A DNA stretch of 43,925 bases from an uncultured Granulosicoccaceae bacterium (GTDB lineage Bacteria > Pseudomonadota > Gammaproteobacteria > Granulosicoccales > Granulosicoccaceae), in assembly GCA_937927895.1 (NCBI GenBank), contig CALGKA010000063.1:1-43925 (forward strand). Reading direction: 5' to 3'. Of this stretch, positions 1 to 43,925 are shown in pieces; position 1 is the stretch's first letter, and each line of letters starts with the position of its first letter. A program made the position numbers and the translations under genes. The notes beneath the pieces were generated by a model that was given only the letters and a program-made list of their open reading frames with translations, was not told the origin of the DNA and ran no database searches.

Positions 1-214
1 TTTTTCATGGGAACAGCGTAACAAAATTTGATTTTTCGAGCGGCGAACTAGGAAATGATGCCTCAAGGCAGGCAACGTTAGATCATATCTTAGGAAAAAC
101 TTTGCTCAACGCATGGTAATGCAGATGCCACTAATCGATTCACAATCGCAAACGGATTTACCCACACTCGCAACGAAACAACCAACAGCACAAAAACACC
201 AGCAACGCGTACAT

Positions 215-865
215 TTATTTCACAGCCACGCTATTGATCTGCGCCATGCCACGAGCAATGTCATCTGACAACGCCGCAAAAGCCGCACTGTATGCAGCGA
301 CTAATGCAGAATACCCAACACCTGCAACCGGTAACCGATATTCAGTAATACGGGTATCTAATAACTGATAGGGTTTATCACCCGTAAGCAGTTGCCAACG
401 TACTTGCAAGTAAACCTCAACACCAATCTGACCTGTCATTTGCAAAACATCAATTCTTGCAATGTTATCTATTTCAGTTCGAAGCCAGGGGTAGGCATAT
501 AGCTTATTGGCGCCGAGCCGATCAGCCAGGTTGGTTATCACTACACGTGAGATATTTTCACGCAATGGTTCACTCCAACGATGGTATTCAGCCACCTCAA
601 GTTGGTTTGAATCTTTGGGTGTAACGATGTTGGGTCTATTGACTGTCTCAGGAATAGTGATGGGCCCAACACCAATGGCAAGGTCACTAAGCTGTGCATA
701 GCCACCTAGCGCACCGGGCTCAGGGGTTAAAACATAGTAGTCTGGTAGCGGTGTATTAATGCACCCAGCAACAAAACCTGTAATCAGCAACAAAAGCACG
801 CCTGCTGTTTTTTTACACCCGTTAACAGCGCTTGTTACACTTACTGCCTTGCTGTTATTTTCCAA
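215..865 (-). CDS. pqiC: PqiC-like outer-membrane lipoprotein (ABC-type transport auxiliary lipoprotein family)
   Basis: The protein has a hydrophobic leader ending in a lipobox (VAGC), then a PqiC/DUF330-type domain beginning with the motif PDYYVLTP that is typical of this family. Known PqiC is an outer-membrane lipoprotein that meets the PqiB tube and takes part in lipid transport across the periplasm. It is the last gene of the operon and overlaps the end of pqiB. I chose a TTG start at 863-865 because AGAGGA lies about 8 bases upstream of it. The in-frame ATG at 919 would add 18 residues and lacks a comparable ribosome site. With TTG the leader before the lipid-modified Cys is about 34 residues, which is long but acceptable. 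The family call is firm; the start is moderately sure. Confidence 0.85.
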   Translation of the reverse strand: MENNSKAVSVTSAVNGCKKTAGVLLLLITGFVAGCINTPLPDYYVLTPEPGALGGYAQLSDLAIGVGPITIPETVNRPNIVTPKDSNQLEVAEYHRWSEPLRENISRVVITNLADRLGANKLYAYPWLRTEIDNIARIDVLQMTGQIGVEVYLQVRWQLLTGDKPYQLLDTRITEYRLPVAGVGYSALVAAYSAAFAALSDDIARGMAQINSVAVK

Positions 866-2618
866 ACAAAAATTCCTCTGGTTTTTTCTCAACCGATTCA
901 GACACTGCAAGTACCGCACGGGCTGCTTGCTGTAAATCTCTTAGGGTATTAAGCAAGTTATAATACAACGGCGAGTCTGGCGCGATCCCTTCCATTGATT
1001 CATCTGCGGTAGCCACCAATCTTGTCATTTGCTTGGTTAGTTTATTAATTTCTTTGCGCATCCCGGTCGCTAACTTAGCATATTCTTGTATTGCACCATC
1101 AGCTGATCCAATCGTGCCATTGATTTGAGCGGGAAGCGCTAACTGGTTAAAGTCAGCCAACAGTTGTTGCGCCTGCGCGACGGTACCAGACGCATTGCTA
1201 ATAAGTTCTTCCAATGGCAGCGAGTTAATTTTAACCAACGCACTCTGCACGCCTTCGGTTACCTGCGCTAAATCTGATTTAACACTGGGTAAAATTGAAA
1301 CACCTTCAGCATTTTTAGCCAACGCCTCATCAGTACTTTGCTCATCGAGCTCAAGAGACACAAACAACTGCCCTGTTAGCAGATTACCATTGGCAAGCTT
1401 TGCTCTAAGGTTTCGTGCAATTGTTTCATTAACAATATCGTTCTCGTCTATTTTTACGCCACGCAACCGATCCGGTTGGAATTCTATAGTCACAGGCACT
1501 TGAACAGACTCGGTGGCTTCATCGTATTGCAGTTCAATGTCGGTAACACGGCCAATCTGTACGCCTTTAAATTCAACCGGTGCACCACGTGATAACCCAC
1601 GAACGGAATCGTCAAAGTAGATTACGTATTTATATTTACCAGAGCTTGCCACCTTAAGCATATCTTCAGTGGCGGCTTCACGGGATTCATGCAAGGTGAA
1701 TACATGACCATTTTCAACTTTATAGGGAAACTCGTACTCTTCTATTATTTCAAACGAAACACCGCCCTGCGCTAGTCCTTCAAGCGATGGCGTACGAACA
1801 CTTAAACCATTAGCATCAACACTCAGCGCCACACCACTTACGTTCCAAAACTTGGTGGTGTTACGAATGATCTTATGGTGGGGCGCATCAACGAAAATAG
1901 TAAATTCTACGCCATCGTAGTTGGGTAGAAATCGTTGTGCTTCAACCTGGCCCACTTTTACTTGTCGGTAGTAAATCGGCGACCCAATGCTTACATACCC
2001 TGCCTGCTTAGCGCGCAGGTTAATTCGTACCCCCGGTGCACCTTCTTCAGTCAGAGGTGGTTTTTCAAGGCCGACAAAGTCTGTTTGAAAAGCGTTGCCC
2101 ACCAATGAATTAACTTGAATATAGGCACCTGATAAAAGCGTATTTAAACCCGACACACCGCCGGTACCTACCCGTGGGCGCACAACCCAAAAGCGCGCGT
2201 GATTATTTAGATATCGATTAGAATCCACTGTCATACGGGCTTCAACTAATACGGTGTTTAGATCATCGCTTAGATTTATTTTTTCCACTACACCAATATT
2301 GACATCGCGATATCGGATAGGAGTTTTACCTGCGATAAGCCCTTCAGCGGTATCAAACTGTATTGTGATTAATGGGCCTTGGTCACGGTAGAAGTTTATT
2401 GCCAGGTACGCACCCAGCAAGGCCGCAATAAGGGGCACCAGCCATATGGCCGAGATTCCATGTTTTTTGCGGCGTTTTTCTACAACAGGTGCTGCCGCTT
2501 CAAAATCATAGCCACGGCGATTCATACCACGGCCATCATTGTCATCGTAACCAGATCCATCATGACCAGAGCCACTGCGACCAGACTTATACTGCGGACG
2601 TCTAAATCGATTACTCAT
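855..2618 (-). CDS. pqiB: PqiB-like MCE-domain protein (intermembrane transport)
   Basis: 587 residues, slightly longer than the usual PqiB of about 546. Residues 1-50 are a hydrophilic Gly/Asp/Arg-rich cytoplasmic tail. One membrane segment lies near 53-75 (starting ISAIWLVPLIAALLG), then three MCE (MlaD-like) domains at roughly 80-170, 195-270 and 320-430, each with the characteristic G..V.YR.V..G.V pattern. A helical C-terminal region follows (about 450-580). In known systems PqiB forms a hexameric tube spanning the periplasm. The start overlaps the upstream pqiA half by four bases (ATGA), and the 3' end overlaps pqiC, so translation is probably coupled. The unusual part is the charged, glycine-rich N-terminal extension. 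Family assignment is secure; the transported substrate is not visible from sequence. Confidence 0.93.
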   Translation of the reverse strand: MSNRFRRPQYKSGRSGSGHDGSGYDDNDGRGMNRRGYDFEAAAPVVEKRRKKHGISAIWLVPLIAALLGAYLAINFYRDQGPLITIQFDTAEGLIAGKTPIRYRDVNIGVVEKINLSDDLNTVLVEARMTVDSNRYLNNHARFWVVRPRVGTGGVSGLNTLLSGAYIQVNSLVGNAFQTDFVGLEKPPLTEEGAPGVRINLRAKQAGYVSIGSPIYYRQVKVGQVEAQRFLPNYDGVEFTIFVDAPHHKIIRNTTKFWNVSGVALSVDANGLSVRTPSLEGLAQGGVSFEIIEEYEFPYKVENGHVFTLHESREAATEDMLKVASSGKYKYVIYFDDSVRGLSRGAPVEFKGVQIGRVTDIELQYDEATESVQVPVTIEFQPDRLRGVKIDENDIVNETIARNLRAKLANGNLLTGQLFVSLELDEQSTDEALAKNAEGVSILPSVKSDLAQVTEGVQSALVKINSLPLEELISNASGTVAQAQQLLADFNQLALPAQINGTIGSADGAIQEYAKLATGMRKEINKLTKQMTRLVATADESMEGIAPDSPLYYNLLNTLRDLQQAARAVLAVSESVEKKPEEFLFGK

Positions 2619-3319
2619 GCTAACGGGGTTCCATCATTAGCATAGAGATTATTACCACGCTTCGCATGACCAGAGATGTGGCCAGGTCGATTGACGCTTG
2701 CAAGATCTTGATCACCATCCCAAATTAAACGTGAATCAAGCGCAAGAGCTGACAACATAGTAAAAATAACAGTCAATCCAAACGCAGTCGCTCCTAAGCC
2801 CGGAGCAATTTGCGCAACAGAGCCTATTTGGACTAATGCCGCTAAAATTGCCACTACAAACACATCAATCATTGACCAACGTCCAATAAATTCTGTTAGT
2901 CGAAACAATCGGGTTCGATCATAACGACTATGTTTAAAACCCCTTTGAATAGAGATCAACAAATACGATACCGCAACAAACTTCAAAACCGGTACAACCA
3001 CACTCGCTACAAATACCACTATCGCTATGGGGTAAGACTTCATTTCCCAAAGCACAAAAAATCCACCCACAATGGTATTCGGCTCAGAATTACCAAAAAC
3101 GGTGGTGTACATAATTGGATAAACATTCGCCGGAATGTATGCCAACACCCCCGCTACCAACCAAGCCCAAGACTTCTGAATACTCATTGGCTTACGTGAG
3201 TGTAGTCGAGCAAAGCACAACTGACACTTAGGCGGCACTTCAAACCTCTCAACTGATAAGCGGGTGATCGTGCCACATGCCGGGCATGCGACTAAGCCAC
3301 ATTCAGCCGCAGTTCTCAT
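2615..3319 (-). CDS. pqiA: PqiA domain protein, second half of a split PqiA
   Basis: 234 residues corresponding to one of the two repeats of the classical PqiA (about 417 residues). The N-terminus carries a zinc-ribbon-like set of cysteines (C12-x2-C15 and C32-x2-C35), followed by about four membrane segments starting near residue 50 (AWLVAGVLAYIPANVYPIMY). PqiA-type proteins are inner-membrane partners of PqiB. The gene overlaps the preceding pqiA half by four bases and pqiB by four bases, so the operon is compact. The split into two separate proteins is intact on both sides: each half has its own cysteines, start and stop. This therefore looks like a natural two-gene arrangement and not a broken gene. 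Confidence 0.9.
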   Translation of the reverse strand: MRTAAECGLVACPACGTITRLSVERFEVPPKCQLCFARLHSRKPMSIQKSWAWLVAGVLAYIPANVYPIMYTTVFGNSEPNTIVGGFFVLWEMKSYPIAIVVFVASVVVPVLKFVAVSYLLISIQRGFKHSRYDRTRLFRLTEFIGRWSMIDVFVVAILAALVQIGSVAQIAPGLGATAFGLTVIFTMLSALALDSRLIWDGDQDLASVNRPGHISGHAKRGNNLYANDGTPLA

Positions 3320-4026
3320 ACCAATTCACCTGCTGGCGACTCTTCACCCTCACGAGACTCACTAATTAACTCCCACAGAGAGTGGTTATCAATCATTTGC
3401 AGAGAGACCGCAGCCAATACATTCAAAAGTGCAAATGCCCAAAAGGAATGCCCTAACTCAATATTCGCCATCGCGGCCAGCTTGACTAAAGCCACTATCG
3501 CGCCGAAAAGATAAATTTCCATCATGCTCCACGGTGATAAAAACACGATCCCCCTAAACACCAGCTCTGTACCTGGTAAGCGACGATGCAAACGCAGCGG
3601 CAGCAATATATAAAGCAAACCCACCATACGCAGCAGCGGAAATAATAAAATAAAGCCAAAACACACCACCGCCAGCAACCACTGGCCCTCACTGGACAAC
3701 GCAAACACGGCTGAAATGATCGACATACTTTGCGAGTTACCAGAAACACTGATTTGTAAAAACGGAAACGAATTCGCCACCACAAACATAATCAGGGCGG
3801 CAAGGCCAACTGCCACCGCACGATCAATACTGTTTTGCTGATTGGTATATAAACCGGCGTTGCAGCGCATACAGCGGGCTTCTGCACCAATCTCAATTGC
3901 AACTTTCTCATGCAATAAATCGCACTCATGGCAGGCGACCAAATTCGATAACACAGACTCAACTAAGTCACCGTCGTTGACGCGCCGAGTCATAGAGTCA
4001 TCGCTTGATGGGCGAGCACCTAACAC
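3316..4026 (-). CDS. pqiA: PqiA domain protein, first half of a split PqiA
   Basis: About 236 residues from a GTG at 4024-4026 that has AAAGG eight bases upstream. An in-frame ATG at 3991-3993 is an alternative that removes eleven residues. Two CxxC pairs (CHEC and CMRC) form the rubredoxin-like zinc ribbon near residues 30-60. Four membrane helices follow, the first beginning AVAVGLAALIMFVVANSFPF, which is a PqiA hallmark. It is the first clear member of the pqi operon and overlaps its partner at 3316-3319. Together the two halves equal one canonical PqiA. Family is sure; start is ambiguous. Confidence 0.88.
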   Translation of the reverse strand: MLGARPSSDDSMTRRVNDGDLVESVLSNLVACHECDLLHEKVAIEIGAEARCMRCNAGLYTNQQNSIDRAVAVGLAALIMFVVANSFPFLQISVSGNSQSMSIISAVFALSSEGQWLLAVVCFGFILLFPLLRMVGLLYILLPLRLHRRLPGTELVFRGIVFLSPWSMMEIYLFGAIVALVKLAAMANIELGHSFWAFALLNVLAAVSLQMIDNHSLWELISESREGEESPAGELV

Positions 4027-4307
4027 CGGCCAGACCTTTGAGATTGAATTTCAATGAGTACTTTCATTTCGATTGGTGGAGAATTTTTATTCCGTAAATG
4101 CCTTTGATGTCTTTTTACAGGTCGCAAATGGTTTACGCGATCGAGTACTGTTACAAGAACACGGCCAACTGATACGACAATATTCCGGCTCATCTGCGCA
4201 AAATTGGCAGTTAAGATTGGTATATATAAGAGTAAGCGGCTAATACCTAATAAAGTCACTGCACTGAGCGCCAGAATTATTACGCTTGGAACGCCGTTTG
4301 GCCGCAC
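4020..4307 (-). CDS. possible small membrane protein between trmB and pqiA (doubtful)
   Basis: This frame of 95 codons fills the gap between trmB and the first pqiA half almost exactly: it begins 5 bases after trmB ends and overlaps the pqiA GTG by 7 bases. That spacing is what one expects of an operon member. The N-terminal third is hydrophobic (around VIILALSAVTLLGISRLLLY) and could be one or two membrane segments. The rest is basic with no motif I recognise. The ending (QRSGRC) and composition do not look strongly coding. It could equally be an untranslated spacer holding the pqi promoter. Confidence 0.25.
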   Translation of the reverse strand: MRPNGVPSVIILALSAVTLLGISRLLLYIPILTANFAQMSRNIVVSVGRVLVTVLDRVNHLRPVKRHQRHLRNKNSPPIEMKVLIEIQSQRSGRC

Positions 4308-4312
4308 CCATG

Positions 4313-5002
4313 CTAATTCGGCAACTTGCGAATGACCAAATCGGTTACCTCGTGGCCAAGCCTGGTTCCACGGCGCTCAAAATGGGTTTCCGGCCGCAGA
4401 CTTACGATCTGCTGAAACTCATCACCGGCGGGCAAACACTCAAATTTCGGGTGCTCCTCAACAACAGATTGTACTTGCCGGGCGTAGGGCACCCAATCAC
4501 TGGCAAAATGAATCAGGCCATCGTCGCGAAGCAACGTGCTCAATAAATCTAAAAACGTGGCATTCACAAGGCGGCGCTTGTGATGGCGAGTCTTGTGCCA
4601 AGGGTCCGGAAAATACACCAGCACACGATCAACACTCGCAGGGCTCATAAAATGTTCAATCAGGTCTAGCACGTCGTAACGAATCAAACGCACATTGCTA
4701 AGCTCCCGGTTAGTGATTTCAACCAGTGCATGACCCACTCCAGGCAAGTGCACTTCCACACCCAGAAAATTTACCGCAGGATTATTCTGCGCCATGTGCC
4801 CAAGGGCTACGCCGTTGCCAAAACCGATTTCCATCCAAACGGGTGCGGTCTGATCATAGTGTTGGCTTAGATCAATCCCGCCTTCAGTGGGTTCAATGCC
4901 AAACGTTCCCCAATGCTCATCAAGGCTACGTTGCTGACCTTCTGTCAGCCGCCCTTGGCGCAATACGAACGTTCTAATTGATCTGGTACTTAACTGGCCC
5001 AT
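4313..5002 (-). CDS. trmB: tRNA (guanine-N7-)-methyltransferase
   Basis: 229 residues, the usual TrmB length. It makes m7G46 in the variable loop of tRNAs using S-adenosylmethionine. The SAM-binding motif is EIGFGNG near residue 57. The family signature FPDPWHKTRHHKRR lies near 130-145 and contains the catalytic Asp. The C-terminal THFERRG motif, which contacts tRNA, is present near 210. The N-terminus begins MGQLSTRSIRTFVLRQGRLT, as expected for the family, so the ATG at 5002 is well supported. It lies upstream of the pqi operon in the same direction, but co-transcription is not proven. Confidence 0.97.
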   Translation of the reverse strand: MGQLSTRSIRTFVLRQGRLTEGQQRSLDEHWGTFGIEPTEGGIDLSQHYDQTAPVWMEIGFGNGVALGHMAQNNPAVNFLGVEVHLPGVGHALVEITNRELSNVRLIRYDVLDLIEHFMSPASVDRVLVYFPDPWHKTRHHKRRLVNATFLDLLSTLLRDDGLIHFASDWVPYARQVQSVVEEHPKFECLPAGDEFQQIVSLRPETHFERRGTRLGHEVTDLVIRKLPN

Positions 5003-5419
5003 AAATATTCGGTCTTTGGTCTCAAGAAACTAGTCAAAAAGTAATTGTCAGGACGCAATTTTTCGATCTGCAACATTATTAGTGTGGCCAGTCAAACGGA
5101 ACGACTATATACTTTTACCACTGGAACTTCGTATTAATGATTCAAAGCAGCAATAATTCTTAAACGTGAAGCGATTTTTGCACACTACTATTGTAGCTAG
5201 TCAACTTTTACTAATCTGCCATTGTACTGTCATAAAGTTAAGTACAGGTATGAATAGCTTGTTTACCTTTGGTGGCAATCTCTAGCTTTACCGGCTAGTT
5301 TCCGATTAGTTCAGTAGTACAGAAGTTCAGCATCGATTTCAGGCATTATCAGCAGCAATTGCGATCCGCACTGTCACTGATAACAACAATAATAAAAGAG
5401 GTCTCTCCGTCAGAGCACC
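5003..5419. other. intergenic region between divergent trmB and the SLC13 permease gene
   Basis: A 417-base AT-rich gap between divergent genes must hold both promoters. I see no RNA gene and no open frame of note. A 7-bp inverted repeat (TTATCAG at 5346-5352 and CTGATAA at 5377-5383, 24-base spacer) lies just upstream of the permease gene and could be an operator half-site pair. It is too short to be convincing. The AGAGG at 5396-5400 is about 20 bases from the permease ATG, farther than a normal ribosome site. Confidence 0.4.
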
Positions 5420-7282
5420 ATGAACGAAGCCAGCACACTTACTCCTGAAATTATCTTTGTGCTGGGCATCCTCTTCTTGACGGTATTCTTGTTTGTCAGT
5501 GAAGTCGTCCGTATTGATGTAGCGGCGGTATCCATTATGGTCGCCCTTGGTCTCTCGACCATGCTCCCGGGCCTTAATCCGGTGATTGACTCAAGCGAAC
5601 TTTTCGAAGGGTTTTCCAGTAACGCGGTCATGTCTATCATCGCGGTAATGATCATTGGTGCAGGCTTAGATAAAACCGGCATCATGAGCCGCGTCGCTAA
5701 CTGGATTCTAAAAAAAGGCGGCACCACCGAAACCCGCATCACACCATTGATCGCAGGCGCTGTCGGTCTGATCTCAAGCTTTATGCAGAACGTTGGTGCA
5801 GCCGCACTGTTCCTACCCGTTGTCAGTCGAATTAGCCGACGCACCAGTATTCCCATGTCGCGCTTATTAATGCCAATGGGATTCTGCGCGATCTTAGGTG
5901 GCACAGTCACCATGGTCGGCTCAAGCCCGCTTATTCTTCTAAACGATCTGATGCTGTCTTCTAATAAGGCATTGCCGCCTGAACATAAGATGGAAACCTT
6001 CGGCCTTTTTGATGTCACCCCGATCGGGCTGGCTTTGATCGCCACCGGGATTTTGTTTTTTGTGGTCTTCGGCCGTTTTGTGCTGCCCAGTATCAAAAGC
6101 GAAAAGAAACGCGAAACTACCACCCGAACCACGGACTACTTTAAACGTGTCTATGGAATAGAAGGTGAGCTTTTCGAACTGCAAGCAACACTTGAAAGCC
6201 CACTGGTCGGTATGACCATCATGCAGATCGAACGCACCTTAGAAAATGTACCTTTTATTCTCGCCGTCAGAAATGGCGATGAAATCAGCGTTGTACCCGA
6301 CGGCAAAGACGTTATCTGGGTCAACAGCTACATTGGTGTACTAAGCAGCAAGCGCGAGCTGGTAAAATTCGCCCGCCAGTATAAGCTTCGAATCGTAAAA
6401 GGTGAAAACCACTTCACCAACGTAATGAACGCTCAGGAAACCGGTATTGCTGAAATCGTTGTACCACCGGGTTCATCACTGGTCGGACAAACCCTTAATG
6501 ATCTCCAATTGCGCCGCAACGACGGCATGCATATTCTCAGTATTTATCGCGCCGGCTACACAGTAGAAGAGAATGTGCGAGACACCCCCCTGCTCGGCGG
6601 TGATACTTTAGTAGTACACACCGCTTGGCGAAACCTTAAAAAACTCCGCAACAATAGCGACTACGCCATTGTGACCGACCACGTAGATGAAGAACTACGA
6701 CCCAACAAAATACGCCACGCCCTGTTCTTTTTTGTTATCGCAATCTCACTGGTACTGTTTTCAGAACTGCGGCTGTCTATCTCGCTATTAGTCGGCGCTA
6801 TCGGCATGGTGTTAGCCGGTGTACTCACCATGGATGAAGCGTACCGTGCAGTCAGCTGGAAAACGGTATTTCTGTTGGCAAGCTTAATCCCGCTTGGGCT
6901 TGCGGTTGAAAAATCAGGCGCGGCAGCCTGGATCGCGATGCACACACTTCAAGTACTGGGTGATGTGCCTATCTGGTTACTACAAACTGTAATTGCGATT
7001 CTTGCGACCATCTTTACATTAGTTATGTCTAACATTGGCGCCACAGTACTGCTGGTACCACTGGCGATTAATATTGCCGTAGGCGCAGGTGCAGACCCTG
7101 CCGTGTTCGCATTAACCGTTGCCATTGCCACTTCAAACTCTTTTATAATACCGACTCATCAGGTCAACGCACTGATTATGGGTCCGGCAGGTTACCGAGT
7201 CATCGACTTTATGCGTGCAGGTGTATTTATGACTATTTTGTTTTTGATTGTCAGCCTGACCATGTTAAACCTGATTTTCTAA
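5420..7282 (+). CDS. SLC13-family (DASS/ArsB-like) anion permease with RCK_C domains
   Basis: 620 residues. The N-terminal half has membrane helices with the SLC13 pattern (GLSTMLPG, then FSSNAVMSIIAVMIIGAGLDKTG around 55-85, and MGFCAILGGTVTMVGSSPLI around 150-170, the first substrate and Na+ binding hairpin). A cytoplasmic insert at about 230-420 contains two RCK_C (TrkA-C) domains: one around ATLESPLVGMTI, the other around VVPPGSSLVGQTL. The C-terminal half repeats the permease fold, ending with a second SNS-like hairpin (ATSNSFIIPTHQVNALIMGP, about 570-590). Such proteins move dicarboxylates, sulfate or other anions with sodium. The substrate cannot be read from the sequence. The aldo/keto reductase gene follows 41 bases later. 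Confidence 0.88.
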   Translation: MNEASTLTPEIIFVLGILFLTVFLFVSEVVRIDVAAVSIMVALGLSTMLPGLNPVIDSSELFEGFSSNAVMSIIAVMIIGAGLDKTGIMSRVANWILKKGGTTETRITPLIAGAVGLISSFMQNVGAAALFLPVVSRISRRTSIPMSRLLMPMGFCAILGGTVTMVGSSPLILLNDLMLSSNKALPPEHKMETFGLFDVTPIGLALIATGILFFVVFGRFVLPSIKSEKKRETTTRTTDYFKRVYGIEGELFELQATLESPLVGMTIMQIERTLENVPFILAVRNGDEISVVPDGKDVIWVNSYIGVLSSKRELVKFARQYKLRIVKGENHFTNVMNAQETGIAEIVVPPGSSLVGQTLNDLQLRRNDGMHILSIYRAGYTVEENVRDTPLLGGDTLVVHTAWRNLKKLRNNSDYAIVTDHVDEELRPNKIRHALFFFVIAISLVLFSELRLSISLLVGAIGMVLAGVLTMDEAYRAVSWKTVFLLASLIPLGLAVEKSGAAAWIAMHTLQVLGDVPIWLLQTVIAILATIFTLVMSNIGATVLLVPLAINIAVGAGADPAVFALTVAIATSNSFIIPTHQVNALIMGPAGYRVIDFMRAGVFMTILFLIVSLTMLNLIF

Positions 7283-7323
7283 ACGGATTTTCTATCCGCT
7301 ATGGCAGCAACATGGCCTAAGAG

Positions 7324-8367
7324 ATGAAATATAATCCACTAGGCAACACCGCCCTAAAAATAAGCGCCATTGGTCTCGGCACCATGACCTTTGGCGAGCA
7401 AAACACCCAACAACAAGCGCATGACCAACTAGCCCTTGCCACAGAATACGGTGTTAACTTCATTGATACCGCAGAGCTATACCCGGCACCCGCTAGCAAA
7501 GAAACCAGCACGCTCAGTGAACAGTACATTGGCAACTGGCTCAAACATCAAGATCGCGAAAAACTAATTATTGCCACCAAAGTAGTCGGCCCGGCACCTA
7601 AAAAGTGGATCGGCTACATACGCAACGGCCCAACCCTTGAGCCTAAGCAAATTGAAACCGCATTACACGATAGCCTTAAACGCCTTCAAACCGACTATAT
7701 AGATCTTTACCAGATCCATTGGCCTTCACGTAACACTAACTACTTTGGCAAGCTTGGCTACGAATTCGGATCAGACAAACACGATAACCCAATCGAAGAA
7801 ACGCTCACCACACTCGCAAAGTTTGTTAACGACGGAAAAATCAAACACATCGGCGTCTCCAATGAAACCCCATGGGGTTTACATCAATACCTGCTGTGCG
7901 CAAATACGTTTAATCTGCCACTGATCGCATCGGTTCAAAACCCCTACTGCCTGTTAAACCGAACTTTTGAAGTCGGTATGGCTGAGTTTTCACACCGCAG
8001 CAACATAAGCCTGCTAGCCTACTCACCTTTAGCCGGTGGTGCACTATCAGGCAAATACCTAAACGACCAACAGCCCGAGAACGCACGGCTCACTCTGCAT
8101 AAAAATTACTTCTATCGCTACACCACCGAACCCGCCACCACTGCTGTAGAACAATACGCAGACATAGCAAAACAACACGGCATTACCCCAACCGAAATGG
8201 CACTGGCCTTCGTTAACCACCAACCCTTTGTGGCCTCATCAATAATCGGCGCTACCACGCTAGAACAACTAAAAGAAAACTGCGAAAGCATCAATACAAC
8301 ACTGAGTGATGAAACAATTACAGCCATTCAAAAAGTACATAACGCAAACCCGAACCCGTGTCCATAA
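7324..8367 (+). CDS. tas: NADP(H)-dependent aldo/keto reductase, Tas-like
   Basis: 347 residues, matching E. coli Tas (346). The (beta/alpha)8 aldo-keto reductase fold is indicated by GLGTMTFGEQN near 18-28. The catalytic tetrad is visible: D and Y in FIDTAELYP (about 49-57), K in IIATKVVG (about 82-90) and H in YQIHWP (about 130). The cofactor-binding end has ASSIIGATTLEQLKEN near 305-320. Tas was named for suppressing tyrosine starvation; its natural substrate is unknown. The start is firm: the frame begins MKYNPLGNTALKISAIGLGT, as in relatives. A TatD-like hydrolase gene follows after 25 bases, so both may be in one transcript with the permease. Confidence 0.9.
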   Translation: MKYNPLGNTALKISAIGLGTMTFGEQNTQQQAHDQLALATEYGVNFIDTAELYPAPASKETSTLSEQYIGNWLKHQDREKLIIATKVVGPAPKKWIGYIRNGPTLEPKQIETALHDSLKRLQTDYIDLYQIHWPSRNTNYFGKLGYEFGSDKHDNPIEETLTTLAKFVNDGKIKHIGVSNETPWGLHQYLLCANTFNLPLIASVQNPYCLLNRTFEVGMAEFSHRSNISLLAYSPLAGGALSGKYLNDQQPENARLTLHKNYFYRYTTEPATTAVEQYADIAKQHGITPTEMALAFVNHQPFVASSIIGATTLEQLKENCESINTTLSDETITAIQKVHNANPNPCP

Positions 8368-8392
8368 CCACAAGGCCGGTTTAATCTAAGCA

Positions 8393-9166
8393 ATGATTTC
8401 AGTAATCGATACACACGTACATTTTGACGATGATCGTTTCGATCAAGACCGCGAAGCCGTCTATGCCCGCGCCCAAGCTGCAGGTGTAAGCGCACTCATC
8501 ATTCCAGCAACAACCGAAGATCGATGGCAAAAGATTTTTAATCTATGCGACCAATATGAAAACGTGCACCCGACTGCAGGCTTACACCCCGTATTCATCG
8601 ATCAACACAAAGAACAAGATATAGAAGCACTTGATCGCGTACTGAAAGAAAACAACTGCATTGCAGTAGGGGAATGCGGCCTGGACGGTTTTGTTAAAGA
8701 CCTGGACTATGAAAGACAGCGTTATTTCTTCGAACAACAATTAAGCATGGCTGCAAAACACACCCTACCCACTATTGTTCATGCGAGAAACGCTGTACAA
8801 GATGTGATTCAATCAATCAAAAAAGCAAGCGCCACAACCACCGGCGTAATCCACAGCTATAACGGCAGCCTGGAGCAAGCAAAGCAACTAATAGATCTTG
8901 GTTATCTAGTATCATTTGGCGGCGCAATAACCTACGACCGCGCTACCCGCTTACGAGCAACCGTTAAAGCACTACCAATAGAATCGATCATGGTAGAAAC
9001 AGACGCACCCGATCAACCCGGTAGCCAACACACAGGCTCAAGAAACGAACCTGCGTTTCTGCATGAAGTGGTAGAGACTATTGCTAAAGTTAAAGGCATA
9101 ACGCCACAAGATGTGGCTGACCATAACAATTTAAACGCGAATCACTTGTTTAGGCTTAAGCAATAA
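8393..9166 (+). CDS. TatD-family metal-dependent hydrolase (YjjV-like)
   Basis: 257 residues, the usual length. All TatD metal ligands are recognisable: H8 and H10 in DTHVHFD, E in AVGECGLDG (about 95), H in PTIVHARN (about 130), H in GVIHSYNG (about 155) and D in VETDAPDQPG (about 203). Family members are magnesium-dependent DNases or related phosphodiesterases; the cellular role of this paralogue is not clear. The C-terminus has the normal NANHLFRL ending. The gene lies 25 bases after the aldo/keto reductase. It is the last core-type gene before the accessory region. Confidence 0.92.
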   Translation: MISVIDTHVHFDDDRFDQDREAVYARAQAAGVSALIIPATTEDRWQKIFNLCDQYENVHPTAGLHPVFIDQHKEQDIEALDRVLKENNCIAVGECGLDGFVKDLDYERQRYFFEQQLSMAAKHTLPTIVHARNAVQDVIQSIKKASATTTGVIHSYNGSLEQAKQLIDLGYLVSFGGAITYDRATRLRATVKALPIESIMVETDAPDQPGSQHTGSRNEPAFLHEVVETIAKVKGITPQDVADHNNLNANHLFRLKQ

Positions 9167-9745
9167 ACATTACTACAGTGGATGCAACACTCACGTGTAG
9201 TAGCGGGGCTTATTGTGTAGATCAAGTCAGCCCCCTAAACACATTTAGTGCAATCTTCAGGCGACCTGACTTCTTGATTTTGACTGACCTCCTTTACCAG
9301 CCAACAAGCGTTCGATTAGATGTCTTTATCAGCTTTTCCAATGCAATACGTTGGGACTGACGGAATAAACAGCACACTCTGTATCAGTTGCATTCACGAG
9401 TTGCGGAAACCAAACGAGTAACACCCGACTGTGCGACCACCGGACAAACTAACCCAGATGAAATCATAGTCCATACGAATGTTTCAAGTCATACCAGGTC
9501 TCCCTGATAAGATCTTGAGGCGTATTTCTCAGTATGGTGAAAAGTTTGATGGCAACCTTATAGGAGCATGTTAGGCGCAGTCATACTTTGCATTAGCATT
9601 GGCTTGGTTTAGAATGCTTTCCTAGTGAAGTATTGGAACATTGCAGTATGAATTTTTCACACCGAATTCTGGTTTTATCGCTCATGTTCTCTGGCCAAGC
9701 TCAAAGTCATACTACTATCATCAGTATGATACGGCTGTAACTCGC
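9167..9745. other. non-coding boundary of the accessory region
   Basis: About 580 bases without a convincing gene. A short frame at 9178-9360 has no ribosome site and no recognisable product. Composition becomes more AT-rich toward the lipoprotein gene. I see no tRNA, integrase or clear direct repeat that would mark an attachment site. A GTTAGGC heptamer (about 9569) resembles one half of an integron attC core, but I find no partner arm. The stretch probably contains the promoter for the lipoprotein/SGNH genes. Confidence 0.4.
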
Positions 9746-10735
9746 ATGAAAAGCATTAAATACATGAATGCAAAGATACTTAATAACGCTATAGCTTGCA
9801 TTATATTCGGAGGAATGTTCTCTGCATGTGAGAGCTCTAACTATAACGATACTCCAGCTGCCAGTTTAAGCCTACCTGATCGACAGATTCTTGCGTTAAA
9901 TGATAAAAGATTACTTGTTGAGTTCAATATTAATAACGGGCTACCACAGAAGTACTTTCTAGAGCCTGACCAAACCACTATTGATGTTTCAGTGGGTGGG
10001 GTTCGTGATAATCAGAACAATACTATTGATATTCTATGGTCGGCAATATACAACGATATGGGCGTAGAAATTTCCACTCAAAACCAGGAATTTTTCGCGC
10101 GTGGGAATATTGTTATTGACGCGCCGCACGTAACAGACTTTTTTGACTACGACAAAGATGGCATATCTAATTACGCTGAGCTATTAGATGGTACTTGTGT
10201 TTGGTACACGGGTAATCAGTGTTATTTGGATGGCGTAATAGATAAGCCAACATCACCCGCACTTTCACAAGGCCTAATACCTGACTACTCATTTGATTAT
10301 AACAATGCGGACGACCTTATAGTAAATGGCGACTTCTCCAGAGGGACAGAGGGATGGGGAGCAGACTATGCATGGCTGCAGTCCGTCGGTACTCATTTAT
10401 GCTCTACCCTGGATGCAGGAACATTCCCAGTTCAATATCCGGTTTTAGCTTCCGGGAGTATTGGTTTAGAACCGGGGGAACATATGATTGAATTTGACGT
10501 AAAAAGCACTAGGGACAATGCTGCACTTAATGTACAGCTTTACTCCTTCGCTCGTCAGCAAGTAGTATTATATGAATTCGTGCAACCATTATCGCTCGAT
10601 TGGGGTAAGCGTCGAATAAAGTACACTTACAGTGGAGAGCAAGACAATTTCAGTCTCCAATTTAGCGCCGTTATAAACAACTCTCAAACAACGACGTACT
10701 GTTTTGATAATGTTTCTGTTTTTAAAGCACAGTGA
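9746..10735 (+). CDS. predicted lipoprotein with Ca-binding loop and C-terminal carbohydrate-binding-like domain
   Basis: I start at the ATG at 9746 (329 residues), because a lipoprotein leader follows: basic start, hydrophobic stretch, then lipobox FSAC. An ATG at 9641 would add 35 residues with no signal character, and an ATG at 9764 is also possible. No start has a strong ribosome site. The middle contains DYDKDGISNYAELLDG, a calcium-binding EF-hand/thrombospondin-3-like loop. The last 140 residues begin LIVNGDFSRGTEGW and end YCFDNVSVFKA, the pattern of CBM4/9-like jelly-roll domains. I infer a surface lipoprotein that binds glycan. It is followed by an SGNH hydrolase gene 50 bases later, which supports a role with polysaccharide. 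Exact function is unknown. Confidence 0.72.
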   Translation: MKSIKYMNAKILNNAIACIIFGGMFSACESSNYNDTPAASLSLPDRQILALNDKRLLVEFNINNGLPQKYFLEPDQTTIDVSVGGVRDNQNNTIDILWSAIYNDMGVEISTQNQEFFARGNIVIDAPHVTDFFDYDKDGISNYAELLDGTCVWYTGNQCYLDGVIDKPTSPALSQGLIPDYSFDYNNADDLIVNGDFSRGTEGWGADYAWLQSVGTHLCSTLDAGTFPVQYPVLASGSIGLEPGEHMIEFDVKSTRDNAALNVQLYSFARQQVVLYEFVQPLSLDWGKRRIKYTYSGEQDNFSLQFSAVINNSQTTTYCFDNVSVFKAQ

Positions 10736-10785
10736 CTCCATCACATTAGCTCCCAGATATTCTCCACTAAGATAGCAGTAACACA

Positions 10786-12012
10786 ATGAAGAAGACTGTA
10801 TTTTTTATCGCAACGTTACTCCTTGGAGTTTTACTGGCAGAACTAACCGTAAAGGCAGCTGCGTATCTTTCACCGAGAATCGCTTACGAACTGCGACCAC
10901 CCTGGGGGAATCGAGCACTAGATCCGGATTCTGTATTAGGCTATCGGCTATCGCCTTTTTTCCCTGGCTCTGATAAGCGGGGCTATCGTAATTTAGTTGC
11001 GCTCAATAAGGCCGATATTCTCGCCATTGGAGACTCTATGACGTACGGCTACACCGTAATCGAAAGTGACTCTTGGCCCGGGATCCTCAGAAAAAATAGC
11101 AATTTTCAGATCTACAATGCAGGTGTTGGTGGTTACGGCCCGTGTGAGTATTTACACGTGGCAAAGGAGTTAATTGACCTGGCCCCTAAAACTATTGTGG
11201 TTAGCGTGTACTTAGGAAATGACATGAGTGACGCCTATACATCTGTGTACCTGGAAAAGCGTTGCGAAAGTTTGCGTAGTGTCGACGCTGAGATGTTAGA
11301 CGAGCTAGAACGTGCTCACTCTGAACTTTCCCTTAAAGACCAGGCTACAAATCTTGGCCTAACCTCAGTGCCAGTACCCTTCAGGGTTGGGTTACCATCG
11401 TCACATAGATTTATTGGGACTAAACTTAGGGATAAGTCTGCGATCTATGCATTGTTCCGTAATGTATACCATCGCTTAACTAACTTTCAGTGGGACAGGT
11501 TTGGCGAAAAAGCTGATGAAAGCTACGAACAGACGTCCAATATCAATGGCAATATCGTCTACGACGAAATAGAAGAACTCCGAACTGTATTCAAGAATCC
11601 AGCAGTTGACGTGTTAGCCGTAGATCAAAATGATCTGAGGATACTTGAGGGCAAACGTATCACAGAGCGTGCTTTGCTTGGTATTCATTCGCTAATGAGC
11701 GAAGCACACAATACAAAAATGATTATCGTTATATTCCCTACAAAGGCAGTGGCATATAACAATCTCTTAGAGGACGATTACATAGCTAACCACAAGTCAT
11801 TGATCCCGAAAATAAAAAATGAACTCAAGTTAAAGAGCGATCTCATATCATTTTTTGAGAGTGAAAACTTAGAATACCTAGACACCACTCCACTTCTGGA
11901 AGCCTCATTAAAAATGGGCGAAACACCATTCCACAACTCAGCTAACGAACATCCAAATGAACTCGGTTATAAACTGGTCGCAGAAGCCATTGCAGATGCT
12001 TTGGCAGAATGA
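10786..12012 (+). CDS. SGNH/GDSL-family hydrolase or acyltransferase-like protein, membrane-anchored
   Basis: 408 residues. Residues 5-27 form a hydrophobic N-terminal anchor or uncleaved signal, so the domain is probably periplasmic. SGNH blocks are visible: block I with the nucleophile at S84 (IGDSMTYG), block II glycine in NAGVGGYGP (about 110), block III asparagine in YLGNDMSD (about 138) and block V His at 389 (HPNELGY). The Asp that usually sits two or three residues before that His is not evident; N387 and A386 occupy the place, so the triad may be incomplete. Such proteins add or remove acyl groups, often on polysaccharides. It lies between a glycan-binding-like lipoprotein and a carbamoyltransferase module, and relatives of both are common in surface polysaccharide regions. 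Confidence 0.8.
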   Translation: MKKTVFFIATLLLGVLLAELTVKAAAYLSPRIAYELRPPWGNRALDPDSVLGYRLSPFFPGSDKRGYRNLVALNKADILAIGDSMTYGYTVIESDSWPGILRKNSNFQIYNAGVGGYGPCEYLHVAKELIDLAPKTIVVSVYLGNDMSDAYTSVYLEKRCESLRSVDAEMLDELERAHSELSLKDQATNLGLTSVPVPFRVGLPSSHRFIGTKLRDKSAIYALFRNVYHRLTNFQWDRFGEKADESYEQTSNINGNIVYDEIEELRTVFKNPAVDVLAVDQNDLRILEGKRITERALLGIHSLMSEAHNTKMIIVIFPTKAVAYNNLLEDDYIANHKSLIPKIKNELKLKSDLISFFESENLEYLDTTPLLEASLKMGETPFHNSANEHPNELGYKLVAEAIADALAE

Positions 12013-12146
12013 ATCCTCCCTCGATTACAAGATATAATCACATGTTTCTAATATCAGTTCGATTTAGTAAATTTTCTGCAAGACTGCAAACGTAAACCGC
12101 TTCACATTAAGTACAAGGCTGCGCTGCCAACCTCAACACGGATATG

Positions 12147-12182
12147 ACCAGCGTTTTGTTGTGAGCTTGCTGGTTATTTTTC
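12147..12182 (+). terminator. possible intrinsic terminator after the SGNH gene
   Basis: A 6-bp stem (ACCAGC at 12147-12152 and GCTGGT at 12169-12174) with a 16-base loop is followed by TATTTTTCT. The short stem and large loop make it weak. It would separate the SGNH gene from the carbamoyltransferase module. Confidence 0.3.
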
Positions 12183-12212
12183 TTGCATAACCATACTTAA
12201 CAAAGATGTTAT

Positions 12213-12434
12213 ATGAACATACTCGGTATCTCCGCATACTATCACGACAGCGCCGCAGCTTTAGTGTGCGATGGAATGATAGTAGCTGCTGCGCAGGAAG
12301 AACGGTTTTCCAGAAAAAAGCATGACCCGAGCTTCCCCACTAGAGCTATCGGATATTGTCTGTCAGCAAATAATTTGTCGATAAACGATGTAGACTTTGT
12401 CGTGTTCTACGACAAAGTCTATGTTGAAATTTGA
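12213..12434 (+). pseudogene. carbamoyltransferase, N-terminal fragment (frameshifted)
   Basis: This frame encodes the N-terminal 73 residues of a NodU/CmcH-family carbamoyltransferase. It opens with MNILGISAYYHDSAAAL, the ASKHA-type start of the family. It continues with VAAAQEERFSRKKHDPSFP and reaches VVFYDK, where family members normally continue into L-K-F-x-R-L-L-E-T-Y. Here the frame instead reads V-Y-V-E-I and stops. The missing continuation is present immediately in the +1 frame from the ATG at 12421. The change therefore equals one extra base (or two lost) near 12420, at the end of a perfect hairpin (12391-12421). No slippery heptamer is visible, so I call it a disrupted gene. A sequencing or assembly error remains possible, because the rest of the gene is intact. 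Confidence 0.85.
12391..12421. repeat. perfect 12-bp inverted repeat at the carbamoyltransferase frameshift
   Basis: TAGACTTTGTCG (12391-12402) and CGACAAAGTCTA (12410-12421) are exact reverse complements with a 7-base loop. The hairpin lies inside the coding sequence, and its right arm ends exactly where the reading frame changes. Perfect palindromes inside genes are unusual. This one is best explained as a product of template switching between the arms of an imperfect palindrome, which would have introduced the frameshift. Confidence 0.8.
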
Positions 12435-14052
12435 CCGCTTGCTCGAAACCTACCTTAGTCGTGCTCCAAAAGGATTCAAAAGTTTTTCGATGGCCATGCC
12501 GGTATGGTTAAAGGAGAAGCTATACTTGAAGTCTGTATTACGCAACGAACTAAAATCACTGGGCGTAAAAGGTAAGAGCAAAGGGCCGCAATTACTATTT
12601 ACTGAGCACCATCAATCACACGCCGCATCAGCTTATTACCCCAGCCCCTACAACGATGCCGCTGTTCTTTGCATTGACGGAGTGGGTGAGTGGGCAACGA
12701 CCTCAGTATGGCACGGACAAGGGGAAAAACTTACGCCGGTCTGGCAGATAAACTTTCCGCATTCTCTCGGCATGTTGTACTCCGCCTTTACTTACTACAC
12801 CGGCTTTAAAGTTAACTCGGGGGAGTACAAACTGATGGGTCTCGCACCGTACGGAGAGCCCAAATATGTGGACACTATTTTAACTCATTTAATTGACGTT
12901 AAAGACGACGGCACGTTCAAATTAAACATGGACTATTTTGATTATGTAACGGGCCTTACTATGACGAACAAACAGTTCGACAGGCTTTTTGATGGACCAC
13001 CACGCCAACCCGAGTCGCCGATCACCCAACGCGAAATGGATTTAGCGAGATCAGTACAGGAAGTGACTGAGCGAGTGGTACTACGTTTGGGGCACACGGT
13101 ACACAAGGAATTGGGTAGCAAAAACCTGTGCCTGGCGGGCGGAGTTGCTTTGAATTGCGTAGCGAACGGACGACTTAGTCGTGAAGGACCATTTAGGAAC
13201 ATATGGATCCAACCTGCTGCCGGTGATGCCGGGGGTGCCATCGGCGCTGCTCTTGCAACCTGGTATCAATATCTCGAAAACGATAGACCTGCCCCTAAGA
13301 GTGATGCGATGCGAGGTAGTTATCTCGGCCCTACTTACTCAGCTGAAGATATCGCTGCCAGCCTGGAGGAGCTTGGTGCAGTCTATGAAGTCCTTAACGA
13401 TGATGATTTACCTGGTCACGTGGCCAGTGTGCTGGCAGACGAGAATGTCGTCGGTTGGTTTCAGGGTCGGATGGAATTCGGTCCACGAGCGCTTGGCGGG
13501 CGTTCAATTCTCGGTGATCCGAGAAGTACTAACATGCAATCTATAATGAACCTCAAAATCAAATATCGTGAGTCGTTTCGACCCTTCGCACCTTCAGTGC
13601 TGGCGGAGCGGGTATCAGATTATTTTGATATTCAGTCCACCAGTCCTTACATGCTGCAGGTTAGCGAAATAAAAGATCAGCATAGAATTAGCATGACAGA
13701 AGAACAACAGAATATGTTCGGGGTTGAGAAATTAAATGTGCCTCGGTCAACTATACCGGCGATCACACACGTAGATTATTCAGCGCGAATACAAACAGTG
13801 CACAAAGAAACGAATCCTCGTTATCATGCATTGTTGTCTTCATTTGACGATAAAACCGGTTGCCCGGTGCTGGTTAACACTTCTTTTAATGTTCGGGGTG
13901 AGCCAATAGTAGCTACTCCCGAAGATGCGTACCGGTGTTTCATGCGCACAGAAATGGACTATCTGGTGATCGAAAATTTTGTTCTGCACAAGCCCAGTCA
14001 ACCAAAGTGGACAAAAAACGAAGACTGGATGAACGAGTTCGAGCTCGACTAA
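12421..14052 (+). pseudogene. carbamoyltransferase, main fragment (NodU/CmcH/SxtI family)
   Basis: From ATG 12421 the frame gives 543 residues starting LKFDRLLETYL, which directly continues the upstream fragment. The ASKHA carbamoyl-adenylate-forming region has EHHQSHAASAYYPSP (about 60-75 in this fragment) with the catalytic/metal His residues. Then come GVGEWATT, the GEYKLMGLAPYGEP motif and LCLAGGVALNCVANG. The C-terminal YrdC-like carbamoyl-transfer domain includes GWFQGRMEFGPRALGGRSILGDPR and ends with LVNTSFNVRGEPI. All motifs are intact, so decay is recent or the frameshift is an artefact. If translated alone from 12421 it would lack the first ASKHA strands and probably be inactive. 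The family makes O- or N-carbamoyl products from carbamoyl phosphate and ATP. The acceptor here is unknown; context suggests a sugar or small secreted product. SxtJ- and DUF5989-like genes follow. Confidence 0.88.
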
Positions 14053-14073
14053 TAGACTGAGATGTAAATACTA

Positions 14074-14487
14074 ATGAGTACTTCGAAAATAATACCCGAA
14101 CTGGATGTAACAGGATTACGCAAGTTTGCCTTTACGACAGCTTCGTTTGTGGTCGTGGTGTTTGCGTTTGTTATCCCTTGGCTATTTGGATTTGGTTACC
14201 CCAAGTGGCCGTTAATAATAGGTGGAGTGTTGGCCGCCTGGGGCGCTTTAGCACCATCAACGCTCCGACCTATATATCGGGGTTGGATGCGTTTCGGTCT
14301 GTTTATGAGCAAAATTACTACACCTATTATTCTCGGGCTTTTATTTTTTCTTGTGTTTACACCTGTCGCTCTATTTATGCGACTAATAGGCAGAGATCCA
14401 CTACACACAAAAATTGACAAGAACACCAGTACACATAGAAATGTCTCTACTGTCTCCCCCAAAGAAAACATGGAAAAACCATTCTAA
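14074..14487 (+). CDS. SxtJ-family small membrane protein
   Basis: 137 residues with two strongly hydrophobic regions: about 20-60, probably two helices (VVVVFAFVIPWLFGFGYPKW then IIGGVLAAWGALAP), and about 80-105 (ITTPIILGLLFFLVFTPVAL). It ends in a polar tail. The motif FMRLIGRDPL after the last helix is typical of the SxtJ family as I know it. Function is unknown. The gene starts 21 bases after the carbamoyltransferase and its stop overlaps the next start (TAATG), so the three genes form one translation-coupled unit. I infer that it works with the carbamoyltransferase in the membrane. Confidence 0.85.
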   Translation: MSTSKIIPELDVTGLRKFAFTTASFVVVVFAFVIPWLFGFGYPKWPLIIGGVLAAWGALAPSTLRPIYRGWMRFGLFMSKITTPIILGLLFFLVFTPVALFMRLIGRDPLHTKIDKNTSTHRNVSTVSPKENMEKPF

Positions 14488-14639
14488 TGATTGAGTTAAT
14501 GAGTGATTTATGGGCCTATATGCGAGCTCATAAAAAAATCTGGCTATTACCCATACTGATATTACTCGTCTTATTGGGTGCACTCGTCGTCTTTGCACCA
14601 GGTTCAGCGCTCGCACCGTTTATATATACATTATTCTAA
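14487..14639 (+). CDS. DUF5989/SxtK-like 50-residue membrane protein
   Basis: A 50-residue protein starting at the ATG that overlaps the SxtJ-like stop (TAATG at 14485-14489). It begins MIELMSDLWAYMRAHKKIW, continues with one membrane helix (LLPILILLVLLGALVVF) and ends APGSALAPFIYTLF. This layout (an acidic amphipathic start, K-K-x-W, one helix and a terminal F-I-Y-T-L-F) is the pattern I associate with DUF5989. The small size makes it easy to miss. Its role is unknown; the strict position after an SxtJ-like gene suggests a subunit or regulator of the carbamoylation module. Confidence 0.85.
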   Translation: MIELMSDLWAYMRAHKKIWLLPILILLVLLGALVVFAPGSALAPFIYTLF

Positions 14640-14890
14640 AGGGTGCCGCTCGATCCCGACCAGGAATAATCATAGAAAAAAACAATACCTACGGATAGCC
14701 CTGAGTACAGCCAGTATGAATTTCAGTCTTTGTGGTCCAAAATCACCGTAATGGAGCATCTAAGCGTTTACACCAAGATTAGCTTTGCGATACACAACCG
14801 CAATAACCATAGCGGTGCGTATACAACTATCATGACACTTGGTTGGTGGGCTAGTATCTATGCACAATCAAATATACTGAGAGAGGGCAA

Positions 14891-15316
14891 ATGATTGGAA
14901 AGTGTAATTGTGGATCTGTTGCGTTTGAGATTACTGAAAGTATTCCGTCTGTGTATCATTGCTACTGTACATTATGTCAAAAACAAGGTGGTACTGCTTC
15001 CAACGCCGGGACAATCATACCCTTAGATAAATTTAAATGGATAACGGGGGAATCAAGCGTACAGAAATGGAAAAAAGAGACAGGATTTAGCTCTAATTTT
15101 TGCGATGTATGCGGATCACCCGTTCCCAACATATTCCGATCTAAATATGTTTGGATTCCAGTTGGATTGATCGAGAATATAAACACTCAAGCCGTTGCGA
15201 ACCTTTGGCTAAGTTCCAAACCTGGCTGGGCAGATCCAGCAAAGCTTGAACGGAATTATGATTTTGCGCCAGAAGACTTGGAAGAGTTTGTCCAGTTTTT
15301 AAATTCTGGCAAATGA
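14891..15316 (+). CDS. GFA-family (CENP-V/GFA domain) zinc protein
   Basis: 141 residues forming a single GFA domain. The zinc ligands are present: C5 and C7 (KCNCGSV), C24, C26 and C29 (HCYCTLCQKQGG), and C71 and C74 (FCDVCGSPVP). The family is named for glutathione-dependent formaldehyde-activating enzyme, but most members have no proven activity and it may bind another thiol adduct. GAGAGGG at 14880-14886 gives a good ribosome site for the ATG at 14891. The 250 bases before it contain no other gene. It stands alone in an accessory region, so no pathway is indicated. Confidence 0.88.
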   Translation: MIGKCNCGSVAFEITESIPSVYHCYCTLCQKQGGTASNAGTIIPLDKFKWITGESSVQKWKKETGFSSNFCDVCGSPVPNIFRSKYVWIPVGLIENINTQAVANLWLSSKPGWADPAKLERNYDFAPEDLEEFVQFLNSGK

Positions 15317-15421
15317 AAAAGGGTTCAATCCTATTTTGTTACGTAGTGGCCTCAGCTCGCCAAATGCGAGACTCGTCCGAATCTAGCTCCACTGGCGTTA
15401 GTCTATTTAAAGGGCACCAAC

Positions 15422-15970
15422 ATGAACCCTAACGTGCAAATAATAAAGTGGCTAGAGGCGGATGAATTAAGGATCCGCGCATTGGATGAAGCAGCAAGCA
15501 TTGGGTTAGATGATTGGTGTTTGGCGGCAGGGTTTGTGCGCAATATGGTTTGGGATAAGACTCATAACTATAGTGTTTCCACTCCGCTAAATGATATTGA
15601 TGTCATCTACTTCAATCCCAATGATTTAAACGAGAAAACAGATAAAGAGTATGAGCGCCTACTAACCTCCAAGTCGAATTTACCATGGTCGGTAAAAAAT
15701 CAGGCCCGCATGCATATTAGAAACAGTGATCGTCCCTATACATCAACCTGCGATGCAATGAGTTACTGGGTAGAGATAGAAACTGCGATTGGTGTCAGGA
15801 AATTACCAAGCCAATCATTAGAATTGGTTGCCCCGTTTGGTTGTGAATCGCTTTTCCGCAACACTGTTACAATAAATAATAAACGCAGAAAGCCTAAAGA
15901 ATTCGAGCAAAGGGTAGAAAGCAAAGGGTGGCTAAATTGCTGGCCACAGCTTACTGTAAAATATACCTGA
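15422..15970 (+). CDS. nucleotidyltransferase family protein (DUF925/COG3575 type)
   Basis: 182 residues. The motif WCLAAGFVRNMVWD near 32-45 and NDIDVIYFNP near 58-67 are the G-x-x-R-N and D-x-D elements of this small nucleotidyltransferase-fold family. Later residues include a family-typical NSDRPYTSTCDAMSYW (about 100-116) and AVA-like QSLELVAPFGCESLF (about 135-150). No member has, to my knowledge, a settled substrate. A ribosome site AAAGGGCACCA-ATG is present. These genes are often accessory and singly placed, as here. Family call is good; function is unknown. Confidence 0.82.
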   Translation: MNPNVQIIKWLEADELRIRALDEAASIGLDDWCLAAGFVRNMVWDKTHNYSVSTPLNDIDVIYFNPNDLNEKTDKEYERLLTSKSNLPWSVKNQARMHIRNSDRPYTSTCDAMSYWVEIETAIGVRKLPSQSLELVAPFGCESLFRNTVTINNKRRKPKEFEQRVESKGWLNCWPQLTVKYT

Positions 15971-16146
15971 TAAAGCAATTAGCTAAAAAATACTGTGTAG
16001 CGAAATTTTCTATAGCACTCCACTTAAAAACAATTTCACAGCGCTCCATTTTTAAGTAATCGCAGCGATAGGCAAAGAAGTGCACGCTCGATCCAAAGCG
16101 ACATTAACGAACAAATTAAAACTATGCAATGAGGTTATAACCCACA

Positions 16147-16610
16147 TTGAAAGAATTAGAAATCATCTTACTTCATGGCATTGGAAAACTTAAGCTTGGA
16201 ATGAATCAAGAAGATTTGAGGGCCGCTGCAGGTAGTCCCGCCAGTAACGTCCCCACTCACACAAGTTCTGGAATAGAGTTTCCTGATAGTGACTACTTTC
16301 TAGATAGTGCTATTCAACAACTTATGATCCCAACACTGGCTTGGTAGACTGGATCGGAATCAACGAAAACATTCCTTTTCCTATAATTTTTAATGGTGTT
16401 GATCTATTTAAAGAGGAAGTTAGCGAGGTAATTACTCAGATAAAAAAGTTTGGGACACTCGATAAAAATGATCATCAGCCTGGGTACTCATTTCGCTTCC
16501 TCGATTTAGGCATATGTTTTTGGCGAGAGTCAAAAACTGAAGATCTACTTAATGATCTTGAACGGGCCGATGAAGCTGACAACGAATGGATGCAAGTAGA
16601 TATTGGGTAA
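16147..16610 (+). pseudogene. hypothetical protein, interrupted by a frameshift near 16314
   Basis: Two frames encode one protein. The first (TTG at 16147, GAGGT 11 bases upstream) reads KELEIILLHGIGKLKLGMN and reaches FLDSAIQ, then runs into a stop at 16345-16347. The continuation sits in another frame and reads STTYDPNTGLVDWIGINEN before continuing to an aromatic, acidic C-terminus (FLDLGICFWRES, then EWMQVDIG). Restoring one lost base (or removing two) near 16312-16318 joins them into about 154 residues. I do not recognise the family. The composition suggests a small soluble globular protein, and similar proteins occur as orphan or immunity-like genes, but I would not assign a role. Confidence 0.65.
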
Positions 16611-16686
16611 TCGAAACACTTTCAGCAAATTTCTATATTTGGTAAAGGCTATTGGGCTTAATGGAGCTAGCTTTAATAACAAACGT

Positions 16687-17232
16687 TTAATCATCAGCCT
16701 CCAACAACTGATCAACAAACGCTGCTAAATCATCAAAAACTTCTACGTTCTCTAAGTGCTTATTTTCTTCAACGGTTTTAGCACCATGGCCTGTTTTAAC
16801 CAGCACCGGGGTTGCTCCCACTACCATGGCGGTTTGTACGTCACGCAGGGAATCGCCTATTAAATATACACCGTTTAGTTCTATGTCTAAGCGTTCCATT
16901 AAGCTATGCAACATGCCTGGTCTTGGCTTACGACAGTTGCAGTCGTCGTCTGGCTTGTGAGGGCAGAACAATACCGCGTCTATTCTGCCGCCAACTGATG
17001 CTACGGTTTGTTGCATGTGTTGGTGTACTGCGTTTACTTCATCAATAGTGATTAAACCGCGCGCTATACCCGATTGATTGGTAATTACGATTACACGATA
17101 GTCTTGCTGACACAAACGCGATATCGCATCGTAGCTTCCTTCTATAGGAATAAAATCATCTTGGTTTTTAATAACGTCGTTATCGCGCACTTCATTGATT
17201 ACACCATCTCTATCAAGAATAATTATCTTCAC
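16687..17232 (-). CDS. gmhB: D-glycero-beta-D-manno-heptose 1,7-bisphosphate 7-phosphatase
   Basis: 181 residues of the HAD superfamily. The catalytic pair D7 and D9 lies in ILDRDGVIN. Motif II is VITNQSGIARG (about 48-58). The zinc loop typical of GmhB is CPHKPDDDCNC (about 90-100). Motif III/IV is RKPRPGM and IGDSLRDVQTA (about 125-136). It removes the 7-phosphate of heptose bisphosphate during ADP-heptose synthesis for lipopolysaccharide; some homologues act in other pathways. The start overlaps the glyS stop by four bases. The glyQ-glyS-gmhB order is common in gammaproteobacteria. Confidence 0.93.
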   Translation of the reverse strand: MKIIILDRDGVINEVRDNDVIKNQDDFIPIEGSYDAISRLCQQDYRVIVITNQSGIARGLITIDEVNAVHQHMQQTVASVGGRIDAVLFCPHKPDDDCNCRKPRPGMLHSLMERLDIELNGVYLIGDSLRDVQTAMVVGATPVLVKTGHGAKTVEENKHLENVEVFDDLAAFVDQLLEADD

Positions 17233-19295
17233 GACTGCAGAGCACCAAGGTGTGCAACATGTGAATTCATTACTCGAAGCTCTTCTAACAATGCCAAACG
17301 ATTGTTCTTAATCGCTTCATCGTCTGCCATCACCATAACTTCATCAAAGAACTTATCAACCGGTGTTCGCAATTTTGAAAGTGCTTGCAATGCAGGGGTG
17401 TAATCGCCTTTTGAGAAATATTTTTCTACTTCAGGCTTTAACTCGGTTAATGCGCCGTAGAGTGCTTTCTCTGGCTCACTTTCAAATAACGATTGATCGA
17501 CACTGGCTTTTTCAGCCACTGGGTTTTTCTTTAGAATATTACTGATTCTTTTATTAGCTGCAGCCAGACTTTCAGCTTCTGGCAACTGCGTAAATGCTTT
17601 TACAGCGTTTATGCGACGGTCAAAATCAAGCGGAGATGTCGGCCGCACTGACGCTACAGCATCAAAGATCTGCGGACTGATATCTTTAGATGAATAATAG
17701 GCGCGTAGCCGCTCAAGCATAAACTCAAATACTTCATCTACATCTACAGTGGCTTTATCTGATAAGCCTGCAGCTGCGTGCTGCAGTAGATCTTGCAGGT
17801 CTAGCTCAAGCTCACCTTCTATCAAAGTACGCAGTACGCCAAGTGATAATCGGCGAAGGGCAAACGGGTCTTTAACACCCGTTGGTTTTTGACCAATAGC
17901 AAAGATACCGGCAATGGTATCCAGGCGATCCGCTATAGCAAGTGATCGGCCCACAGGTGTTGCAGCAATTTCATCTGCGGCAAAGCGTGGCAAGTATTGT
18001 TCACTTAGTGCTTTTGATACTTCATCTGGCTGCCCTTCAAGCTTTGCGTAGCGCTCACCCATAATGCCTTGAAGCGATGCAAACTCACTGACCATTTCGG
18101 TTAGCAAATCACACTTGGAAAGCTTCACAGCACTAGATGTGTGATTGGCATCTGCACCAATTTGACTGGCGATATTAAGCGCTAGTTTTTCTACCCGCTC
18201 TGTTTTCTCAAAAACGGTACCAAGCTTGTTTTGAAACACTACTTTCTTTAAAGCTTCCTGATGGCTTTCAAGCGGCTTCTTTTTATCTTGCTCCCAAAAG
18301 AACATGGCATCAGCCAAGCGCGGGCGAATAACGACCTCGTTACCCTTTTTCACTTGCTCAGGATCGGTGCTTTCAATGTTAGAGATAGTAATAAACATGG
18401 GCATTAACTTGCCGCTGCTATCAAACAATGGAAAGTACTTTTGATTATCTTTCATTGTGGTGATGAGTGCTTCTTCTGGTATTTGCAGAAACTCTTCCTC
18501 AAAGTTACCAAGCACTGGAACGGGCCACTCTACAAGGGCCGTTACTTCATCTAGTAAGGCATCTTCAACCAAAGCAGTAGCAGCTACACTGCTGGCGGCT
18601 TCTGTAACACCTTTAGCAATTAAACTACGGCGCTCATCAAAATCTGCTATGACTTTACCCTGCTCTTTCAGGGTTTGTGCATAGTGCTCTGGGCTGGCAA
18701 CTTTTATATCTGTGTTGTTGTGAAAGCGGTGACCACGGGTGTTATTGGCAGATTGTAAACCAAGGATATTGGCATCTATAACATCATTGCCGTACAACAT
18801 TAGTAACCAGTGCACGGGGCGTACAAACTCTACATCACTGCTACCCCAGCGCATACGCTTTGGCACAGGCAATGTGGCAAGCGATTTAGCGACAATATCA
18901 GGCAATAACTCTTTTACCGATTGGCCTTTTTGATCAATATTAACGGCTAACCATGTGCCTTTATCAGTGCTGACCTCTTCAACCTCTTTAAGGTCTACAC
19001 CGCAAGACTTTGCAAAGCCCAATGCTGCCTGCGTTGGCTCACCATCTTTATAGGCGGCGGCAAGTGCCGGGCCACGACGCTGAATATTTTGATCAGCTTG
19101 CTTTGCAGGCACGCCTTCTATTAATACGGCCAAGCGTCTTGGGGCTGCAAATACTTTGCACTCACCGGTTATGAGGTTGGCATCTTTTAACCCATTGATT
19201 ATGCCATCACCAAATGCATTAGCTAGTTTAAGTAACGCTTTAGGCGGAAGTTCTTCTGTGCCTAGTTCTACTAGGAAGCTATTAGTATTAGTCAT
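17229..19295 (-). CDS. glyS: glycine--tRNA ligase beta subunit
   Basis: 688 residues, the normal length. The start FLVELGTEELPPKALLKLA is diagnostic for GlyS. The large N-terminal and central regions bind tRNA. An HD-like domain region around 380-480 (LSKCDLLTEMVSEFASLQGIMG, given here by its first part LSKCDLLTEMVSEF) is followed by the KDPFALRR motif (about 480) and a C-terminal anticodon-binding domain (about 580-688) ending VMNSHVAHLGALQS. It works as an alpha2beta2 enzyme with GlyQ, charging tRNA-Gly. The glyQ stop and glyS start abut or overlap, which should keep the two subunits in equal amount. Confidence 0.98.
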   Translation of the reverse strand: MTNTNSFLVELGTEELPPKALLKLANAFGDGIINGLKDANLITGECKVFAAPRRLAVLIEGVPAKQADQNIQRRGPALAAAYKDGEPTQAALGFAKSCGVDLKEVEEVSTDKGTWLAVNIDQKGQSVKELLPDIVAKSLATLPVPKRMRWGSSDVEFVRPVHWLLMLYGNDVIDANILGLQSANNTRGHRFHNNTDIKVASPEHYAQTLKEQGKVIADFDERRSLIAKGVTEAASSVAATALVEDALLDEVTALVEWPVPVLGNFEEEFLQIPEEALITTMKDNQKYFPLFDSSGKLMPMFITISNIESTDPEQVKKGNEVVIRPRLADAMFFWEQDKKKPLESHQEALKKVVFQNKLGTVFEKTERVEKLALNIASQIGADANHTSSAVKLSKCDLLTEMVSEFASLQGIMGERYAKLEGQPDEVSKALSEQYLPRFAADEIAATPVGRSLAIADRLDTIAGIFAIGQKPTGVKDPFALRRLSLGVLRTLIEGELELDLQDLLQHAAAGLSDKATVDVDEVFEFMLERLRAYYSSKDISPQIFDAVASVRPTSPLDFDRRINAVKAFTQLPEAESLAAANKRISNILKKNPVAEKASVDQSLFESEPEKALYGALTELKPEVEKYFSKGDYTPALQALSKLRTPVDKFFDEVMVMADDEAIKNNRLALLEELRVMNSHVAHLGALQS

Positions 19296-20215
19296 TAGCT
19301 TGCCTTGCCTTTAGTCTCAGAAGACTTCAACAAAGGAAACTCCATTTTTTCACGCGCAGCTAAATACGCCTCAGCCACTGCACGAGCTTGCGTTCGAATT
19401 CGTAAGATGTATCGTTGTCTTTCAGTAACTGAAATCGCATGCCGGGCATCAAGCATGTTAAACGTATGTGATGCACGCAGTACTTTTTCATAGGCAGGCA
19501 ACGGCAGACCAATCTCTGCAAGGTGTTGCGCCTCTGCTTCTGCAGATTCAAACGTTTTAAAAAGCTCTTCTACATTGGCATGTTCAAAGTTATACGCAGA
19601 TTGTTCAATTTCATTTTGCAGAAAAACATCACCGTAGGTAACAGGGCCAGCGGGGCCATCAGACCACAGTAAATCATAAACACTATCAACGTTTTGCATA
19701 TACATAGCTAAGCGTTCAAGGCCATAGGCAATCTCACCCATTACCGGCTTACATTCCAAACCACCGACTTGTTGGAAATAAGTGAATTGAGTGACTTCCA
19801 TGCCGTTTAGCCAAACCTCCCAACCTAACCCCCACGCGCCTAGTGTGGGAGATTCCCAGTTATCTTCTACAAAACGAATATCGTGCACCAGCGGATCAAA
19901 ACCCAGCGCTTTTAACGAGCCCAGATACATCTCTTGAAAATCGTCAGGCGACGGCTTTAACACTACTTGGAATTGGTAGTAGTGCTGCAGCCGATTGGGG
20001 TTCTCACCGTAGCGACCATCAGTCGGGCGACGCGATCCCTGCACATGACACGCGTTCCAGGGCTCGGGACCAATGGCATGCAAAAAGGTTGAGCTATGAA
20101 ATGTGCCGGCGCCTACTTCCATGTCATAAGGTTGCTGTACCGTACAGCCTCGCTCGCTCCAATAATGCTGGAGGGCTGCGATCAGACCTTGGAAGGTATT
20201 CAATTCATATTGCAA
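19295..20215 (-). CDS. glyQ: glycine--tRNA ligase alpha subunit
   Basis: 306 residues. Family landmarks are [13 protein letters not shown] at the start, [19 protein letters not shown] (about 37-56), the class II motif 2 region with [19 protein letters not shown], and [20 protein letters not shown] (about 130-150). This subunit holds the aminoacylation site of tetrameric GlyRS. The ATG at 20215 gives the normal N-terminus. Its promoter must lie in the 690-base divergent region shared with glnA. Confidence 0.98.
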
Positions 20216-20390
20216 AGAGGGCTCCGCGACATTGATGTTTAGCGATTCGAGCCAGCAATTTTAGGTGTTTGTTGCTGTAAATGACAGACCATTCGTCGGT
20301 AACTCTCAACGCACTGTTATAATAGGTGTTCGCCAAGGCATGGCATTAGGAAAATAACACTACGTTTTAAGACTACAAAAGCGGTTTTTT

Positions 20391-20549
20391 ATGAGTCTAG
20401 CCGACGCATCGATAGCACTCGAGAGGCTTAAAGAACGGCAGCACCAATGGGCAATACCGTACCGAGTCGTCAAAGGGCAGAATTTGGCCGCAGCCATGCT
20501 GCAGACTTCAAAGGCGTTCAACAGCCAAATCACTGTAAAACACGAATAG
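20391..20549 (+). CDS. possible 52-residue protein upstream of glnA (doubtful)
   Basis: The frame starts MSLADASIALERLKERQHQW and ends NSQITVKHE. It has mixed polar and hydrophobic composition with an amphipathic first third, and looks more protein-like than its neighbours in other frames. No ribosome site is visible before the ATG; the preceding bases are a T-run. It could be a remnant or chance. Confidence 0.2.
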   Translation: MSLADASIALERLKERQHQWAIPYRVVKGQNLAAAMLQTSKAFNSQITVKHE

Positions 20550-20640
20550 CAAAAGACGCTTTTGCGATACAAAAATCACTATATCTTGTTGTTTTACATT
20601 GAAATATCGCGAAAAGCCTGCTTTTTGACAGAAGCTTCAC

Positions 20641-20657
20641 TGGTGCAAAAAAAGCAT
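20641..20657 (+). promoter_or_regulatory. candidate sigma-54 promoter for glnA
   Basis: TGGTGCAAAAAAAGCA keeps the invariant GG and GC with the correct ten-base spacing, but deviates from TGGCAC-N5-TTGC at several other places. It would give a leader of about 240 bases, longer than usual for glnA. Known glnA genes in this class are often NtrC/sigma-54 controlled, which is why I list it. Low confidence. Confidence 0.25.
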
Positions 20658-20905
20658 CAGTGCGATGCAAAATTAGCAGATTACAAATAAACCCCAAGCA
20701 AGTAACTTCTTCCTTCAGCTCTGAAAACTGAGGATAATACGCTGAGCAGAAGCACGGCTTTACTAATAACAGAGCCTTGAAATTCCCCTTGAATACGCTA
20801 ATTAAGCTATGCTGGCGCATTCAACAACCGACAGATAGCTCCTGTTAAAAAACCGCCACCTTAGTATTCGGCACTAAATATCAGACTAGATTAAAGAGGA
20901 CTCCG

Positions 20906-22315
20906 ATGAGCGCAAAAGACGTATTGAAAATGATGAAGGACAACGCTGTCACCTTCGTCGATTTTCGCTTCACAGACACCAAGGGCAAGGAACAACACGT
21001 TTCTGTGCCTTCCCATCAAGTCGACGAAGACGCTTTCGAAGAAGGCAAAATGTTCGACGGCTCATCTATCTCTGGCTGGAAGGGTATCGATGCTTCAGAC
21101 ATGATCCTCATGCCTGATACAGACACCGCTGTACTTGATCCATTCACTGAAGAAGCCACCCTTAACATTACTTGCGATGTAATCGAACCTGACACCATGC
21201 AAGGCTATGACCGTGACCCGCGTTCAATCGCGAAACGCGCTGAAGCTTACATGAAGACTCAGAAGATCGCTGACGTTGCCTACTTCGGTCCAGAGCCGGA
21301 ATTTTTCGTATTCGACGATGTCCGCTGGGCGACTGAAATGGGTAACACCTTTTTCAGCATCAACTCTGAAGAAGCTGCATGGAGTGCCGGTAAAGAATTC
21401 CCAGGTGGCAACACTGGTCACCGACCAGGCGTTAAAGGCGGCTACTTTCCAGTACCACCGGTAGATTCACTGCACGATATCCGTGCTGAAATGTGTCAGG
21501 TAATGGAACAGATGGGCCTTAAAGTTGAAGTACACCACCACGAAGTGGGTACAGCTGGTCAGTGTGAAATTGGCACAGCATTCAATACTCTAGTTAAGCG
21601 CGCTGACCAAGTTCAGATTCTTAAGTATGTAGTACAAAACGTTGCTCACTTGCACGGTAAAACAGCTACCTTCATGCCTAAACCACTAGTAGGTGATAAC
21701 GGTAGCGGCATGCACGTTCACCAGTCTCTTGCTAAAGGTAAGAAGAACCTTTTCTCTGGTGATGAATACGCAGGTCTTTCAGAAATGGCTCTACACTACA
21801 TTGGTGGAACCATTAAGCACGCCAAGGCTATTAACGCTTTCGCAAATGCATCTACCAATAGCTACAAACGCCTTGTTCCTGGATTCGAAGCGCCGGTAAT
21901 GCTTGCTTACTCAGCGCGTAACCGCTCTGCTTCTGTGCGTATTCCACACGTATCAAGCCCTAAGGCACGCAGAATTGAAGTTCGATTCCCTGATCCAAGT
22001 GGCAACCCATACCTAACATTCACTGCCTTGTTAATGGCAGGTCTTGACGGTATCAAAAACAAAATCCACCCAGGCGATGCAATGGATAAAGATCTATACG
22101 ATCTTCCTGCAGAAGAAGCCAAAGCAATCCCTCAGGTTGCTCACTCACTAGATCAAGCGCTAGAAGCACTAGATCAAGACCGCGAGTTCCTAACCGCTGG
22201 CGGCGTCATGAGTGATGACATGATTGATGGCTATATTGAACTTAAAATGGAAGAAGTCACTCGCTTGCGAATGGCCACTCACCCGGTTGAGTTCGAGCAG
22301 TACTACAGCCTGTAA
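20906..22315 (+). CDS. glnA: glutamine synthetase, type I
   Basis: 469 residues, the normal length for GSI-beta. It condenses ammonia and glutamate using ATP in a dodecamer. Seen motifs: [12 protein letters not shown] (about 50-61), the [11 protein letters not shown] region with metal ligands (about 127-138), the [14 protein letters not shown] motif (about 210-224), [12 protein letters not shown] (about 263-275), and the adenylylation site region with Tyr in DKDLYDLP (about 393-400). So activity is probably controlled by GlnE adenylylation. AGAGGA precedes the ATG by about 5 bases. A strong hairpin follows the stop. The usual ntrBC genes are not downstream; repeats and a DUF4124 gene follow instead. 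Confidence 0.99.
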
Positions 22316-22323
22316 GTAAGACC

Positions 22324-22349
22324 AGAACCGGAGCAACAGCTCCGGTTCT
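22324..22349 (+). terminator. strong hairpin after glnA
   Basis: A perfect 11-bp stem (AGAACCGGAGC / GCTCCGGTTCT) with an AACA loop begins nine bases after the glnA stop. No run of T follows, so it may act as a 3' stabiliser or need Rho to terminate. Confidence 0.65.
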
Positions 22350-22451
22350 AGCCCGCGCTCCCATATACGCGTGTTTTTGTCCGCGTTTAATATCTCTCAG
22401 CTAGATCCAAAGTGCTTAATCATTAGCGAGCGATTCCTGCACTCTAATTAA

Positions 22452-23135
22452 GACCGAAATTAGTTAGCGGTTCTTAATGAATTCAACAGAATCCGAAGCA
22501 TCCCACCAGAACTCTTGCGCTTACCCGTATGGGCTTCTTAAAAGTGAAAGATGACGTGTGGTGTGAATAAAACTGAAATTAGTCCGCGGTTCTTTATAAA
22601 TTCAACAGAGTCCGAAACATCACACCAGAAAGTCCCTCGCTTACGCTGACGGGCTTCCTAAAAAGCAAAAAGACTACGTGCGGCGTTGATTAAAACTGAA
22701 ATTAGTTCGCGGTTCTTTATAAATTCAACAGAGTCCAAAACATTACACCAGAAAGTCCCTCGCTTACGCTGGCGGGCTTCCTAAAAAGCAAAAAGACTAC
22801 GTGCAGCGTTGATTAAAACTGAAATTAGTTCGCGGTTCTTTATAAATTCAACAGAGTCCGAAACATTACACCAGAAAGTCCCTCGCTTACGCTGGCGGGC
22901 TTCCTAAAAAGCAAAAAGATGACATGTAGTGTTGATTAAAACTGAAATTAGTCCGCGGTTCTTTATAAATAACAGAGTCCGAAACATCACACCAGAAAGT
23001 CCCTCGCTTACGCTGGCGGGCTTCCTAAAAAGCAAAAAGACTACGTGCGGCACTGGATTTAAGTTCTTTATAAATTCAACAGAATCCGAAGCATCACACC
23101 AGAAATTCCCTCGCTCACGCTGGCGGGCTTCCTAA
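22452..23135. repeat. tandem array of six ~123-bp units with embedded REP-like palindromes
   Basis: Six head-to-tail units lie after glnA. The conserved start of each (AAATTAG then GCGGTTCTT) occurs at about 22467, 22586, 22709, 22832 and 22955, giving periods of 119, 123, 123 and 123. A sixth unit has lost about 15 bases. Units 3 and 4 are nearly identical; unit 1 is the most diverged. Every unit holds a 29-base palindrome-like core at 22511, 22631, 22754, 22877, 22998 and 23105, running from AGTCCCTCGC to GGGCTTCCT. No coding potential is convincing. The pattern resembles a REP/BIME cluster amplified by unequal exchange. Confidence 0.9.
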
Positions 23136-23182
23136 AGAAAATTCAGTGTGAAAGCTTGCTCTATCTGCGGCTCTCACTCGTC

Positions 23183-23211
23183 AGGAAGCCCGCTAGCGTC
23201 AGCGAGGGACT
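23183..23211 (-). repeat. inverted single copy of the REP-like core
   Basis: The 29 bases starting AGGAAGCCCGCTAGCG and ending GCGAGGGACT are the reverse complement of the core found in the tandem array, with two or three differences. It stands 50 bases beyond the last unit in opposite orientation, so transcripts could fold the two together. Confidence 0.85.
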
Positions 23212-23488
23212 TAAAAACCGTAAAGTGCCAGAAATCAACTAACCCAAAACAAATGCCAGAATTGATTGCAACGTCAACAACCCACCAAACGCATCAAAAA
23301 TAGCAATCACACGAGCACAAAAAAACCAAAACGCGCCCCGACCCACCTGAGCGTCGCGAACCGTCATTCTGCCGTCTAACGAGATCCCAAAAAGCCAACG
23401 TAGAGTGCCGACACTCACGAAGTGAATGCAGTAAACGCGGTTCCCGCGTTCCCCGCGCTTTTTGTTGTTTTTTGAAATAGTCTTCCGT

Positions 23489-23522
23489 GCGGTCAAAGCG
23501 CCAGGGACGGCGCTTTGACCGC
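23489..23522. repeat. perfect 14-bp hairpin in non-coding DNA
   Basis: GCGGTCAAAGCGCC and GGCGCTTTGACCGC are exact reverse complements separated by AGGGAC. No T-run follows on the plus strand. On the minus strand an A/T-mixed stretch lies 30 bases on. The surrounding 23212-23670 bases carry no credible gene. The element could be a terminator relic, a structured RNA or a second repeat family. Confidence 0.7.
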
Positions 23523-23675
23523 GGTGCACATGGATGTGCCCATAGTTGACAATAATGGGCGCGACCCCTCGGAAGATGATTTCAAAAAATGGCAAAGCCA
23601 CCCCTTCCCAGTTAAATAAAGGGCAACAAAGTAGCATGAAGACCTTTGCTTCTGTTTGGGTCTTTCCAAATGAAG

Positions 23676-23801
23676 GCCGCCGGCAGGCATGCAACGTTCG
23701 TCAGCCGCCGCAGGCATGTCACAAACCAGCCCACCGGCAGGAATGCCAAGCACGTCAGCCGCCCGCAGGACATGGGCACACACGTCAGCCACCTGCAAGG
23801 C
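23676..23801. repeat. GC-rich minisatellite, about five imperfect 25-30-base copies
   Basis: Copies begin at about 23676, 23700, 23729, 23754 and 23784. They share GTCAGCCGCC followed by GCAGGCATG-like sequence and a CA-rich end. Length varies from 24 to 30 bases and the fifth copy is cut short. Frames are open in several phases, which makes spurious long open frames here. Copies are degenerate and contiguous, so it is not a CRISPR. Confidence 0.7.
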
Positions 23802-23952
23802 AAACAAACAACCCAGCGCCTGCAAAGGCAAGAAAAAAAACCAGTTGATGTGTCGAACGTCTCAGAACAGCCTCAACCTCGCGAACAGCGCCTCCTCTCG
23901 GCCTAAATATTGTTTATACCCTCTACCAGCTATACACTCTCGGGAGAAAAGC

Positions 23953-24519
23953 GTGAAAGCTTTCACTCAAACAATGTTATTCATCGCAGCACTGACGACC
24001 ACTAATCTAGTGGGCGCAGCGGTATACAAGCACGTTGATGAAAACGGCCGAATCTCTTTCAGTGATCGGCCAGCTGAAGGCGCTGAGAAAATAAAGCTGC
24101 AAGTCATTCAATCCCCGAACAAACCATCCGAAGAACAAAACCCGGAAGGCCCTGACGGAGAACTTGACGAAGAACTTGAAGGCGACGCACAAGAACGGTT
24201 AGCCAATAGCAACACTCAAAAACCGTCTGCTGATGGCGTCAAATACAAAAGCCTTAACATCCTTACACCTAAGTCTGGCAAAGTAATCAACAGCCGCTCA
24301 GGCTCTGTGCAGATTATATTCCTGCCCACCCCATCCCTTGCCCCTTCAGATGTTTTAGTGATTAATGTTGACGGCAAAGATGTAAGCAAAGGCCGCGATG
24401 CCAACTTATCACTGCAAAATCTTCAACGCGGAAATCACAGTGTTAAAGGTCGTATCCTGGATGCTAACGGCGATACAAAAATTCAGTCTGATTCCGTCAC
24501 TTTCGAAGTTAAGAGCTAA
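23953..24519 (+). CDS. DUF4124 domain exported protein
   Basis: 188 residues from a GTG at 23953 with GGGAG seven bases upstream. A longer open frame starts at 23689, but it runs through the minisatellite and has no signal peptide until this point. The signal peptide is KAFTQTMLFIAALTTTNLVGA, cleaved near AVY (first 20 residues: KAFTQTMLFIAALTTTNLVG). Then comes the DUF4124 core VYKHVDENGRISFSDRP. After an acidic, Glu-rich linker (about 55-85) there is an Ig-like C-terminal half with PKSGKVINSRSGSVQI and LQRGNHSVKGRILDANGD. Family members are periplasmic proteins of unknown role, frequently found next to glnA/ntrBC in gammaproteobacteria, which agrees with this position. Confidence 0.87.
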   Translation: MKAFTQTMLFIAALTTTNLVGAAVYKHVDENGRISFSDRPAEGAEKIKLQVIQSPNKPSEEQNPEGPDGELDEELEGDAQERLANSNTQKPSADGVKYKSLNILTPKSGKVINSRSGSVQIIFLPTPSLAPSDVLVINVDGKDVSKGRDANLSLQNLQRGNHSVKGRILDANGDTKIQSDSVTFEVKS

Positions 24520-24608
24520 AAAGCCGAAACTACTTTTTAGGCTTTCACTGCGCAACTGACACTGCCCTTAAGGTATGATTCCCGTTACTTCAACGGACAC
24601 ACACAGTT

Positions 24609-25121
24609 ATGAATTTTTCTGGCATTGCTGCTGTTCATTCTAACCTGCTAGCCGCCGCACACGCCGCTAAACCAACATTGGCACTCAGCGCTGCTCGGCC
24701 TACTATTGCCACAGTGATAGCGATTAGCCTAACGCTTGCATTTAGCCCAGTCGCGCACGCACAATCCACTGACGACCAAACCACAGCGGCTGCACAAAGC
24801 GCTGACAAAGCCACCTCTACATCGCACCTTAACCTAAGGGACAACGAATGCTTAAACGCATTAGATGATCGAGACATAGTGATCGCATCGATCGCTTTTA
24901 AAGACGGTGTCAACGGCTTTGACCAACTCAAAGAGCTTGTTAAACGTAAACCCTGGGGTATTGTTAATTCCGACACCCGAAAAGAAATAGAGGATCAGAT
25001 CAAGACCCTAAGCCCGTTTCTCATTATTAGATTGACTAAGAAACAAGCACTCACGTTAGATGATCATCGCGATATCATATTGTGGGTATTAGTACAAAGT
25101 ACTTCCAAACCCTGCAAGTAA
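24609..25121 (+). CDS. small exported protein of unknown function
   Basis: 170 residues. A long n-region of about 33 residues is followed by a hydrophobic segment (ATVIAISLTLAFSP) and a signal peptidase site (VAHA-QS), so the mature protein of about 118 residues should be periplasmic. A Thr/Ala/Gln-rich linker leads to a folded region with DNECLNALDDRDIVIASIAFKDG and a C-terminal Cys (SKPCK); the two Cys could pair. I recognise no family. No internal Met offers a shorter leader, so the start stands. A hairpin at 25130-25154 ends the transcript. Confidence 0.65.
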   Translation: MNFSGIAAVHSNLLAAAHAAKPTLALSAARPTIATVIAISLTLAFSPVAHAQSTDDQTTAAAQSADKATSTSHLNLRDNECLNALDDRDIVIASIAFKDGVNGFDQLKELVKRKPWGIVNSDTRKEIEDQIKTLSPFLIIRLTKKQALTLDDHRDIILWVLVQSTSKPCK

Positions 25122-25129
25122 AAATAGCG

Positions 25130-25154
25130 CTAAGCCCGCCAAGTGCGGGCTTAG
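25130..25154 (-). terminator. terminator between converging genes
   Basis: A 10-bp perfect stem (CTAAGCCCGC / GCGGGCTTAG) with a 5-base loop. Read on the minus strand it is followed by CGCTATTTTTA, a T-rich tail, so it terminates the eight-gene pilus-like operon. The hairpin can also stop the plus-strand gene. Confidence 0.8.
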
Positions 25155-25174
25155 AACTCTACACTACAGGCACA

Positions 25175-25828
25175 CTACAACGGTAGCTGTAACACAGCAG
25201 CACAATCCGCAGCACCCACTACAACATTCCATTCACCGTTAGCAACACATGTATTATGTGCCGTACTTTCAAAGGCACGCAGACGACCAGTGTTCGGTAT
25301 ACCGTCATCAATTTTTAAATCTAACTCATACATTACCTCAACCGGTATGTTTCTACCGGTAGTGAGCTCATGCGACGGATTGGCTTGACCCAATGCATTA
25401 TTTGAATTGGTGATTTTATAAAAACCGTTAAACGGATTGCTTGGGCAAGTGGCTTCCACACAATCACTATCTGTTAACGCTGTTACCGCTGCACCATCAA
25501 AATTGCCAGCAATAAACCCGGCACCGGCAAGATGCTGCCACACTGCCCCGGCCTCTACGACAGTATCAACCTTCGCATTTGAATCTCCATCTACAGCGCC
25601 CGCCACAATATGAGTGGACGCACGTGGGAAATCACCTGGTAGTGCACGATACCGATCTTGAAAGGAAATCCAGGCAGCTTCAATGCCGCTTAGATCGTTA
25701 GCTATGGACCGCACCCTTGCGCTATTAATCATAGACTGCCCTTTCATAATTCCACCCAGCAGCAGCCCTATAATTAGCAACACAATTGCAATTTCTATTA
25801 GCGTAAAACCCTGTTGTTTCCTAACCAT
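25175..25828 (-). CDS. type IV prepilin-like protein (major-pilin-like pseudopilin)
   Basis: 217 residues from the ATG at 25826-25828, which has AGAGG eight bases upstream. A longer frame from 25930 is not supported. The class III leader is very short: MVRKQQG then FTLIEIAIVLLIIGLLLGG, with cleavage after G7 and the conserved Glu5 of the mature protein. After the helix comes SIANDLSGIEAAWISFQDRY and RALPGDFP, the pattern of pseudopilins such as GspG/PulG. The C-terminal part has two Cys pairs (DCVEATC near 125-132 and Cys near the end) that probably form disulfides. Last gene of the operon; its own spacing of 44 bases and strong ribosome site suggest higher translation, as expected for the main subunit. 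Confidence 0.9.
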   Translation of the reverse strand: MVRKQQGFTLIEIAIVLLIIGLLLGGIMKGQSMINSARVRSIANDLSGIEAAWISFQDRYRALPGDFPRASTHIVAGAVDGDSNAKVDTVVEAGAVWQHLAGAGFIAGNFDGAAVTALTDSDCVEATCPSNPFNGFYKITNSNNALGQANPSHELTTGRNIPVEVMYELDLKIDDGIPNTGRLRAFESTAHNTCVANGEWNVVVGAADCAAVLQLPL

Positions 25829-25872
25829 ACTTCTTACCTCTTTAACTTCAAAAAAAACCGCCCTTACTACAA

Positions 25873-26592
25873 TCAAGGTAAAACCTGCGCTTGCAAAAGG
25901 CGGGTGTACAAAATGTTTCCTGATAACCACAAAACGATATCGTCAAACTGATCAGTACCAACCAAATCAAGATCACGGCTTACAAAGGTATTATTTGAAT
26001 TTTGATTCTCTGCCTCATCACTTGATCCACTTTGCTTGGCACCAGTAGAAACAAGAACAGCAGGCAGGCGATTCGCACGTAATTGATTGCACACGGCGGT
26101 ATCACACACCTGGAACTCAGGACTTAACAATTGCATACTGACATCACGCATTTCGTGTGCGCTGGTAAAATCAGGTAAGCCATCGTTATCAGCATCTGAC
26201 AAACTCACATGGTACTGAATAGGCGCACCCCAGCTATCAACTAATAATCCGTCTGTGTCGTAGTGGCCGGTTATACCCAATAACGCAGCTGGCACATACC
26301 CATGCGCCACGTTACAGCTATCTGAAATGCTCTGCGCACCTGCAGCTGCAGTAATTATCGGACACGGTAACCTGTGGCTAACAGCCGCATAACCGATCAA
26401 TGCCTCGCGTATAGTGACAAGTTGATGTAGCGTCTCACTGCGTTGCCGTTCGAGAATTCTGGAACCCATAGGCCTTATTACAGACCCCAGCAGCAAACCC
26501 ATAATTAACAGTACAATCGACATTTCAAGCAGCGTGAATCCGGCATCCCTTTTTCTTACCGCGCTAGCCACCAAAATCGGACGGGTACTCAT
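25873..26592 (-). CDS. type IV prepilin-like protein with LPCP-type domain
   Basis: 239 residues. The leader is 18 residues, basic before the site (VRKRDAG), then FTLLEMSIVLLIMGLLLG with Glu5, so it should be processed by PilD-type peptidase. The motif HRLPCPIIT (about 73-81) and later DSCN, GYVPAALLGI and DSWGAPIQYHVS form a domain that recurs in the neighbouring pilin-like gene (LPCP, then GYLPS). This suggests a shared head domain. Two further Cys lie at about 163 and 168 (QVCDTAVC). It is placed 3 bases after the preceding gene. It is probably a minor pilin. Confidence 0.88.
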   Translation of the reverse strand: MSTRPILVASAVRKRDAGFTLLEMSIVLLIMGLLLGSVIRPMGSRILERQRSETLHQLVTIREALIGYAAVSHRLPCPIITAAAGAQSISDSCNVAHGYVPAALLGITGHYDTDGLLVDSWGAPIQYHVSLSDADNDGLPDFTSAHEMRDVSMQLLSPEFQVCDTAVCNQLRANRLPAVLVSTGAKQSGSSDEAENQNSNNTFVSRDLDLVGTDQFDDIVLWLSGNILYTRLLQAQVLP

Positions 26593-26595
26593 AAG

Positions 26596-27780
26596 CTACT
26601 CTATGAAAACGAGTTGATCATTACTTTCAAAAGATAAACGCGGTAATTCAAAGTGGCTATCTGACGACAACACCTCGGCGCTATCTAGAAAATTACCGAG
26701 TGCCGCTGATGTTCGCACTTGAAGACCACCTGCAATAGTCGTTTCGATTGGCTCACCTACGCTAATTAACACTACTTCAACAGGCTCGCCATTGACTCGT
26801 AACCGCCGCTCTGGATCATCAACCCCATCACATTCAGATAATCCATATGCCGGACTACAGCTAGCATCAACAACGTAATAAATAAGCGATGGCCAACCGG
26901 ATCGATAAAACCATGTTTGGCGCAGCACTCTGTTATCGGGCAAATCTGCGAAGTCAGTATCTGACAATGACTGCTCGCTACAGTTACCAACCTCTGATGC
27001 AAGCAGACCTTTAAGTAAACCTTGCTCACATTGACCACTAGCATTAAGAGCGGCTGCATACGGATAAAATCCATTAAGAGCTTTATATTCTATTAACCAT
27101 TGCTTAGCGAAGCCCAGAGTTCGCCGTTCCATAAGTGGCACCAGATCAGAGCGCCTAATCGGCACTAACAGATCGTTTGATTCATTCAAAGTGAACACGG
27201 AGTCGCCATCGGCGTTCTCGCCTTCCAGATACTCAGAAACACTGTGACTAATCCCTTCTACACCCGATCTATCTTGCGAATCAGTGGCAACATCCGGTGC
27301 AATAAGTACAGCGATTACATCTTGCAGTGAATCTACACTTAACAGTCCACCACCACTGATTGAGTTAAGACTATTGTACGACGGGTTGTAACGATGATCA
27401 GCCGCAATAGCCAACCAAATATCTTGATCCAAAAAACGCTCGATATAATCAATTTCGATTCTATTACCGTCACGTGTCCAAACAGACGGCAAGTAGCCAA
27501 TAGCATTAGGACCACAACGCAAAGCCGGGCGGCTAAAACGCTCCAATGCAGGGCAAGGCAATCTTCCCGTTCCACCACGTGTGTTATGCCCATAGTTATC
27601 GGCATAGTTAACAGCATAAGCCAGTAGCGCCTGCTTAGCTGCAAGAAGAGATTGCAATGTTGCATCTTGCTTGTTAGCGTTTATCTGCCGATCACTAATC
27701 AAATAAAATGCACTACTACTGAGTAACAGCATCATCAATAGTAATAGTGCAATTCCTCGTTGACGCGTTAAAACTTTCAC
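26596..27780 (-). CDS. large PilX/GspK-like minor pilin without Glu5
   Basis: 394 residues. The N-terminus KVLTRQRG then IALLLLMMLLLSSSAFYLI looks like a class III leader, but it lacks the Glu at position 5, as in GspK and PilX, which sit at the pilus tip. The long periplasmic part carries GRLPCPALERF (about 73-83) and GYLPSVWTRDGN, matching the LPCP head domain of the next pilin. At least eight further Cys occur, for example GQCEQG and CSPAYGLSECDGVDDPERR. It overlaps the upstream gene by four bases. I infer a tip or initiating subunit. Whether it is cleaved is not certain. Confidence 0.78.
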   Translation of the reverse strand: MKVLTRQRGIALLLLMMLLLSSSAFYLISDRQINANKQDATLQSLLAAKQALLAYAVNYADNYGHNTRGGTGRLPCPALERFSRPALRCGPNAIGYLPSVWTRDGNRIEIDYIERFLDQDIWLAIAADHRYNPSYNSLNSISGGGLLSVDSLQDVIAVLIAPDVATDSQDRSGVEGISHSVSEYLEGENADGDSVFTLNESNDLLVPIRRSDLVPLMERRTLGFAKQWLIEYKALNGFYPYAAALNASGQCEQGLLKGLLASEVGNCSEQSLSDTDFADLPDNRVLRQTWFYRSGWPSLIYYVVDASCSPAYGLSECDGVDDPERRLRVNGEPVEVVLISVGEPIETTIAGGLQVRTSAALGNFLDSAEVLSSDSHFELPRLSFESNDQLVFIE

Positions 27781-28376
27781 TTTGCAACACTTGAATCTGG
27801 TTTGCTGCTTTGCAGCGTTTCACGAACCTCATTAGATTTAAAAGGCATAAGATCACCAGGGTTCAATACTACCGTTCCAGTATTACCTGACACCTGTAAC
27901 GCACCAGAGAAACTGGCTTGTCCATTGGCACGTACGCTTTCAAAGCGCACACTACCCGTTCTTTCGTAGGTGGATAGACGCTGTGCATTAACCCACAGAC
28001 CAAGCACCGCACCATTTCGCAAAACAACTCCATCATAGCGTGGTAGGGCGCGCTCAGCCTTTAACAGGTTTGTTCCATCAACGGGCGCATTTGCCTCGCT
28101 CTCTTCTTCCGTTACGGCTTCATTGTCCAGCGCAAGCTCCTCTGTATCCAGAGGTTCTGCGGGGAGCATGCCATCCGTTTCAGTTTGACTATTTCTCTTT
28201 TCTGCTGCCCGCTGTTCCTCTACAGACATAAACAAACTCATTGAAGAACCTGGAACCACAGCAGGCGATTCACTCTGAACAGTAGAGGGAATAGATAATT
28301 CAGAAGCCAACACAAAGGCAAAAGGAACACCTGCTACTCCGAAGAATACAATTACTCTACCCTTGCGCAATTGCAT
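27777..28376 (-). CDS. PilP/GspC-like inner-membrane-anchored periplasmic protein
   Basis: 199 residues from the ATG at 28374-28376, which has AGGAG six bases upstream; the ATG two codons earlier sits directly on that site. One N-terminal membrane segment (VIVFFGVAGVPFAFVLA) is followed by an acidic Glu/Ala-rich linker (about 65-110). Then comes a small beta-type domain: RYDGVVLRNGAVLGLWVNAQ, a strand pair VRFESVRANG, and VSGNTGTVVLNPGD. The G-x-V-L-R-x-G-x-x-x-x-W-V-N pattern is what I have seen in PilP-like or MSHA-type clusters. In T4P the PilP partner links the PilNO dimer to the secretin. No secretin gene is present here. The assignment is by position and layout more than by sequence. 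Confidence 0.5.
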   Translation of the reverse strand: MQLRKGRVIVFFGVAGVPFAFVLASELSIPSTVQSESPAVVPGSSMSLFMSVEEQRAAEKRNSQTETDGMLPAEPLDTEELALDNEAVTEEESEANAPVDGTNLLKAERALPRYDGVVLRNGAVLGLWVNAQRLSTYERTGSVRFESVRANGQASFSGALQVSGNTGTVVLNPGDLMPFKSNEVRETLQSSKPDSSVAK

Positions 28377-28965
28377 GGCCATCTCCTATCATGCCAATTG
28401 AATACCACCTGATAGTGCATACCACCTGAAGGTTGATTTCTTCAGCTGTGGTGAGTTCACTATTCTTTTTATTGTCTACCCGATGCATAACAAGAGAAGT
28501 AATCTCAAACGGTGTGCTAATACTTGTAGCTAAATATTCAAACAGCTTTAACAACTGCCCCTCATGGACCAAACCCAACGCAAGCTCAATGACTTCATAA
28601 CCAACGTTAATTGGATAGCCTGACCGGCTTAAATTAATAGGTGTCAACGGATAGACATCAAACTGCAACTCTGACAGATTGAGATTATCTTTAGCATCAC
28701 TTAGCGCTTCGACCCATGATCTTCTTTGCGCAGACCCGGTGCCAACGGATTTCATAATCCGCTGATAATCTGCGCTATTTTCTGCCATATAAGATTGATC
28801 TTCGATACGATCAAACGCCTCGTCCCGCGATTGGTAGTATTGGCTACGCAAGCTTTCTATCTTTACCTGGCCGCGGTGTACATTACTTATAAATACTGCA
28901 ATTAAGCATGCTGAAATTAGAGCCAACAACAAGGCAAGCATTGTTGGCTTATCAATAGCTGTCAT
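28357..28965 (-). CDS. PilO/GspM-like inner-membrane protein
   Basis: 202 residues with a short cytoplasmic start and one membrane helix (TMLALLLALISACLIAVFIS), then a coiled segment (about 30-70) and a ferredoxin-like periplasmic domain. This is the PilO layout and size. The ATGA overlap at 28962-28965 with the PilM/N-like gene and a 20-base overlap with the PilP-like gene fit the order M-N-O-P of type IV pilus operons. The sequence itself has few invariant residues, so the call rests on order and architecture. Confidence 0.6.
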   Translation of the reverse strand: MTAIDKPTMLALLLALISACLIAVFISNVHRGQVKIESLRSQYYQSRDEAFDRIEDQSYMAENSADYQRIMKSVGTGSAQRRSWVEALSDAKDNLNLSELQFDVYPLTPINLSRSGYPINVGYEVIELALGLVHEGQLLKLFEYLATSISTPFEITSLVMHRVDNKKNSELTTAEEINLQVVCTIRWYSIGMIGDGHAIAQG

Positions 28966-30485
28966 GGCTTATCCCTTACCGGACTAATTTCCACAACAAA
29001 GCTACCTCTCGACTCAGCAATATCTGTCGCCGTCGTTTTAGCGTTTTGACTCATCCCGAAAGGCGCCTCAATAACCTCTACTGCATTGCTTGCGCTTGAT
29101 TTGCGCAAATTACTGACAAATGCCTCAAAAGCATCAAGTGCGCTACCTGTACCTCCGCCAACCACACCAGATACTGTCGCCTGATAAACCAGTTCTATGG
29201 GTAGCACTTCAATTAAATCAGTAGCACCCAGAATTTTCTGTAACGATTCTTCATCAAGCAAATCTTGCCGCTCCCAGGAGATTGCCGCAATAGACACAGT
29301 AGGGTGATTGCCCACTACAGAAGACAGTTGTGATAAAAATTCCACAGGGGTTTCCTGGGTGCGTATTTCAGCCAATTTACTTGTCACCATTGCCTGGCGC
29401 ACCGCTTCAACGGGTGGCGCGTGATCGTTATGGTTTAAGTTGGCACTCGCAAGCGTGATTGACCGCCCGTATCGTTCAGTAAGACCGGTAGATTGATCTG
29501 CCGCTTTGGTTGCCAACGCAGCGGAAGATAACGCTCCACCGAACAGACTCAGAGATATCGCAAAACAGACATGTCTAACCTTGCGTGCATTGTAGAATTT
29601 CCGATGCTCTAACTGCTCGTAACCGCAACCACCACGATCTACAACAGACGCCAGTAACTGCACAGCGCTTTCGCCTGAATATGGTTTTACACTAATCCGA
29701 CCGCCCTCATTAGGAAACACATGCCTGAATTCAAATTTTGCAGCAGCACCAAGCGCACTTTTAAGCACGCTCGAGAATGAGTCATCGCTATCACTCTTTA
29801 CAAGACTTACCACTGGAGATGCCCACCCGGGTATTGCCTTGCGGTCTATGTATACTAAAGTCTCACCAATGCTTGTTAACAAGGCATCACTGAGCCCTTC
29901 ATCAGTTGATTCACTAATTTCCACACGGCGATTCATCACTACAAAACCGTTAACGCATGCGAGCAATCGGTATAATTTTTTATCAAGGTGCAACACCATT
30001 AACTGCGCACCTGTAAGACCTAACGACTGACAGACCTTAGGCACCAACGTAACGGGTGAGTGGATAGCTTTTACTATGCTCTCTGACCCGTGCAATTTTT
30101 CTAAAAGCCTTTCACACAACACACTATGACTAATACCTGCGATTAGAACGACATCTGATTCTTCACTTTTTTTGGCAACTTGCTTAGCGGAGGCCATAGA
30201 AAGCAATGATGTCGCAAAATATTTATCACGCATTCTTGTCATGTAGTGCTTTTTATCTTGCCGACCTATTGATGGCAACGGCTCCAAATGGCACTCTTCT
30301 TCGGCTAGATCTATTATTAGGTCAAACACTGCCCGATTATTTGCCAACAAATATACCGATAGTTCATCGGGGATTTCGTTATTGACAATCGGCCAACTGA
30401 ATTTTTCATTAGTACTACTAAACACAATTAGACGGTGGGGCTGTAAAAACAATACATGCCCATCATTTTTAATCTTTAACATCAC
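28962..30485 (-). CDS. PilM-PilN fusion / GspL-like assembly protein
   Basis: 507 residues. Residues 1-300 are cytoplasmic and resemble a degenerate actin-like (PilM/GspL) domain, though no clear phosphate-binding loops are visible. A single membrane helix lies near 312-332 (VCFAISLSLFGGALSSAALA). The periplasmic remainder (335-507) has a coiled part and the PilN-like block SQLSSVVGNHPTVSIAAISWE. Two T4P proteins, PilM and PilN, are usually separate; here they are one chain, as in GspL of type II secretion. The start and end overlap neighbours by four bases each. The family link is inferred from order and topology. I am fairly sure about architecture, less about ancestry. Confidence 0.6.
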   Translation of the reverse strand: MMLKIKNDGHVLFLQPHRLIVFSSTNEKFSWPIVNNEIPDELSVYLLANNRAVFDLIIDLAEEECHLEPLPSIGRQDKKHYMTRMRDKYFATSLLSMASAKQVAKKSEESDVVLIAGISHSVLCERLLEKLHGSESIVKAIHSPVTLVPKVCQSLGLTGAQLMVLHLDKKLYRLLACVNGFVVMNRRVEISESTDEGLSDALLTSIGETLVYIDRKAIPGWASPVVSLVKSDSDDSFSSVLKSALGAAAKFEFRHVFPNEGGRISVKPYSGESAVQLLASVVDRGGCGYEQLEHRKFYNARKVRHVCFAISLSLFGGALSSAALATKAADQSTGLTERYGRSITLASANLNHNDHAPPVEAVRQAMVTSKLAEIRTQETPVEFLSQLSSVVGNHPTVSIAAISWERQDLLDEESLQKILGATDLIEVLPIELVYQATVSGVVGGGTGSALDAFEAFVSNLRKSSASNAVEVIEAPFGMSQNAKTTATDIAESRGSFVVEISPVRDKP

Positions 30486-31702
30486 ATTCCATCCGACATA
30501 CTAAACACCAGGTCGTAGATTGGTCCAATAACAGATAGCACTACCCACGACATAATTGCCCCAACGAAAACAATCAGCACCGGCCCTATAAATTGTTCCA
30601 ACCGATCAATAGACTCACGCGAGGCGCGTTCATAGAAATAACTGGTTTGCATGAAGGCTTTATCCATACCACCCGTCGTTTCACCTATACGAACGAGACG
30701 GGCTAAAAGCGGTGGTAGTTCTGGCTGTGCTTTAAAAGCCACAGAAACTTTTTCACCCGCTACGATTTTCAATCGAGCTTGACGCAGGGCTTTCGCAAGT
30801 ACTAAGTTATCTACCAGTGATTCACCATGCTTTAGGGTATCTATTAGTGTTATGCCAGATGCATACATTAATGCCGCACATCTGCAAAAGCGTGCTAGTT
30901 TAATTTTGTACAACACTTGACCGGCCAACGGCAGCCTAAGTTGCAACCGGTGCCAGTGACGCATAGCATTGCTATTGGCATGCACTAAGCCTGCAATAAA
31001 AACCCCGCCACCAACCAACAGCACTATTAGAAGCAAGCCATACTGGCTTATCGAATTAGATAGCGCTATTAACCACCGGGTATGCCACGGCAGATCACCA
31101 CCCGCTGATGTTATAAAGGAAAGTAAACTCGGCACCAGCCATGTCATAACAAAGCCGATAACCAGCAACAAAACCAATGACACAAATGCCGGGTAAATTA
31201 AAACCCGCTGGATGCTCGAAATAGTTTCATCTTGCCACTTGAGTAAAGACAACAAATCAGTCAGCACGTCAACCAATCGCCCGCTCTCTTCACCCGCCTG
31301 CAACATACTGGTATAAACCGGCTTGAATACTTCAGGGTGTGATGCACAAGCCTGCGATAATGTACTGCCCGCCTCTATCTGATCAACCAGATCAGCAACC
31401 ACCGTTTTAAAACCGCTGTGATCCGTAGCATCTCGGTATTCTTTGATTGAATCCAGCAGAGGCACGCCCGCCTCAATCATTTGCTGCAGGTGAAAAGTAT
31501 AATCAATGAGTTCGCGACGACTAACCGATACACGTCTACGCGAAAGAAAGGGCTTTAGAATATTACGTGCGGGTTTACAAACAATTAGCTCAAGACCGCG
31601 ACTAGACAGACGGGCGTCAACTTCCACCACACTTGCTGCAGAGATCTGACCGCGCTGCACCAGGCCTGCGCTATCAATTGCTTTGAATTTAAAATACTGC
31701 AT
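30482..31702 (-). CDS. type II secretion / type IV pilus platform protein, GspF/PilC family
   Basis: 406 residues, the standard length. The start YFKFKAIDSAGLVQRGQI is the GspF N-terminal strand pair. Two homologous T2SSF helical domains follow: about 75-195 (YTFHLQQMIEAGVPLLDSIK, then LQAGEESGRL) and about 275-400 (CAALMYASGITLIDTL, then VRIGETTGGMDKAF). Three membrane helices are seen (VLLLVIGFVMTWLVP, LLLIVLLVGGGVFIAGLV, and the last near 372-395). It is the inner-membrane platform moved by the ATPase. The gene comes 98 bases after the ATPase gene, and that gap holds a short tandem repeat. Confidence 0.95.
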   Translation of the reverse strand: MQYFKFKAIDSAGLVQRGQISAASVVEVDARLSSRGLELIVCKPARNILKPFLSRRRVSVSRRELIDYTFHLQQMIEAGVPLLDSIKEYRDATDHSGFKTVVADLVDQIEAGSTLSQACASHPEVFKPVYTSMLQAGEESGRLVDVLTDLLSLLKWQDETISSIQRVLIYPAFVSLVLLLVIGFVMTWLVPSLLSFITSAGGDLPWHTRWLIALSNSISQYGLLLIVLLVGGGVFIAGLVHANSNAMRHWHRLQLRLPLAGQVLYKIKLARFCRCAALMYASGITLIDTLKHGESLVDNLVLAKALRQARLKIVAGEKVSVAFKAQPELPPLLARLVRIGETTGGMDKAFMQTSYFYERASRESIDRLEQFIGPVLIVFVGAIMSWVVLSVIGPIYDLVFSMSDGM

Positions 31703-31715
31703 TACTACTTACACC

Positions 31716-31762
31716 CATACTGGCTTACATCGATACTGGCTTACTTCGATACTGCTGGTTAC
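31716..31762. repeat. three 16-base direct repeats between ATPase and platform genes
   Basis: ATACTGGCTTAC occurs at 31717-31728 and 31733-31744, and a variant ATACTGCTGGTTAC at 31749-31762, a period of 16. It lies in the only non-overlapping gap of the upper part of the operon, so changes in copy number would alter spacing and the leader of the platform gene. Confidence 0.65.
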
Positions 31763-31800
31763 TCCTAACTACACCGAAAATGCTAACGAATGAACAGTAT

Positions 31801-33558
31801 CTAGTTTGTGATGTCGATCACACGGGACACCTCTGTCATAGAAGTAATTCCGTTCCTAACTAAGCGCAATGCTTCATCAGCTAACGTTATATAACCGTCT
31901 TGACGCGCAGCTTTAAGCAATACAGTTGAATTCTCATCGTTTATAATAAGCTCCTGTAGTGAAGGCGTCACTCTCAACACTTCCATTACGGCCACTCGCC
32001 CTTTATAGCCTTGCCAATCACAAGACTCACACCCTTTTGCTTTAAAGCCCGCTGTTGTATTGAGTTGCGAATCATCCTCTACACAACACTTACCACATAG
32101 TTTTCTGACCAACCTTTGACCAACAATAGCGATAACATTGCCACCCACAACAGCTGATGTTGCGCCTAAATCTTTGAGCCTTGCAAGCGCACCAATAGCT
32201 GTATTTGCGTGTAGAGTCGAATAAACCTGATGCCCGGTCATTGAGGCGCGAAAGACCATCTCAGCGGCTTCACTATCACGAATTTCCCCAACCAAAATAA
32301 CGTCTGGGTCTTGTCTTAAGATTGATTTTATACCGCTACTAAAATTTAGCTTTACCTGCTCATTAACCGATGTTTGTCTAAGCATAGCCATGGGATACTC
32401 AACCGGATCTTCCAGCGTCATAATATTGATCCGCTCATCTGATTTTTCTGCAAGCATTGAATAAAGCGTTGTGGTTTTACCGGACCCCGTGGGGCCTGTA
32501 ATTAGTATCAGGCCCTCTGGTCGATTCATGGCTTTTGTCAGTTCGTCTAAGGTACGATTCTCTAAACCAAGGGCGGACAACGGCACAATACCTTTTTGCC
32601 GATCAAGTATACGCAGAACCAGATTTTCCCCATGCACAGTGGGCATACAAGACACTCGAAAATCTATGTTGCCGCCCGACACATTCATTGAAAGTTGGCC
32701 GTCTTGAGGGGCGCGCGTTTCAGCAATATTTAATTCCGCTAACACCTTAATTCGCACAACAATAGCCACCCAGTAGTCCAAGTGAAAACTGCGAATCTGA
32801 CGCATAACACCATCTATTCTATAGCGAATTCGAGCAAAACCCATCTCTGGTTCAAGATGAATATCTGAGGCGCGGTGCCGTACAGCATCAGATAAAATGG
32901 CATCCACCAGCCTTACTACAGGCTGATGATAGTCACCGTCCGGGTTAATAGTTTCAGTATCTACAACCCCGGTTTCAATCTCGTGCAAAATGCCATCTAT
33001 TGATAGTTCAAATCCATAGAACCTATCAATGGCTTCTGCCATTTCACGTTCACCGGCAAGTGCCAATTTCAACTCAATCGATGGATCAATAGTCGCTTTC
33101 AGCCGATCAAGTGCCGGTAAGTTGTAGAGATCAACAACTGCTATCAATACGACGTTACTCTTAAGAGACACTGGAACTAACTGGAAGCGTCTCGCCACGT
33201 CTACAGACACGAGCTTTAATGCATCAGCGTCTGGCAACACCATAGCAAGGTCAATAGATTGCACACCGGTGAGTTCTTGCTCTGCACTTTTTATCAATGC
33301 CTCGGTAACGAATCCAAGGCGCAATAGCGTTTTTTCAAGCGTTTCACCGCTGCGCTGCGCCTCAACGCTAGCTATTTGAATTTGGTCTTGACTCAAAAGA
33401 CCATTAGCCGCGAGGCTTGACGATAAATTGGAACCACCGCTTACTACTTCCACAACACTTACATCCGCTGGGTTAACTAACAATGTGACCAGATCAACAG
33501 TGTTAATTAATACAGTTGTAATTGCAAAAGAAATAGCAAAGAAATATCGGCGCTGCAT
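31801..33558 (-). CDS. GspE/PilB-type assembly ATPase
   Basis: 585 residues if the ATG at 33558 is used. Residues 45-180 form an MshEN/T2SSE-N domain (LLSQDQIQIA, then SVDVARRFQLVPV). The catalytic part starts near 210 with HRASDIHLEPE. The Walker A is GPTGSGKTTTLYS (about 352-364), Asp box DPVEYP, Walker B ILVGEIRDSEAAEMVFRA and His box STLHANTA. A zinc knuckle CGKCC plus CESCDWQG (about 480-505) marks an assembly ATPase, not a PilT-type retraction enzyme. The first 37 residues are strongly hydrophobic (FFAISFAITTVLINTVDLVT), which is abnormal. A GTG in VVEVVSGG (about residue 38) may be the true start. First gene of the operon; its promoter must lie in 33559-33619 or upstream. Confidence 0.93.
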   Translation of the reverse strand: MQRRYFFAISFAITTVLINTVDLVTLLVNPADVSVVEVVSGGSNLSSSLAANGLLSQDQIQIASVEAQRSGETLEKTLLRLGFVTEALIKSAEQELTGVQSIDLAMVLPDADALKLVSVDVARRFQLVPVSLKSNVVLIAVVDLYNLPALDRLKATIDPSIELKLALAGEREMAEAIDRFYGFELSIDGILHEIETGVVDTETINPDGDYHQPVVRLVDAILSDAVRHRASDIHLEPEMGFARIRYRIDGVMRQIRSFHLDYWVAIVVRIKVLAELNIAETRAPQDGQLSMNVSGGNIDFRVSCMPTVHGENLVLRILDRQKGIVPLSALGLENRTLDELTKAMNRPEGLILITGPTGSGKTTTLYSMLAEKSDERINIMTLEDPVEYPMAMLRQTSVNEQVKLNFSSGIKSILRQDPDVILVGEIRDSEAAEMVFRASMTGHQVYSTLHANTAIGALARLKDLGATSAVVGGNVIAIVGQRLVRKLCGKCCVEDDSQLNTTAGFKAKGCESCDWQGYKGRVAVMEVLRVTPSLQELIINDENSTVLLKAARQDGYITLADEALRLVRNGITSMTEVSRVIDITN

Positions 33559-33619
33559 CTCATGATCAGTGTAGCGATAGGTGGATATTTATTGTCAGTT
33601 GCTGATTTAGCAAGCCGCA

Positions 33620-34084
33620 CTAGAATTTTATAAACTTACTGAAATAAACTCGCTTGAATCCACTCTCGGTACGGCGCTCAATTTCTCTGTACCCCAGCGC
33701 GGGGTACAGAGTTAGATTTTCTGTCATCGCTTCGTTGGTATATAAATTTACTGACTCCAGCCTTAACCTAGCAGCAGTACTTTCAACGTGTTCTATCAGC
33801 AATCGCCCTACTCCACATCCCGCATATTCAGGGAAGATTGCAACGTTTTCTAAATGCATTGCATTTTCTACTGCGTAGAAAACAACAAAGCCTAAAACAG
33901 TGTTGTCTTTGCAGATCACAGACATATGATCAGTATCTATTATTGCAGAAAAGTCAGCCACCATGGGCGCAGGCTCACGCCCAATACGTTCTATATATTT
34001 GGAGTATGCAGCTATAGCACAGCTTTGAACTGCGCCGAGATCAGCAACGTGCGCCTGCCTAATCGCATAGTCAGGCTTTTTCAT
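33620..34084 (-). CDS. GNAT-family N-acetyltransferase
   Basis: 154 residues with the whole GNAT fold. Motif A is NVAIFPEYAGCGVGRLLIEHVE (first 20: NVAIFPEYAGCGVGRLLIEH) near 77-98, with the acetyl-CoA pyrophosphate loop G-C-G-V-G-R. Motif B is LYTNEAMTENLTLYPALGYRE (about 115-135), where the Tyr is the usual general acid. The C-terminal strand ends RVYFSKFI. Substrate is unknown. It lies between the pilus-like ATPase and an exported protein, in the same direction, with gaps of 61 and 12 bases, but the link to either is not evident. Confidence 0.9.
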   Translation of the reverse strand: MKKPDYAIRQAHVADLGAVQSCAIAAYSKYIERIGREPAPMVADFSAIIDTDHMSVICKDNTVLGFVVFYAVENAMHLENVAIFPEYAGCGVGRLLIEHVESTAARLRLESVNLYTNEAMTENLTLYPALGYREIERRTESGFKRVYFSKFIKF

Positions 34085-34096
34085 CAGGCTCTAATG

Positions 34097-34624
34097 TTAA
34101 GCAATTACAGCTGCAGAAAGCCGCGCAGACTTCCCTTGCATATGAGCCATCAGCTTCACAACTCGCGTACCCTCAGGCAATGTATAGGTACTTGAGTTTG
34201 CTGCCAGGTAAGCGTTGGGCAAGTCAATGTTCTTTGCAAATCGTGGCTCAAATTGCACTAACACTTCCCGGTTTGCTGGAATGAATAACTCACCTTGTGT
34301 GCAAGCATCATTGCAATCAACCACATCACCTTGAAAAATTACCCTGCCCGATTCAAATTGGCTGATCGATATATCTTTATCTGTTAAATTCCGTAGCAGC
34401 AAAGATTCACCCACCCGATCAGGAATGCTAACAATCTTCATATCAATCTCTGCTGGTAACAATGCCGTAGTATCTGAAACGTCTGCAGGCCAAATGGCAT
34501 TGGCCATAGCCGCTCCAGACAACGGCAGCACTCCACTTGCAGTCACCATGGCCATGCCTTTAAGTGTATTCCGCTTACTGGAATCCACTTGCTCAACTGT
34601 ACTTACTGAGGTGGTCTTTTTCAT
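34097..34624 (-). CDS. exported protein with variant Tat-like leader, unknown function
   Basis: 175 residues. The leader reads SSKRNTLKGMAMVTASGVLP then LSGAAMANA. This resembles a twin-arginine signal (S-R-R-x-F-L-K) with K-R in place of R-R and T-L in place of F-L, followed by a weak hydrophobic stretch and an A-x-A cleavage site. The mature part, about 140 residues, is beta-rich, with SLLLRNLTDKDISISQF and two close Cys (VVDCNDACTQG) that likely form a disulfide. I do not know the family. The closeness to the GNAT gene (12 bases) suggests one transcript. Whether it uses Tat or Sec is uncertain. Confidence 0.65.
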   Translation of the reverse strand: MKKTTSVSTVEQVDSSKRNTLKGMAMVTASGVLPLSGAAMANAIWPADVSDTTALLPAEIDMKIVSIPDRVGESLLLRNLTDKDISISQFESGRVIFQGDVVDCNDACTQGELFIPANREVLVQFEPRFAKNIDLPNAYLAANSSTYTLPEGTRVVKLMAHMQGKSARLSAAVIA

Positions 34625-34733
34625 CTGTATAAACCTTCTAAGAAATAACGATTACCAGCTTACAACACCATTCAATAACGCCGCATAACGCGAAACGAAT
34701 ATTGACATGCACTGACTTATTACTTTACCTAGG

Positions 34734-35099
34734 TCAGCTGTCTTCGTCGATTTCTTTACCCATAAGACTTTTAAGATCTGCAAAAGGATTGTGCGTACTG
34801 ATAGGAGTTGCCTCGCCTTCCCCGTACGTTACTACTTCAACGAACCGCTGATGTTCGTTATCGTGGCAAAACACACAAAGTAACTCCCAATTACTGCCAT
34901 CTTCCGGGTTGTTATCGTGGTTGTGATCTCTGTGATGCACGGTAAGCTCGCGCAGGTTGCTGTTATCGAACTCGCGCATGCATCTGCCACAAACCCATGG
35001 GTATAGCTTTAACGCGCGCTGGCGATAACCGTCTTCTCGTGTTTGATAAGACGCCCGTGCGTCTGCGACTATTTTATCTAGCTTGCTGCTGTCAGTCAT
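34734..35099 (-). CDS. yajD: YajD-family HNH nuclease-like protein
   Basis: 121 residues, close to E. coli YajD (115). It has the run GYRQRALKLYPWVCGRCMRE (about 21-40) and then NLRELTVHHRDHNHDNNPED with the HNH catalytic His pair. It continues with NWELLCVFCHDNEHQRF. The four Cys (CGRC, CVFC) bind a structural metal. The end NPFADLKSLMGKE is also YajD-like. The fold is that of HNH endonucleases; its function in cells is not established. Confidence 0.95.
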   Translation of the reverse strand: MTDSSKLDKIVADARASYQTREDGYRQRALKLYPWVCGRCMREFDNSNLRELTVHHRDHNHDNNPEDGSNWELLCVFCHDNEHQRFVEVVTYGEGEATPISTHNPFADLKSLMGKEIDEDS

Positions 35100-35155
35100 T
35101 TTGATTCACCCTTATTGATTCACCTTTAGCGGCTCGGTGCGATCCAAACTCTACC

Positions 35156-35899
35156 TTACCCTCTACCTACAAAAGGCATATCGGTAGCCATTATGGTGGT
35201 GGTCAATACGTTAGCCGATAATGGCAGTGATGCCATACTTACAATGGCATCGGCTATATGCTGCGTATCCATCGTTGGCTCTGGCTTAATACTCCCATCG
35301 GCTTGAGGCACTCCGGCATTCATGTGATCGGTCATAGCAGAGGCGGCATTGCCAATATCGATTTGACCACATGCAATGTGAAATGGTCTGCCATCTAATG
35401 CAATGGTTTTAGTCAATCCATTAATAGCATGTTTACTCACGGTATACGGTACAGAGCCCGGGCGCGGTACATGAGCCGAGATTGAACCATTATTAATAAT
35501 ACGCCCACCTTGTGGATCTTGCTTTCGCATTTGCCCAAACGCTGCACGCGCGATTAAAAATGCTCCGTGTAAATTTACATCAATCACTTCACGCCATTGC
35601 TCAACCGTTAGCTCATCTATTGGCATTGCCGGCACATTGGTTCCGGCATTGTTAAACACTACATCAAGCCGGCCGTGATCTGCGATTAACTGCTTAAAGA
35701 GTTGATCGACAGAATCGGAATCACTTACATCGCATTGAATGGCACTGATGGAACCTTCGGCATAATTAGCAATGGTCTCATTTAGAGTGGTTAGATTACG
35801 ACCGCAAACGATCACGTTAAACCCTGCCCTGGCCATCGCACCCGCAGTCATTCGACCGATACCTGAACCACCACCAGTGACTAGCGCTACTTGAGACAT
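35156..35899 (-). CDS. SDR-family oxidoreductase
   Basis: 247 residues, a classical short-chain dehydrogenase. The cofactor motif is VTGGGSGIG (residues 7-15). R33 in the stretch VIVCGRN after strand two suggests NADP use. NNAGTN is at about 87-92. The catalytic Ser lies in NNGSISAH (about 137-144) and Y-x-x-x-K in YTVSKHA (about 152-158). The C-terminal loop is TDMPFVGRG. Substrate is unknown. It is transcribed away from the fructose import operon, so the 600-base gap between holds both promoters. Confidence 0.93.
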   Translation of the reverse strand: MSQVALVTGGGSGIGRMTAGAMARAGFNVIVCGRNLTTLNETIANYAEGSISAIQCDVSDSDSVDQLFKQLIADHGRLDVVFNNAGTNVPAMPIDELTVEQWREVIDVNLHGAFLIARAAFGQMRKQDPQGGRIINNGSISAHVPRPGSVPYTVSKHAINGLTKTIALDGRPFHIACGQIDIGNAASAMTDHMNAGVPQADGSIKPEPTMDTQHIADAIVSMASLPLSANVLTTTIMATDMPFVGRG

Positions 35900-36500
35900 G
35901 CTGTTTTCTCTCTTTGATTTTCTTGTATCTAACTTAGTCTATCCCTCTAAGATGAAAGATGCATTAACGTTCAGATGTGTACAACCCTTTTACTCAGTAA
36001 TTTTGTGCCATAGACTGATGGGCGGCGCCAACAGATACCAGCGACGACTGCACAGCACCGATTGAACCGTAAGTATTAGGCGGCAAGAGACGCTTACGCA
36101 ATTGCACCCGCACCGGGGGTCACTTAACTGATTTAAATAGAGCCACAATGGCACTTCGAAAGTGTGCTAGCAATTCTAACCGCACTCAATTTGCGGCACT
36201 CGAACCACGGCGTGCCTTTAGTCTAGAGGTCTGAACTCTGCTATTTGAATCGGTTGGAATAGATAACCTACCCCTGCACCGGTTCGCGGAAGGTCTTTCG
36301 CTAACAGATATTTAAGCGTTATTTCTCTTTTATGACATTAAGTTTTTAGCCTGTTATTTTCCAGCCCCATTTTTTTAAGATGACTATTTTTTGTATAAAA
36401 ATCAATTAGATTACTTATTGACAGCACATCCCGCCAGTGGTTCTATAAGGTAATTGCGTATCGGAGAGATATGACAATTACCAACCTTGGAGAGAAACAA
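35900..36500. other. divergent regulatory region between the SDR gene and frcB
   Basis: About 600 bases with no credible gene. The half near frcB is AT-rich and has a candidate sigma-70 site (36418-36449). A small hairpin CACTT-CGA-AAGTG occurs at about 36154-36166. I looked for a symmetrical LacI-type operator, as would suit a sugar operon, and did not find a convincing one. No regulator gene lies next to the operon. Confidence 0.4.
36418..36449 (+). promoter_or_regulatory. candidate sigma-70 promoter for frcB
   Basis: A perfect TTGACA at 36418-36423 is followed by TATAAG at 36444-36449. The 20-base spacing is longer than the ideal 17, so an activator or a different -10 (TTCTAT at 17 bases) may be used. 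It lies about 50 bases before the frcB start. Confidence 0.4.
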
Positions 36501-37511
36501 ATGAAAAAAGTACTTGCACTAAGCGCTTTAACATTAGCAGCAATCAACGGACAGGCCTTCGCAGACACCTCTGCATGTTTAATCACTAAAACAGACACCA
36601 ACCCGTTCTTCGTAAAAATGAAAGAAGGGGCTACCGCTAAAGCGGGCGAGCTTGGCGTTTCGCTAAAAAGCTTTGCCGGTAAAGTAGACGGCGACCACGA
36701 AAGCCAGGTGGCCGCGATAGAAACCTGCATTGCAGATGGCGCGAAAGGTATTTTAATTACCGCCTCTGACACCAAAGCCATTGTATCGTCGGTGCAGCAA
36801 GCACGCGATGCAGGCCTGCTTGTAATCGCCCTTGATACTCCACTTGAGCCAATAGATTCAGCAGACGCTACATTCGCCACAGACAACTTCCTGGCCGGTG
36901 AGCTTATAGGCAAGTGGGCCGCATCTGCCTTGGGTGCAGAAGCTGCAAACGCCAAAATTGGCATGCTTGATCTTGCCGTAAGCCAGCCGTCAGTTGGTGT
37001 ATTACGTGATCAAGGCTTCCTACAAGGCTTTGGTATAGACCTAGGCGATCCAAACAAGTGGGGCGATGAAGAAGACCCACGCATTATTGGCAACGACGTT
37101 ACCGCAGGTAATGAAGAAGGTGGTCGCAAAGCAATGGAAAACCTTCTTGCTAAAGATCCAATGATCAACGTGGTATACACCATTAACGAACCAGCTGCTG
37201 CAGGTGCCTATGAAGCCCTTAAATCAATCGGTCGTGAAAACGATGTATTGATTGTGTCAGTAGACGGTGGCTGCCCCGGCGTTAAGAATGTTGCAGAGGG
37301 TATTATTGGTGCAACCTCACAGCAGTACCCACTGCTAATGGCATCACTTGGTATTGAAGCAATCGCTGCCTGGGCAAAGGATGGCAGCAAGCCTGAAAAC
37401 ACACCTGGTAAAGAGTTCTTCGATACAGGTGTTGCACTGGTAACCGATAAACCTGTCGAAGGTGTTGAATCAATTGACACAGAAGTCGGCACTGACCGCT
37501 GCTGGGGTTAA
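36501..37511 (+). CDS. frcB: fructose-type ABC transporter substrate-binding protein
   Basis: 336 residues from the ATG at 36501, which has GGAGAG about seven bases upstream. The frame is open to an ATG at 36471, but the signal peptide begins at [20 protein letters not shown] and cleavage is near AFA-DTS. The mature protein starts [20 protein letters not shown], which I recognise as the FrcB start. Periplasmic-binding type 1 landmarks follow: [53 protein letters not shown] and SVDGGCPGV. In rhizobia FrcB binds fructose, with ribose and mannose as weaker ligands. It is the first gene of frcBCAK and is separated from frcC by a strong terminator. Confidence 0.93.
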
Positions 37512-37520
37512 ATGTATCGA

Positions 37521-37550
37521 AACACGGGTGCCATTGGCACCCGTGTTTTT
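37521..37550 (+). terminator. terminator between frcB and frcC
   Basis: A perfect 12-bp stem (AACACGGGTGCC / GGCACCCGTGTT) with a 3-base loop runs into a T-run. It lies ten bases after the frcB stop. Partial termination here would give many binding-protein transcripts and fewer for the permease and ATPase, which is common in such operons. Confidence 0.9.
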
Positions 37551-37643
37551 AGCAATGTTGTTTGACAGTAGTAAGCAGTATATAAAGTTGGGCAGTCTCA
37601 AACAGGCCCACGAAAACAATAAAAAAATTGCATGGGGGAATTA

Positions 37644-38729
37644 GTGGCTACTGAACACTTCGAGTCCAGTTTAACAAACGCGCCTGAAACACTACCAGAG
37701 TTCGAAGAAAAACGATCTTTTCTGAACCACATAAGACACTGGTTGCATCAAACCCCTGCTGCGGTCCCACTTATTGTCTTACTAATTTCAATCGCTATTT
37801 TCGGTGTATTGCTTGGCAAAAAGTTCTTCTCACCTTTTGCATTGACCTTAATTTTACAACAAGTCGCGATTGTAGGAATTGTCGGCGCGGCACAAGCACT
37901 GGTGGTGATTACCGCAGGTATTGATCTTTCTGTTGGCGCAATAATGGTTTTATCATCGGTCATTATGGGCCAGTTTGCGTTTCGCTACGGGCTCCCTCCA
38001 GAACTTGCATTACTTTGCGGCTTTGCAGTTGGCGCCTTGTGCGGCTTTATTAATGGGGTATTAGTCGCGATTGTGAGATTGCCACCGTTTATTGTCACAC
38101 TGGGTATGTGGCAAATTGTATTAGCCACGAATTTTTTATACTCAGCTAATGAGACCATCCGCTCTCAAGATCTAGACGCAGACGCACCGATACTAAAATT
38201 TTTAGGTGAGAAAATAAAAGTACCTATAAATCTTCCGATGTTTGGCATCGAAGGCACAGCGATATTTACCTATGCCGTCCTATTAATGGTAATTCTCACC
38301 ATAGTACTTGCCTTCGTTTTAAAGCATACCGCCTGGGGCAGACACGTGTACGCCATCGGCGATGATCCCGATGCCGCAGAACTAGCTGGGGTTAGAGTCA
38401 AACGCACATTAATTTCCGTGTATACACTGGCAGGATTTATATGTGCATTAGCAGCATGGGCATTAATAGGGCGCATAGGGTCTATATCTCCAACGGCCGG
38501 GCAATTTGCCAATATAGAATCGATAACCGCGGTGGTTATTGGTGGGATCTCTTTGTTTGGTGGCAGAGGCTCTATTGCAGGCATGCTGTTTGGTGCGTTA
38601 ATAGTCGGAGTATTTTCGTTAGGCTTAAGACTGGTGGGCACCGATCCCCAATGGACATACCTGCTCATTGGCGTGCTAATCATATTTGCGGTCGCTATTG
38701 ATCAATGGATAAGAAAGGTGGCGGTATGA
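37644..38729 (+). CDS. frcC: fructose-type ABC transporter permease
   Basis: 361 residues from a GTG at 37644 that has GGGGGA just upstream. The ATG at 37632 is the other option and has no ribosome site. After a 40-residue cytoplasmic tail there are about eight to ten membrane helices of the ribose-type (BPD_transp_2) family, with VVITAGIDLSVGAIMVLSSV near 85-105 and the cytoplasmic EAA-like loop GDDPDAAELAGVRVKRTLI near 230-250. The end reads LLIGVLIIFAVAIDQWIRK. It forms the membrane channel with FrcA as ATPase. The stop overlaps the frcA ATG by four bases. Confidence 0.93.
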   Translation: MATEHFESSLTNAPETLPEFEEKRSFLNHIRHWLHQTPAAVPLIVLLISIAIFGVLLGKKFFSPFALTLILQQVAIVGIVGAAQALVVITAGIDLSVGAIMVLSSVIMGQFAFRYGLPPELALLCGFAVGALCGFINGVLVAIVRLPPFIVTLGMWQIVLATNFLYSANETIRSQDLDADAPILKFLGEKIKVPINLPMFGIEGTAIFTYAVLLMVILTIVLAFVLKHTAWGRHVYAIGDDPDAAELAGVRVKRTLISVYTLAGFICALAAWALIGRIGSISPTAGQFANIESITAVVIGGISLFGGRGSIAGMLFGALIVGVFSLGLRLVGTDPQWTYLLIGVLIIFAVAIDQWIRKVAV

Positions 38730-39508
38730 ATACAGCTTCAGATACTGCAGTCCTGCGGGGTCACAAACTCACTAAACGCTTTGGCAGGGTGACCGCATTA
38801 GATCACTGCGATTTTGATCTAATGCCCGGGGAAGTTCTAGGTATTATCGGCGACAATGGCGCCGGAAAGTCTACATTGATTAAGGCCTTATCAGGCGCAC
38901 TAAAACCAGACTCCGGTGAAATATACCTCGACGGACAACCGGTCAATTTTAACTCACCGCAAGACGCACGTGCCGCAGGTATTGAAACGGTTTACCAAAA
39001 CCTGGCGCTCTCCCCCGCCCTTTCAATTTCAGACAATTTGTTTTTGGGCAGAGAAATAAGAAAGTCCGGGGTTATGGGTTTTTTAAGAATGCTTGACCAC
39101 AAAGCCATGGAGCAACAAGCCCGTAAAATGTTATCAGAACTTGGCCTTTTAACCATTCAAAACATTAAACAATCGGTAGAGACTCTTTCGGGTGGTCAAC
39201 GCCAAGGGGTAGCAGTCGCACGTGCCGCCGCTTTTGGCTCAAGAGTCATTATAATGGATGAGCCCACCGCCGCCCTTGGTGTTAAAGAGTCCCGCAAAGT
39301 ACTAGAGCTTATTCAAGATGTTAGAAAACGCGGCATGCCGATAGTGCTAATCTCACACAATATGCCACATGTATTTGAAGTGGCTGATCGCATCCATATT
39401 CATCGACTAGGCCAACGCTTGTGCGTTATCGACCCAAAACAATATTCAATGTCCGATGCGGTTGCATTAATGACGGGCGCCATGACTCCAGACCAGCATG
39501 CTGCCTGA
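38726..39508 (+). CDS. frcA: fructose-type ABC transporter ATP-binding protein
   Basis: 260 residues from the ATG at 38726, which overlaps the frcC stop. The frame is open to 38705, but the extra residues are a reading of the frcC end. Walker A is GDNGAGKST (about 43-51), Q-loop VYQNLALSP, ABC signature LSGGQRQGVA (about 152-161), Walker B VIIMDEPTAAL and switch ISHNMPHV. It has one nucleotide-binding domain, in contrast to the two fused domains of RbsA, which is the FrcA pattern. It therefore acts as a homodimer. Its end overlaps frcK by eleven bases. Confidence 0.95.
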   Translation: MNTASDTAVLRGHKLTKRFGRVTALDHCDFDLMPGEVLGIIGDNGAGKSTLIKALSGALKPDSGEIYLDGQPVNFNSPQDARAAGIETVYQNLALSPALSISDNLFLGREIRKSGVMGFLRMLDHKAMEQQARKMLSELGLLTIQNIKQSVETLSGGQRQGVAVARAAAFGSRVIIMDEPTAALGVKESRKVLELIQDVRKRGMPIVLISHNMPHVFEVADRIHIHRLGQRLCVIDPKQYSMSDAVALMTGAMTPDQHAA

Positions 39509-40115
39509 CATAATAGAAAACCTCGGTAGTGAAATTCTTAAACGCGCAGCGGGCAAACCACGTTTTTTTGTTGCTGTTGCGGGAGCCCCTGCATCGGGAA
39601 AATCAACACTGTGTGACGCTTTAGAACAACAACTGGCAACTAAAACATCGGTTGCAGTAGTTGCTATGGACGGTTTCCACTACGACAACAGCATACTCAA
39701 GGAAAATGGAAAATTTGCGCGCAAAGGTGCGCCCGATACGTTTGATGCAACAGGCCTTAACTTATTGCTTAAAGGCCTACACCAACAAACCGACTTAATG
39801 GCGACACCCGTTTTCGACCGCGAACAAGATCTTGCGCGAAGTAGCGCTAAATTAATCCACCCCAATGATCAAATTATTCTGATTGAAGGTAACTACTTAC
39901 TCTGCGACACCCACCCGTGGAACTTGCTGCATGTGCTTTTTGATTTAACAATCATGCTCAATGTAGAGCACGCCGTACTTGAAGAAAGGCTAATCAAAAG
40001 ATGGCTTGATAATGATCATACAAAAGCGCAAGCCACCAAGCGCGCGCAAAGCAATGACCTTCCCAATGCTAAGTATGTATCAGAAAACTCAATACAAGCA
40101 GATATCAATGTATAG
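39498..40115 (+). CDS. frcK: FrcK-like P-loop kinase of the uridine/pantothenate kinase type
   Basis: 205 residues. The P-loop is AGAPASGKST (about 30-39). VAMDGFHYDN (about 55-64) and then the R-K-G-A-P-D-T-F-D segment (about 74-82) mark the PRK/pantothenate-kinase-like group. VFDREQDLAR (about 107-116) and IEGNYLL complete the site. In rhizobia a kinase in the same place is called FrcK, and it is thought to phosphorylate the incoming sugar or a nucleoside; the substrate is not settled. It overlaps frcA by eleven bases, so it is translationally coupled to the transporter. A few bases after its stop are A-rich with no clear terminator. Confidence 0.88.
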   Translation: MLPDIIENLGSEILKRAAGKPRFFVAVAGAPASGKSTLCDALEQQLATKTSVAVVAMDGFHYDNSILKENGKFARKGAPDTFDATGLNLLLKGLHQQTDLMATPVFDREQDLARSSAKLIHPNDQIILIEGNYLLCDTHPWNLLHVLFDLTIMLNVEHAVLEERLIKRWLDNDHTKAQATKRAQSNDLPNAKYVSENSIQADINV

Positions 40116-40217
40116 AAAAAACAATGCGCCTCTGAATTATCACGCCGACCTTATTAACACTACCGGTTTACGGTGCTAAGATTTTTATCAAATATAAACG
40201 CAAATTAGGCACCCTCC

Positions 40218-40523
40218 ATGGCACGCAAAGATCGACCCCATACACCAGATGGCCGTTACCTTGTGGCCAAAGGTATTTTAAAGCGCTGCACAAACCCGAA
40301 TCTTGACGATACCTTAAGAAGACGCGCCATAAAAAAACTAATGCAAGCGCGCATGTCTAAAGATGCAGCTGCTGTAGTCGAAGCAAAAACTGAACTGGGT
40401 GAAACAGGCCCTGTCTGGTGGGACGATGGCGAACCCGACTACAGCGATCACCCACCTACAGATTCGCCTTATGCGCAATGGTGGCAGGCTTTACCAAAAG
40501 CCACACAACGCACAGGCTCATAG
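40218..40523 (+). CDS. small conserved protein of unknown function
   Basis: 101 residues, basic at the start and acidic at the end. It opens ARKDRPHTPDGRYLVAKGIL, followed by KRCTNPNLD and a charged helical part (about 40-65). It continues with the motif ELGETGPVWWDDGEPD and ends SPYAQWWQALPK. I recall short proteobacterial proteins with the same D-G-R-Y start and G-E-x-G-P-V-W-W element, without known role. It has no signal peptide and no membrane segment. It is about 100 bases from frcK and converges with the EamA gene. Confidence 0.75.
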   Translation: MARKDRPHTPDGRYLVAKGILKRCTNPNLDDTLRRRAIKKLMQARMSKDAAAVVEAKTELGETGPVWWDDGEPDYSDHPPTDSPYAQWWQALPKATQRTGS

Positions 40524-40530
40524 TTTATAA

Positions 40531-41415
40531 CTAGCTGAGCTTACGCGACTTCGAAAGCGCAATCATATTGCCCGCGACAATTAATGCCACACCAAACACA
40601 GCGGGTATTGTCCAACGATAGCCTTCTAACCAAGTACTAATTAACAACGCCACTACCGGAAACGCAACAGCCGCGTATGCGCCTTTATCTGCACCAATGC
40701 GATGAATAAGCGTCAAGTAACAACCAAACGCGACCACAGAGCCAAATATGGCAAGGTACAACAACGCCCCCAAATAACGCGGAGTTAATTCAATACTGGC
40801 AGTCTCACCGGAAGCTAAGGCTATAACACTCATACACGTTGCACCGGCTAACATACCAACCATATTGGTTCGCATCACTGGCAGACCAGCCCGGGAATTA
40901 CGCAACGATAAAATATTCCCGACCGAGGCAAACCAGGTGGCAAGAATACCTAAACCCACTGACTGAAAAAACAAAGCATTAGATTCAACTGACGTAAATT
41001 CTGGAAAGAACACCAATACCAACCCGGCTATTCCAACAACACTCGCGAGTAAAATCCGATTATTGACCGGTGCTTTAAAAAACAACCATTGGTTAATAAT
41101 ATTCATTATGGTGATTAATGAAAATAGTATTGCAACCAGGCCAGTCGTTAAATGATTTGAGACCAAATAGTACAGCCAATAATTCAGGCAAAACAACATC
41201 ACCCCTTGTGCACACACAAACGCTAAATTGCGCCCCTTGGGAAAATCTACCAACCGACCACGAAAACCTAACCAGACAGCCATTGCCGCTGCCGCGATAA
41301 AAAACCGCCATGCCACCGACCACGCCTCAGGCACTGACCCCAACTGAAGTTTTATTACATACCAGGTGGTTCCCCAGATCAGCACAGTGATGAGATACAA
41401 CAATATATTAGCCAC
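40531..41415 (-). CDS. DMT/EamA-family exporter
   Basis: 294 residues with ten predicted membrane helices in two EamA repeats. The first repeat starts LLYLITVLIWGTTWYVIKL (W-G-x-x-W typical), and the second starts near 150 (VGLGILATWFASVGNILSLR). The sequence ends with a basic tail (LSKSRKLS). Members export amino acids and other metabolites; the substrate is not predictable. The gene ends only 7 bases from the facing gene at 40523, so the transcripts converge. Confidence 0.9.
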   Translation of the reverse strand: MANILLYLITVLIWGTTWYVIKLQLGSVPEAWSVAWRFFIAAAAMAVWLGFRGRLVDFPKGRNLAFVCAQGVMLFCLNYWLYYLVSNHLTTGLVAILFSLITIMNIINQWLFFKAPVNNRILLASVVGIAGLVLVFFPEFTSVESNALFFQSVGLGILATWFASVGNILSLRNSRAGLPVMRTNMVGMLAGATCMSVIALASGETASIELTPRYLGALLYLAIFGSVVAFGCYLTLIHRIGADKGAYAAVAFPVVALLISTWLEGYRWTIPAVFGVALIVAGNMIALSKSRKLS

Positions 41416-41452
41416 TGATTCTAGAACCTTATTTTAAATTGAATTCGATACT

Positions 41453-42013
41453 TCACAGCATACTCACTTCAATAGCGTTAAGAAGATCATCTATATGCGC
41501 CTCGACATCTTCACCCACTATTGAATCTATCGCACCCGCGGTTAACAGTGCCTGGGCATCCAGTAAGTGATCGTGATTAGTTAAGTCTGAAACAATTGCA
41601 GCACCCAGAAACTGATTGACTCGCGGAAATTCATCAGCACCTGCTGTTAAGCCCAGGTGTGCCTGAGGATACTCAAGTAAAGTATCAGCTGTTGCGACTC
41701 TTATATTCGCGGCTAACGCTAGCTCCAGCCCACAGCCGTGCATTGCGCCGTGTAATGCGACTGCCCAAATCACCGGGCTTTGCTCTAGCGTTTGATACAC
41801 GTTTTGTAGGCGATCTGGCGTAGCATTGTCACTACAAGCTATGAAGGATCTGCCCAGGCAGACAATAACACCTGTTGTGCAAGCATCTTGTTCAGCGCTG
41901 GCAATCGCCTCAATCAGGCCCGCTTGAACCGAGGGAGAGAGTGCATTTAGGGGCGGGTTATCTATAGTGATCCATGCCCGGCCTGAATCATTGTGGTAGA
42001 AAACAGTCTTCAA
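41453..42013 (-). CDS. short, altered enoyl-CoA hydratase/isomerase-like protein
   Basis: 186 residues, against about 260 for normal crotonases, with the C-terminal helices missing. The start is typical (WITIDNPPLNALSPSVQAGL). The CoA/oxyanion hole motif reads GRSFIACSDNATP where FxAGAD is usual. GCGLELALAANIRV (about 93-106) keeps the first catalytic Glu. The second, in P-E-x-x-L-G, is changed to PQAHLGL (about 117-123), and the usual GAGGTQRL is GADEFPRV. It resembles the N-terminal half of multifunctional FadB-like enzymes. I infer that it no longer has canonical hydratase activity, or that it binds another acyl-CoA. The start is supported by the normal N-terminus. Confidence 0.8.
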   Translation of the reverse strand: MKTVFYHNDSGRAWITIDNPPLNALSPSVQAGLIEAIASAEQDACTTGVIVCLGRSFIACSDNATPDRLQNVYQTLEQSPVIWAVALHGAMHGCGLELALAANIRVATADTLLEYPQAHLGLTAGADEFPRVNQFLGAAIVSDLTNHDHLLDAQALLTAGAIDSIVGEDVEAHIDDLLNAIEVSML

Positions 42014-42246
42014 AATATCATTCCTGGTGACTGAAAACGACCACGATAGCGTTGCATTCGACTATCAAAGCCCAGAGTAAGCACTACTCAAGTTACAGTA
42101 GCTATATTGAAGAATCAATTTTCAAATAGCCACCGCACAGTTAGTTCGAATACTTCGCTATTAGAAATGCTCAAGCCCCTGATGATACTCCCCAAACTGT
42201 TCGGGGCAGGTATACTACAAGTCGCTCTTAAAAGTGGAACACCACC

Positions 42247-43404
42247 ATGCCAGTGATCACCTGCATAGAAGATCTAAAACCCATTTACAAACGTCGGGTG
42301 CCACGTATGTTTTATGACTACGCAGAATCCGGCAGCTGGACCGAACAAACGTTTCGTGAAAACAGCAGCGACTTTGAAAAAATATACCTACGCCAAAGAG
42401 TCGCGGTTGATATGTCTGGCAGATCCACCCAATCAGAAATGATCGGTGAAAAAGTCGCCATGCCAGTAGCTCTGGCACCGGTTGGTATGACCGGCATGCA
42501 AAGCGCCAACGGCGAGATCAAAGCCGCGCGCGCGGCAGAAAAGTTTGGCGTGCCTTATGTACTTTCGACCATGTCTGTAAACTCTATCGAAGACGTTGCT
42601 GCCGCCACCAGCAAGCCGTTTTGGTTCCAGCTTTATACAATGAAAGATGAAGACTACTTAAACCGTCTTATTCAAAGGGCCAAAGACGCCAACTGCTCAG
42701 CACTGGTTATAACCCTTGATTTACAAATTGTCGGTCAGCGCCACAAAGATCTTAAAAACGGTTTATCAGTACCGCCTGCACTTACCGCATCAAGCATTGC
42801 CAACCTTGCCACCAAGTGGCGCTGGGGCATTGAAATGCTCGGTGCTAAACGACGCCACCTGGGCAATATAGTCGGCCATATAGACACCGATCCATCCAAA
42901 ATGTTGCAATGGATAGGTGAACAATTCGACCTAACCCTTGACTGGGACCGCGTAGCAAAAATAAAAGAGCAATGGGGTGGCAAAGTTATTATCAAAGGCA
43001 TCATAGACCCTGAAGATGCAAAGCTCGCCGCACAAACCGGCGCTGATGCAATCGTTGTATCGAACCATGGCGGCCGCCAACTAGACGGCGCCCTAAGCTC
43101 AATCCGCGCGCTGCCCTCGATTCTTGATGCCGTAGGCGGACAAATTGAAGTACACCTTGACAGCGGCATACGCTCCGGACAAGACGTACTAAAAGCACTG
43201 GCCATGGGCGCCACCGGCACATATATCGGCCGTTCTTATATTTACGGCTTAGGTGCAATGGGTGAAGCTGGTGTTACCAAAAGCCTTGAAGTTATCCACA
43301 AAGAGCTAGATGTTTCCATGGCACTATGTGGGCGGCGAGATATCGCATCGTTGGATAAAGATATTCTGATGATACCTAAAGACTTTGAAGGGTCGTGGCA
43401 GTAG
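42247..43404 (+). CDS. lldD: FMN-dependent alpha-hydroxy-acid dehydrogenase, LldD-like
   Basis: 385 residues with high similarity in pattern to LldD (396). It binds FMN in a TIM barrel. Seen motifs: VPRMFYDYAESGSWTEQT (about 18-35, substrate Tyr), PVALAPVGMTGMQ (about 78-90), PFWFQLY (about 120), ITLDLQIVGQR (about 158-168), VIKGIIDPEDA and the catalytic SNHGGRQLDGA (about 271-281). It would oxidise L-lactate or a related 2-hydroxyacid and pass electrons to the respiratory chain. The upstream region 42014-42246 holds the promoter; TGGAAC is a weak ribosome site. No lactate permease or LldR is adjacent, so the substrate is inferred. Confidence 0.93.
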   Translation: MPVITCIEDLKPIYKRRVPRMFYDYAESGSWTEQTFRENSSDFEKIYLRQRVAVDMSGRSTQSEMIGEKVAMPVALAPVGMTGMQSANGEIKAARAAEKFGVPYVLSTMSVNSIEDVAAATSKPFWFQLYTMKDEDYLNRLIQRAKDANCSALVITLDLQIVGQRHKDLKNGLSVPPALTASSIANLATKWRWGIEMLGAKRRHLGNIVGHIDTDPSKMLQWIGEQFDLTLDWDRVAKIKEQWGGKVIIKGIIDPEDAKLAAQTGADAIVVSNHGGRQLDGALSSIRALPSILDAVGGQIEVHLDSGIRSGQDVLKALAMGATGTYIGRSYIYGLGAMGEAGVTKSLEVIHKELDVSMALCGRRDIASLDKDILMIPKDFEGSWQ

Positions 43405-43490
43405 CTTCGTTTAGGGTTGTTAACGAAACGCCTGAAAATATACATTGAGTCTTAAACAAGTTGATTGGACTATAAAAACTTAGATGTTAT

Positions 43491-43645
43491 GGGTTTCCGT
43501 TAGCGACATTATTCATAAAAAGGCAGCAACGCTGCTTATGAACATATTTATGTTGTACTCGTTTGATTTCCATGCCGTGCCGTTGAGGTCTGAGGTTTGA
43601 GGTCTGAGGTCTTTAGGAAACCCACTAGCGTTAGCGTGGGACCTG
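43491..43645. repeat. ~155-bp element, copy 1, with heptamer tract and REP-like palindrome
   Basis: Starts GGGTTTCCGTTAGCGAC, holds a small hairpin GCAGC-AAC-GCTGC, then four TGAGGTC-type heptamers at 43584-43611, then a REP-like palindrome (AGGAAACCCACTAGCG to GCGTGGGAC, about 43615-43641). The ends GGGTTTCC and GGAAACCC are inverted to each other, so it is bounded like a small non-autonomous element. No coding potential. Confidence 0.75.
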
Positions 43646-43745
43646 ACCGGTATGAATTCTAAGTTTGAAAGATGTAGTTCGAACTATGGAATTTTAGTTT
43701 TGTACAGTTCGGTTCTGGATATGAGGCAATATGAGATTGGGGTGG

Positions 43746-43777
43746 TTAGTCCCACGCTAACGCTTGTGGGTTTCCGT
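43746..43777 (-). repeat. inverted REP-like palindrome between the two elements
   Basis: Bases AGTCCCACGCTAACGCTTG through GGGTTTCC are the reverse complement of the palindrome that closes copy 1. Its right end is also the left end of copy 2. Facing copies could form a large stem in RNA. Confidence 0.75.
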
Positions 43778-43925
43778 TGACGTACTTTATTCGTAAAAAG
43801 GCAGCAAAGCTGCTTATGAACATGACTATGTCGTGCTCGTTAGATTTCCATGCCGTACTGTCGAGGTCTGAGGTCTGAGGTCTGAGGTCTTTAGGAAACC
43901 CACTAGCGTTAGCGTGGGACTGACC
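43768..43925. repeat. ~155-bp element, copy 2, cut by the window end
   Basis: A second copy of the element, 277 bases downstream. It has GGGTTTCCGTTGACG at its start, hairpin GCAGC-AAA-GCTGC (loop changed, arms kept), four heptamers at 43862-43889 (the first is CGAGGTC) and the palindrome at 43893 onward. It runs to the end of the window, so more copies may follow. Confidence 0.75.

What the first reader, a model, noticed from the sequence alone, without database searches (positions are those of the whole stretch)
12391..12434. Carbamoyltransferase frameshift coincides with a perfect 12-bp hairpin: template-switch mutation?
The reading frame of an otherwise intact NodU-type carbamoyltransferase shifts by one base at 12420-12421. 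That is the last base of a perfect palindrome (12391-12402 and 12410-12421, 7-base loop). Family members continue K-x-x-L-K-F here, and the other frame supplies M-L-K-F immediately. Quasipalindrome correction, in which the polymerase copies one arm to rewrite the other, would both perfect the palindrome and create the indel. The alternatives are a real phase-variation or frameshift signal, or an assembly error. The intactness of all later motifs says the event is recent.
Basis: partly seen in the sequence, partly recalled or inferred. Interest (0 to 1): 0.7.

Follow-up and report, generated by a model that had tools for sequence, protein, structure and literature searches.

The report
Gene broken by hairpin copying error
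One enzyme gene in an uncultured bacterium appears to have been broken recently when the copying machinery briefly used a nearby mirror-image stretch as its template, a known kind of mutation seen here in a natural gene.

Summary
A NodU/TobZ-type carbamoyltransferase is split into a 73-aa ORF (12213-12434) and a 551-aa ORF (12397-14052) in another frame. The shift lies within 12414-12421, in the end of a perfect hairpin slightly longer than reported: 13-bp stem (12391-12403/12409-12421), 5-base loop. All 77 of the 79 other fetched places where both pieces were matched keep one frame. In the 75 with the motif, the stem at this axis never exceeds 7 pairs; the same-genus relative is uninterrupted with 5. 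The left arm still encodes conserved residues; the right arm's outer end does not. From possible pre-event codons, 0 of 288 single insertions and 5 of 8,640 insertion-plus-substitution pairs make the stem; one fold-back copying event makes it at once. The window matches all 156 near-invariant columns, so the break is recent or an artefact. No other split gene was recognised among the 26 other ORFs scanned. Best reading: quasipalindrome-associated template switching (0.72), a known mechanism. Raw reads could not be seen, so an artefact remains possible (0.15). A family-wide hotspot at this motif was not supported.

The parts
12213..12434 (+). 5' piece of the carbamoyltransferase gene (73 aa, stops at TGA 12432-12434)
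   Evidence: Pfam Carbam_trans_N positions 2-68, E 3.1e-18; 78% identical to residues 1-68 of the same-genus homolog
12397..14052 (+). 3' piece of the carbamoyltransferase gene (551 aa as an ORF from TTG; homology from 12415)
   Evidence: Pfam Carbam_trans_N positions 73-346 and Carbam_trans_C 1-170; 84% identical to the same-genus homolog
12391..12403 (+). left arm of the perfect hairpin, the inferred template; still encodes conserved residues
   Evidence: homolog comparison
12404..12408 (+). loop of the hairpin
12409..12421 (+). right arm of the hairpin, the inferred rewritten copy; its outer end encodes nothing homologous
12414..12421 (+). interval that contains the change of reading frame
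14074..14487 (+). intact downstream gene of the Pfam family named SxtJ; a related sequence follows the same-genus homolog
   Evidence: DNA alignment; 66 residues in frame at 82%
14487..14639 (+). intact 50-aa ORF next downstream (DUF5989-like; that name is recalled, no search gave it)
   Evidence: translation; its first part aligns with the same-genus relative

Best explanation
A single quasipalindrome-associated template switch broke the gene. The conserved codons for V-V-F-Y-D-K form a short imperfect inverted repeat. During replication the new strand, having passed the loop and the start of the right arm, folded back, paired with its own left arm, copied the outer part of that arm, then returned to the proper template. 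The right arm thus became a perfect reverse complement of the left, and because the copied stretch was one base longer than what it replaced, the frame shifted and translation now ends at 12434. Shown: the perfect hairpin, the split gene, continuous frames and shorter stems in the relatives, and that the right arm is the one that left the family pattern. Inferred: that it was one event, that it happened in the cell, the order of copying steps and the strand. The gene is probably a fresh pseudogene; two uninterrupted paralogs (62% and 55% identical) in the same genome may cover its loss.
For: 13-bp perfect stem whose outer end holds the shift. 77 of 77 other places with both pieces matched have them in one frame. 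Stem at the same axis in 75 homologs: 7 pairs in 1, 5 in 4, 4 in 8, 2 or fewer in 62. Same-genus homolog uninterrupted over 613 aa with 5 pairs. From the eight possible Lys(AAR)-Pro(CCN) codon pairs, at least 2 separate changes (2 of 8) or 3 (6 of 8) are needed; 0 of 288 single insertions and 5 of 8,640 insertion-plus-substitution pairs reach 13 bp. 0 of 156 near-invariant columns deviate, and window and same-genus homolog show no consistent rate difference against five outgroups, so extra later mutations crowding into this one spot are unlikely. Two paralogs uninterrupted. Mechanism documented in E. coli (PMC7202029, passages).
Against: The genome collections hold one genome per species, so no same-species strain could be compared; the pre-event sequence is inferred from relatives, the nearest at about 71-75% DNA identity in the two pieces. 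Up to 8 of the 13 pairs can come from conserved codons, and the outermost pair may have been there before (T of a Val codon against A of the ATG), so the truly new part is only about 3-5 bases. If the ancestor had the favourable codons, two point changes would do. An artefact of the same shape cannot be excluded without reads.
Confidence: 0.72

Rival explanations
1. Sequencing, amplification or assembly artefact: polymerase fold-back at the near-palindrome in vitro, or a consensus error at a hairpin, made the extra base, and the gene is intact in the living cell.
For: No other sign of decay: 0 of 156 near-invariant columns deviate. The window lies in a draft assembly of 168 contigs. Hairpins are plausible error sites (general knowledge). 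Reads were not available.
Against: Of 26 other ORFs of this window scanned, 21 have a Pfam match above cut-off and none shows one domain shared between neighbouring frames; the 5 without a match say nothing and the remaining ORFs were not scanned. A consensus error of this size would need most reads to agree.
Confidence: 0.15
2. Two or more independent point changes: a one-base slip and a nearby substitution that happen to complete the palindrome.
For: From 2 of 8 possible ancestral codon pairs only two changes are needed; short runs of A can slip.
Against: 5 of 8,640 insertion-plus-substitution outcomes give the stem, 0 of 288 single insertions. The rest of the gene shows no surplus of changes, so a second random hit at this spot is improbable.
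Confidence: 0.1
3. The split is functional: programmed frameshifting or phase variation at the hairpin, or restart at the ATG at 12421, still makes the enzyme or a two-part enzyme.
For: The predicted RNA hairpin is strong (-29.2 kcal/mol for 12370-12445, z -6.84); both pieces remain conserved; an ATG in the 3' frame lies within the end of the 5' ORF.
Against: The stem lies at and before the shift, not downstream as in known frameshift stimulators (recalled); no other compared place has the split (77 of 77); no Rfam match in 12000-12800; there is no repeat-unit tract at the site for ordinary slippage-type phase variation.
Confidence: 0.03

Closest known systems
Quasipalindrome-associated template-switch mutation (Ripley 1982 model; E. 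coli thyA hotspot and lacZ QP reporters, as told in passages of PMC7202029)
   Same: An imperfect inverted repeat becomes perfect, with an indel that changes the reading frame; one arm is the template for the other.
   Different: Seen as a natural gene-breaking event in an uncultured bacterium and inferred from relatives; not selected or measured in the laboratory.
Arm homogenization by template switching in yeast coding genes (PMC8604942, passages)
   Same: Perfect inverted repeats with arms of 7-16 bp there coincide with clustered changes in coding DNA.
   Different: The yeast set is multinucleotide substitutions placed on strain branches; here a frame-breaking change in one bacterial gene, with no strain phylogeny.
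Bacterial mutational hotspot set by silent sites (P. fluorescens ntrB, PMC8526746, passages)
   Same: Silent codon choice around a site, thought by its authors to act through local hairpins, decides how readily it mutates; here conserved codons supply the starting stem.
   Different: There a repeatable base substitution measured in evolution experiments; here a single inferred event, and recurrence across the family was not shown.

Membership tests
Quasipalindrome-associated template-switch mutation | Imperfect inverted repeat before the event | tested here: inconclusive
[quoted passage not shown]
   13 of 13 pairs, 5-base loop
Quasipalindrome-associated template-switch mutation | The changed bases lie in one arm and equal the reverse complement of the other | tested here: met
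   The length change and the loss of homology lie in 12414-12421, inside the right arm, which is the exact reverse complement of the left
Quasipalindrome-associated template-switch mutation | One mutational event in replication rather than several | not testable with these tools
   Only indirect: counts and lack of other decay
NodU/TobZ-type carbamoyltransferase (PF02543 + PF16861) | N- and C-terminal Pfam domains | tested here: met
   Both found, the N-terminal one divided between the two pieces; solved relatives TobZ, GdmN and a decarbamoylnovobiocin carbamoyltransferase
NodU/TobZ-type carbamoyltransferase (PF02543 + PF16861) | One uninterrupted reading frame | tested here: not met
   Frame changes at 12414-12421
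Programmed ribosomal frameshift site | The split is kept in homologs | tested here: not met
   77 of 77 other places with both pieces matched have one continuous frame

The most novel reading that the evidence does not exclude
The codons of the conserved V-V-F-Y-D-K motif form a built-in near-palindrome that makes this carbamoyltransferase family prone to repeated self-templated inactivation. My data do not exclude it: 13 of 75 homologs have 4 or more pairs at this axis against 5.8 expected from their own codon usage, and 5 have 5 or more against 1.7. Against it: when I dropped one group of eight Chloroflexi-titled loci, the related measure (both key codons ending in C) fell to 6 observed against 3.4 expected in 26, reached in 113 of 2,000 permutations, and no second broken copy was seen among the places compared.
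Probability: 0.06. Interest if true: 0.45.

Novelty: new member of a known kind. Interest (0 to 1): 0.25.

Why it matters
If confirmed by reads, it is a clear natural example of self-templated mutation breaking a bacterial gene. It shows that apparent simple frameshifts in draft genomes can carry the mark of template switching, which could be surveyed across many genomes. It adds an instance, not a principle.

Tried and rejected
Programmed frameshift or RNA element: no Rfam match at gathering score in 12000-12800; no split in the homologs compared. Terminator: one terminator-like match on the minus strand at the hairpin, with a mean of 0.8 in shuffles, not pursued. Plasmid relatives: 56 records, all at 60-80% identity, Sinorhizobium and Ensifer the commonest, not informative at base level. 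dN/dS against the same-genus homolog: synonymous sites saturated, no usable value. Family-wide hotspot: an excess of paired codons that weakens without one related group. Same-species strains: not to be had, since the collections hold one genome per species; the genus (14 genomes) and family (48 genomes) searches gave G008 as the nearest. Structure prediction was not run, as it would not bear on the mutation.

Full report
What is there. The window belongs to a draft genome of 4.55 Mb in 168 contigs. Its nearest relative with this gene is in the same genus (G008). The genome-contig scan returned CALLBO010000066.1, titled uncultured Granulosicoccaceae bacterium, whose sequence contains the G008 locus exactly (L006 within L063). 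At 12213 an ORF begins that encodes the first 68 residues of a NodU/TobZ-type carbamoyltransferase, runs on for five unrelated residues and stops at 12434. From 12415 another frame carries the rest to 14052. Pfam Carbam_trans_N is divided between the pieces, positions 2-68 and 73-346, with Carbam_trans_C whole in the second. Solved relatives of both pieces include TobZ, GdmN and a decarbamoylnovobiocin carbamoyltransferase.

The hairpin. 12391-12403 and 12409-12421 are perfectly complementary over 13 bases with 5 between. The window holds three perfect stems of 12 bp or more with loops of 3-10, against a mean of 0.05 in 20 first-order Markov random sequences. One of the others, 37520-37548, lies between listed ORFs; the other, 23489-23522, overlaps a 151-aa ORF on the minus strand for which I have no evidence. 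In 78 related loci, 3 such stems lie inside long ORFs (615,258 bases) and 8 outside. As RNA, 12370-12445 folds at -29.2 kcal/mol, z -6.84.

Comparison with relatives. 84 loci were in hand. I set aside two that are the window itself (L001, L005) and three duplicates (L002, L003, L063); one search confirmed these and found no further duplicates. That leaves 79 places. In 77 both pieces were matched, and in all 77 they are in one frame. The two others: L053 starts beyond the junction; in L084 only the last 13 residues of the 5' piece are recognisable, in frame with the rest, and the sequence before them, near the contig end, is unrelated. The genome-contig scan used peptides from downstream of the junction, so it did not select for an unbroken junction. 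A motif search found 75 of 79 (misses: L004, L053, L074, L082); it required a proline after the lysine or arginine, so it cannot show that proline is invariant. At the same axis the longest stem in these 75 is 7 pairs, in one locus; four have 5, eight have 4, nine have 2, fourteen have 1 and thirty-nine have none. The same-genus homolog has 5 and is uninterrupted over 613 aa.

Which arm changed. The left arm encodes V-D-F-V-V, in line with the homologs. The outer part of the right arm encodes nothing homologous. Homologs with the motif have six bases between the lysine (or arginine) codon and the L-K-F-like codons and the window has seven. So the right arm is taken as the derived one and the left arm as the source.

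One event or several. Starting from all eight Lys(AAR)-Pro(CCN) codon pairs, the window's stretch is two changes away in two cases and three in six. No single insertion (0 of 288) and 5 of 8,640 insertion-plus-substitution combinations give a stem of 13. These numbers take the left arm as given. The outermost pair could already have existed, and up to 8 pairs can come from conserved codons, so the strength of the case rests on about 3-5 bases. Against later accumulation: in 18 near-invariant columns of the 5' piece and 138 of the 3' piece (at least 97% identical among 74 and 66 homologs above 50% identity; nine loci were left out beforehand and those at or below 50% dropped) the window deviates in none. 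Counts of lineage-specific changes, window against same-genus homolog, are similar with five outgroups: in the 3' piece 16/21, 20/20, 19/18, 18/22 and 21/15, in the 5' piece 2/4, 4/3, 5/3, 3/5 and 4/3. The break is therefore recent or not real.

Artefact check. Besides the two carbamoyltransferase pieces I scanned 26 other ORFs of the window in Pfam (six, ten each); some listed ORFs were not scanned. 21 have a match above the family's cut-off and none shows one domain divided between neighbouring frames; two of these matches are only short N-terminal motifs. Five have no match (9758-10732, 26599-27780, 27780-28382, 28360-28965, 28965-30485) and say nothing. This argues against a generally error-rich assembly but cannot exclude an error at this hairpin. 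Reads were not available.

Setting. The gene is followed by a member of the Pfam family SxtJ and a 50-aa ORF. The DNA of this downstream stretch aligns with that after the same-genus homolog, while the stretch before the gene does not. ATG-started ORFs of 60 aa or more from the rest of the relative's 11.6-kb locus found no match in the window at E 1e-5; ORFs with other starts were cut or missed there. Of 14 genomes of the genus, 2 have a match at E 1e-50 or better, the window's own included. The own genome has two further uninterrupted paralogs at 62% and 55% identity and a fourth, more distant family member (L004), so loss of this copy may be tolerated.

Hotspot question. 13 of 75 homologs have 4 or more pairs, against 5.8 expected from each gene's own codon usage, and 5 have 5 or more against 1.7. 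In the 33 with V/I-V-F-Y, 12 have both key codons ending in C against 5.7 expected, reached in 23 of 2,000 permutations; after I dropped eight Chloroflexi-titled loci (seven of them among the 33) it is 6 against 3.4, reached in 113 of 2,000. Relatedness is not corrected otherwise. I count this as unsupported.

Known mechanism. Passages of PMC7202029 describe quasipalindrome mutations in E. coli as template switches in which the nascent strand serves as template and the repeat becomes more perfect, citing Ripley 1982 and the thyA hotspot. Passages of PMC8604942 report template-switch changes in 39 yeast protein-coding genes and mention earlier work on short inverted repeats in non-coding regions of proteobacteria. 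Passages of PMC8794818 propose template switching as a maker and keeper of hairpins in RNA genes. Passages of PMC8526746 show silent changes building or breaking a bacterial hotspot, which its authors ascribe tentatively to hairpins. The literature searches were made; I make no claim about whether this particular case is in print.

Verdict. It is a new instance of a known mutation type, of modest interest.

Noticed in passing
window 23489-23522: Perfect 14-bp stem with a 6-base loop, overlapping a 151-aa minus-strand ORF for which I have no evidence; function not examined.
   Followed up: no
window 37520-37548: Perfect 13-bp stem with a 3-base loop, just after the periplasmic-binding-protein gene 36471-37511; perhaps a terminator.
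   Followed up: no
window 12213-14639 and L063 4800-7228: The carbamoyltransferase, SxtJ-family and small-ORF stretch is shared with the same-genus relative, but the rest of that locus found no match in the window (ATG-started ORFs only), possibly a moved or rearranged cassette.
   Followed up: partly
L066, L070, L071, L072, L076, L080: Six loci matched at 39-43% identity, all titled Chloroflexi, Chloroflexota or Anaerolineae, have 4 palindromic pairs at the same motif through codon choice and drive much of the family-wide excess.
   Followed up: partly
L084 1-175: The sequence before the last 13 recognisable residues of the 5' piece is unrelated to the family although the frame is open, near a contig end: a truncated gene or a misjoined contig.
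   Followed up: no
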